Source of the DNA: Cyanobium sp. E1_MAG_00006
Lineage (GTDB): Bacteria; Cyanobacteriota; Cyanobacteriia; PCC-6307; Cyanobiaceae
Length of the DNA: 64,000 nt
Direction of reading: 5' to 3'
Assembly: GCA_027488975.1 (NCBI GenBank)
Contig: JAIYAQ010000024.1
Coordinates: forward strand, 62,001 to 126,000
Both the position numbers and the translations under genes were made by a program. Numbering within the stretch: position 1 is the stretch's first letter; every line of letters begins with the position of its first letter. Shown in pieces: positions 1 to 64,000 of the stretch. The notes under the pieces are model-generated. The model searched no databases, was not told the origin of the DNA, and saw only the letters and a list, made by a program, of their open reading frames with translations.

Positions 1-30
1 CAGACGCTGGTGACGCTGGCCATCGGCTGA
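1..30 (+). CDS. 3' end of an upstream coding region (partial)
   Basis: The first 30 bases read in frame 1 as QTLVTLAIG followed by TGA. The stop overlaps the ATG of the next gene (TGATG), the tight arrangement common in this genome. Nine residues are too few to identify a product. The call rests only on the open frame and the stop/start overlap. Confidence 0.35.
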   Translation, partial: QTLVTLAIG

Positions 31-1790
31 TGGTGATGCAACCCTCCTGGTCACTCCACCTGCTGTCGGAGATCCTCGCGGCCTTCTCAACCGAAGACCC
101 CGAGAACCTGCGCAATGTGGTGAACCGGGTGGCGGAATCCGTGGAGGCGGAGGTGGCAGCCATCCTCAGCGATGGCACGATCCGTTTCTGCATCGGCATG
201 ACGGGGGACGAACGCCAGCAGCTCGAGAGCCTGGCCAGCAGCCGACCGCCGCAGATCACCATCGGCGCCGGACGGCTGAACAGCTACTGGGCCCCGCTTG
301 GTGAGGGCAATCTGCTCGTGGTGGGTCGCCTCGGGGACACCTTCGACGTCGAAGAACGCTCCCTGCTGCGCGCCATGGCCCGCAGCATCGAACTCAGCCT
401 GCGGATGCTCGAAGCCATCTCCGCTGAACGGCAGGCCCGGCTCGATGCCTCCTACCAGGCCTGCCATGACGCGCTCACCGATCTGCCGAACCGGCTACTG
501 GTGCTGGAACGCCTCTGCCGCTGGACCCAGCAGCCTCCAGACGATGGCGCTTGCGGCACCGCCGTTCTGTTCATCGACATCGACCGCTTCAAGTGGGTGA
601 ACGATGCCCACGGCCATGCCGCAGGCGATGAGCTGCTGGTGCATGTGAGCCGCATCCTGCAGCGCTCGGTGCGGCGGGACGATCTGGTGGGGCGACTCTC
701 GGGCGACGAGTTCATCGTGATCACCCGCACCCGCAAACCGGAAGCGGCGTCGGAGCTGGCCCAGCGGATCATCACCGCGATCCGGCGGCCGATTCACGTG
801 GCCGGAACCGAACTGAGCCACTCCGCCTCCGTGGGCATCTGCCTGGCCCAACCGGGCGATACCGCCTCCTTGCTGATCGAGAACGCCGACATGGCGATGT
901 ATCGAGCCAAGGCCCTGGGGCGGGGGCGCTACGCCCTGTTCCAACCGAGCATGCGCGAGGAGGCCCGCAACCGGCTGGCTCTGGAGGAGGCCCTGCGGCA
1001 TGCCGTCGGCAACGGTGAGATCGTCTGCCACCTGCAGCCGATCGTCCGACTGGTGGACCGTCAGCTGGTGGGGTTCGAGGCCCTGGCCCGCTGGAAGCAT
1101 CCTCAGCAGGGCCTGCTGGCACCAACGGCCTTCATTGCCGCCGCCGAGGACAGCGGCCTGATCGAAGGAATCGATCTCTGGATGATGGAAGCGGCCTGTC
1201 GAGCCCTGGGGCGCTGGCAGCAGCTACCCGGCCTGGAGCATCTGCGGCTGTCGGTGAACTTGTCCGCCCGCACCCTCAGTGCAGCCGATCTGGTGCAACG
1301 GATCGAGCCGATCCTGGCGGCCAGTGGCATCGCACCATCGCAGCTCTTCCTGGAGATCACCGAAACCTCGCTGGTGGAGGACATCCAGTCGACGACGAGC
1401 ACCATTCAGGGGCTCCGCCATCTCGGGCTGAAGCTGGCGATCGACGACTTCGGCACCGGCTATTCGTCGCTGCTGTACCTCAAGCGCTTCCCGGTGGGTC
1501 TGCTCAAGATCGACCAGTCGTTTGTGGCCGATCTGGGCAGCGATCCGGAGGATGAAGCCATCGCCCAGGCGATCGTCTCCCTGGCCGGAGCCCTCGGCGT
1601 TAGCGTGGTGGCGGAGGGGGTGGAAACGGAGACCCAGGAAGCGCGGCTGCTGGAGCTGGGCAGCGACTACGCCCAGGGTCACCTCTACGGCCCTGGACTG
1701 GAGATCGAAGCCACCGAACGTCTGTTGATCGAACCGGCGCTGCCGCGCAGCGAGCCTGGCCCGAGCCTCAAAGCGATCGACCGCTCCTAA
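30..1790 (+). CDS. GGDEF-EAL protein (c-di-GMP cyclase/phosphodiesterase)
   Basis: A 586-residue cytoplasmic protein with three parts: an N-terminal GAF-like sensory region (about 1-130), a GGDEF domain (about 145-305) and an EAL domain (about 325-570). The GGDEF signature is SGDEF (about 224-228), a variant still found in active cyclases. The EAL domain keeps the catalytic set: EAL near 350, VNLSA, EITET, DDFGTGYSSL, LKIDQSF and AEGVET. Phosphodiesterase activity is therefore likely, and cyclase activity possible. No membrane segment is seen. The start (ATG at 30, or ATG at 36) overlaps the stop of the preceding frame. The last 23 bases overlap the end of the convergent glycosyltransferase gene. 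Which signal the GAF-like region senses cannot be read from sequence. Confidence 0.92.
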   Translation: MVMQPSWSLHLLSEILAAFSTEDPENLRNVVNRVAESVEAEVAAILSDGTIRFCIGMTGDERQQLESLASSRPPQITIGAGRLNSYWAPLGEGNLLVVGRLGDTFDVEERSLLRAMARSIELSLRMLEAISAERQARLDASYQACHDALTDLPNRLLVLERLCRWTQQPPDDGACGTAVLFIDIDRFKWVNDAHGHAAGDELLVHVSRILQRSVRRDDLVGRLSGDEFIVITRTRKPEAASELAQRIITAIRRPIHVAGTELSHSASVGICLAQPGDTASLLIENADMAMYRAKALGRGRYALFQPSMREEARNRLALEEALRHAVGNGEIVCHLQPIVRLVDRQLVGFEALARWKHPQQGLLAPTAFIAAAEDSGLIEGIDLWMMEAACRALGRWQQLPGLEHLRLSVNLSARTLSAADLVQRIEPILAASGIAPSQLFLEITETSLVEDIQSTTSTIQGLRHLGLKLAIDDFGTGYSSLLYLKRFPVGLLKIDQSFVADLGSDPEDEAIAQAIVSLAGALGVSVVAEGVETETQEARLLELGSDYAQGHLYGPGLEIEATERLLIEPALPRSEPGPSLKAIDRS

Positions 1791-3257
1791 CCAGCGAGGG
1801 ATCAAAGCCGTAGAACTCGAGGGTGGCCGCCGGGCGGCCGCCACGCCGAACCACCACCTGGCCCAGGGGGCGTAGGGGGCCGAATCGCCAAGGCCGATCA
1901 GCCGCCGGACCTGCCAGGCTGCTGATCGGCGCGTAGTCGCCAACGACGGCGAACAGAACACCGCGGCTGGCCTGGGGGTTGAGCTGCTGACGCCAGTGAT
2001 CAAAGGCGCGGTTATCGCCGGAGTAGGTGGTGAATTGTGCCCGGGTCCGGCCCTGTAACGCCAGAGCCAGGAACCCCGGCAGCTCATAGCGGTTGGAGGC
2101 GATCACATCGGCGTCCAACAACGCCTTCCAGATAGCTGGATGCCGGCTCAGCTCGGAGCGCAGGGCAGCCGGCAGCAGCAACTGGCCGGAGGTATCGGCG
2201 GCAGGGGGCACCAGAGCCGACGCCACACCCCAGCGCACATGGGCCGCTGCTGCCAGGCTCAGAACAGGAGTGAGCACTGCGGTGACGACCACCAGCAGGC
2301 GCAGCCACAGGCGTGACCACAGGCCCGGCCTGGCCAGCAGGGCTGCAGCCGGGGGAAGCAGCAACCACCAGGCCGGCACCAGCCAACTCGCCAGCACCTG
2401 CATCCGTCCTGACAGGAACAAAAACAGCAGCAGCTGGGGCCAGGCCAGCGCCTGCAGCAGACGACCGGGCCCTCGCAGCAGGGCCAGCAGCAGCAGCACA
2501 CCGATGCTGGGAAACAGCAACGCGAGCTGACTGAGCAGGAACAGAGGAGGGCCCTGCCAGTGGAACACCGCCGCTGCCGAACGGCCGGAGTGGAAAGCGA
2601 ACGACACCCAGCCGTTCTGGGCATTCCAGATCCAGAGGGGTGCGCTGGTGGCCACAAAGCCCAGCAACACCAGCGCCGTGTCGCGCCAGCGCAGCTGCCG
2701 TTGCCGCAGGGAATCGAACAGGCGCAGCAGCGCCAGGGTCAGCACCAGCAGCAGCCCCTGATATTTGGCCAGACAGAGTGCCCCAAGGATCAGGCCGAAC
2801 AGCAAGGATTCCCAGACGCGGCGGGGGGCATGCAGCGGATGCCGCGACAGCCACCACAGCAACACGCTCATCATCAGGAGCAGTGGACTGTCGGGCAGGA
2901 GCAGCAGACCGCCACAGGCCAGCAGCAGCGGCGAGAGGCTGCCGAGGGCAGCCGCGATCCAGGCGGCTCTGGCACCGAACCAACGGCCGGTTGCCGAAGC
3001 CAGCAGCGCCAGGGAGGCGGCATAGCTGAACAGACCCGGCAGCCGCAGGGCGAACACCGGTTCGAGCCGAAAGACGGACGACAGAACCTGCCCCAGGCCG
3101 GACCAGAGCGCCACGGCCGGGGGATGGTCGAAGTAACTCAGCGCCGGATACTGACCGTAAAAGAGGTAATAGCTCTCGTCGTAGCCAGGCGGCAGGATCA
3201 GCGCCAGCAGCCCACGCAGCACGAAGCCCCCAAGCAGGATTAGCGCCGTGGCCCGAT

Positions 3258-3261
<4 letters not shown>
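1768..3261 (-). CDS. GT39/ArnT-like membrane glycosyltransferase
   Basis: A 497-residue polytopic protein whose N-terminus carries the acidic loop motif [10 protein letters not shown] (about 28-37) after the first membrane segment. This is typical of PMT_2/GT39 dolichyl- or polyprenyl-phosphate sugar transferases. About ten hydrophobic segments follow, then a soluble C-terminal region (about 370-497). By family it should transfer a sugar from a lipid-phosphate donor on the outer face of the cytoplasmic membrane; donor and acceptor are unknown. The ATG overlaps the acs stop by ATGA, so the two are likely co-transcribed and translationally coupled. The functional link to acetate activation is unclear and may be only positional. 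Confidence 0.85.
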
Positions 3262-5291
<2,030 letters not shown>

Positions 5292-5452
5292 CGCCAGCGC
5301 GACAGGAAAGGTGCAGAGGGGAATTCAAGCCGCCATACCGGGCTGATACCAGCACAACGGCGCGATCCGTGAAGGTCTGCAGCGAAGCCGAAAGGCTCGC
5401 TCGCAATCCGCTGGGGCGACCCAGTGGACTCGAGGGATGCCGCCGGGGCCCC

Positions 5453-6532
5453 TCAGGCCGGGTAATAGAAAAAAGCGGTGGCCAGGATGGCGTAGGTGGC
5501 CAGCAGCAGCACCCCCTCGAGCCAGTTGGAGCGGGCTTCGATGCTCACCAGATTCACGATCAACACCCCCAGCCCCAGGGCGATCACCTCGAATCCGGTG
5601 AAATCCAGGTCCATCGGCTGACCGATGGCGGAGGCGATCAGCACCAGGGCCGGTGCCATCAGCAACGCCACCAGCAGACTGGAGCCCATCGCCAGCTGCA
5701 GTGGCAGATCCATCTGATTGCGCAGGGCACCACGCACCGCCGGCACGTATTCCGAGAAGCCACCCACGATCGGGATCACGATCACACCGGTGAACAGCGG
5801 CGAGAGGCCCAGGGCAGCGGTGGCGGGCTGCAGGCTGGTCACGAACACCTCCGACTGCAGCGCCAGACCGGCAGTGCTGAACAGCAGCAGGGCGATCCAG
5901 GGCAGCAGGCCCGAACCGCGCTGGCCATTGGCTTCCGCATCACCCGCCTCAAGCAGCAGATGGGGCGGCTCGAACAGGTGGTTGTGGGTCACCAGCGAGA
6001 ACACCAGGGTGAGCAGGTAGATCACGATCAGGATCACGGCCACCGTGAGCGAGAGGCCGTGGATCGCCACCACGTCATCGATACCGGAGGTGGAGATCAA
6101 GGCGGCCGGCAGGGCCAGGGCGATCACCGCCAGGGTCATGGCGGCGCCATTGGTGCGCACCACCGCGGGCTGGAAGTGCTGCTCGGCGTAGCGCAGGCCA
6201 CCGCACAGCATCGCCATGCCCGTGACCAGAAGCACATCGGAAAGGATCGCGCCGGTGATGCTGGCCTTCACCACATCGATCAGTCCCTGGCGCAGGGCGG
6301 TGATGGCGATGATCAGCTCGGCGAAGTTACCGAACACGGCAGTGCACAGGGCGCCCACGGTGGGGCCGCTGCGCTCGGCAATGGCCTCGGTGGCCTGGCT
6401 GAGCAGCAGAGCAAAAGGAATGATTCCCGCGCCTGCCAGCACGAACACCAGCAGATCGGAGGCTCCCCGCTGCTCGGCGAGCAGCGACAGGGGCAGCAGC
6501 ACCAGCAGGGGGAAAAGGAGCTTGCGCGTCAC
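5453..6532 (-). CDS. CAX-type Ca2+/H+ antiporter family protein
   Basis: A 359-residue protein of about eleven hydrophobic segments with the two inverted alpha-repeat regions of the Ca2+:cation antiporter superfamily. The first repeat has GNFAELIIA, matching the GNxxE motif. The second has GGFSEYVPAV where classical CAX proteins carry GNxxE followed by His. In repeat one, the position normally Asn before LLV is Asp (LSDVLLV). The fold assignment is firm, but these changes at ion-coordinating positions make Ca2+ specificity uncertain. It is transcribed divergently from the HAD phosphatase gene with a 63-base gap. Confidence 0.85.
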   Translation of the reverse strand: MTRKLLFPLLVLLPLSLLAEQRGASDLLVFVLAGAGIIPFALLLSQATEAIAERSGPTVGALCTAVFGNFAELIIAITALRQGLIDVVKASITGAILSDVLLVTGMAMLCGGLRYAEQHFQPAVVRTNGAAMTLAVIALALPAALISTSGIDDVVAIHGLSLTVAVILIVIYLLTLVFSLVTHNHLFEPPHLLLEAGDAEANGQRGSGLLPWIALLLFSTAGLALQSEVFVTSLQPATAALGLSPLFTGVIVIPIVGGFSEYVPAVRGALRNQMDLPLQLAMGSSLLVALLMAPALVLIASAIGQPMDLDFTGFEVIALGLGVLIVNLVSIEARSNWLEGVLLLATYAILATAFFYYPA

Positions 6533-6595
6533 GCCCTGGGGCCCATCAGCATCCAGTCAAACGCGTCGAACGAGCCGCCGTTGCAGGATGGTGGG

Positions 6596-7288
6596 ATGGG
6601 TCTGCCGGCTGCCTGCCTCTTCGATCTCGACGGGCTGCTGCTCGATACCGAGCCTCTGCACGCCGAGGCCTGGCAGCAGGCCGCCAGCCGGTTCGGACGA
6701 ACGCTCTCGCCGCAGGAACTGCTGACCCTGCGGGGCCGGCGCCGGCTGGATTGTGCGGAGCAGGTTCTGCACTGGATCGACGCCAGCGGACTCTCCACCC
6801 CCAGCCGGGACGACCTGCTTGCGGTGCGCCAGCCGATTGCCGAAGCGCTGCTGATCCACGCCAAGCCGATGCCCGGCGCGGCGGAGCTGGTGAGCCGCCT
6901 CCAGGCACTGGGCATTCCGATGGCCCTGGCCACCAGCAGTTCAAAGGCGGCGGTTGCCCTCAAGACGGGTCCACATCCCTGGCTGGAGCTGATCGAGGCG
7001 CGGGTGCATGGTGATGATCCCGACCTGCTGGCAGGCAAACCGGCACCGGATGTGTTCCTGCTGGCCGCTCAGCGGCTTGGGGTGAACTCCAGCGAATGCT
7101 GGGCCTTTGAGGACTCACCGGCGGGGGCACAGGCAGCGCTGGCAGCGGGATGCCGCGTGTATGTGCTGCCACCGCAGCTGCTGAACACTGGCGATGCTGC
7201 AGCAGAGGCTGCAGAGCTTGCCCTCCTTTACCCAGGCATCGAGCGGTTTCTGAACAGCCTGGAGGCCATGCTCAAGGAGCTTGGCTGA
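6596..7288 (+). CDS. HAD-superfamily sugar-phosphatase/phosphoglucomutase-like protein
   Basis: A 230-residue HAD subfamily IA hydrolase. Motif I is CLFDLDGLLLDTEPLH (nucleophile Asp within FDLDG), motif II is ALATSSSKAAV, the lysine lies in the GKPAPDVFLLAAQRLG region, and motif III is CWAFEDSPAGAQAAL. This pattern is shared by beta-phosphoglucomutase-like proteins and by sugar- or nucleotide-phosphate phosphatases, so the substrate is not assignable. The open frame runs far upstream, but homology begins at ATG 6596, after the divergent antiporter start, so that start was chosen. It converges on the polyprenyl synthase gene, leaving 28 bases. Confidence 0.9.
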   Translation: MGLPAACLFDLDGLLLDTEPLHAEAWQQAASRFGRTLSPQELLTLRGRRRLDCAEQVLHWIDASGLSTPSRDDLLAVRQPIAEALLIHAKPMPGAAELVSRLQALGIPMALATSSSKAAVALKTGPHPWLELIEARVHGDDPDLLAGKPAPDVFLLAAQRLGVNSSECWAFEDSPAGAQAALAAGCRVYVLPPQLLNTGDAAAEAAELALLYPGIERFLNSLEAMLKELG

Positions 7289-7316
7289 AATGGACGTGCC
7301 CTGAGAGGAGGTCGCT

Positions 7317-8288
7317 TCAGTACAACCGGCTGAGCACGAACTCCGGCAGCTCCAGCAGGGCACTGCGCGAGTCGGACGGTGGCAGCCAGGTGAGGGCATC
7401 ACGGGCCTCGTTGGCGAAGCTTTCGGCCAGGGTGCGGGATCGCTGAATGGCACTGCTGCCGCGCACGAGATCAAGGGCCTGAGCAAGATCGCCCGCTTCG
7501 CTGAACTCCCGTTCGATCAGACCGGCAAGTGATGGGCGTTCCTCAAGGGCATAGAGCGCCGGGGCTGTGAGGTAGCCGCTGGCCAGATCGCTGGCTGCAG
7601 GCTTGCCCAGCTGCTGATCGCTGCCGGTGAAATCGAGGATGTCGTCCACAACCTGGAAGGCCAGGCCGAGCTGGCGACCGAAGCGGTAAAGCCCATCCAG
7701 CTGAGACGATGGCAGACCGCTGAGCACCCCGGCAGCACGGGCACTGTTGGCGATCAGCGAAGCGGTTTTGCAGTAGCTCTTCTCGAGGTACGTCTCGAAG
7801 CTCTGCCCGGTGTCGTAGCGGAACAGGCCTTGGCGCACCTCACCATCAGCCAGGTCCATGATCACGCGGCTGAGCAGTTTCACCACCTCCAGATCATCGA
7901 GGTTAGCGAGGTGCCAGCTGGCCTGGGCGAACAGAAAATCGCCCGCCAGAACCGCAACACGGTGATTGAAACGACTGTGAACGGTGTCCACACCACGGCG
8001 CGTGGAGGCCTCGTCCACGACGTCATCGTGCACCAGCGAGGCGGTATGGATCATCTCGGTGATCTCCGCCAGACGCCGGTGCCGGCTGCTCAGTTCGCCG
8101 TCAGGCGAGAGCGCACGGGAAATCAACAGAACGATGCCGGGGCGCAGGCGCTTGCCTCCGGCACTGAACAGGTGTTCGGCAGCAGCCTGGAGGATCGGAT
8201 GACCAGCGCCGATCAGGCTGCGCAGATCGCTCAGCAGAGCCTCGAGGTCGGCCTCGACGGGCTGTAACAGCTCTGCAACGGTGGCCAT
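7317..8288 (-). CDS. sds: long-chain all-trans polyprenyl diphosphate synthase (probably solanesyl diphosphate synthase)
   Basis: A 323-residue prenyltransferase with both aspartate-rich motifs: DDVVDEASTRRG (first, about residue 92) and DDILDFTG (second, about 217). The family condenses isopentenyl diphosphate into long polyprenyl diphosphates. In cyanobacteria the orthologue supplies the C45 tail of plastoquinone. Small residues before the first motif fit a long-chain product, but chain length is not readable with certainty. It lies 51 bases downstream of murI on the same strand, at the end of a likely nitrilase-amidase-murI-sds transcription unit. GGPP synthase (crtE) is the main alternative; the overall pattern (GAGHPILQAAAEHLFSAGGKRLRP) favours solanesyl-type enzymes. 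Confidence 0.9.
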   Translation of the reverse strand: MATVAELLQPVEADLEALLSDLRSLIGAGHPILQAAAEHLFSAGGKRLRPGIVLLISRALSPDGELSSRHRRLAEITEMIHTASLVHDDVVDEASTRRGVDTVHSRFNHRVAVLAGDFLFAQASWHLANLDDLEVVKLLSRVIMDLADGEVRQGLFRYDTGQSFETYLEKSYCKTASLIANSARAAGVLSGLPSSQLDGLYRFGRQLGLAFQVVDDILDFTGSDQQLGKPAASDLASGYLTAPALYALEERPSLAGLIEREFSEAGDLAQALDLVRGSSAIQRSRTLAESFANEARDALTWLPPSDSRSALLELPEFVLSRLY

Positions 8289-8339
8289 GTCCCCCTGCGG
8301 TGCGGCGATCCTAGAAGGCTCGGACCATGGGTCGCAGGC

Positions 8340-9200
8340 TCAGAGACCCAACAGCTGGGGGCTGGCTCCATCGGACTCCAGCCAGCGCAGGGAGGAACTG
8401 TGGCAGTCGGCACCCACCAGACGGGAAACAGCACGGTCGAAGGCCTGCTCCTCGCCGGTGGTGAAGAAGCGATGGCTGCCGGCACCGCTATCCGGCGGCA
8501 GAGCCAGGCCGCGTTGCCGCAGCACCTCCCCCAGGTGACGGGCCACCGCCGGAGCAGGGTCCAGCACCGCCAGGCTCGGTCCCACCAGGCGCCGAATGGC
8601 CTCGATCACGAAGGGATAGTGGGTGCAACCCAGCACGATCGTGTCGGCACCGGCCGCCAGCATCGGCTCCAGAAAAGAGCGCAGGGTGTGATCACAGTCA
8701 TCCCCCTCCAGCTGCCCCTGCTCCACCAGGTCCGCAAGGCCGATGCAGACCTGCTCCACCACACGAACGTCGCTGGCATGGCGGCCGACGGTGGCGCGGT
8801 AGAGCTGCCCCTGAAAGGTGGCCGGCGTGGCCATGACCCCCACGACGCCTGAACGCGTAAGCGCCACAGCGGGTTTCACGGCCGGCTCCAGCCCGAGGAT
8901 CGGCAGATCGGGATAACGCCGCCGCAGGGGTTGCAGGGCAACGGCGGAGGCGGTGTTGCAGGCCACCACGAGCGCCTTGCAGCCCTGGTCCACGAGCTGA
9001 TCAGCCACCGCCAGGCAGAAGTGCTGGATCTCGGCGGCGGAACGGTTGCCGTAGGGCACATGCGCCTGATCGGCGAGGTAGAGAACCGACTCACAGGGCA
9101 AGTGGTGAACGACCTGGCGCCAGACGCTCAGACCGCCCACCCCCGAATCAAAGATGCCGATCGGGTCTGCGCGCTGGAGAGTCCGCTCGCCAGCGCTCAT
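8340..9200 (-). CDS. murI: glutamate racemase
   Basis: A 286-residue enzyme that interconverts L- and D-glutamate for peptidoglycan stem peptides. The N-terminal signature GIFDSGVGGLSVWR and the two catalytic cysteine motifs VACNTASA and LGCTHYPF are present, and length is normal. Its ATG overlaps the stop of the upstream amidase gene by ATGA, so a cell-wall precursor enzyme and a cell-wall hydrolase are translationally coupled. Confidence 0.97.
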   Translation of the reverse strand: MSAGERTLQRADPIGIFDSGVGGLSVWRQVVHHLPCESVLYLADQAHVPYGNRSAAEIQHFCLAVADQLVDQGCKALVVACNTASAVALQPLRRRYPDLPILGLEPAVKPAVALTRSGVVGVMATPATFQGQLYRATVGRHASDVRVVEQVCIGLADLVEQGQLEGDDCDHTLRSFLEPMLAAGADTIVLGCTHYPFVIEAIRRLVGPSLAVLDPAPAVARHLGEVLRQRGLALPPDSGAGSHRFFTTGEEQAFDRAVSRLVGADCHSSSLRWLESDGASPQLLGL

Positions 9201-10321
9201 GGATTGGCCACCAGGTAGCGCAGCAGCCCGTTGGCCAGCGCCACGGCAAGACGGCGCCGGAAGGCGGGATCAGCCAGGCGAGGGGAATCGAGGGAGCCGG
9301 TCACGAACCCCATCTCCACCAGCGCGGATGGCATCACGGTGCGGCGGATCACGAAGAAGCGCCCGGGCCGCGCCCCCCGGTCGGGACTGCCAGGTGAAAT
9401 GGCCAGGATCTGCTCCTGCACCGCCTGGGCCAGGGCCCGCGAGCGGCTGCTCTCGAAATAGAAGGTCTCGATCCCGTTCACATCCGGGCGCGCCATGCTC
9501 AGGGCATTGGCGTGGATGCTGAGGAACAGATCGGCCCGGCTGTTGTTGGCGAGCGCCACCCGCGGCGGCAGGTCCACGTCCACCTCGGAGGTGCGGGTCA
9601 TCAGCACATTGATGCCCTTCGCCTGCAGCAGCTGGGCCAGCTGCAGGCTGACGTCCAGCACCACATCGGTTTCGCGCAGGCCGTTGATGCCCACCGCACC
9701 GGGATCCGGACCGCCGTGGCCGGGATCGATCACGATCGTGTAGCGGCCGCGGGGCACGTCCGGAAGGCCACTCGCCGAGGGCAGCGATCCCTGGGGCAGG
9801 CGTGGCTGCCACGGCACCTGGGCACGCCAACTGGGGACCGGGGTAGCGGCCTCAAGATCACCCTCACCGATCGCGGCGGTGGCGGCGGCCGCCGGGCCCA
9901 GCTCCATCCGCCAGCGGTCTGAGCTGGTTCCCACCAGTCGCAGCCGGCTGGGATCCAGGGGCGTGCCGGGCTGGAACTCAAACACCAGCCTGGTGGTGTC
10001 CTCGCCGGGACGGCCCACCCGCACCTGGCGCACGGCGCCGTTGCCGGGGATGGTGCGCGTGCGCTGAGGGGCTCCGGGAAGATCGATCCAGACCCGCGGC
10101 CCAACGCCGGCACGGCCTTCCTCGTAGAAGGCCTGCAGTGCGGCGGCGGGGGCGGTGCGCAGCTCCAGCACGCCCTCGCTGCTGAAGCGCCAGGCGGAAA
10201 GAGCACTGGCAGCCCAGGCCGGCAGGCTGGCCAGGACCGAGAGGGGCAGGGCAACAGCAAGCAGAAGCAGGCCCGGTAGACGGGCCTGCCGCCGGAAGCG
10301 GCGCTGTGGTGAAGGCGGCAT
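9197..10321 (-). CDS. N-acetylmuramoyl-L-alanine amidase with AMIN domain
   Basis: A 374-residue exported peptidoglycan amidase. From the chosen ATG (10321) it starts with a basic stretch and a hydrophobic signal segment (LPGLLLLAVALPLSVLASLPAWAASA). An AMIN-like beta domain follows (about 35-140), then a zinc-dependent Amidase_3 domain (about 185-374) with VIDPGHGGPDPGAVG, the metal Glu in the RETD segment, SIHANA, and the terminal catalytic region VEMGF. It cleaves the bond between MurNAc and L-Ala, usually at the division septum. The frame is open 111 bases further upstream, but that extension runs into the nitrilase gene and precedes the signal peptide. Confidence 0.94.
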   Translation of the reverse strand: MPPSPQRRFRRQARLPGLLLLAVALPLSVLASLPAWAASALSAWRFSSEGVLELRTAPAAALQAFYEEGRAGVGPRVWIDLPGAPQRTRTIPGNGAVRQVRVGRPGEDTTRLVFEFQPGTPLDPSRLRLVGTSSDRWRMELGPAAAATAAIGEGDLEAATPVPSWRAQVPWQPRLPQGSLPSASGLPDVPRGRYTIVIDPGHGGPDPGAVGINGLRETDVVLDVSLQLAQLLQAKGINVLMTRTSEVDVDLPPRVALANNSRADLFLSIHANALSMARPDVNGIETFYFESSRSRALAQAVQEQILAISPGSPDRGARPGRFFVIRRTVMPSALVEMGFVTGSLDSPRLADPAFRRRLAVALANGLLRYLVANP

Positions 10322-10328
10322 CACCGGC

Positions 10329-11147
10329 TCAGAACAGGGCGGGGCGGCGATGCTGCAGGCTCGGCATCTGGGCCTGGATGCGCTGGCGATGGCCAACATC
10401 CACCGGAGCCACAGCCAGTCCCGGCACCACACCGGCGTCCGCCAGCACGGTGCCCCACGGATCGATCACCAGGGAGTGGCCATGGGTCTGGCGTCGATTG
10501 CCGTGGTTGCCGGTCTGGGCCGGGGCCACCACGTAGGTGGTGTTCTCGATGGCCCTGGCCTGAAGCAGCACCTGCCAGTGGTCCTTGCCGGTGAAGGCAG
10601 TGAACGCCGCCGGAATGAACAGCACATCGGCACCGGCACCGGCCAGATGGCGGTAGAGCTCAGGGAAGCGGACGTCGTAACAGATCGACAGGCCGACGCG
10701 GCAGAGGCCGGGTACCTCCACCACGGGGGGTAGGTCCTGACCGGGCATCACCGTGGCCGACTCGCGGTAGGTGTTGCCGTCAGGCAGATCCACATCAAAG
10801 AGATGAATCTTGTCGTAGGTGGCGAGGATCTGGCCGTCCTTGCCCACCAGCTCAGCGCGATTGCTGGTGAGCCGCTCGCCGGCTGGCACCGGATAGCCAC
10901 CGCCCAGCAGCGTCACCTGGTAGCGGCGGGCCATGGTGACCAGGAAGCGCTGCGCCCGCTCCGCCAGGCTGGGGGCAAGCTCCAGGCGGCGCTCGTCGTC
11001 GCCCATGAAGGCGAAATTCTCGGGCAGACCCACCAGCTCGGCGCCGCGCCGGGCAGCCAGCTCGATCTGCTCCTCGGCGACGGCGAAATTGAGTTCAGGA
11101 TCCGACGTGCTGGTGAGCTGAATCGCTGCCGCCAGAAAGCTTGTCAC
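10329..11147 (-). CDS. carbon-nitrogen hydrolase (nitrilase superfamily, Nit/omega-amidase-like)
   Basis: A 272-residue cytoplasmic amidohydrolase with the Glu-Lys-Cys catalytic triad visible in order: GLPENFAF (Glu), TYDKIHLFDVDL (Lys) and LSICYDVRFPELYRHL (Cys). This resembles the Nit1/Nit2 branch, whose members include omega-amidases and deaminated-glutathione amidases; the actual substrate is not readable. The frame extends upstream into comB, but homology begins at TSFLAAAIQ, so a GTG start at 11147 was chosen. It ends 7 bases before the amidase start and is probably co-transcribed with amidase, murI and the prenyl synthase. Confidence 0.88.
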   Translation of the reverse strand: MTSFLAAAIQLTSTSDPELNFAVAEEQIELAARRGAELVGLPENFAFMGDDERRLELAPSLAERAQRFLVTMARRYQVTLLGGGYPVPAGERLTSNRAELVGKDGQILATYDKIHLFDVDLPDGNTYRESATVMPGQDLPPVVEVPGLCRVGLSICYDVRFPELYRHLAGAGADVLFIPAAFTAFTGKDHWQVLLQARAIENTTYVVAPAQTGNHGNRRQTHGHSLVIDPWGTVLADAGVVPGLAVAPVDVGHRQRIQAQMPSLQHRRPALF

Positions 11148-11221
11148 CGCAACCGTCTTGCCGTCGCAGGCACTGTAAGGGGCCCGGCAATGGGCCCCAT
11201 GCCAGCGGCGAGCCCGCCGTC

Positions 11222-11977
11222 TCAGCTCGCCTGCAGCACACCGGGACTGGTCTGCAGCGGCACGATCGTCAGGCTGTCGACGGCCGCACAGCAGGCGAAA
11301 TCCGCATCGTGGTTGCCGATACCGATCAGACGCTGACCATGGCTGGCCGCCCGCAGGCAGGTTTCGGTGTCGTGATGCCACTGCTGCCAGAGGGCGAGCG
11401 CGGCGAGCATCTCGTCGTTGCCGAAGCGAACACCCACGTGGGGCGCCACAGCCAGTTCCGTGGCCGCTGAGGCCACGGCGCCCGCCGCCAGGCTGTCCTC
11501 GAGGGAGTAGTCGCCCTCCCAGCCACTGCCGACGATCCACACACGCTCGGCACCGGCCTGCACCAGCCGGCGTGCCACCGCCGTGCGGTTGGGCAGGCAG
11601 GCCGTCAGCAGCAACGGCACCGGACGCACCGCCTGCAGCGAGCGGGTGCCGTTGGTGGTGCTGATGAAGATGCGCTTGCCCGCTACCAGCTCTGGGGTCA
11701 CCGCCAGAGGCGAGTTGCCCAGGTCGTAGCCCTCCACCCGCTTGCCGCCCCGCTCCCCGGCCCGCAGGCAGCGATCGGCGGGCCAGGCGGCGGCGGCGGC
11801 CTCCAGTTCGCCCAGATCGGCAAAGGCCTGGATCGCCTCGGCGCCGTTCTGAAGCGACCAGGCGATGGTGGTGGTGGCGCGAAGCACATCAATCACCACC
11901 GCGGCATCTGGACCGCCCTCGGCAACGGGCAGCACCGGCGGCACCGCTTCAGAGGTATGGAAGTAGGAGATCTGCAC
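11222..11977 (-). CDS. ComB-like 2-phosphosulfolactate phosphatase family protein
   Basis: A protein of about 251 residues with the ComB family signatures [12 protein letters not shown] (near 35), a GERGG loop, [12 protein letters not shown] and the C-terminal [17 protein letters not shown]. Characterised ComB dephosphorylates 2-phosphosulfolactate in archaeal coenzyme M synthesis. Cyanobacteria have no known coenzyme M pathway, so the true substrate is probably another phosphorylated acid, with sulfolactate metabolism a possibility. The frame opens with GTG at 11992; GTG at 11977 (QISYFHTSE) fits the family start better. It is followed by the nitrilase gene 74 bases downstream. Confidence 0.85.
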
Positions 11978-12133
11978 GGCTGCGAAGCGCACTGGCTGCG
12001 AACCCTAGGCAGGCGGTAGCAGCGGGTTTGCCGGAGTCGTCAGCGGTCCGAGCGGTTGCAGGGGCCCCAACGGCTCGCAGTGCCGATGGGACACGGGGAT
12101 GATGTCCACACGTGCTGGCGCAGGAGCCCAACG

Positions 12134-13729
12134 ATGCCGAGCCCCTCCGCAGCCCTGGGCCCGCGCAGCCGCCGCGACCTGCGCGGATTTCTCGACCTGC
12201 TCGAGCAGCGCGGCCAGCTGCGCCGGATCAAGGCGCCGGTGGATCCGGATCTGGAGCTGGCGGCGATCGCTGATCGGGTGCTCGGCTGCGGCGGGCCGGC
12301 GCTGCTGTTCGAGAACGTGATCGGCTCCGCCATGCCGGTGGCGATCAACCTGCTCGGGACCCAGGAACGGGTGCTCTGGAGCATGGGCATGGAGCGGCCC
12401 GAGGAGCTCGAGGCCCTTGGCGAGCGCCTGGCGCTGCTGCAGCAACCACGACCGCCGAAGGGTGCTCGGGAAGCCGTGCGCTTCGGTTCGGTGCTGCTGG
12501 ATGTGCTCAAGGCGCGGCCGGATCTCGATCTCACGCCCCCCTGCCACCAGCAGGTGTTCAAGGGGGATCAGGTGAATCTCGATGCTCTGCCTCTGCTGCG
12601 CCCCTGGCCAGGCGATGCAGGCCGGATCATCACGCTCGGCCTGGTGATCACCAAGGACCCGGAAACCGGCACCCCCAACGTGGGCGTGTACCGGCTGCAG
12701 CAGCAGAGCATCAACACGATGACCGTGCACTGGCTGAGCGTGCGCGGTGGCGCCCGCCACCTGCGCAAGGCCGCGGCCATGGGCAAGAAGCTGGAGATCG
12801 CGATCGCGATCGGCGTGCATCCGCTGCTGGTGATGGCGGCGGCGACACCGATCCCGGTGCAGCTGAGCGAATGGCTGTTCGCCGGCCTCTATGCCGGAGA
12901 GGGCGTGCGGCTGGCCAAGTGCAAGACGGTGAACCTGGAGGTGCCCAGCCACAGCGAGGTGGTGCTGGAGGGCACGATCACCCCGGGCGAGGAGCTGGCC
13001 GATGGCCCCTTCGGCGACCACATGGGCTTCTACGGCGGCATGGAGCCCTCACCGCTGGTGCGGTTCCAGTGCGTGACCCAGCGGCGCGAGCCGATCTACT
13101 TCACCACCTTCAGCGGCCGCCCGCCGAAGGAGGACGCGATGCTCGCCATCGCCCTGAACCGGATCTACACGCCGATCCTGCGCCAGCAGATCCCGGAGAT
13201 CGTCGACTTCTTCCTGCCGATGGAGGGGCTCAGCTACAAGCTGGCCGTGATCGCCATCGACAAGGCCTATCCCGGCCAGGCAAAACGAGCAGCGATGGCC
13301 TTCTGGAGCGCCCTGCCCCAGTTCACCTACACGAAGTTCGTGGTGGTGGTGGACAGCAGCATCAACATCCGCGACCCGCGCCAGGTGATCTGGGCGATCA
13401 GCGCCCTGGTGGATCCGCAGCGGGATCTGTTCGTACTGGAGAACACCCCGTTCGACACGCTCGATTTCGCCAGCGAGCAGCTGGGCCTTGGGGGCCGCCT
13501 GGCGATCGATGCCACCACCAAGATGGGTCCGGAGCGGAACCATCCCTGGGGCGAACCGCTGCGGAGGCCCAGCGAGCTGGAGGCCCGCCTCGATGCCCGC
13601 TGGGCGGAACTGGGCTTGGCGGATGTGGGGCTGGTGGATCCCGACCCGGCCCTGTTCGGCTACGCGCTGGAGCAGGTGCTGCAGCGACTGGCCAGCGGTG
13701 GCGGTTCGGCGGCCACCGGCAGGCACTGA
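12134..13729 (+). CDS. UbiD-family decarboxylase (prFMN-dependent)
   Basis: A 531-residue protein of the UbiD family, which uses prenylated FMN and a metal ion for reversible non-oxidative decarboxylation. The conserved catalytic stretch ELADGPFGDHMGFYGG is clear (about 292-307), and the cofactor region VGVYRLQQQSINTMTVHW is also present. In cyanobacteria the orthologue is the candidate for decarboxylating the prenylated 4-hydroxybenzoate intermediate of plastoquinone synthesis, which is the most likely role here. ATG 12134 was chosen over the upstream ATG because homology begins near RSRRDLRGFLDLLE. It is followed after 1 base by an Rrf2-type regulator gene. Confidence 0.9.
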   Translation: MPSPSAALGPRSRRDLRGFLDLLEQRGQLRRIKAPVDPDLELAAIADRVLGCGGPALLFENVIGSAMPVAINLLGTQERVLWSMGMERPEELEALGERLALLQQPRPPKGAREAVRFGSVLLDVLKARPDLDLTPPCHQQVFKGDQVNLDALPLLRPWPGDAGRIITLGLVITKDPETGTPNVGVYRLQQQSINTMTVHWLSVRGGARHLRKAAAMGKKLEIAIAIGVHPLLVMAAATPIPVQLSEWLFAGLYAGEGVRLAKCKTVNLEVPSHSEVVLEGTITPGEELADGPFGDHMGFYGGMEPSPLVRFQCVTQRREPIYFTTFSGRPPKEDAMLAIALNRIYTPILRQQIPEIVDFFLPMEGLSYKLAVIAIDKAYPGQAKRAAMAFWSALPQFTYTKFVVVVDSSINIRDPRQVIWAISALVDPQRDLFVLENTPFDTLDFASEQLGLGGRLAIDATTKMGPERNHPWGEPLRRPSELEARLDARWAELGLADVGLVDPDPALFGYALEQVLQRLASGGGSAATGRH

Positions 13730-13730
13730 C

Positions 13731-14186
13731 ATGCTGCGCCGCGCCGGGCTGCAGGCCCTGCGGGCCCTGCTGGAGCTGGCCCAGGAGCCGAGCCGCTGGC
13801 GATCCGTGCAGGCGATCGCAGCAGCCCAGCAGCTCCCTGCGCCGATGCTCGAGCAGCTGCTGATCCAGCTGCGCCGAGCCGGCGTGCTGGAGGCACGGCG
13901 CGGACGGATGGGGGGCTACCGGCTCGCCCGACCCGCGGCAACGATCGCCGTAGCCCAGGTGCTGCAGGCGGTGGGTGCCCGGCTTGATCTCACCACTGGG
14001 CTCGGGCCGTCCGCCAGCGACTCGGAGACGCCGGACGCTGAGCTGCGCGTGCTGCAGAGCATGGGGCGGCGCCTGCAGGGAGCGCTGGATCGGGAGTTGG
14101 CACTGCTGACGCTGGAAGAGCTTCTGTTCGACCTCAGCAGCTGGCAGGAAAGCCTCGATAACGAAGGCGGCGTGATGCTCGGCTGA
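13731..14186 (+). CDS. Rrf2-family winged-helix regulator, cysteine-free
   Basis: A 151-residue protein whose first about 85 residues form an Rrf2-type winged helix (ALRALLELA, then AIAAAQQLPAPMLEQLLIQLRRAGVLEARRGRMGGYRLARP). The R-G-GY wing is conserved. Rrf2 regulators such as IscR and NsrR bind an Fe-S cluster through three cysteines, but this protein has no cysteine at all and so cannot bind a cluster that way. It starts 1 base after the UbiD-like gene and is probably co-transcribed with it, so it may respond to a ligand related to that pathway or be an apo-type regulator. Confidence 0.85.
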   Translation: MLRRAGLQALRALLELAQEPSRWRSVQAIAAAQQLPAPMLEQLLIQLRRAGVLEARRGRMGGYRLARPAATIAVAQVLQAVGARLDLTTGLGPSASDSETPDAELRVLQSMGRRLQGALDRELALLTLEELLFDLSSWQESLDNEGGVMLG

Positions 14187-14189
14187 CCT

Positions 14190-14441
14190 TTACAGCAGCG
14201 ACTCGCGCCGCAGGTAGACGCGGATCAACTTCTCATCCATCAGTCCGAAGCGGGCAATCGGGGCTTCGTTGCAGCGCTCGAACAACTCCAGCAGGGTCGC
14301 CGGCGAGAAGGTGCTGCCGCGCTGGGCCGCGATGGCGCTCACCTCATCGGCCGTGCACACCTCATTGAGCTGGGCTCGCAGATCTGGATCCGTCTGGATC
14401 CGGGCCAGGAAATCGAACACGGCCTGAAGATGCTCAGCCAC
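14190..14441 (-). CDS. Nif11-like domain small protein
   Basis: An 83-residue protein with the Nif11 layout: an N-terminal helix (EHLQAVFDFLARIQTDPDLRAQL), a middle helix with a variable segment, then RGSTFSPATLLEL. Nif11 domains occur as leader regions of nitrile-hydratase-like and Nif11-derived RiPP precursors, and also in stand-alone proteins of unknown role. This one has no double-Gly cleavage site and no Cys/Ser/Thr-rich core; its tail is charged (DEKLIRVYLRRESLL). It is therefore more likely a stand-alone protein than a peptide precursor. It converges on the Rrf2 gene with a 3-base gap. Confidence 0.7.
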   Translation of the reverse strand: MAEHLQAVFDFLARIQTDPDLRAQLNEVCTADEVSAIAAQRGSTFSPATLLELFERCNEAPIARFGLMDEKLIRVYLRRESLL

Positions 14442-14552
14442 GGGGAGGGCGGGTCACTGCCGTTGTGTTAGCCGGGATCGTGGCGGTCGGCCAGTGCCAC
14501 AGCAGGGCCACTGCCAACCACTGCCTACGCTCGCCCCAGCCGATCGCCCCCC

Positions 14553-15860
14553 ATGCCGTTCACCCTGGGAACCACCGCCGGGCGCAGCCTGCGGGGAACG
14601 GTGCGGGTGCCGGGCGACAAATCGATCTCCCACCGCGCCCTGCTGTTCGGCGCCATCGCTGAGGGCACGACCCGCATTGAGGGATTGCTCCCAGCGGAAG
14701 ACCCGCTCAGCACTGCCGCCTGTCTGCGGGCGATGGGTGTGAAGGTGTCACCGATCGAAGCAGGGCAGCCGGTTCTGGTGCAGGGCGTCGGCCTCGACGG
14801 CTTCCGCGAGCCGGAGGAGGTGCTCGACTGCGGCAACTCCGGCACCACCATGCGGCTGATGCTGGGCCTGCTGGCCGGACGGGATGGCCGCCATTTCATC
14901 CTCAACGGCGACGCTTCACTGCGGCGGCGGCCCATGAAACGGGTGGGTGGGCCACTGGCGGAGATGGGCGCCACCATCGCCGGCCGCGCCGGCGGCAACC
15001 TGGCACCCCTGGCGATTGCCGGCCGGGCCCTGCGCGGCGCCACGATCCGCACCCCGGTGGCCTCGGCCCAGGTGAAGAGCGCCATCCTGCTGGCTGCCCT
15101 CACGGCCGAAGGTCCCACCACCGTGATCGAACCGGTGCAGAGCCGCGACCACAGCGAGCGGATGCTGCGGGCCTTCGGCGCCCAGCTCAGCGTGGGGGGC
15201 TCAGGCGCCACCGAGGTGAGCGTGACCCCTGGGGCCAGCCTGCAAGGGCAGGACGTGGTGGTGCCGGGCGACATCAGCTCCGCCGCCTTCTGGTTGGTGG
15301 CCGGTGCCATCACCCCCGGCGCCGACCTCACCATCGAGAACGTTGGACTGAACCCGAGCCGCACCGGTGTGCTCGATGTGCTGGCGCAGATGGGCGCCAA
15401 TATCGAGGTGCTCAACGCTCGCGACGTGGCCGGTGAACCGGTGGGCGATCTGCGCGTGACCCATGGGCCGTTGCAGGCGTTCACGATCGGTTCGGAGCTG
15501 ATCCCACGGCTGGTGGATGAGATCCCCGTGCTGGCCGTGGCCGCCTGCTGCGCTGCTGGCGTCAGCCGGGTGAGTGGAGCGGAGGAGCTGCGGGTCAAGG
15601 AGACCGACCGGCTGGCCGTGATGGCTCGCCAGCTCGGTGCGATGGGTGCCCGCATCGAGGAGGTTGCCGACGGCATGAGCATCCAGGGCGGCGTCAACCT
15701 GCACGGCGCCGAGGTGGACAGTGAAACCGACCACCGTGTGGCGATGAGCCTGGCGGTGGCCGCCCAGATCGCCTCGGGAATCACGCAGGTGCATCGGCAT
15801 GAAGCGGCGGCGGTGTCGTACCCCGGCTTCTGGGATGACCTCGAGCGCCTGCAGGCCTGA
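14553..15860 (+). CDS. aroA: 3-phosphoshikimate 1-carboxyvinyltransferase (EPSP synthase)
   Basis: A 435-residue shikimate-pathway enzyme that joins phosphoenolpyruvate to shikimate-3-phosphate. Visible motifs are [15 protein letters not shown] (N-terminal, substrate Lys), [27 protein letters not shown] and the C-terminal [14 protein letters not shown]. The NSGTTMR form with a Gly-Asn-Ser-Gly loop resembles class II, glyphosate-tolerant-type enzymes more than the enterobacterial type; this reading is by motif only. The downstream methyltransferase gene overlaps its 3' end. Confidence 0.97.
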
Positions 15861-16857
15861 GGCCAGCGGCCGCCTCGAGCCGCGCCGCACCGCTGACGGC
15901 AGCCTCACCCTCTGGAGTGAGCGTTTCAGCGAGTGTTTCCACAGCGCTGCCGGTGCCCGCGCCGAAGCCGCCCAGAAATTCGTGGCCCCGGCCGGTCTGG
16001 ATCGGTTTGCTTCGGGCCGGCGCCTGCGGGTGCTGGAGCTGTGTGTGGGCCTGGGCTACAACACCGCAGCCCTGCTGGAGGCCGCCGAAGGGCAGGATCT
16101 GCAGCTGGAGTGGCTGGGCCTGGAGCTGGATCCACTCCCCCTGCAGCTGGCCCTGGGCGATGCGGACTTCCGCTCTCACTGGCACGACGACACGCTGCAG
16201 ATCCTGGAGCAACTGAATCAGCGGGGTGCGTGGCGCAGCTGCCGGGGCAGCAGCGGCAGCTGGCGGCTTGGGGATGCCCGCCGGCAGCTACCTCTGCTGC
16301 CGGCGGAGTGGATCGGCCGCTGTGATCTGGTGCTGCACGACGCCTTTTCGCCAGGCCACTGCCCCGAGCTCTGGAGCCTGGAAGTCCTGGCGGCACTGGC
16401 CCGGCTGCTGCAGCCGGAAGGGCGCCTGCTCACCTATTGCAGTGCCGCGGCGGTGCGCCACACCCTGGAGCTGGCGGGGCTGCAGCTGGCCAGCATCCGG
16501 GCTGCCGGGCCGGCAGGTCCTGATCTGGCAGAGCCTGATCTGGCAGGGCCTGATCTGACAGGGCCTGATGCGGGCGCCGGCAACTGGAGCCTGGGCACCG
16601 TCGCCAGCCCGATGCCGCTGTGCGGCGGCCCAGCCACCATCGGACTCCCGGCTGGCTCGGGGCCCGTCGTGCTGCAACCGCTCACGGCGATGGAACGGGA
16701 GCACCTGCTCACAAGAGCGGCGGAGCCCTACAGGGATCCCGATGGCAACGCCACGGCAGCAGCAATCCAGGCCGCCCGGGTCGAGCGCCAGCAGCAGCAT
16801 CCCGGCGAGAGCACCAGTGCCTGGCGTCGCCGCTGGAGATTGGCGGGCCGGGGCTAG
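15835..16857 (+). CDS. MnmD/MnmC-like tRNA 5-methylaminomethyl-2-thiouridine methyltransferase family protein
   Basis: A protein of about 340 residues with a Rossmann SAM-binding core: [21 protein letters not shown] is motif I, and a later [26 protein letters not shown] is the substrate/SAM region typical of the MnmC N-terminal (DUF752) domain. The family methylates the wobble uridine side chain of tRNA. The C-terminal domain of E. coli MnmC (FAD oxidase) is absent. The start is uncertain: ATG 15835 lies inside aroA, and 15799 is an alternative. Around residues 228-245 an in-frame 15-base tandem repeat inserts a Gly/Glu-Pro-Asp-Leu-Ala/Thr run. Confidence 0.8.
16516..16569 (+). repeat. in-frame 15-bp tandem repeat inside the MnmD-like gene
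   Basis: Three full units (16516-16530, 16531-16545, 16546-16560) and a 9-base partial unit share the consensus GGGCCTGATCTGGCA. Because 15 is a multiple of three, each unit encodes five residues ([18 protein letters not shown]). It lies between the methyltransferase core and the C-terminal segment and probably expands a surface loop by replication slippage. Confidence 0.9.
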
Positions 16858-16904
16858 GCCCGGGCGGGCCACGTAGATTCCCGGCCAGTTACCCGCCGCC
16901 TTCG

Positions 16905-18254
16905 ATGCTCGCCGTTGCCGTTCTGGCCGCCGGGAAGGGCACCCGCATGAAGAGTGACCTGCCGAAGGTGTTGCAGCCTCTGGCTGGCGCCACCCTGGTG
17001 GAGCGGGTGCTGGCCAGCTGCCGCAGCCTCAGCCCCGAACGACAGCTGCTGATCGTCGGTCATCAGGCCGAGCGGGTGGAGCAGTCGCTGGCCGACTGGA
17101 GCGGCTTGGAGTTCGTGCTGCAACAGCCCCAGAACGGCACTGGCCATGCCGTGCAGCAGCTGCTGGCACCCCTGACGGGGTTCGAAGGCGATCTTCTGGT
17201 GCTCAACGGTGATGTGCCGCTGCTGCGGGAGCAGACGATCACCGATCTGCTCGAGCGCCACCGCAGCAGCGGCGCCGCCGTCACGCTGCTGACGGCGCGG
17301 CTCGAGGATCCCACCGGTTACGGCCGTGTCGTCGCCGATGACGAGGGGAACGTTTCGGCAATCGTGGAACACCGCGACTGCAGCGACGACCAGCGCCGCA
17401 ACAACCTGATCAACGCTGGCATCTACTGCTTCAGCTGGAGCCGGCTGGCGGAGGTGCTGCCCCAGCTGCGCACCGACAACGATCAGGGAGAGCTTTACCT
17501 GACGGACACCGTTGCCATGCTCAGCCCCGCCATGCATGTGGAGGTGGCCGACGCCAATGAGATCAATGGGATCAACGATCGTCTGCAGCTGGCCCAGTGC
17601 GAAGCGGTGATTCAGGAGCGCCTTCGCTGCCACTGGATGCGTGAAGGGGTGACCTTCGTCGATCCCGGCAGCTGCACGCTCAGCGACGGCACCCGCTTCG
17701 GCCGCGATGTGGTGGTGGAGCCGCAGTGCCACTTCCGCGGCAACAGCGTGATCGGCGATGGCTGCCGCATCGGACCGGGCAGCCTGCTCGACAATGCCCA
17801 GCTCGGCGAACGCGTGCAGGTTCTCTACTCGGTGGTGCGAGAGGCCAGCGTGGCTTCAGACTGCGCCATCGGCCCCTACGCGCAGCTGCGTCCGGGAACA
17901 CTGCTGGAGGCGGACTGCCGCATCGGCAACTTCGTGGAGGTCAAGAACAGCCGCATCGGCGCCGGCAGCAAGGTGAACCACCTCAGTTACATCGGCGATG
18001 CCGAACTGGGCAGCAACGTCAACATCGGCGCTGGCACCATCACCGCCAACTACGACGGAGTCAACAAGCACCGCACCGTGATCGGTGCCGGCAGCAAGAC
18101 CGGAGCCAACAGCGTGCTGGTGGCCCCGATCCAGCTGGGTGCCGACGTGACCGTCGGCGCCGGCTCCACACTCACCAAGGACGTTCCCGCCGGAGCCCTG
18201 GCCCTCGGCCGGGCCAAGCAGCTGGTGAAGGAAAACTGGCAGGCGCCGCGATAG
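16905..18254 (+). CDS. glmU: bifunctional GlmU: GlcN-1-P acetyltransferase / UDP-GlcNAc pyrophosphorylase
   Basis: A 449-residue cytoplasmic enzyme making UDP-GlcNAc for peptidoglycan and lipopolysaccharide. The N-terminal uridyltransferase domain (about 1-225) has [23 protein letters not shown] and LNGDVPLL. The C-terminal left-handed beta-helix (about 240-445) carries hexapeptide repeats and the acetyltransferase signature region [27 protein letters not shown], followed by [13 protein letters not shown]. The start is ATG 16905, where the family begins ([10 protein letters not shown]); the longer frame upstream overlaps the preceding gene. It converges on the COQ4-like gene with a 5-base gap. 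Confidence 0.97.
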
Positions 18255-18259
18255 AGCGA

Positions 18260-18919
18260 TCAGCTCTCCGCCACCGGCAGGCCCAACTCCCGCTGCCAAT
18301 CGGCCAGGGGGCGATCCCAACCATCCTCCAGGCGATAGGCGATCACACAGGGCGACTGGAGCCCCAGAGCAAAGCCGCGGGCCAGGGCGGTCAGCAACGG
18401 CTCCAGCGGTTCGTCGTTCTGAAGGCTGCTGAGCATGGCGCCGAAAATCAGCATCACCGCCAGCGGCGAGCGGTTCTGGGCCAGATTGAAGGCCTGCAGG
18501 CCCAGCTCACCAGTCGGATCGGTCCCGAACCCGGTGAGCACATGCACGATGTCGTGGGTTTCACGCAGGCGATGCACCAGGAACTCCTGCGCCGAATGAA
18601 CCGGACTGGGGTCGATCAGGCTGTCGGGGGTGAGCCCCTGGCTGCGCAGCTGCTGGGCATAGACATGCCCGAGACTGCCTTCAGGCAGCTGCCCGAGGGC
18701 ATCCAGATCGATCGGGGCAGGGCGCCAGCCCTGCTCCACCAGCTCCGCCATGCGGGGATTGGCCAGCAGATGGCGAAACATCTGAGCGGAGAGAGGGCTG
18801 TTGCGGAGACTGCTCGCCACCTTGAACACGCTCTCGAGCGAGTCGGGATGCTTGAGGAACTCCGCCAGCCCGGCCACCATCCGCAACGACTGCAGACGGG
18901 CATCGAGATTGAACAGCAT
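18260..18919 (-). CDS. COQ4-family protein
   Basis: A 219-residue protein of the COQ4 family. The zinc-binding signature HDxxH-x11-E is visible as HDIVHVLTGFGTDPTGE (about residues 141-157). COQ4 is required for ubiquinone synthesis in eukaryotes and was recently linked to ring C1 oxidative decarboxylation. Cyanobacteria make plastoquinone rather than ubiquinone, so the role here is unknown but may concern quinone ring chemistry. The UbiD-like and polyprenyl synthase genes within 11 kb make that plausible. It lies downstream of murF on the same strand with a 78-base gap. Confidence 0.87.
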   Translation of the reverse strand: MLFNLDARLQSLRMVAGLAEFLKHPDSLESVFKVASSLRNSPLSAQMFRHLLANPRMAELVEQGWRPAPIDLDALGQLPEGSLGHVYAQQLRSQGLTPDSLIDPSPVHSAQEFLVHRLRETHDIVHVLTGFGTDPTGELGLQAFNLAQNRSPLAVMLIFGAMLSSLQNDEPLEPLLTALARGFALGLQSPCVIAYRLEDGWDRPLADWQRELGLPVAES

Positions 18920-18997
18920 GAAAGGGGCGGCAGGCGACCGCCACCAGCTTGTTCAGCCTGCCGGCAATCGGCCACGACAGCCGGCCACCACAGCGGA

Positions 18998-20359
18998 CTA
19001 CGACAACGGTGGCAGCAACGGCAGCAACCGCTCGAGGGCAACACCGCGGCTCGCCTTGAGCAGCACCACATCGCCGCTGCGCAGCCAGTTGGCCAAGGGG
19101 TCAGCGGCCTGCTCCGGCGTGTCCACCACCGCCAGGCGGGGCAGGGCTGCGGCGGCCTCCGCCATGGCCTGCGCCTCAGCGCCGCCACTCACCACCACAA
19201 GTCCATCGAGGCCCCGTTCCACCGCTCGTTCCGCCACGCGACGGTGCAGCTCCACGCTGGATTCGCCCAGCTCGAGCATGCTCCCCAGCACGGCAAAGCG
19301 CCGGCCAGGCTGAGCGGCCAGCAGATCGAGGGCAGCCAGCACCGCCTCGGGAGAGGCGTTGTAGGTCTCATCGAGCACGGTGAGGCCCCCCTGCTGCAAG
19401 CGGCGGTTGCGGCCACCCGGCACGGCAACGGTCAACTGCTCCAGCTCGCTGAGCGCAATCCCCAGATGGCGGGCCACCGCTACCGCCAGCAGCAGGTTGC
19501 GGGCGTTGTGGCGCCCCTCCAGTGGCAGCTGCAGGGTGCGGCCGTTCACCTGCAGGGAGGGCCGCTGATCATCCCAGTCCCCCAGCAGATCGGCTGAGAC
19601 CGCACCGGGATCGTCCTGCAGAGCCACCCGCACCACGGAGCCGGTCCAGACCTGCGCCAGGGCGCTCTCCAGCAGCGGATCACCGGCGGGAATCACAACC
19701 ACCCCAGCGGGGTTCAGCTGGCTGGTGATCTCGCACTTGGCGGTGGCGATCGCCTCGCGACTGCCCAGGCGGCCGATATGCGCAGTTCCGATGTTGGTGA
19801 TCACGGCCACATCCGGCTCCGCCGTGCGGCTGAGGCGATCGATCTCCCCCAGGCCGCGCATCCCCATCTCCACCACCACGGCCGCAGACTCTGAGCCGGC
19901 CTTGAGCAGGGTGAGAGGGACGCCGATGTCGTTGTTTTCATTGCCGCTGCTGGCCACCACAGGACCGAGAGAAGCCAGGGCAGCACGGATCAGCTCACGG
20001 GTGGTGGTCTTGCCGGCTGAGCCGGTCACGGCCACCACCGGAGCCTGCAGGCTGCGGCGGTGCAGCAGGCCCAGGTGCTGGTAAGCCGCGAGGGTGTCAT
20101 CGACGAGCCAGTGCAGCAAACCAGGCGGCACGGCTGCGGCCCGTTCGCGCTGCACCAGCGCCGCCTGGGCCCCCAGTGCCGCCGCCTGATCGAGAAACCT
20201 GTGGCCATCGAAGCGCTCCCCCACCAGCGGCACGAACAACTGCCCAGCCGCCAGTTGACGGCTGTCGGTGCAGATCGGGCCCACAGCTGCCTCGGGATCG
20301 AGCTGAAGGACAGGGCCCCGGGGGGCGCCCCAGCGGTCGATCAGGGAGCGGAGCTGCAT
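18998..20359 (-). CDS. murF: UDP-MurNAc-tripeptide--D-Ala-D-Ala ligase
   Basis: A 453-residue Mur ligase that adds D-Ala-D-Ala to the UDP-MurNAc tripeptide in the cytoplasm. It shows the ATP loop VTGSAGKTTTRELI, the central ENNDIGVPLTLL, the metal/substrate region EMGMRGLGEIDRL and the C-terminal DETYNASPEAVLAAL. Length is normal. It begins 4 bases after the stop of an uncharacterised membrane protein gene and is probably in the same transcript. Confidence 0.97.
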   Translation of the reverse strand: MQLRSLIDRWGAPRGPVLQLDPEAAVGPICTDSRQLAAGQLFVPLVGERFDGHRFLDQAAALGAQAALVQRERAAAVPPGLLHWLVDDTLAAYQHLGLLHRRSLQAPVVAVTGSAGKTTTRELIRAALASLGPVVASSGNENNDIGVPLTLLKAGSESAAVVVEMGMRGLGEIDRLSRTAEPDVAVITNIGTAHIGRLGSREAIATAKCEITSQLNPAGVVVIPAGDPLLESALAQVWTGSVVRVALQDDPGAVSADLLGDWDDQRPSLQVNGRTLQLPLEGRHNARNLLLAVAVARHLGIALSELEQLTVAVPGGRNRRLQQGGLTVLDETYNASPEAVLAALDLLAAQPGRRFAVLGSMLELGESSVELHRRVAERAVERGLDGLVVVSGGAEAQAMAEAAAALPRLAVVDTPEQAADPLANWLRSGDVVLLKASRGVALERLLPLLPPLS

Positions 20360-20363
20360 CGGC

Positions 20364-21257
20364 TCAAGCGGGCTGGGAACTGAGCACGATCATGCCGCTG
20401 CCGACAAGAGCATCCCGGGCCAGCAACGCCCCGAGCCCGTCGCGCAGCTCGAGATGGTCGTAGCCGAGCTCCTGCGCCCAGGCTTGCCAGAGCTCCGCAT
20501 GGCGCTGCTGATCGGCCCGCTGCAATCGCTTGAACGCCGGCCGCACCTGCAGCTGGAGTGTGCCCCGCTGCGGCTGCCCCTCGGCAGCTCGTAGCAGCCC
20601 ATCCGAACCCGGCCGCTCGAGCAGGTCCACCAGCGGATCCAGCGGCGCCGATTCAGGCTCAGGTTCGAGGACAGGCTCGGAAACAGCGTCAGGGACACGT
20701 TCCGAACCAGGCTGAGCATCAAGCGCGGAGCGCGACTCTGATCGGGGCTGTGGTCGGCGTGTCGCTTCGGATGCGGGCCGGCGCTCACCGGGCCGCTCAA
20801 CCGTCGTGTTCTCCGCTTCGGGTGCAGCGGCACGCTCCGGCTGAGCCACACCCGAGGACTCTGGTTGCCCAGACGGACGCTCTGTGGCAGGCCCGTTGAG
20901 GGCAGACCCGCTAGGGGCAGGACCGTTGGCGGCCGGAGACTCTGAGCGCGCCTCACTTGCCGCCGACGGTGATGGCGCCGGGGCCCACAGCTGCTGAATC
21001 CTGGGCAGGGCCAGGCTGAATCCGGCCGCCAGCACCGCCAGCACCGCCGCCAACAGCAGTGGCCAGAACAGAGGCGCCAGATCCCGGGGCCACCAGCCGG
21101 GGCGGCGCAGATCACCCTCACCATTGCGGCGCCAAAGCTCCTGCAGCCGCAGGCGGCTGTCGGCCGCTACGGCGGACAGGGCCTCCGAAAGGGAGCGCCA
21201 GGGGTTGCGGTAGGGAGCCGGCAGGTTCGAGCCGCCGGCTGGATCATCGCGGCCCAT
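20364..21257 (-). CDS. single-pass membrane protein of unknown function with Pro/Ser/Glu-rich linker
   Basis: A 297-residue protein not recognised from any named family. It has a soluble N-terminus (about 1-62) with PYRNPWRSLSEAL, one strong membrane segment (about 63-88, LFWPLLLAAVLAVLAAGFSL), and a long low-complexity Pro/Ser/Ala/Glu linker (about 95-205). A compact C-terminal domain (about 210-297) holds LQLQVRPAFKRLQ and an ELWQAWAQELGYDHLEL stretch, ending with MIVLSSQPA. The order membrane anchor, flexible linker and distal domain suggests a periplasmic or thylakoid-lumen domain on a tether. It sits 4 bases upstream of murF, so an envelope role is possible but inferred only from position. 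Confidence 0.75.
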   Translation of the reverse strand: MGRDDPAGGSNLPAPYRNPWRSLSEALSAVAADSRLRLQELWRRNGEGDLRRPGWWPRDLAPLFWPLLLAAVLAVLAAGFSLALPRIQQLWAPAPSPSAASEARSESPAANGPAPSGSALNGPATERPSGQPESSGVAQPERAAAPEAENTTVERPGERRPASEATRRPQPRSESRSALDAQPGSERVPDAVSEPVLEPEPESAPLDPLVDLLERPGSDGLLRAAEGQPQRGTLQLQVRPAFKRLQRADQQRHAELWQAWAQELGYDHLELRDGLGALLARDALVGSGMIVLSSQPA

Positions 21258-21320
21258 GGCGGCTCATGGCGGCTCAGGGTGCAGGGTGTACGGCTCAGGG
21301 CAGGGACGGCGAGCCCGGCC

Positions 21321-22886
21321 TCAGCCGCCGTTGCGGCGGCGCAGCAGGGCGAGGGGATTGCGCAGACCGGCTGCCACAGGCTGGGGAGCGGCGGAGCCGT
21401 CCGAGCCAGCACCCTGGGGGCCGCCGGACTCAGAATCCGAACCCTTGCGGCTGGGATCGGCCGCCTGACCCTGGGAGAACTGTTCCACCGCCAGGGCATC
21501 GGGGGTCGGCTCCTTCCAGCCCTTCAACTCCTTGTACATGCGGTCGTACTCGAGGGCCGAGCGATCCCAGCTGTAGTCGGCCCGCATCGCCCGCAGCTGC
21601 AGCTCGTGCCAGCTGTCGGCATGGCGATAGGCCTCCCAGGAGCGCACGATCGAGGTATAAAAGTCGAGCGGGTCGTAGCGGTCGAAGCAGAAGCCCGTAC
21701 CGCTGTGGTGGGCGGGATCATGCGGAGGCACCGTGTCCACCAGACCGCCGACGCGACGCACCACTGGAATCGATCCGTAGCGCATGGCCAGCAGCTGGCT
21801 GATGCCACAGGGCTCGAAGCGACTTGGCATCAGGAAGGCATCGCTGCCGGCGTAGATCAGGCGCGAGAGGGCATCGTCGTAGGTGAGGAACACGGCGAAG
21901 CGGCCGGGATGGCGGGCCGCCATCTGCCACAGGCCCGATTCCAGGTGGCGATCACCGGTGCCCAGCACCACGATCTGACTGTCGGAGTAGGCCAGCACAC
22001 GGTCGGCAACCTGCAGCAGCAGATCCAGTCCCTTCTGATCCACCAGACGGCTCACCACACCCATTAGGTAGCTGCCTGGGTTCACCTGAAGCCCCATGCG
22101 CTCCTGCAGCACCTGCTTGCAGATCGCCTTGCCCGCGAGATCCTCAGGCGAGAAGTTGGCGGGCAGGGTGGTGTCGGTGGCGGGGTTCCAGGCGTCCTGA
22201 TCGATGCCGTTGAGGATGCCGCGCAGCTTGCCGCTGATGTAATTCAGCAGGCCATCCAGCTTCTCGCCGTACTCGGAGGTGCGGATCTCCTCGGCGTAGG
22301 TGGGCGACACGGCGTTGACACCGTCGGCGTAGAGCAACGCCGACGCCATGGTGTGGTCGCCCTGCATGTACCAGGGGCACCAGGTCATCCGGTCGAGCTT
22401 CCAGCGCCAGGGGCCCTGGTACTGGAGGTTATGGATGGTGAAGACCGTGCTGATCTCCGGGTCCTGGTGCATCCACACCGGAATCATGCCGGTGTGCCAG
22501 TCATGGCAGTGCAGGATTTCCGGCTTCCAGTGGTTCCAGGCGAATTCCGCCACGGCGCTGGCGAAGAAGGTGAAGCGCCAGTCCTCGTCCTCGCCGCCGT
22601 AGATGCGCTCAGGATCGAACACCGGATGGCCAACCAGGTAGAGCGGCAGGCCGTTGCCGGGATGGCGCGTCTCGTAGACAGCGAAATCGGTGCCCATGGT
22701 GTGGGCGCGCCAGACGGGATCGGCAGGGATCGCCAGAAGGCTCCAGAACCGGCCATAGCCCGGCATGATCAGGCGCACGTCGTGGCCGAGGGTCTGCAGG
22801 GCCGGCGGCAGCGAGCCCACCACATCGCCCATGCCCCCCACCTTCACCATCGGGGCACATTCGGCTGCGGCAAACAGCACCCGCAT
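21321..22886 (-). CDS. glgA: glycogen synthase (ADP-glucose)
   Basis: A 521-residue GT5 glycosyltransferase that elongates alpha-1,4-glucan from ADP-glucose. The N-terminal ADP-glucose loop is [15 protein letters not shown] (the usual form is KxGGL). The second Rossmann domain has [16 protein letters not shown] and [34 protein letters not shown] tail of about 40 residues after residue 480 is Gly/Ser/Pro-rich and not part of the catalytic fold. With glgB at 57.7 kb, the window covers two of the main glycogen synthesis steps. It lies 39 bases downstream of the L,D-transpeptidase gene. Confidence 0.96.
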
Positions 22887-22925
22887 GGAGATCCAGCTGA
22901 AGTGGGCGCAACTCTACGGGTGGTG

Positions 22926-23528
22926 TCAGGGCAGAACCGTCACCGGTGTGCCCACCTGCACCAGCTCGAACAGCTCCTGCACGTTCTCTTCATAGAGGCG
23001 GACGCAGCCATGGGAGATGGCGCGGCCCACGGTCCAGCGGTGGGGCGTGCCATGGAAACCCGCCACGGTGCAGCCGCTGATCTCGAGGTGCCGCTCACCA
23101 TCCCAGCCGCGGCGCCCGCGGCAATCGCGATGGAAACCGATCCAACGGCTGCCGAGGGGATTGGCCGCCCCCGGACCCACGGCCTTGCCATTGCCCGGAT
23201 GCTCCCAGACGGGGTTCGCCACCTTCTCCAGCACCTGATAGCGCCCCACCGGCGTCTCCCAGCCCACGGTGCCGACGGCGGCGGGGAAGCGGCGCCTCAG
23301 CTCGCCGTTCTCCAGCACCATCAGCTGCCGGCGGCGGCGATCGAGCACCAGCTGCAGACCGGGCTCTAGGAGCAGATCAGCCGGCACCCCCGCCATCGCC
23401 ACCGCATCACTGATCCGTGGAGCCAGCGGCGGGATCGGGTCGGGCGCCCTGGCCAAGGCCGGCTCAGCCCCGAAGAGCAGGCTGAAGGTGGCGCAGGTGG
23501 CCAGCAGGGGAGTCCAGGGACGCCGCAC
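22926..23528 (-). CDS. L,D-transpeptidase (YkuD family), secreted
   Basis: A protein of about 200 residues with a signal-like start (PWTPLLATCATFSLLFGAEPALARA) and a C-terminal YkuD catalytic domain carrying HGTPHRWTVGRAISHGCVRLYEENVQEL; the Cys in SHGCVRL is the nucleophile. The family makes 3,3 cross-links in peptidoglycan or attaches proteins to it, acting in the periplasm. The frame is open to 23696, but the upstream part overlaps menB and precedes the signal segment, so GTG 23528 is proposed. The gene follows menB on the same strand. Confidence 0.9.
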   Translation of the reverse strand: MRRPWTPLLATCATFSLLFGAEPALARAPDPIPPLAPRISDAVAMAGVPADLLLEPGLQLVLDRRRRQLMVLENGELRRRFPAAVGTVGWETPVGRYQVLEKVANPVWEHPGNGKAVGPGAANPLGSRWIGFHRDCRGRRGWDGERHLEISGCTVAGFHGTPHRWTVGRAISHGCVRLYEENVQELFELVQVGTPVTVLP

Positions 23529-23559
23529 GACCGGAATCGATGCTCTGCACCAGCAATAG

Positions 23560-24420
23560 CTAAGGCAGCCAGGGAGTGGTTGAAAAATCAGGATCCCGTT
23601 TCTCCAGGAAGGCATTGCGCCCCTCCTGACCCTCCTCCGTTCTGTAGAAGAGGTGGGTGGCCTGACCCGCCAGCTCCTGCAAGCCCGCCATCCCATCGGT
23701 TTCAGCGTTGAAGGCGGCCTTGAGGCAACGGATCGCCGTGGGGCTGTGGCTCAGCACCTCACGGGCCCAGCGCACTCCTTCCGCCTCGAGCTGCTCGAGT
23801 GGCACCACTGCATTCACCAGCCCCATGGCCAGGGCCTCATCGGCGCCGTAGCGACGGCATAGGAACCAGATCTCGCGGGCCTTGCGCTGGCCCACCAGCC
23901 GGGCCAGATAGCTGGCGCCGAAGCCGCCATCAAAGCTGCCAACGCGCGGACCGGTCTGGCCGAACACAGCGTTGTCGGCCGCCAGGCTGAGATCGCACAG
24001 CAGGTGCAGCACCTGGCCGCCGCCGATGGCATAGCCGGCCACCAGGGCGATCACAACCTTGGGAAGGCTGCGGATCAGCCGCTGCAGATCGAGAACGTTG
24101 AGGCGGGGCAGGCCGTCGTCACCGACGTAACCGCCATCACCGCGCACGCTCTGATCGCCACCGGAGCAGAAGGCCCAGCCCCCATCGGCAGCAGGACCCA
24201 CACCGCTGAACAGCACCACGCCGATGCGGGGGTTGTCGCGCACGCGCGAGAAGGCATCGAACAGCTCCATCACCGTCTTGGGCCGGAAGGCGTTGCGCTT
24301 CTCGGGCCGGTTGATGCGGATACGGGCGATGCCCTCCTCGCTGAGGTCGAAGAGCACGTCCTCGTAGGCGCCCTGCGGGATCCAGACCACGGTGTGCTCG
24401 GGCGTGGCGGGCGCGGGCAT
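23560..24420 (-). CDS. menB: 1,4-dihydroxy-2-naphthoyl-CoA synthase
   Basis: A 286-residue crotonase-fold enzyme that closes the naphthoquinone ring in phylloquinone (photosystem I A1 cofactor) synthesis. Conserved regions are [37 protein letters not shown], the oxyanion region [51 protein letters not shown] and the [27 protein letters not shown] stretch. The chosen ATG overlaps the menD stop by one base (TGATG), so menD and menB are coupled. The longer frame upstream is an extension into menD. Confidence 0.97.
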
Positions 24421-26279
24421 CAGGGGAGGGCACTCAGCGGCGCCATTCTGCGGCGCAGCTCGCGGCGCCACGCCGCATCGGCGCGGCGGTCGCTGCGCAG
24501 CTCCAGCAGGGCGAGGGGCTGCTGCAGACCCCACGCGAGTGCCGGGCCGAGGGCGGCCAGATCCCGCACACGGCGGGAGGGCACGCCATAGCCCGCCGCC
24601 AGGGCGGGGTGGTCGATCACCTGGGGCATGGCGAACAGGCGCTCGAAATCCAGCGGTTCCGGCTCACCCGCCACCCGGATCGGCAGCTGCTCAAAGATGC
24701 CGCCACCGCCGTTGTCGACCACCAGGACGCACAGGTGAGCGCCATGGGCCTGCAGCTGCTGGCGCCAGAGCCAGCCGTTGGCGTCGTGCAGCAGAGCCAG
24801 ATCACCCGTGAGTAACACCAGCCGGCCGGCGCTGATGGCCAGGCCGGCCGCCAGCGAGAGGGTGCCATCGATGCCCGAGGCACCGCGAAAACCGAACACC
24901 GGCCGCTGCGGCGCATCGGCGGCCGCGAAGCTCTCCCAGTCGCGCACGGGGCTGCTGCTGGCCAGCATCAGCGGCAAGCCAGCCGGCAAGGCCAGGCTCA
25001 GTGCACGGGCGATGGCGGGCTCTTGCAGGAGCTCTTGCAAGGGGTCTGGAGGCGAAGCTCCATCGTCAACGCCATCGTGATCGCCATCTACGGCGTCAGC
25101 GGCGGGGAGCAGCTCCCGATCGAGCTGGCTCTGAACCTGGCGATCCAGCTGCATCCAGCGTTGGGCCAGGGAGAGGCTGGCGGAGCTGGGCAGGCCCGCC
25201 AGCCGCTGGGGCGGCAGCGCCGCCAGCCAGGCCAGCAGGCCGGCGGGCCAGCGGGCGCCGACAGGCACACCCGCATCGAGACGGCGTGGATCGTTCTGGC
25301 TGATCAGCAGCGACGGACCGCTGGCGCTGGCGAGCCATTGCTGCAGGCGGCGGCTGGAGGGCATCGGCCCCAGCCGCAGCAGCTGTGTGGCCGGCGGCAG
25401 AGCGTGGCCCTCGGCCAGCAGGAGGTCGTAGCTGTGGATCAGATCCAGGCCCGGCCAGCCGCGCAGGCCCGATAGGCCATCGGCCAGCACCGGCCAGCCG
25501 CTGCGCCGCTGCCAGCGGATCAGCGCCTCGGCGTGGGGGGCAAGGTCCGCCGTGGTCCCGCGCCAGGGACCGGCCACCACCACGCCGGGCTGGTCGGGAT
25601 CGAGGGGATCGGGCGCAGCAGCAGTAGGCGCCGGGGCCGGCAGGGCGACAGCAGGCGGGCAGATGGGCGCGGCCATCGCCAGAGCGCCAACCGCCGCCAG
25701 CGCCGACGCATCGACATGCAGCAGCTCCTCGATCGGCAGGTTGCAATGCACCGGCCCGTGCGGTGCCCCCAGGCAGGCAGTCCAGGCTTCGCTGGCCATC
25801 CGCCGCAGCGCAGCAGGTTCCATGGCTCCCAGCCCAGCCGGATCCCCCTCGCAGAACAATCGGCAGCAGGGGGCCAGGAAGGCTTCCTGGTTCACGGTCT
25901 GGTTGGCGCCGCAGTGCTTGAGCCGCGCTGGCCGATCGGCCGTGAGCAGCAACAGCGGCACGGCGCCGCTGTCGGCCTCCACCACAGCTGGCAGCAGGTT
26001 GGCCACAGCCGTGCCGGAGGTGGTCACCAGCGCAGTGGGGCGACCGTCGCCACGCCCCAGCCCCACCGCCAGGAAGGCCGCTGAACGTTCATCCACGGCG
26101 GTGTACAGATCCAGGCCCTGCTGGCCCAGCACGCCGGCCGCAACAGCCAGGGGTGCGGAGCGGCTGCCGGGGCAGAGCACCAGCCGGCGCAGGCCGAGGG
26201 CCTGCAGGCTCCGCAGCAGGGTGAGGGCCGCCCGCAGGTTGGCCTCAGCGCTGCAGCCGGCGGCGGGGGAAGGGGGCAC
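24420..26279 (-). CDS. menD: 2-succinyl-5-enolpyruvyl-6-hydroxy-3-cyclohexene-1-carboxylate synthase
   Basis: A thiamine-diphosphate enzyme of about 619 residues that condenses 2-oxoglutarate with isochorismate in phylloquinone synthesis. The N-terminal domain has [18 protein letters not shown] and [13 protein letters not shown] (the ThDP-activating Glu). The C-terminal domain has [16 protein letters not shown] and [15 protein letters not shown] with [16 protein letters not shown]. The frame is open to 27188, but that extension is antisense to lepB and the DUF760 gene, so GTG 26279 is proposed; no ATG is available nearby. It is divergent from lepB and upstream of menB. Confidence 0.95.
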
Positions 26280-26312
26280 CGGGACGGGCGGGTGGTTCAG
26301 GATGCAGCGATC

Positions 26313-26942
26313 ATGCTGACCGGTCCGCGGCCCATGGGCGCTGCCCCCGAGACCCAACCCGAAGGAGCGCCGCGGGCGGGTCTCCTGCAGGGCTGGCGCT
26401 CCCTGTTGCTGTGGCTGGTGCTGGCGCTGCTGCTGCGCTGGGCGGTGATCGAGCCGCGCTGGATTCCCTCCGGCTCGATGCTGCCCACCCTGCAGCTGCA
26501 GGACCGGATCCTCGTGGAGAAGCTGCGGCCGAAGCTGAACCAACCCCTGCCCAGGGGCAGCATCGTGGTGTTTCATGCGCCGCCGGCCCTGGTGCAGGCG
26601 GGGTACGACCCCAAGGCTGCTCTGATCAAGCGGGTAATCGGCCGCCCCGGCGATGTGATCGCCGTGCAGGGGGGTGAGCTCTTCCGCAACGGTGAGCCGC
26701 TGCGCGAACCGTGGCGGCCGGAGCCGATCGACTACCGCTTCGGGCCGGTCACGGTGCCGGAGGGCCACCTGCTGGTGCTGGGGGACAACCGCAACGCCAG
26801 CCTCGATTCCCACCTCTGGGGCCCACTGCCCCAGGCCGAGGTGATCGGCACCGCCGTGCTGCGCTACTGGCCGCCCCAGCGCATCGGCACGATTCGGTTC
26901 CCCGACCCCCACGGGCTCGTTCACGACGAACAGCTGGGGTAG
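26313..26942 (+). CDS. lepB: signal peptidase I
   Basis: A protease of about 209 residues, anchored by one N-terminal membrane segment (LLLWLVLALLLRWAVI), that removes signal peptides from exported and thylakoid-lumen proteins. The catalytic Ser is in IPSGSMLPTL, the general-base Lys in ALIKRVIGRPGD, and the conserved box E is LVLGDNRNASLDSHLWG. Three starts are possible: GTG 26292, ATG 26313 and ATG 26334. An AGGA at 26299-26302 at suitable spacing favours 26313. Confidence 0.94.
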   Translation: MLTGPRPMGAAPETQPEGAPRAGLLQGWRSLLLWLVLALLLRWAVIEPRWIPSGSMLPTLQLQDRILVEKLRPKLNQPLPRGSIVVFHAPPALVQAGYDPKAALIKRVIGRPGDVIAVQGGELFRNGEPLREPWRPEPIDYRFGPVTVPEGHLLVLGDNRNASLDSHLWGPLPQAEVIGTAVLRYWPPQRIGTIRFPDPHGLVHDEQLG

Positions 26943-26972
26943 GGTGCAGCCGTGACGTGGAGCACACCGGAG

Positions 26973-27320
26973 ATGTTCAACCCGGAGTTCCTGACGAGTG
27001 ACAGCGAGGCGAGTAGCAGCAACTCGCTGATCCAGTACCTGCAGGAACAGTCCCCCGACGTGCTGCAGCGCGTGGCTCGCTCCGCCAGCGGCGACATTCA
27101 GGACATCATTCGCCACAACGTGCAGGGCCTGCTGGGCATGCTTCCGGGCGAGCATTTCGACGTGAAGATCACCGCCAGCCGCGACCATCTCGCCGGCCTG
27201 ATGGCCTCAGCCATGATGACGGGCTACTTCCTGCGCCAGATGGAGCAGCGCATGGAACTGGAGGCCAGCCTGTTCGCCGATGCCGGCCACGATGCCGATC
27301 CAGGCGAACTGAAGCTCTGA
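26973..27320 (+). CDS. DUF760 family protein
   Basis: A protein of about 115 residues of the DUF760 family found in cyanobacteria and plastids. It shows the conserved core LIQYLQEQSPDVLQRVARSASGDIQDIIRHNVQGLLGMLPGEHFDVKITASRDHLAGLMASAMMTGYFLRQMEQRMELE, read here as mostly helical and soluble. No biochemical role is established. A GTG at 26952 is an alternative start; ATG 26973 (MFNPEFLTS) was preferred. It lies 30 bases after lepB and may share its transcript. Confidence 0.85.
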   Translation: MFNPEFLTSDSEASSSNSLIQYLQEQSPDVLQRVARSASGDIQDIIRHNVQGLLGMLPGEHFDVKITASRDHLAGLMASAMMTGYFLRQMEQRMELEASLFADAGHDADPGELKL

Positions 27321-27357
27321 AGCTCCAGCAGGACCGGCCGGACCAGCCGAAGCCTGC

Positions 27358-28539
27358 TCAGAGTGCAGGCCTGTCGGGCACCACACCGGCCCGCAGCAAC
27401 AGCCGATCCAGGCGCGCCAGGTAGGCCCAGTTGCCACCATCGGTGGCCCAGGGGCGCGCTTCGATCGCATCGGCCAGTTGTGCCATCCCTTCTGCCGACG
27501 CGGGTACCGGTGCGTCGTAGTGGGCCGGCACCACCCAGCGCAGCTCAGAGGCGCCTGGGCCGCTGGCGAGCTGGCGCAACCAGCGCAGCAGCACGGCACG
27601 GGCCCGCGGAAACACCAGCCGCTCGAGCACCGGGGCCACCTGCAGCCGGCCCGGCTGACTGCCGATCAGGCGGTCGAACGCCTGCTCCGAACTGCCGCTC
27701 CAGTGGAAGGGATAGAGGCCGAAGTAGCTGCGCGCATTGCGACAGCCGGGGCCGAAGGCCTGATCCAGGAGCTGGCGCAGCGAGGGCACCTGAAGGGCCT
27801 CTGGGCGCAGAAACGACGCGAACAGAGCCAGGCGCTGCCAGCCGCGGCGCCGCTGCTCGGGGGTGTCCTGCAGGGGCTGATCGCCGCGCTCGCGAGCGTG
27901 GAAAAGCAAGGGCGTCGGATCGGCCTCAAACAGCTCGGGGGGGTCACTGCTGATCGCCACCAGGGCATCGGTGATCAGCAGAGCACCGCTGGCCCGGTGC
28001 AGGCAGCTGAATTCCTGGAAGCGACCCAGGCCGAGGTCAAGCGGCCCAAGCGAGAGCCACACCAGCTCATCGTCATGGGGGAAGCCCTGCTCGCCGAGCA
28101 CACGGGTGCGGCCGGCAGGGAAGCCCAGCCAGGCGGGCGGCAGGGTGAGCGGGAAACTCCACTGCCCCGGTGTGACCCACACCTGCGCCTCGGGGAAGGC
28201 CCGGGCCATGGCCGGCACCGGCAGCTTGTGCTCAAGGCCCGAGGCGGTGGGCAGCACGATCGATCGCACGGGGCCATGCTGCTGCTCGAGATCACGCAGA
28301 GCACGCAGCACCTCCCCGGTCGGGGCTACCGGGGCGTAGAGCAGGAGGCCGTCGCGCAGACGCGCCACCGTCATTCGGATCGGCACGGCCACATAGAAGA
28401 TGCCCTGCAGCTGCTCAAAGCTCCATAGCTGGCCAGGGATCAGCTCCCGCACCAGGGTGCGGCGGCGCCCATAGGGGTAGAGCGGCAGCAGCGGCCACCA
28501 GGGCCAACGCTGATCGGCGGCGTTGTCAGCCTGTGCCAT
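27358..28539 (-). CDS. DUF4336 domain protein
   Basis: A protein of about 393 residues, cytoplasmic by appearance. The DUF4336 signature region is RMTVARLRDGLLLYAPVAPTGEVLRALRDLEQQHGPVRSIVLPTASGLEHKLPVPAMARAFPEAQVWVTPGQWSFP, which resembles a degenerate metallo-beta-lactamase-like fold with few metal ligands. Function is unknown. It is conserved in cyanobacteria and algae. GTG 28569 is an alternative start 10 codons upstream. It follows the frp gene on the same strand after a gap of about 95 bases, so co-transcription with the OCP operon is possible but not shown. Confidence 0.8.
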   Translation of the reverse strand: MAQADNAADQRWPWWPLLPLYPYGRRRTLVRELIPGQLWSFEQLQGIFYVAVPIRMTVARLRDGLLLYAPVAPTGEVLRALRDLEQQHGPVRSIVLPTASGLEHKLPVPAMARAFPEAQVWVTPGQWSFPLTLPPAWLGFPAGRTRVLGEQGFPHDDELVWLSLGPLDLGLGRFQEFSCLHRASGALLITDALVAISSDPPELFEADPTPLLFHARERGDQPLQDTPEQRRRGWQRLALFASFLRPEALQVPSLRQLLDQAFGPGCRNARSYFGLYPFHWSGSSEQAFDRLIGSQPGRLQVAPVLERLVFPRARAVLLRWLRQLASGPGASELRWVVPAHYDAPVPASAEGMAQLADAIEARPWATDGGNWAYLARLDRLLLRAGVVPDRPAL

Positions 28540-28635
28540 CGCAGCGTCGCGAGTCACCTCAGCCGGCACAGATCAATGAAACGGATCATCGGAGTCGATC
28601 ATCTTGCTGCAGGGGATCCTGCCGCCGTTGACCGC

Positions 28636-28962
28636 TCAGAAGCGGGCCATGGCGCTCACCTTGCCGAGCTTGTCGGCGTCGAGTCCCTGCAGCTCATCGA
28701 GCTGGAGAAGGCCCTCCTTCACCAGGCTGGCGAACACGAACAGGATGCCATCAAGACGGAAATCAAAACGACCTTCGATCACGTGGCGCTGGATGCTGAG
28801 GAAGTCATGCAGCTGCCAGAGCGCATCCACCGTCTGCAGGGTGTCCACCTGACGTCGCACGGCCTCGATCAGGGCGACGGTGGAACGGCCGTACGCCAGC
28901 TCAAAGGCGTCACGGGCCACCGCCTGTTCCTGATCCGTCCAGCCTGCGAGTTCTGTCTCCAT
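28636..28962 (-). CDS. frp: fluorescence recovery protein
   Basis: A 108-residue helical protein that binds activated (red) orange carotenoid protein, speeds its return to the inactive orange form and detaches it from phycobilisomes. The family core W-x2-LHDFLS-x2-RH is present, with Trp49, His52, Asp53 and Arg59 matching the active-site residues known as W50, H53, D54 and R60 in Synechocystis FRP. The C-terminus DKLGKVSAMAR also matches. The open frame starts further upstream, but ATG 28962 gives the family length. It is third in the ocp-crtW-frp operon, 10 bases after the crtW stop. Confidence 0.93.
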   Translation of the reverse strand: METELAGWTDQEQAVARDAFELAYGRSTVALIEAVRRQVDTLQTVDALWQLHDFLSIQRHVIEGRFDFRLDGILFVFASLVKEGLLQLDELQGLDADKLGKVSAMARF

Positions 28963-28972
28963 GTCGCGGACG

Positions 28973-29701
28973 CTACTGCGCAGAAACGGATGGCGCGAGG
29001 GAGGAGGCAGCCCCTTCTCGGCGACGGCGGGGCAGTTCATGCCAGGCGAGCTGCGGGTCCTGGTGATGCTCCAGGTGGTAGCCGAAGTGATAACAGGCCA
29101 GCAACGACAGCCATTCGGGCAATCCGAGGCTGTCGGTGTGCTGAGCCCGATCACTGGAGCGGCGATGGGGCAAGTAAGTTCCCACGACAAACAGCTGCAG
29201 GGAGCTGAGCATCAAGGGCAACGTGCAGAACAGCAGCACCGATTGCACGGAGGTGCACCAGGCAAGCAGCCCCCAGGCCGCCAGCAGCAGGGACATCTGC
29301 CTGGGATTCAGGTAGCGGGCCATGAAGCGCTGATACCAGGCCACAATCGAGGCTTGGCCTGGGCCATGGAAATCGGGATCCAGGGCGGTACCGGGTGCTC
29401 GGTGATGGCGCTGGTGCTGACGCAGGCAGCGATCAAAGGGCAGAGCCGCGTAGAGAGCCAGCACCAGGCCACCGATGCGGTCGTTGAACCGGGGTGCTGC
29501 GGGCAGCAGCACCCGATGCATGGCGTCATGGCCGACGATGAACAGCCCCGTCTGCAGCTGGCTGCGCAGCAGCACAGCCAACAGCAGCGACGGCGGCGAC
29601 CAGCGGCCCCAGTCGGCGCGAAGGACCAGAAGCAGGCTGAGCAGCCAACCGCCCAGGATGAGGGCCGCGAGCAGCAGCCCCCGACGGGTGGCTGGCCTCA
29701 A
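28973..29701 (-). CDS. crtW: beta-carotene ketolase
   Basis: A 242-residue integral membrane di-iron enzyme that adds 4-keto groups to beta-carotene, giving echinenone or canthaxanthin, the chromophores OCP needs. The histidine clusters are visible: GHDAMHR (about 60), HQRHHR (about 97) and FGYHLEHH (about 210), with hydrophobic segments between them. It starts with TTG overlapping the ocp stop as TTGA, so its translation is probably coupled to ocp and kept lower by the weak start. Placement directly after ocp and before frp supports the ketolase assignment over a generic fatty-acid desaturase. Confidence 0.93.
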   Translation of the reverse strand: MRPATRRGLLLAALILGGWLLSLLLVLRADWGRWSPPSLLLAVLLRSQLQTGLFIVGHDAMHRVLLPAAPRFNDRIGGLVLALYAALPFDRCLRQHQRHHRAPGTALDPDFHGPGQASIVAWYQRFMARYLNPRQMSLLLAAWGLLAWCTSVQSVLLFCTLPLMLSSLQLFVVGTYLPHRRSSDRAQHTDSLGLPEWLSLLACYHFGYHLEHHQDPQLAWHELPRRRREGAASSLAPSVSAQ

Positions 29702-30651
29702 CGGGCCAGCTTGAGCAGCTCGGCCGGGGAGGCCAGCAGATCGATCGCCACGAAGTAGATCTTGCCTTCGGGGTTGAGCAGGAAGCGCCAGGCCACGTTC
29801 ATGCCGATGCCGGCGCCGAACCAGGGGGTCTGCACCTTGCCGGTCACCTTGATCTGGGTGTAGTCGCCCTCGGTGGGCTCGGCGTAGCCGCGCTCAGGCA
29901 GAAGGCGCAGGTTCTGGCAGTCCTCGCGGAAGAAGCGCAGGATCGCTTCACGACCCACGATCGGCTTCTGAAAGGGGGGCTGCAGGGCACCGTCCACCAG
30001 GAACAGATCGATCAGGGCGTCGAAATCGTTGGCGTTGAGCCGATCCATGTAGGCGTTCACCGTGGGGTTGATCACCCCCTCGATGAACACCTTTTTGCGC
30101 AGCTCCTCGGGGGTCGGCGCCACCACGGGCTCCATCACCCGCTGGCCCTCACCCTTGGCGGGGTCGTAGCCCATGTCGACCACGAAGTTGCGCAGCAGGG
30201 TGATCTGCTGGCCCTGCTCAACGGCCTTCACGGAGTTCAGCACCGCGGCGGCGTTGGCCGAGAGCTGATAGCCCTCGGGGATCGGGGCCACCAGGCCGGC
30301 GGCCATCCACTGACCCAGCTGGTACCAGAAGCCCAGCTTGATGTTGACCGACCAGTTGGCGTAGGTGCGGCCGATGGCCGTGTCGGTGCGGTTGGCCAGA
30401 TCGCACATCACCTGGCTCTGGGCCTGGAAGTCCATGGCCTTGATCTGCTGCAGCACCGGCTCGGCGAACTGCATGCGGGCGGCACCCGGAGCCGCGATCG
30501 TGATCGTGGTGCCCATCTCCAGATAGGCGTACCAGATCAGGGCGAGCTGGTCTTCAGCGCTGAGAAGGCGGAAGCGGGCGGTGATCGCCGGCACCTCATC
30601 TGCCGAACGGGTGTTCGGGAAGATCTGAGCAGCCTTCTCAAGCGTGAACAT
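29698..30651 (-). CDS. ocp: orange carotenoid protein
   Basis: A 317-residue photoactive carotenoid protein that senses strong blue-green light and quenches phycobilisome excitation. The all-helical N-terminal carotenoid domain (about 1-160) and NTF2-like C-terminal domain (about 190-317) are complete. Key residues are conserved: Tyr201 and Trp288, which hydrogen-bond the keto group; Tyr43 and Trp109 in the N-terminal pocket; and Arg154, the counterpart of phycobilisome-contact Arg155. An in-frame TTG at 30657 precedes the ATG at 30651; ATG gives the canonical length and has GGGG 8 bases upstream. It is first in the ocp-crtW-frp operon and lies downstream of psbA behind a strong terminator. 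Confidence 0.98.
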   Translation of the reverse strand: MFTLEKAAQIFPNTRSADEVPAITARFRLLSAEDQLALIWYAYLEMGTTITIAAPGAARMQFAEPVLQQIKAMDFQAQSQVMCDLANRTDTAIGRTYANWSVNIKLGFWYQLGQWMAAGLVAPIPEGYQLSANAAAVLNSVKAVEQGQQITLLRNFVVDMGYDPAKGEGQRVMEPVVAPTPEELRKKVFIEGVINPTVNAYMDRLNANDFDALIDLFLVDGALQPPFQKPIVGREAILRFFREDCQNLRLLPERGYAEPTEGDYTQIKVTGKVQTPWFGAGIGMNVAWRFLLNPEGKIYFVAIDLLASPAELLKLAR

Positions 30652-30684
30652 CGGCAAGCCCCGGTTTGTAAAGGAGTTTTGCAG

Positions 30685-30709
30685 ATCCTAGGGGATCGCC
30701 AACGGCGAT
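30685..30709 (-). promoter_or_regulatory. putative ocp promoter with palindromic operator
   Basis: On the minus strand a -10-like TAGGAT (30685-30690) lies 34 bases before the ocp ATG. Just upstream is a perfect 6-3-6 palindrome, ATCGCC-AAC-GGCGAT on the plus strand (30695-30709), placed where it would sit between -35 and -10. No convincing -35 box is seen. This is a candidate regulator site for light-stress control. Confidence 0.45.
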
Positions 30710-30789
30710 TGGCCTGAAAATGCTAATGAGCGGCCGATCCGCCGCGGCTCGGTGCGGCCGTTGCAACCGCCAGCCGTAGCGCACAACAC

Positions 30790-30815
30790 AAAAAAGCCCC
30801 CGCCGAGGCGGGGGC
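30790..30815 (-). terminator. Rho-independent terminator of psbA
   Basis: A 9-bp GC-rich perfect stem (30796-30804 pairing with 30807-30815) with a two-base loop is followed on the minus strand by six T residues (30790-30795). It lies 39 bases after the psbA stop and insulates the ocp operon from strong psbA transcription. Confidence 0.92.
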
Positions 30816-30854
30816 CGGACGCTGAGCAGAAGCTCAGATCGATCGATCCGGAGA

Positions 30855-31931
30855 TCAGCCGATGGCGGGGGCGGTGAGGGCCACGGGGATGGACTGCACG
30901 GCCGCCAGGTCGAGCGGGAAATTGTGGGCGTTGCGTTCGTGCATCACTTCCATGCCGAGGTTGGCGCGGTTGAGCACGTCGGCCCAGGTGGGCAGCACCT
31001 TGCCCTGGGCATCCAGGATCGACTGGTTGAAGTTGAAGCCGTTCAGGTTGAACGCCATGGTGCAGATGCCCATGGAGGTGAACCAGATACCGACAACCGG
31101 CCAGGCACCCAGGAAGAAGTGCAGGCTGCGGCTGTTGTTGAAGGAGGCGTACTGGAAGATCAGGCGACCGAAGTAACCGTGGGCAGCCACGATGTTGTAG
31201 GTCTCCTCTTCCTGGCCGAACTTGTAGCCATAGTTCTGGGACTCGGTCTCGGTGGTTTCACGCACCAGCGAGGACGTCACCAGCGAACCGTGCATGGCGG
31301 AGAACAGGCTGCCGCCGAACACACCGGCCACACCCAGCATGTGGAAGGGGTGCATCAGGATGTTGTGCTCGGCCTGAAACACCAGCATGAAATTGAAGGT
31401 GCCCGAGATGCCGAGGGGCATGCCATCGGAGAAGGAGCCCTGACCGAAGGGATAGATCAGGAACACGGCGAAGGCCGCAGACAGCGGAGCGCTGTAGGCC
31501 ACGCAGATCCAGGGGCGCATACCCAGCCGGTAGGAGAGCTCCCACTGCCGGCCCATGTAGGCGGAAATGCCCAGCAGGAAGTGGAACACAACCAGCTGGT
31601 AGGGACCGCCGTTGTACAGCCACTCATCGAGGCTGGCGGCTTCCCAGATGGGGTAGAAGTGCAGGCCGATGGCGTTGCTGCTGGGGATGACAGCGCCGGA
31701 AATGATGTTGTTGCCGTAGAGGAAGGAGCCAGCAACGGGCTCGCGAATGCCGTCGATGTCGACGGGGGGCGCCGCAATGAAGGCGATGATGAAGCAGATG
31801 GTGGCCGCCAGCAGGCAGGGGATCATCAGCACACCGAACCAACCCACATAGATGCGGTTGTCGGTGGAGGTGACCCACTGGCAGAAGCTGTCCCAGCTAT
31901 TGGCGCGGCCGCTGCGAAGGGCAGTGGTCAT
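30855..31931 (-). CDS. psbA: photosystem II reaction centre protein D1
   Basis: A 358-residue thylakoid protein binding P680 chlorophylls, pheophytin, the QB plastoquinone and the Mn4CaO5 cluster. The five transmembrane helices and signatures such as [40 protein letters not shown] are intact. The residue equivalent to position 130 (here 129, GRQWELSY) is Gln, the D1:1 form associated with normal rather than high light. The C-terminus NFPLDLA followed by a 15-residue extension is the substrate of the CtpA processing protease. Other psbA copies are expected elsewhere in the genome. Confidence 0.99.
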
Positions 31932-32045
31932 GGGAATCGCAAGTGCGAGATCAGGACGGATGCCACAGAGGTGGCCTGATAACGCTAAGAAGATGGCGCA
32001 ATACGCCAGCGGAGCAAAAATTAAATTTGCAGAGCTTCGCGGCTG

Positions 32046-32087
32046 TTCATGAACGAATTCATGAAGCCGTCATGAAGTTTGCTTAAG
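32046..32087 (-). promoter_or_regulatory. phased direct-repeat array upstream of psbA
   Basis: Read on the minus strand, four similar octamers are spaced 10-12 bases apart: CTTAAGCA (32087-32080), CTTCATGA (32077-32070), CTTCATGA (32066-32059) and GTTCATGA (32054-32047). Each is about one helical turn from the next. Direct repeats with this spacing are the typical binding layout of OmpR/PhoB-class response regulators, the class that includes cyanobacterial RpaB. The array lies about 115 bases upstream of the psbA ATG. Confidence 0.5.
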
Positions 32088-32141
32088 CCTGTGTCGTGAC
32101 GAGGGCTTCGGTTGTGGCTCTAAGTCTCTTTCAATCTGGCC

Positions 32142-33518
32142 CTAGGTCTGCGTCTGGGCCTTGGCCTGAACCTGCCAATCCTGCAACCAGAGACGACCCT
32201 GCTGCAGGAAGGCACCCCAGTCGAGCCGCTCCTCTTCCGCTGCCCGGGCAACCAGCAACGGCGCCTGCCGTTGCAGCAGCGCCTCCAGCTCCGCTTCAGG
32301 AACGCCGACGGCCAGGGCCAGGTAGTCGGCCATGGCGCGGCCCACCACACGGGTGAGATAGGCGGCGCTGAGGGCCTGCAGGGCACCGCCCACCAACCAG
32401 GTGGCCGCATGCAGCTTCACCAGTGAGCCCACGGCCTGGCTGGTCCACTCCACCACCCCCAGGCTCAGGGCCGCCTTGGCCAGCTGGACCGCGGCGGCCT
32501 GCAGCTGCTCGAACGACCAAGGGCAGTCCCACAGGCGCGCCATCTCCCGCAGCATCAGACCATTGGCGGCCGCCAGCACCAGCAGGTCCAGGCTCGGCAG
32601 TGGGGCCACCACCACGCCGGCGGCAACCGTCCACTGGGTCTGCTGCAGGAGCTGCTGCCAGTGACGGCGACGCAATGCCTCCAGCTCCAGCTGCCAGCGG
32701 CCGTGGAGCTCCTGCAGGTTGCGCTGCTGGGTGCGCTCCGGTAGCTGGCCGGCGCCAAGGGCGAGCTGCCGAGCCAGGGGGGCAAGGTCCGTCGCCAGTT
32801 GGTCCGCCTGCTCCGGCGACCAGGGCCAGCAACGCTCACGGAGCGACTCGGGCAACTGCAACTGAAGGGCCTGGAACTGAGCCGTCCACTCCCCGCCGAG
32901 GGGGCGATCCACCAGCAACCAGACAGCCTGGCCCCGGGGCAGGGCTTCAAGCCAGCGCAGGTCTGCCGCCTTGAGGGGCAGATCCAGGCGGTGAATCAGA
33001 TGATCACAGTGCTGGAAAGGCTCCGGCCACTGCCAGGCGCCGGCGGCGGGTGGCAGTGGGTGGCTGCGGTGCAGCCGCAGGGGCAGGGGAAAGGTGCAGC
33101 TCTGCAGCAGTGCGGTCTGGAGGCTCTCATCCCAGCCGATGGAACCCACAAGGGCGATCTCCAGATGGCGACGTCCCTGGCGATGCTGCAGCTGGGCCAG
33201 CTGCCTGCGCCGGAGCTGCTGGGGCGCGGCCGTCGCGGCACCCTCACCCTCGGGATCGAGGCGTTCGAAGCTGGCCAGCACCCCCTCAAGCCACTCGATC
33301 CAGCCCTGGCTGCTGGAGGGCAGCGCCACCTTGCCGGGACGCAGGCGGCCAGCCAGCAGCCAGAGACCGCCGGCAGCGGCAGAGAGGCTCAGCAACGAGG
33401 AGAGCGGGCCGTGCAGGCTGTCGAGCAGCAGCACGCCTCCCCCCAGGGCCGCCGCGGCAGGCCAGTGGCGCCGAAGCGCCGTGATCGAACCAGCGGCGAA
33501 GGTCAGGGAGGGGAGCAA
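32142..33518 (-). CDS. DUF697/YcjF-like membrane-associated protein
   Basis: A protein of about 458 residues. Two hydrophobic segments occur near the N-terminus (about 20-60). A middle region (about 110-280) is GTPase-like in outline but lacks clear P-loop motifs. The C-terminal DUF697 region (about 300-430) has WTVAAGVVVAPLPSLDLLVLAAANGLMLREMARLW and VVEWTSQAVGSLVKL. DUF697 is often fused to GTPases or found in YcjF-type proteins; the function is unknown. The start is unclear: TTG 33518 avoids overlap, while an ATG at 33620 would share the same CATG as the start of the divergent CDF gene (ATG on both strands). Confidence 0.72.
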   Translation of the reverse strand: MLPSLTFAAGSITALRRHWPAAAALGGGVLLLDSLHGPLSSLLSLSAAAGGLWLLAGRLRPGKVALPSSSQGWIEWLEGVLASFERLDPEGEGAATAAPQQLRRRQLAQLQHRQGRRHLEIALVGSIGWDESLQTALLQSCTFPLPLRLHRSHPLPPAAGAWQWPEPFQHCDHLIHRLDLPLKAADLRWLEALPRGQAVWLLVDRPLGGEWTAQFQALQLQLPESLRERCWPWSPEQADQLATDLAPLARQLALGAGQLPERTQQRNLQELHGRWQLELEALRRRHWQQLLQQTQWTVAAGVVVAPLPSLDLLVLAAANGLMLREMARLWDCPWSFEQLQAAAVQLAKAALSLGVVEWTSQAVGSLVKLHAATWLVGGALQALSAAYLTRVVGRAMADYLALAVGVPEAELEALLQRQAPLLVARAAEEERLDWGAFLQQGRLWLQDWQVQAKAQTQT

Positions 33519-33618
33519 CGGACCGCGACCAACACGCTCAGGCGCGACATCTCTAGCTGACCTGGTGATCCCTGCCCAGACCCCATAGCCTGGATAGCGT
33601 GCCGGGCCACCGCCAGAC

Positions 33619-34581
33619 ATGGGAGTCGCCCACGCCGCCGGGGCCAACAGCGCAACCAGCAACGGCTCAGCAGCCAGTCGCGCCGACAACCGCGCGGCCG
33701 TGAAGCGGGTGCTGCTCGTTGCCCTGGCGGTGAACGTGGCCATGAGCGTGCTGAAACTGGTGATCGGCCTGATGAGCGGCTCGCTGGCGGTGCTGGCCGA
33801 CGCGATGCACAGCACCACCGACGGCCTCTCCAGCCTGCTGGGGCTGCTCACCAACGGCCTCTCCGACCCCCAGCCGGACCGGGACCATCCCTACGGCCAC
33901 GACAAATACGAAGCGGTGGGGGCCCTGGCCATCGCCGGCTTCATCCTGTTCACGGCCGTCGAGATCCTGCGCACGGCGGTGGAACGCATCGCCACCGGCC
34001 TCAAGCCGCTGCGCATGGACGGGCACGACCTGGTGCTGCTGCTGATCGTGTTGGGTTGCAATGTGCTGCTGGCGGGCTACGAACGCAGTGAGGGCCGGCG
34101 CCTGAACAGCCAGCTCCTGCTGGCCGATGCGCGCCACACCACCAGCGACATCTGGACCACCGTGATGGTGTTGCTGGGCCTCGCCGGTGTGCTGGTGCTG
34201 AAGCAGACCTGGTTCGACGTGGCCGTGGCCATCCCGTTGTGCCTGCTGCTGGTGCGTGCCTGCTGGCAAGTGCTGCGGGCCAACCTGCCCTGGCTAGTGG
34301 ATCAGATCGCCATCGCCCCGGAGGCGATTCATGAGGTGGCGATGACCGTGCCGGGTGTGTTGAACGTGCACGACATCGCCAGCCGCGGCGTGCTGGGCCA
34401 GCGCGTGTTCATCGAGCTGCACATGGTGGTGGAGGCCGACGATCTGCCCACCGCCCACCGCATCACCGAACTGGTGGAGGAGCACCTGGCGGCTCGTTTC
34501 GGTGAGGTGCGCTGCACAATTCACCTGGAGCCACGCGAGTACGCCATCCCGACCATCACCTTCCGGGGGGCCCATGGCTGA
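33619..34581 (+). CDS. cation diffusion facilitator family metal efflux protein
   Basis: A 320-residue CDF transporter with about six membrane segments and a cytoplasmic C-terminal domain (about 215-310). The two metal-site motifs are ADAMHSTTDG (segment 2) and DARHTTSDI (segment 5). His-x3-Asp in both positions is the arrangement usually seen in Zn/Co-type rather than Mn-type CDF proteins; specificity is inferred. It probably exchanges metal for protons at the cytoplasmic membrane. The following small gene overlaps its last 8 bases. Confidence 0.92.
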   Translation: MGVAHAAGANSATSNGSAASRADNRAAVKRVLLVALAVNVAMSVLKLVIGLMSGSLAVLADAMHSTTDGLSSLLGLLTNGLSDPQPDRDHPYGHDKYEAVGALAIAGFILFTAVEILRTAVERIATGLKPLRMDGHDLVLLLIVLGCNVLLAGYERSEGRRLNSQLLLADARHTTSDIWTTVMVLLGLAGVLVLKQTWFDVAVAIPLCLLLVRACWQVLRANLPWLVDQIAIAPEAIHEVAMTVPGVLNVHDIASRGVLGQRVFIELHMVVEADDLPTAHRITELVEEHLAARFGEVRCTIHLEPREYAIPTITFRGAHG

Positions 34582-35086
34582 ACTGCAGACCCTGCTGACG
34601 CCACGGCTTCAGGCCCAGGCAGACCAGCTGTTGGCGCAGCAGCAGCTTCAACGCACCTGGCACGGCGATCTGCCGGTGCTGCTCCTGGATCGCTGCTGGC
34701 TGCGCCTGCAGGTGGTGACGGTGCAGCGGCTGGCCCTGACGCTGCCGCCTGACACCAGCGCCGAGGCTCCTGAGCTTGTGCGCTACCGAAGCCTGCTGCA
34801 GCAGGGGCTCACGGAACTGGAGGCACAGGAGCAGTGCTGGCAGGAATTCGGCCGCGAGGCCTGCGCCGAGGCGCTGCGCCGCTTCTGGCTGATGCAGGAG
34901 CAAGGCAACCACGGCTGGACCCTGCCGGCCTACCTGCACCTGCTGGCGATCTACCGCCAGCAGGTGGAGAGCCCAGGCCCCACCTCGCTGCCGCTGCTCG
35001 TACTGGCGCGGCCCGGCAGCAACGAAGCCCATCACCTCAGCTGGTGCTGGCCCACGACACCGCCCATGCGTCACAATTCGCGTTGA
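34574..35086 (+). CDS. conserved hypothetical protein
   Basis: A 170-residue soluble protein not matched to a named family. It is mostly helical, with a Gln/Leu-rich N-terminus (LTPRLQAQADQLLAQQQLQRTW) and conserved-looking aromatic segments FWLMQEQGNHGWTLPAYLHLLAIYRQQV and SNEAHHLSWCW near the end. ATG 34574 overlaps the CDF stop by 8 bases, suggesting translational coupling with the metal transporter; an accessory role is only inferred from that. The longer open frame begins inside the CDF gene. Confidence 0.7.
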   Translation: MAELQTLLTPRLQAQADQLLAQQQLQRTWHGDLPVLLLDRCWLRLQVVTVQRLALTLPPDTSAEAPELVRYRSLLQQGLTELEAQEQCWQEFGREACAEALRRFWLMQEQGNHGWTLPAYLHLLAIYRQQVESPGPTSLPLLVLARPGSNEAHHLSWCWPTTPPMRHNSR

Positions 35087-35104
35087 TTTTTCAGGTGTGC
35101 GGCC

Positions 35105-35680
35105 ATGGCCGACGGTGACCTCCAGACCAGCCAGCAGGATGGCCAGCAGCCGGGCCAGCAGACCGGCCAGAACGAGCGCTTTCGTGGCGAAGGCCGTGGC
35201 AGCCGGGGTCCCCGCGAGGGTGGCAACCGCGACGGTGGCAACCGCGAGGCCGGTGGCTTCCGCATCCGCCTGAGCGACAACGAAATGCGCGCTGCCCGCG
35301 CCGTGCAGGAGGCCTTCGGACTGCGCTCCACCGTGGCAGCGCTGGGCCTCTCGATCCGCACCGTGGCCCAACTGCTCGAGGAGGGCAAGCTCGATGAGCT
35401 GGTGGCGCAGCAACGTGCCTCAGGCGCTGGCCGCCCACCACGCGAGCCTCGCGAGGGTGGACGTGACGGCGGTCGTGATGGCGGGCGCGATGGGGGTCGT
35501 GGTGAGCGCGGCGGCAGCCGCCCCAACCCTTTCGCCCGTCCGGCCCGTCCCGCGGCACCGGTGGCCGCTGAGCCCCAGCCCGAACTGCAACCCGCCGTGG
35601 CCGAGCTCGAGCCAGTCGCTGACGAGGCTGCCGTGCCGGAGCCCGACACCACCAGCACCGACGCGAGCAGCGAGGCCTGA
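35105..35680 (+). CDS. Gly/Arg/Asp-rich protein with short helical core
   Basis: A 191-residue protein with three parts: a Gln/Gly/Arg-rich N-terminus (1-55) with RGSRGPREGGNRDGGNRE; a folded core (about 56-105) FRIRLSDNEMRAARAVQEAFGLRSTVAALGLSIRTVAQLLEEGKLDELVAQQR; and a long tail with GGRDGGRDGGRDGG followed by an acidic Pro/Ala/Glu segment. RG-rich repeats suggest nucleic-acid binding or a disordered role, but no domain is recognised. The repeat is also visible at DNA level and could vary by slippage. Confidence 0.72.
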   Translation: MADGDLQTSQQDGQQPGQQTGQNERFRGEGRGSRGPREGGNRDGGNREAGGFRIRLSDNEMRAARAVQEAFGLRSTVAALGLSIRTVAQLLEEGKLDELVAQQRASGAGRPPREPREGGRDGGRDGGRDGGRGERGGSRPNPFARPARPAAPVAAEPQPELQPAVAELEPVADEAAVPEPDTTSTDASSEA

Positions 35681-35738
35681 TCGGCAAGGGCGGCCCCCCG
35701 CCTGCAGGCAGAATCCGGCCAACCAACAGCGATCTCGG

Positions 35739-36785
35739 ATGTCACGCCCCAGGGTTCTCTCCGGCGTTCAGCCCACGGGCTCCCTGCATCTGGGCAACTG
35801 GCTCGGGGCCATCCGCAATTGGGTGGCCCTGCAGGACAGCCACGACACGTTTTTCTGCGTGGTGGACCTGCATGCGATCACGGTTCCCCATGATCCGCAG
35901 CGCCTGGCGGCCGACACCCGCAGCACCGCCGCGCTCTATCTGGCCTGCGGCATCGATCCGGCACGCTCCACGGTGTTCGTGCAGAGCCATGTGCCGGCCC
36001 ACAGCGAGCTGTGCTGGTTGCTGAACTGCATCACGCCGCTGAACTGGCTGGAGCGGATGATCCAGTTCAAGGAGAAGGCTGTCAAACAGGGGGATCAAGT
36101 CTCGGTGGGCCTGCTGGATTACCCGGTGCTGATGGCGGCCGACATCCTTCTCTACGACGCTGATCTGGTGCCGGTTGGAGAAGACCAGAAGCAACACCTG
36201 GAGCTGGCGCGCGACATCGCCCAGCAACGGGTCAATGCCCGCTTCGGGCCCCGCGACGCCGACGGCGAGGTGATCCCGGTGCTGAAGGTGCCCGAGCCAC
36301 TGATCCTCAAGGAGGGGGCGCGGGTGATGAGCCTCGCCGACGGCCGCAACAAGATGAGCAAGAGCGATCCCAACGAGGGCTCGCGGATCAACCTGCTCGA
36401 TCCACCCGAGCTGATCACCAAGAAGGTGAAGCGGGCCAAGACCGATCCGGTGATGGGGCTGGAATTCGGCAACCCGGAGCGGCCGGAAACCGACAACCTG
36501 CTGGGCCTCTACGCCCTGCTGAGCGGCAAGGGCCGCGATGCTGCCGCCAGCGAGTGCGCCGCCATGGGCTGGGGCACCTTCAAGCCGCTGCTGGCGGAGG
36601 CGCTGGTGGAGGCCCTGCGGCCGATTCAGGCACGCCACGCCGAGCTGAGCGCCGACCCGGCCGAGCTGGATCGCGTCCTGAGCAGCGGCCGCGAGCGGGC
36701 CAGCGCAGTTGCCGAGGCCACCCTGGGGCGCACCCGCGCGGCCCTTGGCTTCCTGCCGGCCAGCGACAGAGCCGCTCAAGCCTGA
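35739..36785 (+). CDS. trpS: tryptophanyl-tRNA synthetase
   Basis: A 348-residue class I aminoacyl-tRNA synthetase charging tRNA-Trp. The HIGH-type motif is TGSLHLGNWLG (about 11-21) and the KMSKS motif is NKMSKSDPNEGSRI (about 205). The length fits the bacterial enzyme. The start is ATG 35739 (MSRPRVLSGVQPTG); the open frame continues upstream into the preceding gene but without homology. Confidence 0.97.
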   Translation: MSRPRVLSGVQPTGSLHLGNWLGAIRNWVALQDSHDTFFCVVDLHAITVPHDPQRLAADTRSTAALYLACGIDPARSTVFVQSHVPAHSELCWLLNCITPLNWLERMIQFKEKAVKQGDQVSVGLLDYPVLMAADILLYDADLVPVGEDQKQHLELARDIAQQRVNARFGPRDADGEVIPVLKVPEPLILKEGARVMSLADGRNKMSKSDPNEGSRINLLDPPELITKKVKRAKTDPVMGLEFGNPERPETDNLLGLYALLSGKGRDAAASECAAMGWGTFKPLLAEALVEALRPIQARHAELSADPAELDRVLSSGRERASAVAEATLGRTRAALGFLPASDRAAQA

Positions 36786-37040
36786 TCCTTTGCGAAGGAA
36801 AGATTAAGGGAGCTGATCGATCGGGCGGCTTGGCGAGCCTGAAGCTCACCGCCGCACAAACTGGCTGATCAGCAGGCCAAGCCCGCCGAGCCGCCTGAGC
36901 AGCACGGGAGGCATCTCGGTCGTCTCAACCGAGGCCAAAGCCGAAGCGCGCCGCGCAGCACAGCTGGTCTCATTTGTCCAGGGGAGGGATCCCCGTTCTC
37001 GCAGCAGGACTCACTGGACAGCAGGCTCTTCGGACCTTGA

Positions 37041-37706
37041 TTGCACCGCCGCTTGCCGATCCGCCGTCTGTTCCACCGGGCCCCTGCTCCCACCACCGCC
37101 TGCTGCGCCGCCGCTCTGCTGCTGGTCGCCGCCCCGGTGCTGCACAACCCGGCCGAACCAGCAGCAGCCAGCGTGCAGGACACCCAGCAAGTCCAGCAGA
37201 GCCGCAAGACCTACGCGATCACGCCACGGCGCCAAGCCCTGCTCAACACGATCCGCTACGCCGAGGGCACCTGGAAGCAGGGCAGCCGCGAGGGTTACCA
37301 CACCCTCTACGGCGGCGGCCGCTTCGCCAGCCTGGCCCGCCATCCCGAGATCGTGGTCGTGAAGCGCTACACCAGCGCCGCTGCCGGCGCCTACCAGTTC
37401 CTGCCAGGCACCTGGCGCGAGGCCTCCCGCCGCCTGCAGCTGGCCAGCTTCCAGCCCGCCAACCAGGACCAGGCCGCGCTCTATCTGGTAGACCGCCGCG
37501 GTGTGCTCGATGAAATCGATCGCAGCGGTCTGACGCCGGATGCCATGGCGGTCCTGGCGAAGGAATGGGCCTCGTTCCCCACCCTCAGCGGCCAGAGCGC
37601 CTACGGCCAGCCGGTGAAGGCCGCAACGGACCTGGAACGCTTCTACCAGGCCAATCTGCAGGCCAACCAAGGGCAGAACAACTCCGACGACCGTCGCCCG
37701 AGCTAG
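37041..37706 (+). CDS. secreted lysozyme-like muramidase (GH104 / lambda R-type fold)
   Basis: A 221-residue protein starting at TTG with a signal-like segment (APTTACCAAALLLVAAPVL). The catalytic region is LLNTIRYAEGTW, where the Glu in YAEGT is the likely acid. It is followed by GYHTLYGGGRF and AAGAYQFLPGTWREAS, the pattern of phage-lambda-type endolysin transglycosylases (GH104). It probably cuts glycan strands of the cell's own peptidoglycan in the periplasm. There is no phage context: the neighbours are trpS and a DUF2605 gene. The region 36786-37040 upstream holds no recognisable gene or RNA. Confidence 0.82.
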   Translation: MHRRLPIRRLFHRAPAPTTACCAAALLLVAAPVLHNPAEPAAASVQDTQQVQQSRKTYAITPRRQALLNTIRYAEGTWKQGSREGYHTLYGGGRFASLARHPEIVVVKRYTSAAAGAYQFLPGTWREASRRLQLASFQPANQDQAALYLVDRRGVLDEIDRSGLTPDAMAVLAKEWASFPTLSGQSAYGQPVKAATDLERFYQANLQANQGQNNSDDRRPS

Positions 37707-37716
37707 ATCAGCCCCT

Positions 37717-38082
37717 TCAGGGGCGCCGCTCCTCAGGCAAGGGAACACCGGCAATGCGCAGCATCGCCGAGAGATTCCAGACCCGCATCATCAACCGGTG
37801 CCAGGGGGCCATGGCCTCCATGTCCACCGCCATCGGCGTGCTGCAGGCCGCCCGAAGCGAGCGGGTGGCCGCGATTGCCCGCAGGGCCTCCTCCAGCCTG
37901 CTGCGCAGCTGACGCTGCTCCGATGGGGGCAGGAGGTGCTCCGGGGTGTGGTCAAGCAACACCAGGCCGCGCTGAAACCAGAAGCCGAAGTCTTCGAACA
38001 GCGAGTCCAGCAGCTGATCGAGCAGCTCGGCGGACTCCCGCGGCGGGGGCTGAGGAGCGGGCGCAGGCGACGGATCAGTCAC
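37717..38082 (-). CDS. DUF2605 family protein
   Basis: A 121-residue soluble protein with a Pro/Ala-rich N-terminus and the helical DUF2605 core: LLDQLLDSLFEDFGFWFQRGLVLLDHTPEHLLPPSEQRQLRSRLEEALRAIAATRSL. The family occurs only in cyanobacteria, and no function is established. It uses a GTG start and is divergent from thrS, with its start 62 bases away. Confidence 0.8.
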   Translation of the reverse strand: MTDPSPAPAPQPPPRESAELLDQLLDSLFEDFGFWFQRGLVLLDHTPEHLLPPSEQRQLRSRLEEALRAIAATRSLRAACSTPMAVDMEAMAPWHRLMMRVWNLSAMLRIAGVPLPEERRP

Positions 38083-38144
38083 CCCACGAGCCTAGATAGG
38101 GCGCCGATTCTGCTGCGTAGGATCGGGGTTGCCACCCAGCAGCC

Positions 38145-39995
38145 GTGACCGCGACCCGCTCTGCCGACCAGCCCCTCAGCAGCAGCGGCAGCACCACCTC
38201 GGCAGCGATCCAGCTGCCGAAAACCAGTGAGAGCGAGCAGCTGCTGCGCATCCGCCACTCCATGAGCCATGTGATGGCCCTGGCGGTGCAGAAACTGTTC
38301 CCCAAGGCCCAGGTGACCATCGGGCCATGGACGGAGAGCGGCTTCTATTACGACTTCGACAGCCCTGATCCCTTCACCGAAGTCGATCTGAAGGCGATCA
38401 AGAAGGAGATGATCCGGATCATCAATAAACGGCTGCCGCTCGAGCGCCTCGAGGTGAGTCGATCCGAGGCCGAGACCCGCATCAAGGCCCAGAACGAGCC
38501 CTACAAGCTGGAGATCCTGGCCGGCATTCAGGAGCCAATCACCCTCTACACCCTCGGCGAGGACTGGTGGGACCTGTGCGCCGGCCCGCACGTGGCCAAC
38601 ACCAGCGAGCTCAACGCCAAGGCCTTCGAACTCGAAAGCGTTGCCGGCGCCTACTGGCGCGGCGATGAGAACAACGCCCAGCTGCAGCGCATCTACGGCA
38701 CCGCCTGGGAAACGCCGGAGCAGCTGGCGGAGCACCAGCGCCGCAAGCAGGAGGCCCTGCGCCGCGACCATCGGCGCCTGGGCACCGATCTCGATCTGTT
38801 CTCGATCGAAGATGAGGCCGGCGCCGGCCTGGTGTTCTGGCACCCCCGCGGCGCCCGGATGCGTTTGCTGATCGAAAACCTCTGGCGGGAGCTGCACTTC
38901 GAGGCCGGCTACGAGCTGCTCTACACGCCGCATGTGGCGGACATCAGCCTGTGGAAGACCTCCGGCCACCTCGACTTCTACAGCGAGTCGATGTTCGGCC
39001 CGATGCAGGTGGATGAGCGGGAATACCAGCTCAAGCCGATGAACTGCCCCTTCCACGTGCTCACCTACGCCAGCGCGCTGCGCAGCTACCGGGAGCTGCC
39101 AATCCGCTGGGCCGAGCTGGGCACCGTGTACCGCTACGAGCGCCCCGGCGTGATGCATGGCCTGATGCGGGTGCGCGGCTTCACCCAGGACGACGCCCAC
39201 GTGTTCTGTCTGCCGGAGCAGATCAGCGACGAGATCCTGGCGATCCTCGATCTCACTGAGCAGATCCTCTCCACCTTCGATTTCCGCAACTACGAGATCA
39301 ACCTCTCCACCCGGCCGGAGAAATCCATCGGCGAGGACGCCGTGTGGGAGCTGGCCACCCAGGGCCTGATCGAGGCCCTCGATCGCAAGGGCTGGGCCTA
39401 CAAGGTCGATGAGGGCGGCGGCGCCTTCTACGGCCCCAAGATCGATTTGAAGATCGAAGACGCGATCGGGCGCATGTGGCAGTGCTCCACGATCCAGCTC
39501 GACTTCAACCTGCCGGAACGGTTTGATCTGGAATACGTGGCCGCCGATGGCTCTCGGCAGCGGCCGATCATGATCCACCGCGCCATCTTCGGCTCGCTGG
39601 AGCGCTTCTTCGGGATCATGACCGAGAACTACGCCGGCGATTTCCCCTTCTGGCTGGCCCCCGAGCAGATCCGACTGCTGCCGGTCACCGATGAAGTCCG
39701 CCCCTATGCGGCCGAGGTGCTGGCTCAGCTCAAGGCCGCCGGAGTGCGCGCCAGCGTGGATGGCTCCGGCGATCGGCTCGGCAAACTTATTCGTAATGGG
39801 GAGCAGATGAAGATCCCGGTGCTCGCGGTGATCGGCGCCAAGGAGGCCGAGTGCGGCGAACTCAGCCTGCGCAGCCGCCGCGAGGGCGATCTGGGCAGCG
39901 TGCCCATCGCCGAGCTGCTCGCGGCCGCAAGCCGCGCCAACGAGGATCGTGCAGCCGGCCTGGGTCTCGCCTGCGCTCCGGCCCCGCGGCCATGA
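38145..39995 (+). CDS. thrS: threonyl-tRNA synthetase lacking the TGS domain
   Basis: A 616-residue class II synthetase charging tRNA-Thr. After a short disordered N-terminus it goes straight into the editing domain (HSMSH near 40, with later CAGPHVANT giving the zinc-like site). The catalytic core follows with the PMNCPFHV motif, RYERPGVMHGLMRVRGFTQDDAH and GGGAFYGPKIDLKIEDAIGRMWQCSTIQLDFNLPERF, then the anticodon-binding domain. The about 60-residue N-terminal TGS domain of the E. coli enzyme is missing, which is usual for cyanobacterial ThrRS. GTG start at 38145. The glk start overlaps its stop (ATGA). Confidence 0.96.
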   Translation: MTATRSADQPLSSSGSTTSAAIQLPKTSESEQLLRIRHSMSHVMALAVQKLFPKAQVTIGPWTESGFYYDFDSPDPFTEVDLKAIKKEMIRIINKRLPLERLEVSRSEAETRIKAQNEPYKLEILAGIQEPITLYTLGEDWWDLCAGPHVANTSELNAKAFELESVAGAYWRGDENNAQLQRIYGTAWETPEQLAEHQRRKQEALRRDHRRLGTDLDLFSIEDEAGAGLVFWHPRGARMRLLIENLWRELHFEAGYELLYTPHVADISLWKTSGHLDFYSESMFGPMQVDEREYQLKPMNCPFHVLTYASALRSYRELPIRWAELGTVYRYERPGVMHGLMRVRGFTQDDAHVFCLPEQISDEILAILDLTEQILSTFDFRNYEINLSTRPEKSIGEDAVWELATQGLIEALDRKGWAYKVDEGGGAFYGPKIDLKIEDAIGRMWQCSTIQLDFNLPERFDLEYVAADGSRQRPIMIHRAIFGSLERFFGIMTENYAGDFPFWLAPEQIRLLPVTDEVRPYAAEVLAQLKAAGVRASVDGSGDRLGKLIRNGEQMKIPVLAVIGAKEAECGELSLRSRREGDLGSVPIAELLAAASRANEDRAAGLGLACAPAPRP

Positions 39996-41014
39996 CCACC
40001 CTGCTCGCCGGCGACATCGGCGGTACGAAGACCCTGATGGCGCTGTACCACCTGCAGGAGGGTCGTCTGATCAAGGGGCGCAGCCAACGGTTCCTATCCG
40101 CGGAATGGGACGACTTCTCCCGGCTGGTGAACCACTTCCTTGCAGGCCGTGATGGGGGCTCAGGCCCTCAGGCCAGCGAAGAGGGGCGCCCCGCGCATGC
40201 CTGTCTTGCCGTGGCAGGACCGGTCCGGGCGGGACGCGTCAAGCTCACCAACCTCCCCTGGCTGCTGGACGAGGCTGCACTGGCATCGGCCTGCGGCCTG
40301 GAGCGACTGGAGCTGGTGAACGATTTCGCCGTGCTGATCTATGGCCTGCCCCACCTGGAGGCGCAGCAACAGGTGCCGTTGCAGGGCCCTGTGACTGGTG
40401 ATCCACAGGCACCGGTGGCGATCCTCGGGGCCGGTACCGGCCTGGGGGTGGCGATGGGGGTGCCCACGCCATCGGGGCTGGTGGCGGTGGCCAGCGAGGC
40501 CTCCCACGGCGAGTTCGCGCCGCGTACCGAAGCGGAGTGGCAGCTGAAACGCTGGCTGATGGCGGATCTCGGCCTTGAACGACTCTCGATCGAGCGGGTT
40601 GTGAGCGGCACTGGCCTCGGCGATGTGATGCGCTGGCACCTGGCCATGGATCCCGATGGCGCCAGCCACGCCCTGGCCAACCGTGCTGAAGGCGACGACC
40701 TGCCAGCCGCGACGGCCGCCGCCGCCGCATCCGGTGAACCCCTGGCGCGTTGTGCGCTCGATCTCTGGCTGGGGGCCTACGGCAGCGTGGCCGGCGATCT
40801 CGCCCTGCAGAGCCTCTGCCTGGGGGGGCTCTGGATCGGGGGTGGCACAGCCGGCAAGCTCCTGACGGAGCTGCGCTCCTCGGCCTTCCTCAAACCGTTC
40901 CTGGCCAAGGGTCGCCTCAGCTCAGTGGTGGAACAGGTGCCACTGACGGCACTCACCGACCCTGAGGCAGGGCTATTCAGCGCCGCCTGCCGGGCGCGGA
41001 TGCTGCTGGGCTGA
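39992..41014 (+). CDS. glk: glucokinase
   Basis: A 340-residue ATP-dependent glucokinase of the Glk (non-ROK) family. The ATP loop GDIGGTKTLMALY is at the N-terminus. LVNDFAVLIYGLP carries the catalytic Asp, GAGTGLGVAMGV is the second phosphate motif, and ASHGEFAPRTEAEW is the sugar-binding region. It phosphorylates glucose, for instance glucose from glycogen breakdown or uptake. The ATG overlaps the thrS stop by 4 bases, and the larger open frame upstream is inside thrS. A second sugar-kinase gene of the ROK type lies at 48.3 kb. Confidence 0.94.
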   Translation: MTTLLAGDIGGTKTLMALYHLQEGRLIKGRSQRFLSAEWDDFSRLVNHFLAGRDGGSGPQASEEGRPAHACLAVAGPVRAGRVKLTNLPWLLDEAALASACGLERLELVNDFAVLIYGLPHLEAQQQVPLQGPVTGDPQAPVAILGAGTGLGVAMGVPTPSGLVAVASEASHGEFAPRTEAEWQLKRWLMADLGLERLSIERVVSGTGLGDVMRWHLAMDPDGASHALANRAEGDDLPAATAAAAASGEPLARCALDLWLGAYGSVAGDLALQSLCLGGLWIGGGTAGKLLTELRSSAFLKPFLAKGRLSSVVEQVPLTALTDPEAGLFSAACRARMLLG

Positions 41015-41045
41015 GTGGGAGACTGACCCGAGCAGAACAAACGGT

Positions 41046-41999
41046 ATGGTGCGCCCCCGGATCGGTCAGGGGGTTGTGGTGGATGTGCCCGCCACGACGG
41101 CCAACCTCGGCCCTGGCTTCGATTGCCTGGGAGCCGCCCTGGAGCTGAACAACCGCTTCGCGATGCGCTGCATCGAGGGGGATGGGGAGCGCTTCGAACT
41201 GGTGATCGAAGGCAGCGAGGGCTCTCACCTGCGCGGCGGGCCGGACAATCTCGTCTACCGGGCGGCGCAGCGGGTCTGGAAGGAAGCGGGAGAACAACCG
41301 ATCGCCGTCGAGGCGCGCGTGCGTCTGGCCGTGCCACCGGCCCGGGGCCTCGGCAGCAGCGCCACGGCGATCGTGGCCGGGCTGATGGGGGCCAACGCGC
41401 TGATCGGTGAGCCGCTCAGCCGCGAGAAGCTGTTGGAGCTGGCAATCGACATCGAAGGTCACCCGGACAATGTGGTGCCCTCTCTGCTGGGAGGGCTGTG
41501 CATGACAGCCAAGGCCGCCTCCCATCGCTGGCGCGTGGTGCGCTGTGAGTGGTCGCCGGAGGTGATCCCGGTGGTGGCGATCCCAGGAATCCGGCTCTCC
41601 ACAAGCGAGGCCCGTCGGGTGATGCCCAAGCAGATCTCCATTCCCGATGCCGTCACGAACCTGGGCTCGCTCACCCTGCTGCTGCAGGGCCTGCGCACCG
41701 GCAACGGCGATCTGATCGCCGATGGCATGCACGACCGCATCCACGAGCCCTACCGCTGGGGGCTGATCCAGGGCGGGCGTCAGGTGCGGGAAGCCGCGAT
41801 CGATGCCGGCGCTTGGGGCTGCGTGATCAGCGGCGCCGGTCCCAGCATCCTGGCGCTCACGAGCCGCGAGCACGCCTCTGCGGTGAGCAGGGCCATGGTG
41901 CGGATGTGGGAGAGCGAAGGAGTGGCCTCCCGCGCCGAGGTGCTGCAGTTGCAGCAAGCCGGCAGCCGCTGGCAGAGCCTTCCGGACGCGCCGGACTGA
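41046..41999 (+). CDS. thrB: homoserine kinase
   Basis: A 317-residue GHMP kinase phosphorylating homoserine in threonine synthesis. It has the N-terminal VPATTANLGPGFDCLGAAL, the ATP-binding PPARGLGSSATAIVAGLMGAN, the HPDNVVPSLLGGL motif and the C-terminal GAGPSILAL. The length is normal. It lies 31 bases after glk, probably in the thrS-glk-thrB unit. Three hairpins fill the gap to ndhD. Confidence 0.97.
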   Translation: MVRPRIGQGVVVDVPATTANLGPGFDCLGAALELNNRFAMRCIEGDGERFELVIEGSEGSHLRGGPDNLVYRAAQRVWKEAGEQPIAVEARVRLAVPPARGLGSSATAIVAGLMGANALIGEPLSREKLLELAIDIEGHPDNVVPSLLGGLCMTAKAASHRWRVVRCEWSPEVIPVVAIPGIRLSTSEARRVMPKQISIPDAVTNLGSLTLLLQGLRTGNGDLIADGMHDRIHEPYRWGLIQGGRQVREAAIDAGAWGCVISGAGPSILALTSREHASAVSRAMVRMWESEGVASRAEVLQLQQAGSRWQSLPDAPD

Positions 42000-42000
42000 A

Positions 42001-42128
42001 CTGCCCGTCTGGGCAGCGCCCCTGAGTACAAATACCCAAACCGCCCAGTCTCACTGGTAGACTGGAGCGTCGCCAGAGGTCGGCTCAACGCCTCGACAGC
42101 GGCAAATCCCGTCAACCGTTTGCCGCTG
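42001..42128 (+). promoter_or_regulatory. three successive inverted repeats between thrB and ndhD
   Basis: Stem 1 is CTGCCC/GGGCAG with loop GTCT (42001-42016), directly after the thrB stop and without a T-tract. Stem 2 is CCAGTCT/AGACTGG (42045-42065). Stem 3 is a perfect 10-bp stem CAGCGGCAAA/TTTGCCGCTG (42097-42106 with 42119-42128) ending 2 bases before the ndhD ATG, so it would cover the ribosome-binding region. This suggests termination, processing or translational control; no known riboswitch was recognised. Confidence 0.6.
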
Positions 42129-42130
42129 CG

Positions 42131-43711
42131 ATGGACGTCAATCTGCCCCTGATGGCCGCGTCCAGCGTCAGCGCCGCTGCCCCCTCATCCTTTCCCTGGC
42201 TCAGCCTGATCACGCTGCTGCCAGGTGCGGTGGCGCCTCTGCTGATGCTGCTGCCTGGCGACGGCACCGATCCCAAACTGCCGCGCACCATTGCCCTGGC
42301 CACCCTGCTGGCCGACCTGGTGCTGATGCTGTTCGTATTCAGCCAGCACTTCGACGGATCCTTCGCTGGCCTGCAGCTGGTGGAACGCTTCAGCTGGGTG
42401 CCCTCGCTCGGCCTGGAATGGTCGCTGGCAGCTGATGGACTTTCGGCGCCGCTGGTGGTGCTCTCCGGCCTGGTCACGCTGCTGTCGGTGGCAGCCAGCT
42501 GGAACATCCAGAAGAAGACGCGTCTCTACTTCGCTCTGCTGCTGGTACAGGCTTCGGCCCAGGCGATGGTGTTCCTCTCGCAGGACTTCCTGCTCTTCTT
42601 CCTGGCCTGGGAACTGGAGCTGGTGCCGGTCTATCTGCTGATCGCCATCTGGGGTGGTCACCAACGCCAGTACGCGGCCACCAAGTTCATCCTCTACACG
42701 GCCACAGCCTCCCTATTGATCCTGCTGAGCGGCTTGGCTCTGGCCCTCAATGGTCCGTTCACGCTCAACCTCAGTGAACTCACAGCCCGATCCCCCGGCG
42801 GCGTGTTCGGCCTGCTCTGCTACCTGGGCTTCCTGGTGGGCTTCGGTGTGAAGCTGCCGATGTTCCCTCTGCACACCTGGCTGCCGGATGCCCATGGCGA
42901 GGCCAATGCGCCGGTGTCGATGCTGCTGGCGGGGGTGCTGCTGAAGATGGGCGGTTATGCCCTGCTGCGCTTCAACGTGCAGATGCTGCCTGAGGCACAC
43001 CTGCAACTGGCGCCGGCGTTGATTGTGCTGGGCATCGTCAACATCGTGTACGGGGCCCTCAACGCTTTTGCGCAGGACAACGTGAAACGGCGCATCGCCT
43101 GCAGCTCTGTAAGCCACATGGGCTTCGTGCTGCTGGGCATCGGCGCGGTGGACAGCCTCGGCATGAGCGGCGCGATGCTGCAGATGATCAGTCACGGCCT
43201 CATCGCCGCCGCCATGTTCTTCGTGACGGGGGTGTTCTACGAGCGCACCAAGACCCTTTCGATTCCAAACATGGGCGGCCTGGCCAAGGTTCTGCCGATC
43301 ACCTTTGCCTTCTTCGTGGCCAGCTCGCTGGCCTCACTGGCCTTGCCCGGCATGAGCGGCTTCGTCAGCGAAATCACCGTATTCCTGGGGGTCACCAGCA
43401 ACGACGGCTTCACCGTGGGCTTCCGCGTGATCGCCGTGGTCCTGGCGGCCATCGGCGTCGTGCTCACGCCGGTGTACCTGCTCAGCCTCTGCCGGCGAGT
43501 GTTCTTCGGCCCCCGCATCCCGGCCCTGGCGGTTGTGGGCGACATGAAGCCCCGCGAACTGGTGATCGCCCTGTGCCTGCTGGTGCCCACCGTGGTGATC
43601 GGCTTCTGGCCTCGCGTGGCGATTGATCTCTATGAGGCCACCACCACGGGCCTGGCCAGCGATCTGGCCAACCATGCCGTTGTGGCGCTTCGGCTTCCCG
43701 CCCTCGGCTGA
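42131..43711 (+). CDS. ndhD: NDH-1 complex subunit D (NdhD, chain 4 type)
   Basis: A 526-residue membrane subunit of the photosynthetic NDH-1 complex (about 14 helices) involved in cyclic electron flow and respiration. Conserved features are the Glu-bearing [58 protein letters not shown] and [17 protein letters not shown]. Sequence alone suggests the NdhD1 type used with NdhF1 rather than the CO2-uptake NdhD3/D4, but this is not certain. There is no obvious Shine-Dalgarno because a hairpin abuts the ATG. Confidence 0.94.
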
Positions 43712-43766
43712 CCCGCCTCGCGGTCTGAACCTGGACTGAAATGGTCGCAGAGCCAAGCCGATCGCC

Positions 43767-45947
43767 ATGAGCCCGACCACCGCCGTCCTGCCCCAGATCC
43801 TCAGGGGCGAAGGGCTGCCGCAGTTTGAGGCGATCACCCCGGAGACCGTGACGGCCCATATTCCCGGCCTGATCGCCGGGCTGGAGCAGGAGCTCTCAGG
43901 CCTTGAGCAGCAACTGGATCTGCGCCTGGCGGAAACCGATCTGCCGCTGAGCTGGCAGGAGCTGATGGATCCGCTGCAGCGGCTGGGCGAACGGTTGCGC
44001 TGGAGCTGGGGCGTGGTGAGCCACCTCAACGGTGTGTGCAACAGCCCGGAGCTGCGCGAGGCCCATGCGGGCCAGCAGGCTGCAGTGGTGCAGTTCGGCA
44101 ACCGCGCCGGACAGAGCCGGCTGCTCTACCGCGCCCTGGAACGGCTGCAACACCAGCACGAAGCGGCGAGCCCCGGCGAGAGCGGCCATCTCGATGGCGC
44201 CCAGCAGCGGATCCTGGCGGCAGAACTGCGCGATATGCAGCTGCGCGGCGTGGGGCTGCAGGGAGCTGAGCAGGAGGCCTTCAACGCCGCCAGCCAGGAA
44301 CTGGCGGAGCTGTCCACCCGCTTCGGCAATCAGATTCTGGATGCCACCAACGGCTGGACCCTGCGCCTGACAGATCCCACTGAGGTGGAGGGTCTGCCCG
44401 AGAGCCTCAAGGCCCAGCTTGCCCAGGCCGCCTCCGCCGGCGGCGATGAGGCCGCCACCGCCGAAGCAGGCCCTTGGCTGCTGGGATTGGACATGCCCCG
44501 TTACGCCCCCTTTCTCAAATACAGCCGCCGCCGCGACCTGCGCGAACGGGTGTATCGCGCCCATGTGAGCAGGGCCTCCGGCCAAGGCGAGGCCTCCACC
44601 GGTGGTGATGACAGCGACATCCTCAACAACTGGCCACTGATCGAGCGGATCCTGCAGCTGCGCGGTGAGCAGGCTCGCCGACTCGGCTACGCCAACTGGG
44701 CCGAGGTGAGCCTGGCCGCCAAAATGGCTGACTCCGAAGCCGCCGTGGAGGGGCTGCTGGAGGAGCTGCGCGCCGCAGCCCTGCCGGCGGCGCAACGGGA
44801 ATTGGAAGCTCTGCGCGAGATCGCTGGCCGCCACGGCGCCGCCGAAGCCGACGACCTGCAGCCCTGGGACGTGAGCTTCTGGGCCGAGCTGCTGCGCCAG
44901 GAGAGCTTCGAACTCGACAGCGAAGCGCTGCGCCCCTACTTCCCACTGCCGAGGGTGCTGGAGGGCCTGTTCAGCCTCTGCAGCCGCCTGTTCACGATCA
45001 CGATCGAAGCGGCCGATGGCGAGGCGCCGGTATGGCACCCGGACGTGCGCCACTTCCGCATCCGCGAGGGCGCTGGATTCAACGCGGGCGAACCGATCGC
45101 CGCTTTCTACCTCGACCCCTACAGCCGCCCCGGCAGCAAGCGCGGCGGCGCCTGGATGGATGAGTGCCTGGTGCGCTCCCGCCGGCCGGATGGCACGCCG
45201 GTGCTGCCGGTGGCCTACCTGATCTGCAACCAGAGCCCACCGGTGTGCGACACCCCCAGCCTGATGACCTTCGAGGAGGTGGAGACCCTCTTCCACGAGT
45301 TCGGCCATGGGCTGCAGCACATGCTCACCACCGTCGAGCGCCCCCAGGCCGCTGGGATCAACGGCGTGGAATGGGATGCCGTGGAGCTGCCCAGCCAGTT
45401 CATGGAGAACTGGTGCTACGACCGCGCCACCCTGCTGGGCATGGCCCGCCACTGGCAGACGGGCGAACCTCTGCCCGAGGAGGAATTCAGCAAGCTTCAG
45501 GCGGCCCGCACCTTCATGGGCGGCGCGGCCACCCTGCGCCAGGTGCACTTTGCGCTGGTGGATCTAAGGCTGCACAGCCAATGGCAGCCGGGCTGCGGCC
45601 AGAGCCCCGAGCAGCTGCGCCGGGAGATCGCAGCCAACACCACCGTGCTGGCGCCGATCGATGAGGACGCCTTCCTCTGCGCCTTCGGCCACATCTTCGC
45701 CGGCGGCTATGCAGCGGGCTACTACTCCTACAAATGGGCCGAGGTGCTCAGCGCCGATGCCTTCAGCGCATTCGAGGAGGTGGGACTGGAGAACGAGGAG
45801 CAGATCCGCGACACGGGTCGCCGCTTCCGCGACACCGTGCTCAGCCTTGGCGGCAGCCTCGATCCAAAGGCGGTGTTCGAAGCCTTCCGCGGTCGCCAAC
45901 CCAGCAGCGAGGCCCTGATCCGCCATTCCGGCCTGGTGACGGCCTGA
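43767..45947 (+). CDS. prlC: M3-family oligopeptidase A
   Basis: A 726-residue cytoplasmic zinc metallopeptidase of the M3A family. The HExxH motif is LFHEFGHGLQHML (about residue 511), with the third-ligand Glu region following (GINGVEWDAVELPSQFMENW). An N-terminal helical half (about 1-300) and a C-terminal segment GGYAAGYYSYKWAEVLSADAFSAFEE complete the family pattern. It degrades short peptides, including those released from proteolysis or cleaved signal peptides. It converges on the lipase-like gene, leaving 5 bases. Confidence 0.95.
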   Translation: MSPTTAVLPQILRGEGLPQFEAITPETVTAHIPGLIAGLEQELSGLEQQLDLRLAETDLPLSWQELMDPLQRLGERLRWSWGVVSHLNGVCNSPELREAHAGQQAAVVQFGNRAGQSRLLYRALERLQHQHEAASPGESGHLDGAQQRILAAELRDMQLRGVGLQGAEQEAFNAASQELAELSTRFGNQILDATNGWTLRLTDPTEVEGLPESLKAQLAQAASAGGDEAATAEAGPWLLGLDMPRYAPFLKYSRRRDLRERVYRAHVSRASGQGEASTGGDDSDILNNWPLIERILQLRGEQARRLGYANWAEVSLAAKMADSEAAVEGLLEELRAAALPAAQRELEALREIAGRHGAAEADDLQPWDVSFWAELLRQESFELDSEALRPYFPLPRVLEGLFSLCSRLFTITIEAADGEAPVWHPDVRHFRIREGAGFNAGEPIAAFYLDPYSRPGSKRGGAWMDECLVRSRRPDGTPVLPVAYLICNQSPPVCDTPSLMTFEEVETLFHEFGHGLQHMLTTVERPQAAGINGVEWDAVELPSQFMENWCYDRATLLGMARHWQTGEPLPEEEFSKLQAARTFMGGAATLRQVHFALVDLRLHSQWQPGCGQSPEQLRREIAANTTVLAPIDEDAFLCAFGHIFAGGYAAGYYSYKWAEVLSADAFSAFEEVGLENEEQIRDTGRRFRDTVLSLGGSLDPKAVFEAFRGRQPSSEALIRHSGLVTA

Positions 45948-45952
45948 GGACG

Positions 45953-46552
45953 TCAGGGCGCCAGCAACACCTCCACCAGCCGGCGGATGGCACGGGGGTG
46001 CAGGATCAGCTGGCGATGGGTGAGCACCGGCAGGGCCTGGCTCGGACCCATCGGCAGCACGGCCCTCCAGCCAGGACAGACGGTGATGTCTGTGAACGTG
46101 TAAAAGCTGTGGCACTCGACTCCGTCGAGCAGGTGGGCGTGTCGATCGAGCTGGCGCAGCAGGCGGCTGCCCACCTTCATATCGGCGATACCGGCCAGGA
46201 GTGGGCTTGGCACCAGCTGGGCAGCCAGCGTGCCCTGCTGGGGGCTGCCCAGGCAGACGAAGCGGCGGGTGCGGCCGTAGCCGCCGTGCTCCTGCAACCA
46301 GGTGCGGCCGATCACCCCACCCATGGAGAAGCCCAACAGATCGAGACGCGTGCTGGAGCCGAAGCGTGCCTGCAGCAACGCCGCCAACTGATCGGCAAGC
46401 TCACGGATCGGCACCGCCCCGAGTCGGTGGGGCAGGTGGGGCGCATAAAGCTCGAGCTGTGGACAACGCTCCAGCAGAGCCGATTCCAGGGTTGCGAACA
46501 GGCGCGGTGTGTCCCAGAGACCGTGCAGGAGCACCAGCGGAGGACGGCTCAT
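45953..46552 (-). CDS. alpha/beta-hydrolase (lipase-like)
   Basis: A 199-residue alpha/beta-hydrolase. PPLVLLHGLWDTP supplies the oxyanion His-Gly, LDLLGFSMGGVIGR is the nucleophile elbow with Ser, and a late VLTHRQLILHP supplies the catalytic His. The pattern resembles PGAP1/lipase-class esterases acting on acyl esters; the substrate is unknown. ATG 46552 was chosen over an upstream GTG. It is last in the minus-strand ROK-proA-folB-lipase series, 24 bases after folB. Confidence 0.8.
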   Translation of the reverse strand: MSRPPLVLLHGLWDTPRLFATLESALLERCPQLELYAPHLPHRLGAVPIRELADQLAALLQARFGSSTRLDLLGFSMGGVIGRTWLQEHGGYGRTRRFVCLGSPQQGTLAAQLVPSPLLAGIADMKVGSRLLRQLDRHAHLLDGVECHSFYTFTDITVCPGWRAVLPMGPSQALPVLTHRQLILHPRAIRRLVEVLLAP

Positions 46553-46576
46553 GGGCACCCTCGCCGCGCCATTCCC

Positions 46577-46960
46577 TCATCCCCCATGCCGCCGCCGCCG
46601 CACCGCCACCATGCCGCCGAATCCGGGGACCGGTGCCCTGCACTTGCGCAGTTCAAGCAGCATCGGCACGGGCCCGTAGAGCTGCTCGAGCAGACCAAGG
46701 ATCTGATCGCTCCAGTGCTCCAGGGTGAGACAGCGGATATCTCCAGCCTGCCGCTGGAGCGCCGTGATTGCCAGGGAGTAATCGAGCGTGGCGGCCAGAT
46801 CATCACGTCTGGCCGCAGCGGCAAGATCCCAGCCCAGCTCCAGATCGAGTTCAAACCACTGACCAAGGCGGCGCTCCTGCTCCAGCACCCCAACGTGCGC
46901 CCAGAGGCGCAGGCCACGCACGACAATCCTGTCGCTGGCAGCGACGTCCGCAGGGGTCAC
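46577..46960 (-). CDS. folB: dihydroneopterin aldolase
   Basis: A 127-residue folate-pathway enzyme cleaving dihydroneopterin to 6-hydroxymethyldihydropterin. The fold markers are present: [30 protein letters not shown], with a Glu ligand region (GVLEQE), [12 protein letters not shown], and [21 protein letters not shown]. It uses a GTG start that overlaps the proA stop (GTGA), so it is translationally coupled to proline synthesis. The C-terminal tail is Arg/Gly-rich. Confidence 0.92.
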
Positions 46961-48261
46961 AGCGGCAGATCGCGATGCGTGAAGGCCCGCTCACCGCTGG
47001 CGTAGTCGGCGGCGATGTGGCCGGTGCCCCGCAGAAGGTAGCGATAGGTCACCAATCCCTCCAGACCCACAGGGCCGCGGGGCGGCAGCGTCTGAGTGCT
47101 GATGCCCACCTCGGCGCCGAAGCCGTAGCGGAAGCCATCGGCGAAGCGGGTGGAGCAGTTCAGATACACCCCGGCGCTGTCGACACCGCGCAGAAACGTC
47201 TCAGCCGCGGCGGTGTTCGTCGTGCAGATGGCGTCGGTGTGGCGGGAGCCGTGGCGGGCGATATGGGCCAGGGCCTGCTCGAGGCTGTCCACCAGCCGCA
47301 CAGCCAGGATCAGATCGGAGTACTCCGTACCCCAGTCGGCCTCAGCCGCGGCCTGGGGCACTCCCAGGGCACAGGCCGCGGCATCGCCGCGCAGCTCCAC
47401 GCCGGCAGATGCGAAGGCGGGCAGGGCCGCCTCCAGGAAGCGGGGCGCCACAGCCCGGTGCAGCAGCAGCGTCTCGATGGCGTTGCAGGCGGCCGGATAT
47501 TGGGTCTTGCTGTCGAGTGCCACCCGCAGCGCCTGGGCGATGTCGACCTCCTGGTCGACATACAAGTGGCAGATGCCGTCGGCATGGCCCAGCACCGGGA
47601 TGCGGGTGTTGTCCTGAATGAACTGCACCAGGGCGTTGGAGCCGCGCGGAATGATCAGGTCCACCAGGCCATCGAGCCTCAGCAACGCCAGGCTCTCCTC
47701 GCGGCTGGTGAGCAGCTCCAACGCCGCCGGCGCCACGGTGCTGGCCGCCAGCCCCCGCTGCAGGGCCGCCAGGATCGCGGCACAGCTGCGGCTGGCCTCA
47801 CGGCCGCCCTTGAGGATGGCCCCGTTGCCGGATCGGATCGCCAGCGAGGCGATCTGCATCACCGCATCGGGCCGGGCCTCGAAGATCACCCCCACCACCC
47901 CCAGCGGCACGCTGAGGCGCTCCAAAACCAGGCCATCGTCCAGCTCGCGGTGCAATTGGCGCACCCCCAGCGGGTCCGGCAGGGCCGCCACCTGGCGAAC
48001 GCCCTCGATCGCAGCGGCCAGCTTGGCCGCATCCAGCTTGAGGCGCGCCACCAGGGCCGGCGCCAGGTTCTCGGCCGCGGCCACCTCCAGATCCGCCTGA
48101 TTAGCCGCAACGATCAGCGCTGCATCGGCCTCGAGGGCGTCGGCCATGGCCAGCACGGCGCCGCGGCGCTCGGCGTCGCCGAGCTGCCCCAGTGCCATGG
48201 CGGCACGGCGCACGCCAGCGGCCCGCTGCAGCAGCTCGGGGGAGGGATCGGGGACGCTCAC
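46957..48261 (-). CDS. proA: gamma-glutamyl phosphate reductase
   Basis: A 434-residue enzyme reducing gamma-glutamyl phosphate to glutamate semialdehyde in proline synthesis. It shows an aldehyde-dehydrogenase-like fold: [38 protein letters not shown], a catalytic Cys in [14 protein letters not shown], and the C-terminal [11 protein letters not shown]-like segment ([35 protein letters not shown]). The start GTG 48261 ([10 protein letters not shown]) was chosen. The longer frame runs into the ROK gene. Confidence 0.96.
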
Positions 48262-48286
48262 AGCGAGGGCACAGGGCTGAGGCGCA

Positions 48287-49171
48287 TCATCCCAGCCGAT
48301 CGAGCGCCAGCCGGGCCGCCCCCAGCCGCCCGGCGCCATTGCCGAGAGCAGCGCGGCGCACCTCCAGGCCGGCGCGGCTCTCGGCCTGCACCCGCTGCTC
48401 CAGCTCCGCCAGGACCGCCGGCAGGAAGTGGTGGCTGGCGGCGCTGAGACCGCCGCCGATCAGCACCAGTTCCGGCGTGAGGACGTACACCAGCGAGCTG
48501 AGTCCGATGCCCAGCCAGTGGCCGTAGCGCTGCCACACAGCCAGGGCCAGCGGATCGCCGCCATCGGCCAGGCGGCAGAGCTCGGCGGGGTCCAGGGGTG
48601 AGAGCCGGCCCAGGCCGGCGATGCTGCAGTACTGCTCCAGGGAGCCGCGGTTGCCGCTGTTGCAGGGTGGGCCCTCAGGATCCACACCGATCAACCCCGG
48701 CTCAGCGGCCGCACCGCCATGGCCTGTGAACAGCTGCCCCCCCAGCAGCACGCCGCCGCCCACCCCTGTGCCCAGGGTGAGCAGCAGCACATCGCGGAAT
48801 CCCTGCGCAGCCCCGCGCCAGGCCTCGCCCACGAGGGCGCAGTTGCCGTCATTCGCCAGGGTGACACGCCGCTGCAGCTGCGGCTCCAGCCACTCCGCCA
48901 GGGGCACCTGCTGCCAGCCCGGCAGGTTGATGCACACCCGTGCCACCCGGCCGGCGGCATCCATCGGCCCCGGCAGGCCGATCCCCACCAGGGGCGCCAG
49001 TCGATCGGGATCCAGCTGCTGCACCGCATCCGCCAGGGCCACCGCAATGGCTCCGGGCATGGCGGGCTGGGGCGTGGGCACCAGCAGCTCCGCCAGCAGC
49101 TCACCCTGGCGATCGAAGCGGCCGAGCTTGATGGCGGTGCCGCCCAGGTCGATGCCGATCAGCTGGGTCAT
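48287..49171 (-). CDS. ROK-family sugar kinase with degenerate zinc motif
   Basis: A 294-residue sugar kinase of the ROK family. The ATP loop is [15 protein letters not shown] (about 5-19), the catalytic Asp is in [12 protein letters not shown], and [17 protein letters not shown] is the adenosine region. The ROK zinc site normally reads C-x-C-G-x2-G-C; here it is [13 protein letters not shown], so two of the expected cysteines are Ser. The enzyme may still be active, as Zn-independent variants exist. Substrate is probably glucose, fructose or another hexose. It lies 25 bases upstream of proA. Confidence 0.87.
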
Positions 49172-49336
49172 CACGATTGTTTTGCCGGTCTGATCCTGGC
49201 CCAGGGGTGATGCGAGCCCTGGCCTGTGCTGTGGAGGTCTCCAAGGGTGCGACCACATGCCGACTGGATCTGGTACCACCCCTGGAGAGTGCAATGCAGC
49301 CGCCACCTGGCGATGCACCTCGGCCAGGAGCACTCA

Positions 49337-49422
49337 GCGGAAGGCCATCTGCGGAAGGCCTTCGGTGCGAAGCCATCCTGGCGAGGCCATCGGTGCGAGG
49401 CCATGGGTGCGAGGCCTCCGGA
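49337..49422. repeat. six-unit tandem repeat, 14-bp period
   Basis: Units start at 49337, 49351, 49367, 49381, 49395 and 49409. All are 14 bases except the second (16). The consensus is GCGAGGCCATCGGT, with the first two units reading GCGGAAGGCC. The array fills the gap between the ROK gene start and the TamB stop. It is not coding in any supported frame and looks like slippage-expanded intergenic DNA. Confidence 0.85.
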
Positions 49423-49425
49423 CGC

Positions 49426-52400
49426 TCAGAAGCGGAAGAACAGCTGCAGCTGGCTCTGCCAGCGGCCCTCGGTGTCCACCGAGGTCTGGACACCGATGCG
49501 ATCGCTGGCCTGATAGCGCAGGGTGAGCTGGGGCGGGATGTCGCTGCGGTTGGGGGCCGCCAGCACCGAGAAGTTGAAGCGCTCGCTCAGATCCAGGCCG
49601 ATCTCGGACCCGAGCACGAGCTGGGAGGGGAGGCGGCGGGAGCGATTCTCCGTGGCCAGGGCCTCCGCAGGCGCGAAATAGGTGGGATAGAGGGCGAAGC
49701 TGATCCGCTGACCAAAAGCATCGCTGAGGCCGCCCACCAGGGGCGAGAGCAGCGACTGCCCCAGCACGGTGGCCAGGGCCGCCCCGGCATTGCCACCCAC
49801 CAGGCCCACCAGCGAGTTTCCGCCGATCAGCGCCACCAGCTGTTCCGGCGGCAGCGGCGGTGAGCTGGTGAGGCGGATGTTGTCGGCCAGGCGATCGGCC
49901 GGACCAGAAGCCTCCAGCCGCACCTTCACCAGCCGCAGCTGATCGATCGAATTCGCCGGCGCCGTGGCGGCGTTCCAGTCGTAGATGGTCGAGCGATCAG
50001 CGGTGGTGCCGGCACCAAGTCCGGGGGTATCGGACACCCGCGTGCGCAAGGCGATGTCCAGATAGGGGATCAGGCCGAGGCTGGGGGTGAACACCGCCAC
50101 GTTGGCAGCGTCGGGGTCGAGGCTGAAATTGGTGGTGAACAGGCCCAGACGGCCCTGGAGGAGGCGCACCACCCCACTGGCACGGATGGAGGGATCGAGC
50201 GGTCCGTTGAGAGTGAGCAAACCACCACTGTTGAAATTGAGCACGTTGGGCACGCTGACCCGCAGGTCGGGCCCGAGCCGCAGCCGCAGATTGCTGAGCG
50301 TGAGGAACGGCAGGTTGGGCATGGCCGCGCGCAGGTCCTGACTGGCTGAGCTCTCCATCTGCTGGCCCATCACCACCAGTGGCCGGCTGAAATCCCAGCG
50401 CTCCTCCAGCAGCTGCCTCACCGTGACCGGCCGGGGTGAGCTCGCCTCCGTGGCCAGCTGACCGGGTTGCACGTTGATCGAGCCACGACTCAGACTCAGC
50501 TGCCCACCCAGCACCGGCCGCTGCAGGGAACCGCTCACCAGCAGCTCGCCATCGGCCTGCGCAGACATGCGCGGCAGACGGAAGGGAGCCTGACGAAGCT
50601 GCAGTCGCAGCAGCCGGGGCTCATCACCGGCTTGGGCGAGCAGAGCCAGCTGACCGGACCCACTGATCTCGCCCCGTTGGCCCACCCGGGCGGTGAACTG
50701 CTGCAGTTCGAGCTCGCGGAAATCAAACAGCAGCGTGGCCTCGAGATCGCGCAGGGTCTGTCCCGCCAGCTGCAGCACCCCTTCGCGGAAACGCAGGAAG
50801 CCGTTCGCGACCGGTTCCAACAGGGAGCCGCGCACAAGCAGCTGTAGATCAGCGCTGCCCTGCTGCCATTGCAGCCCCGGGCCGGCGAGCACCGCAAGCA
50901 GGCGCAGTCCGTCTCCGCGCGTGGCCAGGCGCACTTCGAGGCCATCCTGCGCCGGTTGGAGCGGGATGCGCCCGCGCAGATCAACGCTGTTGGCCGCCGC
51001 TGCACCGCGCAGCGAGAGATCAAGGTCGAGGCCGTCCTCCCGGAGGGCCACACTCCCCCTCTCCAGCACCAATGGCTGATCGCTCAGGGCCGCGTCCTGC
51101 AGGCTGAGCTGGGCGCTGATCTGCGGCAGGGATCGGCGCCCCCCCAGGCTGTAGCGCCCATCGGCCGAAAGGCTTCCCCGCAGGCCCTGCGGGACCGGCG
51201 TGAGCAGGGCCATCAAGGCCAGAGGCAGGTTCTGCAGGCTGAAGCTGCCGCGACCCAGCCAGAGCGGCCCCTGCAGCCGAGCCGTCAGCGGGGCGGCGAT
51301 CGTGAGCGGTCGGTCGCGGCCCTCTTCGCGCCACCAGAGGTGACCGCTGGCAGCGAAATCAAGGGAGAGGCGGTCGAGCCGGGGGCCCACAAGCGTGAGC
51401 TCGGCATCGAAGCGTCCGTCGAGATCAGCGGCAGCCTCACGTCGGTTACTGGCGGCCGCGGCCTGGGCTGCAGTCCGCTGTCGCTGCACTTCCAGCAGGG
51501 TCGCGAGCTGATCGTTGAGGCTGCGCCCGAGGGTGTCGATCGCCAGGAGGCCGAGATCACTTGCCCGACCCGCCGCCGGCAGGCGATCACCACGTGCTCG
51601 GGCCCAGGCCAGCTGCAGCTGATCCAGCAGCACCGGCTCCAGGCCACGCCCGACGAAGCGAGTCCAGATTTCAGCGCTCTGTTGCCCGCGCAAGCGGATA
51701 TCCACCTGGCCGCCTCGTTCGGCTAACCAGGTGCCGTCCATGGCGTAGCGACGATTCCGGAACCAGCCACTGGCCTGAAGCGTCCGACCCGGCAGACCGA
51801 GCAGCTGCGGCCGCTGCACGACCACGCGAGCGGCGATCGCCAGGGGCTGAAGATCCAGCTGCCCCTGGCCTGTGAGCAGCCCCTGCAGGGGCTGAAACAG
51901 CCCACGGGGGCCGAAGGCGAAGCGCAACCCATTGAGAGGGAAGGCCCGGGCCTGCCAGAGATAGCGGCGGGGGCTGCCGGTGAAGGCCAGCTCGCCGGCG
52001 TCACGCTGCAGCCGCACGGTCTGCGGTAGCCAGCGACGATCCAGTCGGGCCAGCAGCTGGCCTGATGCCGCAGGCGCCTGGGGTTGCAGGCTGAGATCAG
52101 CTCCGCCCGTGGATGTGCCGAGCAGCTGTCCCTGCCAGGTTTCCTCAAGCTGCAGCGGACCCACGCCCGGGCGCTGCACCAGGAGTTGTAGATCGGGGAC
52201 AAGGGCCTGCAGCGGGCCGCGGATCTGCCCCCACGCCGTGAGCTGGCCGCGCAGGCGGGAGCCCACCAAGGGGCTGAGGCGATCGAGGCGATACCTCCGT
52301 AGATCCAGATCCAGCGTGAGGAGACCCGGCTTGAGCCCCCCCGCCGCCAGGTTGCGGTAGGGCAAGCGACCCGAGGCCGTGAGCTCCGGCGCCTGCAGCC

Positions 52401-53892
52401 GCCGAAGCTCGAGCAAGCCAGGCTGCCAGCGCAGCTGGGCTTGCACGGGCCCGAGCAGCGGATGCGTTCCCTGCTGGAGGTCGACATCCAGCAGCGGGCG
52501 TCCCGCCCGGCCATGCAGATGCCACTGCGTTGCCAGGCGTGGATCAGGACCCAGCAGCGGCCGCAGGGGTCGCAGCAGCTGCGGACCGAGCGTCGCCTGG
52601 CGGCTGCGCAGATCCAGGCGCGGCCAGAGGGAACCGCTGGCGTTGAGGCTGGAATCACCACGACGCAGCGACACCCGGTTCAGCAGCACCTGCGCACGGG
52701 GCTGAAACTGAAGGCCAAGCTGGCCGTTCACCAGCAGGGGCAGCGGCGGCTGACCGGGCAGGCGCAGCCCCAGGATGCTGCCTTGTAGATCCACTGTGGG
52801 GCGCCGCCATGGGCCGTTCAGGCGCGCCGCGAGGCGATGGCCACGGCCGCTCTCGCGCGCCTGCAGGCGCAGCTCCAATGCACCGGCCACAGGACCAGCC
52901 AGGTTGTAGGAACCGCTAAGACGGCCACGCCAGGGACCCATGGCCAGAGCAGCCGGATCGAGCCGCAACTGACGATCGCTGCAGCGCAGCGGCAGGAGGG
53001 GGCCCTCCAGTGGTGCCGGCAGAAGGGTGGAGCGCCAGCGGGCGCCGCTGATCCAGAGCTGCCCCTGGCAGCCATCGCCCTGACGAAGCCTCAGCTGGCC
53101 CTGCACGGTTCCCTGCAGCCGGCCCACCAACTGCTGCTGGGCCGCCGCCGGCAACAGCGGCAGCAGCGGTTGAAGCGGCAGTGCCCTGGGCGAGAGCTGC
53201 AGCTGCCAGTTCCGCTGCTGCCAGTTGGCCTGAAGACCGAATCGCAGGCTGCCGCCCTGCGCAGGCCGCGCCATCCCCGCCAGCTGCAGCTCGCGCCGGC
53301 GGAGATGCAGGCTGGTTTGCCCCTCCACCTGCAGCTGAATCGGCCGTCCGGTGGCGGGGTGCAGGGTCAGGCGAGCCGGCCCCTGCAGATGAATCTGCAG
53401 GCCGAGCCGCGGCGGCTCAGCGCCGGGGGGGAGCCGGCCGAGCTCCCAGTAGGCGCCACGGCTGTTGCGACGCAGCTGCACGCGCGCATCGCGAACGTGA
53501 ATCTGCAGCACCCAAGCCTGCTGCAGCAGGCTGCGCAGGGGATCGAATCCCACCACCACAGCGGCGGTTTCGATCGAGGAGGGATTGTCCGCAGCCGGTC
53601 GGAAGCTGCTCGCACCGGCGCTGAGGCCCCAGGGGCGCAACCCCGTGTAAGGGCCCAGCTCAAGCGGATGGCCCATCACCCGGCCGACCTGCTGCTCCAA
53701 CCTGGGGCGCAGGCGCTCATAAACCAGGCCACCCGCACGGTCGAGTCCCCACCACACAGCGCCGCCGCCAAACAAGCTGGCGGTGATGGCCAGAGCCGCC
53801 AGGGGGAACGTCGGCCCCAGAGCACGTCTCAGTCGGCGGCTGGGTCGGCGGCTCGGCGGGACCGTGGCTCTCAGCGGCTGTTGAGGCCGCAA
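49426..53892 (-). CDS. TamB/TIC236-like translocation and assembly protein
   Basis: A 1488-residue envelope protein. One N-terminal membrane anchor (about 28-52, FPLAALAITASLFGGGAVWWGL) is followed by a very long beta-rich, repetitive region. The C-terminal TamB (DUF490) domain (about 1100-1488) has RQLLEERWDFSRPLVVMGQQ, TPSLGLIPYLDIALRTRVSDT and the terminal barrel-like strand motif. Family members span the periplasm, contact an Omp85 protein and move lipid or assist outer-membrane protein assembly; plant TIC236 is a homologue. The gene is divergent from ycf51 with a 32-base gap. Confidence 0.93.
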   Translation of the reverse strand: MRPQQPLRATVPPSRRPSRRLRRALGPTFPLAALAITASLFGGGAVWWGLDRAGGLVYERLRPRLEQQVGRVMGHPLELGPYTGLRPWGLSAGASSFRPAADNPSSIETAAVVVGFDPLRSLLQQAWVLQIHVRDARVQLRRNSRGAYWELGRLPPGAEPPRLGLQIHLQGPARLTLHPATGRPIQLQVEGQTSLHLRRRELQLAGMARPAQGGSLRFGLQANWQQRNWQLQLSPRALPLQPLLPLLPAAAQQQLVGRLQGTVQGQLRLRQGDGCQGQLWISGARWRSTLLPAPLEGPLLPLRCSDRQLRLDPAALAMGPWRGRLSGSYNLAGPVAGALELRLQARESGRGHRLAARLNGPWRRPTVDLQGSILGLRLPGQPPLPLLVNGQLGLQFQPRAQVLLNRVSLRRGDSSLNASGSLWPRLDLRSRQATLGPQLLRPLRPLLGPDPRLATQWHLHGRAGRPLLDVDLQQGTHPLLGPVQAQLRWQPGLLELRRLQAPELTASGRLPYRNLAAGGLKPGLLTLDLDLRRYRLDRLSPLVGSRLRGQLTAWGQIRGPLQALVPDLQLLVQRPGVGPLQLEETWQGQLLGTSTGGADLSLQPQAPAASGQLLARLDRRWLPQTVRLQRDAGELAFTGSPRRYLWQARAFPLNGLRFAFGPRGLFQPLQGLLTGQGQLDLQPLAIAARVVVQRPQLLGLPGRTLQASGWFRNRRYAMDGTWLAERGGQVDIRLRGQQSAEIWTRFVGRGLEPVLLDQLQLAWARARGDRLPAAGRASDLGLLAIDTLGRSLNDQLATLLEVQRQRTAAQAAAASNRREAAADLDGRFDAELTLVGPRLDRLSLDFAASGHLWWREEGRDRPLTIAAPLTARLQGPLWLGRGSFSLQNLPLALMALLTPVPQGLRGSLSADGRYSLGGRRSLPQISAQLSLQDAALSDQPLVLERGSVALREDGLDLDLSLRGAAAANSVDLRGRIPLQPAQDGLEVRLATRGDGLRLLAVLAGPGLQWQQGSADLQLLVRGSLLEPVANGFLRFREGVLQLAGQTLRDLEATLLFDFRELELQQFTARVGQRGEISGSGQLALLAQAGDEPRLLRLQLRQAPFRLPRMSAQADGELLVSGSLQRPVLGGQLSLSRGSINVQPGQLATEASSPRPVTVRQLLEERWDFSRPLVVMGQQMESSASQDLRAAMPNLPFLTLSNLRLRLGPDLRVSVPNVLNFNSGGLLTLNGPLDPSIRASGVVRLLQGRLGLFTTNFSLDPDAANVAVFTPSLGLIPYLDIALRTRVSDTPGLGAGTTADRSTIYDWNAATAPANSIDQLRLVKVRLEASGPADRLADNIRLTSSPPLPPEQLVALIGGNSLVGLVGGNAGAALATVLGQSLLSPLVGGLSDAFGQRISFALYPTYFAPAEALATENRSRRLPSQLVLGSEIGLDLSERFNFSVLAAPNRSDIPPQLTLRYQASDRIGVQTSVDTEGRWQSQLQLFFRF

Positions 53893-53924
53893 TATAAGGG
53901 TGTCAATCGGCTCTCCCGACCCCC

Positions 53925-54392
53925 ATGCGCGCTGATCCCCTGCTGCTCTCGGCCGGCACCTGGCTGGGGATTGCCGGGGCTGCGCTGCTGCTGATCACCG
54001 TGCTGGCCTTCCTGCTGCGCTGGGGGATCCGCTTCCGCCTTGTGGGAGTCAGCAGCTTCACCGTGTTGCTGAGCCTCTCCTGCCTGGCCTTCGCCGTGAG
54101 CTATGCCCCCCGCGACGTGGTGGAGGGAGCTGTGAGCGTTCCGGTGGTCTTCGACAACGGCTCGGATCTGGTGATCGCCGCGGCACCCGCTGATCTGCCG
54201 GAGGAGGCCTACCGGCCCACGGTGGAGCAGGTGGCGCGCAACCTGCGCGGCAGCGGCCGCAAGGGTGACAACGGCGAGGTGCACGTCCGCCTGCGCAGGG
54301 TCGAGGCGGTGGCCCCTGGCGTCGACCGACCGGTGATCCTTGCCGAGGCCAGCCGCAGCCTCAGAGCTGGCACGGTGACGGTGCTCCCCTGA
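53925..54392 (+). CDS. ycf51: Ycf51 family (DUF2518) protein
   Basis: A 155-residue protein with two N-terminal membrane segments (about 8-30 and 36-58) and a conserved extramembrane region, VSYAPRDVVEGAVSVPVVFDNGSDLVIAAAPADLPEEAYRPTVEQVARNLRGSG. Ycf51 is kept in cyanobacteria and some red-algal plastids, and its function is unknown. It starts 32 bases from the divergent TamB gene. Confidence 0.85.
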   Translation: MRADPLLLSAGTWLGIAGAALLLITVLAFLLRWGIRFRLVGVSSFTVLLSLSCLAFAVSYAPRDVVEGAVSVPVVFDNGSDLVIAAAPADLPEEAYRPTVEQVARNLRGSGRKGDNGEVHVRLRRVEAVAPGVDRPVILAEASRSLRAGTVTVLP

Positions 54393-54411
54393 GCTGGCCA
54401 GCCCTCAGCCG

Positions 54412-54828
54412 TTGTCATCCCCGTACCCGCTGCCACGCCACTTCTCCCGCGAACAGGCGGTGCTCCAGGACGCCGGGGTTGAGACCTGGGCGGATCTCGC
54501 AGGGCTGAGTGATGCCGATCTGCGCAGCCTGGCCAGCCGCGGCCTGGCCCTGGAGCGGCAGCTGATCAAACTGCGCGGCCAGGCGCAACTGGTGGCCCAG
54601 CTTGGCCTTTCTCCCGTGGAGGCAGCCCTGCTGCTCTATGCGGGGATCGCCAGCTGCCGCGGCCTGGCCCAGGCCTCTCCTCAGCAGCTGCTCACTCAGC
54701 TGGGGCGGCTGGAGCGCTCGCTCACAGGCCCGGCGCCACCTCGCATCGATGCAAGCTGGGTACGCCTCTGGATCGGGCGGGCCCAGGAGCAGCTGCGGCG
54801 CGAGGCATCCGGTCGCTCAGGGAACTGA
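54412..54828 (+). CDS. DUF4332-like helix-hairpin-helix protein
   Basis: A 138-residue helical protein with a TTG start. The conserved portion is FSREQAVLQDAGVETWADLAGLSDADLRSLASRGLALERQLIKLRGQAQLVAQLGLSPVEAALLLYAGIASCRGLAQASPQQLLTQLGRL. Two SAM/HhH-like helical repeats of this type occur in DUF4332 and can bind nucleic acid or proteins. Function is unknown. It follows ycf51 after 19 bases. Confidence 0.78.
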   Translation: MSSPYPLPRHFSREQAVLQDAGVETWADLAGLSDADLRSLASRGLALERQLIKLRGQAQLVAQLGLSPVEAALLLYAGIASCRGLAQASPQQLLTQLGRLERSLTGPAPPRIDASWVRLWIGRAQEQLRREASGRSGN

Positions 54829-54885
54829 CCCCGGCGGCCCTGCGGCGAGACCGCCACAGCCCTGAAATGGAGTGATCCACGGGCC

Positions 54886-55206
54886 ATGCCCGCCGTGATG
54901 CTGTCTCGCCACCGCCCCATCAGCCACCGCCCCATCGGCCTGACGGCCACCCTGCTCGGTGCGGTTCTCTGCGCCCTGTCCGGTTCCCCAGCCGCTGCCC
55001 AGTCGAGCCTGCTCGAATCCGTGAAGCAGAACCCCCAGAAGGCGCGCGCCCTCTGCACGGAACTCAAGGGCCTCAACGCGCAGGGGCTGTCTTACAACTC
55101 GCCTCAGGCCGTGAGCCAGATCGCCGCGCGTCAGAACCTCAGCCCCACCGAAGCTGAAATCCTCTCCACCTACGTGGTGGGCCTCTACTGCCCGGACGTG
55201 CGTTGA
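54886..55206 (+). CDS. small secreted protein of unknown function
   Basis: A 106-residue protein with a clear signal peptide (IGLTATLLGAVLCALSGSPAAAQ, cleavage after about residue 39). The mature domain has two Cys residues (ALCTELK and YCPDVR) that could form a disulfide. The core reads SLLESVKQNPQKARALCTELKGLNAQGLSYNSPQAVSQIAARQNLSPTEAEILSTYVVGLYCPDV. I do not recognise a named family. The next gene overlaps its stop (TTGA), so they are likely coupled. Confidence 0.75.
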   Translation: MPAVMLSRHRPISHRPIGLTATLLGAVLCALSGSPAAAQSSLLESVKQNPQKARALCTELKGLNAQGLSYNSPQAVSQIAARQNLSPTEAEILSTYVVGLYCPDVR

Positions 55207-56810
55207 GCGGACCGATCCGCAGCGACGACGTCCAGATCAGCGCCACCGACGGCACCCCGCTTACCGGCCGTCTCTGGCGCCCCGCAGAAGGCGGCCCCTG
55301 GCCCGCCCTGCTGATGCGCCAGCCCTACGGACGGGCGATCGCCTCCACAATCACCTACGCCCATCCGGAGTGGTACGCCGGCCATGGCTATGCCGTGCTG
55401 GTGCAGGACGTGCGCGGTCGCGGCGACTCAGGTGGCCGCTTCGGCGGTTTCGCCCAGGAGGCGGCCGATGGAGCCGCCAGCCTCGCCTGGCTGCGTCGCC
55501 AGAGCTGGTGCACCGGCCGCGTGGGCAGCTACGGCTTCTCCTATCAGGGCCTCACCCAGCTGCTGAGCGACGACCCCGAGCAGCTGCCTGATGCCCTGGC
55601 CCCGGCCATGGCTGGCCTGGATGAGCGGTTGCACTGGGCCAGCCAGGGCGGCTGCCACTGGTGGGCGCTGGTCCTGGGCTGGGGCCTGCAGCTGGCAGCC
55701 CAGGGCTGCCGCCAGCGCGGCGATGGCCAGGGCTGGCAGGAGATCCGCCGCAGCCTCGACACCGGCGCCTTCCTCAACGATGGACTGCAGCTCCTGCAGC
55801 GCCACGACCCGGACGGCATGGTGACGGGGTGGCTGCAGAACGATCCGGCGGTGGCGGAAGGCTGGACGGTGCATGAGCCGCCTGCCGCCCTCTGGACTCG
55901 GCCGATGCTGCTGGTGGGCGGATGGCACGACCCCCACCTGCTGGGCGTGCTCGACCTCTGGCAACGTGCCCGAGCGGCCGGCGGCGAACCGGTGCTGCGC
56001 ATCGGCGCCTGGAGCCACCTGCGCTGGAACGGCGGCATCGACCGCCTGCAGCTGACCTTCTTCGACCGCCATCTCAAGTCGGAACGAGGCGCGACCTCCC
56101 TAGCCGGCCGGCCGGCAGACAACAGCAACCGGCCGCCGGCGCAGCTGCTGGAGGATCAGGTGAGTGGGCAGTGGCGGGCGCGCTCTCCCCTGCAGGGAAG
56201 TGGTCAGCGCTGGGGCCTGGTCAGCAGCGGCCTGGCGGCGGTCGATGCATCAGAGGGGGAGCTGCGCACAGGCGAGGGGGCTGGCGTGGTGGTGCTGGTG
56301 CACGATCCCTGGCGCCCCCTGCCGGGCCGTGGCGGCCATCTGGGCCTTGATGCCGGTTCTGCCGAGCGTGCCGATCTCGACGCCCGCTGCGATGTGGCCT
56401 GCTTCAACGGCTCACTGGCCACCACCCCCCAGGAACTGCTGGGTCAGCCGGTGCTCACGATCCATGCAGCGGCGGATCAACCGGGCTTCGACCTGTGTGT
56501 TGCTCTCGCGCGTGTGACGCCCAGCGGCGAGGCGCATCAGCTCAGCACCGGCGTGGCTCGCTTCCTGGGGGAAAACTGCCGGCAGCAGCAGCCGCGGCAG
56601 GTGCGACTCCAACCGCTGCTGGCGAGCCTGGCACCTGGAGAGAGGCTGCGCCTGTCCATCGGTCAGGCGGCCTGGCCCCAGATCGCCGTGAACCCCGGCA
56701 GCGGGGCCCCGCCCCTAGGCGGCACAACTCACGCACACCGGGTGATCAGCGTGCAGTTGCAGCTGGCGGAAGCCAGCCTCTGCATGGAGCCGATGGTTGG
56801 GGCAAACTAA
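55203..56810 (+). CDS. CocE/NonD-family (X-Pro dipeptidyl-peptidase-like) hydrolase
   Basis: A 535-residue serine hydrolase. The nucleophile motif is GSYGFSYQGLTQLL (about residue 109). The acid is probably in LLVGGWHDPHLLG, and the His in IGAWSHLRWNGG. A C-terminal jelly-roll region (about 330-530) is typical of CocE and S15 peptidases. The substrate (acyl ester, amide or peptide) is not predictable. TTG start overlapping the preceding stop. The beginning of the next gene overlaps its last bases if the upstream TTG is used. Confidence 0.9.
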   Translation: MSGPIRSDDVQISATDGTPLTGRLWRPAEGGPWPALLMRQPYGRAIASTITYAHPEWYAGHGYAVLVQDVRGRGDSGGRFGGFAQEAADGAASLAWLRRQSWCTGRVGSYGFSYQGLTQLLSDDPEQLPDALAPAMAGLDERLHWASQGGCHWWALVLGWGLQLAAQGCRQRGDGQGWQEIRRSLDTGAFLNDGLQLLQRHDPDGMVTGWLQNDPAVAEGWTVHEPPAALWTRPMLLVGGWHDPHLLGVLDLWQRARAAGGEPVLRIGAWSHLRWNGGIDRLQLTFFDRHLKSERGATSLAGRPADNSNRPPAQLLEDQVSGQWRARSPLQGSGQRWGLVSSGLAAVDASEGELRTGEGAGVVVLVHDPWRPLPGRGGHLGLDAGSAERADLDARCDVACFNGSLATTPQELLGQPVLTIHAAADQPGFDLCVALARVTPSGEAHQLSTGVARFLGENCRQQQPRQVRLQPLLASLAPGERLRLSIGQAAWPQIAVNPGSGAPPLGGTTHAHRVISVQLQLAEASLCMEPMVGAN

Positions 56811-56832
56811 GCCGGCCAAAGCATCGCTACGA

Positions 56833-57618
56833 ATGCCGCGCCGCCTGCGCCCCGCCCGCACCAGTCTGAGCCTGGCAGCCGCACTGCTGATCGGTGCAAC
56901 GGTCCAGCCTCTGGTGCCCGCGCTCAGCGGTGCTGCCCATGCCCAGGCAGGCCCATCGACAGCCCCCGCCGCCGGCAGCGCCCTGACGGTGGATCAGGCG
57001 CGCGCAGCCGCCGAGCGCATCATCCAGGCGGTGCAGCGGGGCGATGCCAACGCCCGCTACGCCCAGTTCTCCGATGAGCTGAAGGCCATCACCAGCCCCT
57101 CGATGGTGCAGGCCACGATGCGCAGCCAGCCGAAGCTGCTCAGCTATCAGCTGCTGAGCGTGCGCAGCGGCATCGACAGCAGCACGGTGGAAGCGGAGCT
57201 GACCACCAGCGCTGGCGTGCGGGTGGTGTTCATCGTGCTCAACAACAAAGGGCAGATCAGCCGGTACTACATCGACCGGGCCGACGACTCGACGAGCAAG
57301 GTGGCCGAGCAGTTCGTGCGGGCGATGAGCACCGGCAACTTCATCACCGCCCACAGCTTCCTGAGCCCCCAGTTCCAGAGGGAGATCAGCCCGCAGGCCC
57401 TTCAGGCGAAGTGGCTGAACCTGCAGCGGTTCACGGGGCTGTTCCAGCAACTGGGCCGGGTGGTGGAAGCCGAGAGCACCCCCGATTCCCACCTGGTGCT
57501 GGTGAATGTGCAGTTCAACCGCCTCAGCGACAACCTGTTCGTGATCCTGGATGCGAACAACCAGGTGACCGGGGTTGACTTCCCCGCTGAGCCAGCGGCA
57601 CCGCGAACGGCGCGCTGA
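56833..57618 (+). CDS. exported DUF3887-domain protein
   Basis: A 261-residue protein with a signal-like N-terminus (SLSLAAALLIGATVQPLVPALSGAAHAQ). Two similar NTF2-like DUF3887 halves follow (about 50-140: IQAVQRGDANARYAQFSDELKAI; about 150-255: VRAMSTGNFITAHSFLSPQFQREI). The family is secreted or periplasmic, of unknown role, and sometimes linked to hydrolases. Start ATG 56833 was preferred over TTG 56797, which overlaps the CocE gene. Confidence 0.8.
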   Translation: MPRRLRPARTSLSLAAALLIGATVQPLVPALSGAAHAQAGPSTAPAAGSALTVDQARAAAERIIQAVQRGDANARYAQFSDELKAITSPSMVQATMRSQPKLLSYQLLSVRSGIDSSTVEAELTTSAGVRVVFIVLNNKGQISRYYIDRADDSTSKVAEQFVRAMSTGNFITAHSFLSPQFQREISPQALQAKWLNLQRFTGLFQQLGRVVEAESTPDSHLVLVNVQFNRLSDNLFVILDANNQVTGVDFPAEPAAPRTAR

Positions 57619-57711
57619 GCCGGATCTGCGGCACCGGATCTGCCCTGTCGATCGGGACTGAGGTCTTGGGAAAGCCGGTTAGGCTCCGAGCCACGCTTCG
57701 CGCTCGAATCT

Positions 57712-60009
57712 GTGCTGGCTCAGCTCGACTGGATGGTGGACGATGCCCAGCGCCTGGCGGAATGCCGGCACGACCACCCCTTCGCCGTGCTCGGGCCGCA
57801 GCCACTGGAGAACGGCAACTGGGTGGTGCGGGTGTGGATGCCCGAAGCCGAACGGGTTGAACTGATGACCGGGGGCAACGCCATCGCCATGGCGACCCCC
57901 AACCACCCCTGGATCTTCGAGAGCGAACTCCACGCCGATCCCGGCAGCGGTTACCAGGTGCATGTGCTGCGCGGTGGCGTCGAGCACGTGGCCCATGACC
58001 CCTGGGCCTTCCGCGAGGAGTGGATGGGGGAGCTGGATCGCCATCTGTTCGCCGAGGGCAACCACCACCACGTCTGGGAGCGGATGGGTGCGCACGTCAC
58101 CACCCGCAACGGTGTGGCGGGGGTGATGTTCTGCCTGTGGGCGCCCAATGCCCGCAGCGTGTCGGTGCTGGGCAACTTCAACAGCTGGGATGGACGCCAC
58201 CATCCGATGCAGTCCCGCCTGGGCGGTTGCTGGGAGCTGTTCATCCCCGGCATGAAGCCTGGTGAGATCTACAAGTACGAAGTCCGTACCCAGGCCGGCC
58301 ACTGCTATCAGAAGGCCGACCCCTACGGCTTCCGCCACGAGGTGCGGCCCAACAACGGCTCGATCGTCGAAGCCCTGGCTGGCTACGAATGGGGTGATGG
58401 CGGCTGGATGCAGGAGCGCGACAGCCGCAATCCGCTCGATCAGCCGATCTCTGTGTATGAGATGCACCTGGGCAGCTGGATGCATGCCAGCGCCGATCAG
58501 CCCTACATCGAGCCAGACGGCACCCCGCGTCCGCCCGTGCCGGCGGCCGACCTCAAGCCCGGCGCCCGCCTGCTCACCTACCCGGAACTGGCGGATCGGG
58601 TGATCCCCTATGTGAAGGCGCGCGGCTTCACCCACATCGAGCTGATGCCCCTCTCTGAGCACCCGTTCGACGGCTCCTGGGGCTATCAGGTGACCGGCTG
58701 GTACGCGCCCACCAGCCGCTTCGGCACACCGGATGAGTTCCGCGCCTTCGTGGATCGCTGCCATGCCGAAGGCATCGGCGTGATCCTCGACTGGGTCCCC
58801 GGCCATTTCCCCAAGGATGCCCATGGCCTGGCTTTCTTCGATGGTGCCCACCTGTATGAGCACGCCGATCCGCGCATCGGCGAGCACAAGGAATGGGGCA
58901 CGCTGATCTTCAACTACAGCCGCAACGAAGTTCGCAACTTCCTGGTGGCGAACCTCGTCTACTGGTTCGAGCACTTCCACATCGACGGCATCCGCGTCGA
59001 CGCGGTGGCCTCGATGCTCTACCGCGACTACCTGCGCCCCGATGGTGAGTGGATCGCCAACGAGCACGGCGGCCGTGAGAACACGGAGGCGGTGCACTTC
59101 CTGCAGCAGGCCAATCACGTGCTGTTCCAGCACTACCCCGGAGCCCTTTCGATCGCCGAGGAATCCACCACCTGGCCGATGGTCACCCAGCCCACCAGCA
59201 TCGGCGGCTTGGGCTTCAACCTGAAATGGAACATGGGTTGGATGCACGACATGCTCGATTACTTCGAGCTCGATCCGTGGTTCCGCCAGTTCCACCAGAA
59301 CAACGTGACGTTCTCGATCTGGTACGCCTACACCGAGAATTTCATGCTCGCCCTCAGCCACGATGAGGTGGTGCACGGCAAGAGCAACCTGCTGCACAAG
59401 ATGCCGGGGGACGACTGGCAGAAGTTCGCCAACGTGCGTGCCCTGCTGGCCTACATGTGGACCCACCCGGGCAAGAAGACGATCTTCATGGGCATGGAAT
59501 TCGGCCAGCGGGCCGAATGGAATGTCTGGGGCGATCTGGAGTGGGGCCTGCTCCAGTACGAGCCGCACCTGGGCCTGCAGCGCCTGGTGGACGACCTCAA
59601 CACCTTCTACAAGGCGGAGCCAGCCCTCTGGCGCGACGACTTCGACCAGTTCGGCTTCCAGTGGATCGACTGCAACGACAACCGCCACTCGGTGATCTCG
59701 TTCATGCGCCGCGAGAGCACCACCGGCCGCTGGCTGGTGATCGTGGCCAACTTCACCCCCCAGAGCCACTCCCACTACCGGGTGGGCGTGCCGATGGAGG
59801 GCTACTACGCCGAGGTGTTCAACACCGATGCGGAGCGCTACGGCGGCAGCAACCTGGGCAACCTGGGCGGAAAGTTCACCGACCAGTGGGGCATCCACGG
59901 CTACGAGCACTCGCTCGACCTCTGCCTACCGCCCCTCTCGGTGCTGGTATTGCAACGCGATGAGCATCTCAGTTTAAGCGGCGTAGTCTCAAGCTCCACC
60001 CCACTTTGA
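57712..60009 (+). CDS. glgB: 1,4-alpha-glucan branching enzyme
   Basis: A 765-residue GH13 enzyme introducing alpha-1,6 branches in glycogen. The N-terminal CBM48-type modules cover about 1-250. The catalytic barrel carries [19 protein letters not shown] (nucleophile Asp), [10 protein letters not shown] (acid Glu) and [11 protein letters not shown] (third Asp), followed by a C-terminal beta domain. Length is normal for the two-module form. It starts with GTG 57712; an ATG further in (MVDDAQRL, codon 8) is an alternative. Confidence 0.97.
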
Positions 60010-61156
60010 ATAGACGCCAACCAGAAGTGATAGCCCCGCTGAGTACGAGATGACTTTTCCCTAAGGGATAGTTTCGACTACTTCTAAGGGGCTCACTGGC
60101 TCATGTGAGTGCCATGAGTTTTAATCGCTGGCCTGGGTAAATCCTGGGCTGTCAAGCTCTTCATTCGGTCTCTCTGAACAAGATAGCTTGACTTTGTCTT
60201 TGTAGAAGCGGCAGTTCGCCTCTTGATCATGCAAGTAGTTGTCTTATCGGGGGTTATGGCGATGCTGACCTTGTCAAGCTGTGTAAAGTGCATCAATCCT
60301 GAAGCTTATTTTCTGCGCTCTTGTGGAGCTTTGCCTGCTATTTGGCAGCCATCGCTTCGTTGTTAATGCCTGGTTAATTCGTTTGAATTCATTGTAAGCC
60401 GGCCTGATCAACCCCTATAGCTCTCATAAGGATTGGAGCGGTAAAGGGGGGAACGTCATCACGGTCTTGATGCTGTGCCGCCCTAGTGGCAGCAGCAACC
60501 TTGCGCGGCCGTTCACAGATCGGAGGGGTACGGTGCGCGTAGCCATGTTGCGCCACCTAAAGAACGAGCTTCTCCAAAGATGCTGGAGCTCCTCCGGCCT
60601 GAGGCCATAGGCCGGACGCTGATCGTCGGTGCCCAGCAACCGCCGCACCTGGCGCAACCACTAAAGGCCAGCAGGGTTGCAACCTCTTTCCCCACTGCTA
60701 CTGGGCCAGCACCTCAACCTTTTCCCAAGTACTGGTAGCCCATTGCCCAGCAGCTTCCAATTGCAATGCACCAAGCTGGAATGATGGCGACCGCTTAAAT
60801 GGCGGTTAGGGCGAAAAATGCTGCAGTGGAGCGGAAGCAAACCCAAAGAATGGATCGCAAGGTGAGTTTTCCTTGGTGTCGATGAATGCCATTCTTTGCT
60901 GCAGAAAACATTTAGGCCGAATGCAGAAATAGCAGAAATGCCGACCAGATGCAAAGGCAGCGCGCTAGCATTAGAAGCAGTAATGGCGCTAGATGATCAA
61001 TGCATTCTGGATAAAGAAATAATCTTTACTGTAGCTTTGATTGTTGGGTTTTGTGATCGCGATAAGGGCTTATGTTTAAAAATGAGATCAATATATTCCA
61101 TGAAATCAAATTAATGAACATCGAGATATCAAATCACGCGAATCACCTAGTAATGG
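60010..61156. other. AT-richer gap without supported gene
   Basis: Between glgB and the small peptide gene no convincing coding region is seen. Short open frames occur on both strands but show no recognisable domain or good ribosome site. Composition changes strongly: bases 61081-61140 have 18 G+C of 60, against the GC-rich rest. A loose stem AGCCCC/GGGGCT (60032-60037 with 60088-60093) lies just after glgB and may aid termination. It may be decayed or horizontally acquired DNA. Confidence 0.6.
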
Positions 61157-61330
61157 CTAGGATCCAAGTCTAGTAGGCAAAGTAGGTGCAAGGTCTGGGT
61201 CTGTAATTTCGTCTCCGAAAGGAGCTTTGCTGCCAGCCGTATTCCCCGCCGCCATCGGCGAAATCTTCGGAGTGATCCACTCCAGCTTTTCTTGAGTGGG
61301 CATCAAGTCATCGCTGTCAGCAGAAGTCAT
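61157..61330 (-). CDS. putative RiPP (lasso-type, paeninodin-like) precursor peptide
   Basis: A 57-residue peptide with a leader/core organisation. Leader motif residues are Trp18, Pro21 and Ile23 (EKLEWITPKI), with Thr31 at position -2. The proposed core starts at Gly33: GSKAPFGDE, placing Asp40 at core 8 and Glu41 at core 9, the positions used for the macrolactam in lasso peptides. The core ends in Ser57, as in precursors whose terminal Ser is phosphorylated by HPr-kinase-like enzymes. The frame continues to GTG 61351, but ATG 61330 gives the shorter product. A neighbouring kinase and sulfotransferase on the same strand support a RiPP role. The peptide itself has no database check here. Confidence 0.62.
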   Translation of the reverse strand: MTSADSDDLMPTQEKLEWITPKISPMAAGNTAGSKAPFGDEITDPDLAPTLPTRLGS

Positions 61331-61446
61331 AAGTCTTGTGGTAATCCTCACTCCACTTTAAACGCTTCTAAGCACCCAGGTAACCCCCAGCACTGCCACA
61401 AATCCAAGTGCCCATTGATTTTTCAGCCCCCCAGCAGCGGTGCCTT

Positions 61447-61468
61447 GAAAACGCCGCAAGGAGGCGTT
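61447..61468 (-). terminator. possible attenuator/terminator between sulfotransferase and precursor genes
   Basis: On the minus strand a 6-bp stem AACGCC/GGCGTT (61450-61455 with 61463-61468) is followed by a short T run. It lies 33 bases after the sulfotransferase stop and about 120 before the precursor ATG. It may partly separate precursor expression from the upstream genes; a short stem makes this weak. Confidence 0.4.
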
Positions 61469-61500
61469 GATGGGCTTCGAGGGGCATGCGTCACTGCGTC

Positions 61501-62418
61501 TCAGGCTGCCACTGATGGGTTCAGCGCGTAGCCAAAACGAATCAGCGTTTCCGAGAAAGCCTCCTCGAGTTGCAGCATCTGTTCAGCCGTGAGCTGCTCA
61601 CGGCCCTCACCGCTACGGCCAGACCTGAAAAAACGCTCACATCCCTCCGGTTTCTCGCGAAAGCCGCCTTCTTCTTCTTCCTTGGCGCGGAGCTTGTCGA
61701 AGCGTGTGTTGGCCGTGGCCTCCCTGATCAGGGCCACGTCCGTCGGTAGGTCGAGAAACTGGGCCAAGCGTGTGAACTCAGAATTTGGTTTTGCCAGTAG
61801 ATTTTCGTAGCGGAGCAGCAGCACGGGGATCAATGGTTGATCGACCCAGCTCTGCACATGGTTGGCCCACGTTCCCATGAACTGACGCACCTGCTGGCCG
61901 CCGCGTTTACTAGACCTGCACAACCCAGCCTGTTCGTCCAGTAAAAATTCCACGCAACGTTCGTTGGGCCATGAGAAGAAATGGCTTAGAGACACGGCCA
62001 CATCTGCAGGATGGCGAATGACCACAACCGCACCGCGGCAGCTTTCCACTGGCACTACGGGGCGTCCGCCGGAATCAGCACTCACAAAGGCATCATGCAC
62101 TTTGTGATAACGCAAACAGTCCGCGTAGAGCGCTCGCTGGTGGCCCGCGCGCCCGCGTATTTTGTCGAGTTCAGCCCAGCTCAGGTCACTGCTGTCGATA
62201 CCCAGCTGATCATCGAGCCAGTGGCGACTGCTCACAATCGAGCCTGTGGCCAGGTCGCGATTGAGCCGCAGCTCCTGCTCCTCCTGTTGCGCTGCAGCAG
62301 TTGCTTCAGCGCTATCCAGCCGAGCTAAGCGACGCAGCTCAGTGATGAAAACCCGGCACCAGGTGTTGCCTGATTTTGGGTAGCTGGCCAGATACCAATA
62401 GGGCTCATGGGCACTCAT
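61501..62418 (-). CDS. PAPS-dependent sulfotransferase
   Basis: A 305-residue sulfotransferase that would move a sulfuryl group from PAPS to a hydroxyl or amine. The 5'-phosphosulfate loop is YLASYPKSGNTWCRVFI (about 9-25) and the 3'-phosphate region is VVVIRHPADVAVSLSHFF (about 131-148); a C-terminal RSGRSGEGRE segment resembles the third PAPS motif. The acceptor is unknown. Its ATG overlaps the HPr-kinase-like gene stop (ATGA), so the two are coupled, and the peptide gene lies downstream. In this context, sulfation of the peptide product is the leading hypothesis. Confidence 0.88.
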   Translation of the reverse strand: MSAHEPYWYLASYPKSGNTWCRVFITELRRLARLDSAEATAAAQQEEQELRLNRDLATGSIVSSRHWLDDQLGIDSSDLSWAELDKIRGRAGHQRALYADCLRYHKVHDAFVSADSGGRPVVPVESCRGAVVVIRHPADVAVSLSHFFSWPNERCVEFLLDEQAGLCRSSKRGGQQVRQFMGTWANHVQSWVDQPLIPVLLLRYENLLAKPNSEFTRLAQFLDLPTDVALIREATANTRFDKLRAKEEEEGGFREKPEGCERFFRSGRSGEGREQLTAEQMLQLEEAFSETLIRFGYALNPSVAA

Positions 62419-63374
62419 GCCGTCACCAACGCTGCGGCCATCAGCAGATCCTGCCCTTGCAGCCAGCGCTGCATGGCAGCAATGCCCTGGGGCAGCGGCA
62501 GTGTTGCCATTGGTACCCGCTGCTGCAGCCTCGCTAAGGCCATGAAGTTCGGGCCCTCCTGGCCCAAGCCGCGCACAAACCGTGGCCGAAACGCCTGATT
62601 GCGCAGGCGCAGCGCCGCCGTTTTCTGGCTGGTGATACGGGTGATCTGGCCAGCATCGGGAGCTGCCCTGTCGGGGCGGTGCTGGTGAATCACATACATT
62701 GCCTGCAGGGGCGCCGATTGGGGTGCTCGCTGAAGGGCATCCCCCATCAGTAGATATTTGTGCATTCCCTGCCGGATCGGTGGCAAGCGATCCGGATCCA
62801 AGCCAAAGGCTTTGGCGGCGTCATGCCAGAGCTTGATCCGGGGGATGCCAGGTAGCACCAGCCCCTCAGGGCTCACCGCTACCAGATCGTCGGCCAGGAG
62901 CCGCCAGCCCTGCTGCATGAGCGCGTAGGCCAGGGTGGATTTACCGGCGCCGGAATGGCCCATGCACACGATGGCTTTGCCATCCTTTTCCAGCGCATTG
63001 CCATGCAGCACGAAGGTGCCGCGCTGAATCAGCAAGGCCCCCACCGCTGAACCGAGCAGAAAAGTGGTGATGTCCTGGTCACTCACGCCGCTGTGCTGCC
63101 GGTGCCAGGCGATGCGCTCCCCACCGGTGATCCGAAATCGCCCGATGTCGTCCACCGTGAGCCGCAAATCGCCGCGGGCCATCTGCAGGAAGGGCGTGTC
63201 GTGGGGCCCAGGCTCAAGCTGGGGCCAGCGGTCCGGCTCTTCGGGCCCGATCGCGACCAGTGGATCGGCTCCGGCAAAGGCTGCCAGCGAACAGCCTGGT
63301 AATTCAGGAATCGCCAGGCCGTCGGAGCGCCAGTTCAGCTCAAAAGCTCGGTAATGGGCCTGGCTGACGGTCAT
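62415..63374 (-). CDS. HPr-kinase-like (HprK-related) ATP-dependent kinase
   Basis: A 319-residue protein related to the C-terminal domain of HPr kinase. The P-loop is CMGHSGAGKSTLAYALMQQG (about 146-165), preceded by LHGNALEKDG (His conserved in this group) and followed by LLADDLVAVS (the Asp pair binding Mg). There is no phosphotransferase HPr context. In lasso-peptide clusters such kinases phosphorylate the C-terminal Ser of the precursor. Its own N-terminal domain (about 1-120) is not recognised. First gene of the minus-strand kinase-sulfotransferase-peptide unit; 56 bases from the divergent nucleotidyltransferase start. Confidence 0.88.
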   Translation of the reverse strand: MTVSQAHYRAFELNWRSDGLAIPELPGCSLAAFAGADPLVAIGPEEPDRWPQLEPGPHDTPFLQMARGDLRLTVDDIGRFRITGGERIAWHRQHSGVSDQDITTFLLGSAVGALLIQRGTFVLHGNALEKDGKAIVCMGHSGAGKSTLAYALMQQGWRLLADDLVAVSPEGLVLPGIPRIKLWHDAAKAFGLDPDRLPPIRQGMHKYLLMGDALQRAPQSAPLQAMYVIHQHRPDRAAPDAGQITRITSQKTAALRLRNQAFRPRFVRGLGQEGPNFMALARLQQRVPMATLPLPQGIAAMQRWLQGQDLLMAAALVTA

Positions 63375-63430
63375 CCGCAGATCGAAGAATTGCTCCTAGT
63401 CTCGCCCCGGAGCCCCTCGCCGCTGTCTGG

Positions 63431-64000
63431 GTGGACACCGCGTTGACACCAGCAGCCCTGGAGGCGACCAAGGCCCTGGTTCGGCTGGTGTTGCAGCGGG
63501 AACGGGAGGGCACCCTCGATGGTCCTGGGGGCGGCGCTCAGTTGCCTGCGGTCATTAGGCAGCAGCTGGATGCTGTGCCAATAGGAGAGCTGCTGGCCTC
63601 CATCCGGCGCCATCGCGTGGCAGGTCTCCTGCATGGTGATCCGCTCGTCGCCAGGCTGGTGCCGGATCTGGCACCCACGCTCCAGGCGTGGGCACGTCAG
63701 GACGCCATGGCGGCCCTGGCCCTCGCCGGCCTCACCCGCGAAATGGCGAGTCTGTTTGAGCAGGCCGCCATGCCCATGCTGGTGATCAAGGGCATCCCCC
63801 TGGCCCTGCAAACCACGGGCTCCCTCACCGCTCGCGGTCGCGGTGATCTGGATGTGCTGGTGGATCCCCAGCGTTTGCCGGAGGCTGTGGCGCTTTTGGA
63901 AGGTTCTGGCTTTCGCCGGTTGCCTGGCTACCTCCCTCGCAACTTAGACAGTTTTTGGGCGCGCTACGGCCGCTGGGCTGGCTATGAATTGTCAATGGTG
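63431..64000 (+). CDS. PF14907-type nucleotidyltransferase (5' part, cut by window end)
   Basis: The first 190 codons of a protein running past the window. GTG 63431 is preceded by an in-frame stop (63397-63399). The nucleotidyltransferase signature follows an N-terminal helical region: MPMLVIKGIPLALQTTGSLTARGRGDLDVLVDPQRLPEAVALLEGSGF (about 114-161). This matches the uncharacterised nucleotidyltransferase family often seen beside HPr-kinase-like genes in lasso-peptide loci. It might nucleotidylate the peptide or another substrate. The active site GS...DLD is intact as far as visible. Confidence 0.82.
   Translation, partial: MDTALTPAALEATKALVRLVLQREREGTLDGPGGGAQLPAVIRQQLDAVPIGELLASIRRHRVAGLLHGDPLVARLVPDLAPTLQAWARQDAMAALALAGLTREMASLFEQAAMPMLVIKGIPLALQTTGSLTARGRGDLDVLVDPQRLPEAVALLEGSGFRRLPGYLPRNLDSFWARYGRWAGYELSMV

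Follow-up and report, generated by a model that had tools for sequence, protein, structure and literature searches.

We describe here a short frame near the end of the window, by which we mean the whole stretch of 64,000 nucleotides that was analysed, together with the genes that lie beside it. The genome amounts to 2.70 Mb in 40 contigs, and the window covers positions 62001-126000 of the present contig, which continues to 137369, i.e. 11.4 kb beyond the window. Coordinates above 64000 are window numbering extended along the same contig. The genes and features, with assignments from Pfam and NCBIfam, are the following:

61157..61330 (stop included), minus strand: probable lasso-type precursor gene, 57 aa, on the basis of the frame and its homologues
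61235..61330, minus strand: precursor leader, 32 aa, with the end N-T(-2)-A(-1)
61262..61279, minus strand: W-I-T-P-K-I, putative RRE-binding motif at positions -15 to -10; W18 and P21 are invariant in nine aligned precursors
61160..61234, minus strand: core GSKAPFGDEITDPDLAPTLPTRLGS with Gly1, Asp8, Glu9 and C-terminal Ser25
61501..62418, minus strand: sulfotransferase, 305 aa (PF00685, 69.3 bits, cut-off 22)
62415..63374, minus strand: HPr-kinase-like protein (PF07475, 32.9 bits, cut-off 33.3; Walker A GHSGAGKST)
63431..64735, past the window end at 64000, plus strand: nucleotidyltransferase NTP_transf_5 (PF14907, 110.7 bits)
64605-65468, minus strand: family-2 glycosyltransferase (Glycos_transf_2, above the Pfam cut-off)
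65461-67311, minus strand: ABC exporter (ABC_tran, above the Pfam cut-off)
67408-68946, minus strand: asparagine-synthase-like cyclase (PF00733, 34.4 bits, cut-off 21)
68962-69393, minus strand: transglutaminase-like B2 protease (NF033537, 34.8 bits, cut-off 33; PF13471 above cut-off)
about 69390-69692 (start approximate), minus strand: PqqD-like RRE, B1 (PF05402, 62.3 bits, above cut-off)
about 69707-70909 (start chosen by us), minus strand: ATP-grasp-like protein (19.1 of 31.4 bits)

The precursor frame runs on the minus strand from an ATG at 61330 through 57 sense codons, the last of which ends at 61160, to a stop at 61159-61157, and encodes the leader MTSADSDDLMPTQEKLEWITPKISPMAAGNTA followed by the core. 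The features that had been predicted from the letters alone are all present in it: the W-x2-P-x-I motif (W18-I-T-P21-K-I23), Thr at -2 (T31, followed by A32 at -1), Gly at core position 1 (G33), acids at core positions 8 and 9 (D40/E41) and a C-terminal Ser (S57). The predicted core of 25 residues can likewise be read from the frame, from Gly1 to Ser25. An alternative GTG start in the list of open reading frames would give 64 aa from 61351. On sequence comparison this version is less likely than the ATG version, because in copies 1 and 2 of genome G262 and in genome G156 the frame opens one codon before the ATG, which makes the longer start impossible in these copies.

None of 3000 mononucleotide shuffles of 60010-61500 yielded a comparable frame, defined as one with W-x2-P-x-[ILV] and T-x-[GA] that is acidic at core position 8 or 9 and ends in S, and the whole 64-kb window holds one frame that has the motif and ends at most 60 aa from the W. 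Stronger support for the frame than these shuffles comes from two other genomes, where homologous frames follow the sulfotransferase. Searched against NCBIfam and Pfam, the precursor has no match at E≤1, not even to a curated precursor model of the paeninodin family.

A scan of 60000-61600 predicted no promoter (shuffles average 1.2) and a single terminator, which falls within the leader on the plus strand; shuffles give more (1.7). On the minus strand no terminator was predicted there, and thus the terminator-like hairpin seen 3' of two G262 precursors (GGGTCT-GCAA-AGACCC plus a T-run, L019:3661-3676 and 6049-6064) is not found at this one. A like sequence also lies 3' of the precursors of G357 (L036) and G286 (L037), and in the comparison of these three genomes the leader and the 3' end are conserved and the core between them is variable.

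We now consider the enzymes. The original prediction had expected an asparagine-synthase-like cyclase, a PqqD-like RRE and a transglutaminase-like protease past 64000, and had set their presence within about 15 kb beforehand as a test. All three were found, at 67408-69692, which is 6.1-8.4 kb from the precursor. The best NCBIfam match of the cyclase is the lasso cyclase model NF033535 (2.8e-11), with 42.7 bits against a cut-off of 525, and its relatives likewise score far below that cut-off. Aligned by hhalign with the cyclase of genome G268, which itself reaches a sub-cut-off 239 bits to NF033535, it gives 91% probability over 331 columns. The motifs SSG-[LI]-DS and SGFGGDQ are present in all seven aligned cyclases. 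In the B2 protease, C81, H116 and D121, which we take to be the catalytic residues, are invariant in five of five aligned proteins; the B2 proteins of two distant clusters fall below the B2 model cut-off. The best NCBIfam match of the RRE is lasso_PqqD_Bac (52.8 bits, below its cut-off of 80).

The HprK-like kinase lies 0.4 bits below the PF07475 cut-off and scores 55.5 bits of 200 with HprK_rel_A. For the ATP-grasp-like protein, four of five homologues match the same family, though its own match is well below the cut-off; an AlphaFold2 model from five sequences has a mean pLDDT of 37, too low for use. Sequence searches of the PDB with profiles of the ATP-grasp-like protein, the cyclase and B2 returned nothing at E 1, 0.01 and 0.1. 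Beside the cluster, at 72227-75370 (L002), there is a 1047-aa frame with repeated stretches that is adhesin-like by eye.

Relatives of the precursor occur in six of 400 family genomes by profile search and in four of 300 by sequence search, the present genome counted in both. Cyclase relatives (E≤1e-20) were found at six loci in five of 300 family genomes, including the present one. When the cyclase was searched across the phylum at E≤1e-60, with at most three candidates scored among the matches listed, these matches came from the present genome and G075, i.e. at least two of 386 genomes. The 20 other genomes of the same genus covered by the cyclase and precursor searches contain no relatives, and the distribution is thus patchy. 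A Synechococcus sp. UW140 MAG carries the cyclase side of the cluster. In viral_contigs, scanned with an alignment of the precursors, there were 36 pattern matches, none of them a relative.

The most complete counterpart is the main cluster of G137, where every gene of the set is present and the order is unchanged; the proteins are 61-94% identical, the precursor comes after the sulfotransferase, and cyclase and exporter are about 2.4 kb apart. In G262, one contig (C142) carries a partial nucleotidyltransferase, the kinase, the sulfotransferase and three precursors, and another (C100, 5.4 kb) the ATP-grasp-like gene, RRE, B2 and cyclase; the two pieces presumably form one cluster, and the exporter and glycosyltransferase are absent from the pieces examined. 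A second cluster in G137 is 41-69% identical, is without the ATP-grasp-like gene, and has a candidate precursor behind the cyclase. The cluster of G259, an AT-rich 1.7-Mb genome (GC 0.29 over 19 kb), has no glycosyltransferase match and a W-x2-P-x-L frame directly 3' of the sulfotransferase. Judged from its sequence, the set in G075 looks broken. Its kinase frame is disrupted, frames that by eye resemble transposases separate the precursor from the cyclase, and neither B2 nor RRE was detected within the 19 kb examined.

A 263-aa transposase-like frame, presumably of the RAYT/Y1 type by its motifs, lies near the G357 precursors (L036:1773-2561), and fragments of it lie near precursors of G262 (L019:3887-4267), G286 (L037:588-935) and G137 (L018:19592-19705). 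Such a frame might be linked to precursor duplication. By tblastn at 0.01 the 263-aa frame is absent from the window and from the G156 stretch L021.

The leader and the core differ strongly in their conservation. Over the 32 leader residues, the five full-length members have a mean ungapped identity of 82% (72-91%), and over the first 18 core residues the same five have 21% (11-33%). Summed over ten pairs, the leader pN is 0.10 and pS 0.24, and T31 and G33 are fixed in all five. It had been proposed that the frame, the motif and the core acid would be conserved in relatives bearing the kinase and the sulfotransferase. This holds for the frame and the leader motif, but the acid at 8 or 9 is kept in the three copies of G262 and not in the G137 main cluster; among the more distant clusters, the second one of G137 and that of G259 have it as well. 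A C-terminal Ser, as read, is present in eight of the eleven cores. The other three are G262 copy 3, which ends in Gln, G357 copy 2, which runs past GPS with no stop codon, and G156 (L021:1525-1647), whose core is cut by an in-frame stop beyond which the family GPS end is kept. With a fixed leader and free cores among its substrates, the cyclase might tolerate a wide range of them.

The same eleven cores, with G156 read across its in-frame stop and the degenerate copy 1 of G357 dropped for want of a usable junction, bear on the ring position. Asp or Glu stands at position 9 in eight, at position 8 in two and at position 7 in one of them, and no set of within-core shuffles among 20,000 reached eight acids at position 9, in a test that ignores relatedness. 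In the cores of the leader family Glu9 is found in five of eight (p 0.00075 by the same shuffle, which again ignores relatedness). From sequence, Gly1-Glu9 would therefore be the best ring and Asp8 the second choice, and the ring size of 8 or 9 proposed earlier can be refined, with Glu9 rather than Asp8 as the recurrent acid. A correct precursor with closure at Asp8, giving an 8-residue ring, is a minor but real possibility. Asp8 is present in this core and in the G075 precursor, 8-residue rings exist (e.g. caulosegnin I, in the cited passage of PMC13352647), and two of the eight position-9 acids, those of the G137 second cluster and G075, count as Glu9 only if Ser is residue 1, and shift to position 8 if the Gly that follows it is. 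Against it stand the counts themselves, since both cores with an acid at 8, the present one and G075, also carry Glu9.

Some cores depart from the pattern. The core of the G137 main cluster (L018:17758-17934) has its first acid at position 12 despite a full cluster, G357 copy 2 has an acid at 10 and none at 7-9, and the G286 core has Lys1 instead of Gly1 and an acid at 7; for these three, either decay or rings of another kind may be the explanation. The G259 precursor has Ile at -2 instead of Thr.

With Gly1-Glu9 as the preferred ring, we are highly confident that the frame encodes a lasso-type RiPP precursor, and for its maturation we propose the following route, every chemical step of which we infer from family knowledge. 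The PqqD-like RRE would bind the W-x2-P-x-I motif of the leader, and the B2 protease, guided by Thr(-2), would cleave after Ala(-1). The asparagine-synthase-like enzyme would use ATP to activate the side chain of Glu9 and join it to the Gly1 amine, which would give a 9-residue ring and a 16-residue tail; the calculated mass of the core less one water is 2536.28 Da. The HprK-like kinase would then phosphorylate Ser25, the nucleotidyltransferase would add a sugar to the phosphate, the family-2 glycosyltransferase and the sulfotransferase would probably elaborate the sugar-phosphate, and the ABC protein would export the product. In the cited part of PMC10368454, the acid used for closure of lasso rings stands at positions 7-9, and processing is guided by Thr(-2), to which Ile(-2) is an exception; the present precursor has the aromatic-x2-P motif, T(-2), a small residue 1 and Asp/Glu at 7-9. 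The C-terminal Ser fits the HprK-like kinase, and both halves of this tailoring pair are present, the kinase just below its cut-off. Tyr sulfation was considered and set aside, as the core has no Tyr, and sulfation, if any, would more likely fall on Ser/Thr or the sugar.

A different product from the same enzymes, namely a branched cyclic peptide without threading, or a crosslink of some other kind, in place of a threaded lasso, seems unlikely to us. The divergent and weakly scored cyclase lineage speaks for it, as do the ATP-grasp-like gene with its weak, sub-cut-off match, the lactams and lactones that ATP-grasp ligases make in graspetides (PMC8939145), and those relatives whose cores break the 7-9 acid rule; the gene triad is nevertheless that of lasso clusters, and T(-2), G1 and an acid at 7-9 are kept here. 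We reject as very improbable that the frame arose by chance or is a relict, with the true precursor elsewhere: the G357 and G156 copies do have a decayed appearance, and the stretches examined around the copies of G156 (20 kb), G286 and G357 yielded no cluster enzyme, but a motif scan of 17.4 kb gave just two further frames, which overlie large genes and do not resemble precursors, homologues lie 3' of the sulfotransferase in two related clusters, and the motif frame is absent from the 3000 shuffles.

The reading as a lasso precursor is thus supported by the cyclase/B2/RRE set together with the conserved frame and leader motif, and the locus is a probable precursor in what we consider, on sequence grounds, a divergent, tailoring-rich lasso type. 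The label "paeninodin type" given to it initially stands in part: the logic of kinase and C-terminal Ser agrees, whereas the precursor model is not matched and the cluster forms a divergent type of its own. Paeninodin (Paenibacillus) shares the lasso genes, the HprK-like kinase and the C-terminal Ser as kinase target (PMC8498205, in the passage cited). The present system differs in its cyanobacterial host, in a precursor without NCBIfam or Pfam match, and in the additional sulfotransferase, nucleotidyltransferase, glycosyltransferase and ATP-grasp-like genes.

According to the cited passages, HprK-like kinases phosphorylate a C-terminal Ser, to which a nucleotidyltransferase then adds a hexose, and in pseudomycoidin (Bacillus) the kinase and nucleotidyltransferase, both also found here, were shown to phosphoglycosylate the C-terminal Ser (PMC8498205, PMC9266682). 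The present cluster adds a family-2 glycosyltransferase and a sulfotransferase. Which enzyme moves the sugar was left open for pseudomycoidin in the cited part of PMC9266682, and the adjacent nucleotidyltransferase and glycosyltransferase would allow this to be tested. Sulfotransferase genes are present in Firmicutes lasso clusters, with a putative one at the cluster start (PMC8498205, citing Zhu 2016c); the phylum is different here, and the function is putative in both. In the passages searched, sulfotransferases are noted in lasso clusters and no functional test was found. BsfA (Bradymonadales) shares the aromatic-x2-P-x-aliphatic leader motif, at -17 to -12 against -15 to -10 here, as well as Gly1 and a kinase, and it differs in having Ile(-2), Asp8 and a phosphorylated Ser3, compared to Thr(-2) and probably Glu9 in the present precursor (PMC10368454, cited passages). 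The excerpts of PMC5067487 hold no passage on the leader motif, and those of PMC7761380 name lasso peptides only as a class.

Five candidate tailoring genes are present, namely kinase, nucleotidyltransferase, glycosyltransferase, sulfotransferase and the ATP-grasp-like gene. A fuller scenario for a picocyanobacterial lasso type, in which phosphorylation of the C-terminal Ser is followed by glycosylation through the cluster's nucleotidyltransferase and glycosyltransferase and then by sulfation, the ATP-grasp-like protein adds another bond, the precursor genes multiply with the leader fixed and the core free to vary, and the cores with acids at 10 or 12 form rings larger than 9, is speculative and, taken as a whole, improbable.

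Cyanobacterial lasso peptides are already known (PMC8600333, citing Tietz 2017, as excerpted), and in the open literature, covered by titles, abstract starts and cited passages, we found no description of the present cluster type; the lasso kind is thus known, and the cluster type is a divergent variant, which adds to the cyanobacterial lasso clusters. In the family, B2 proteins above cut-off occur in ten of 300 genomes, three of them of the present cluster type and seven of other types. Within 4.1-16.5 kb at each of these seven loci, tblastn at 1e-3 gave no relative of the present sulfotransferase, glycosyltransferase, ATP-grasp-like protein or cyclase. Relatives of the exporter and the HprK-like kinase are found at six of the seven and of the nucleotidyltransferase at five, and the candidate leaders are unlike the present one. 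At one locus, in G268 (L054:4423-10330), the exporter is 70% and the kinase, RRE and B2 are 50-52% identical to those of the present cluster, and the cyclase is different and longer (618 aa), an apparent case, as far as the sequences indicate, of cyclase exchange between otherwise related clusters.
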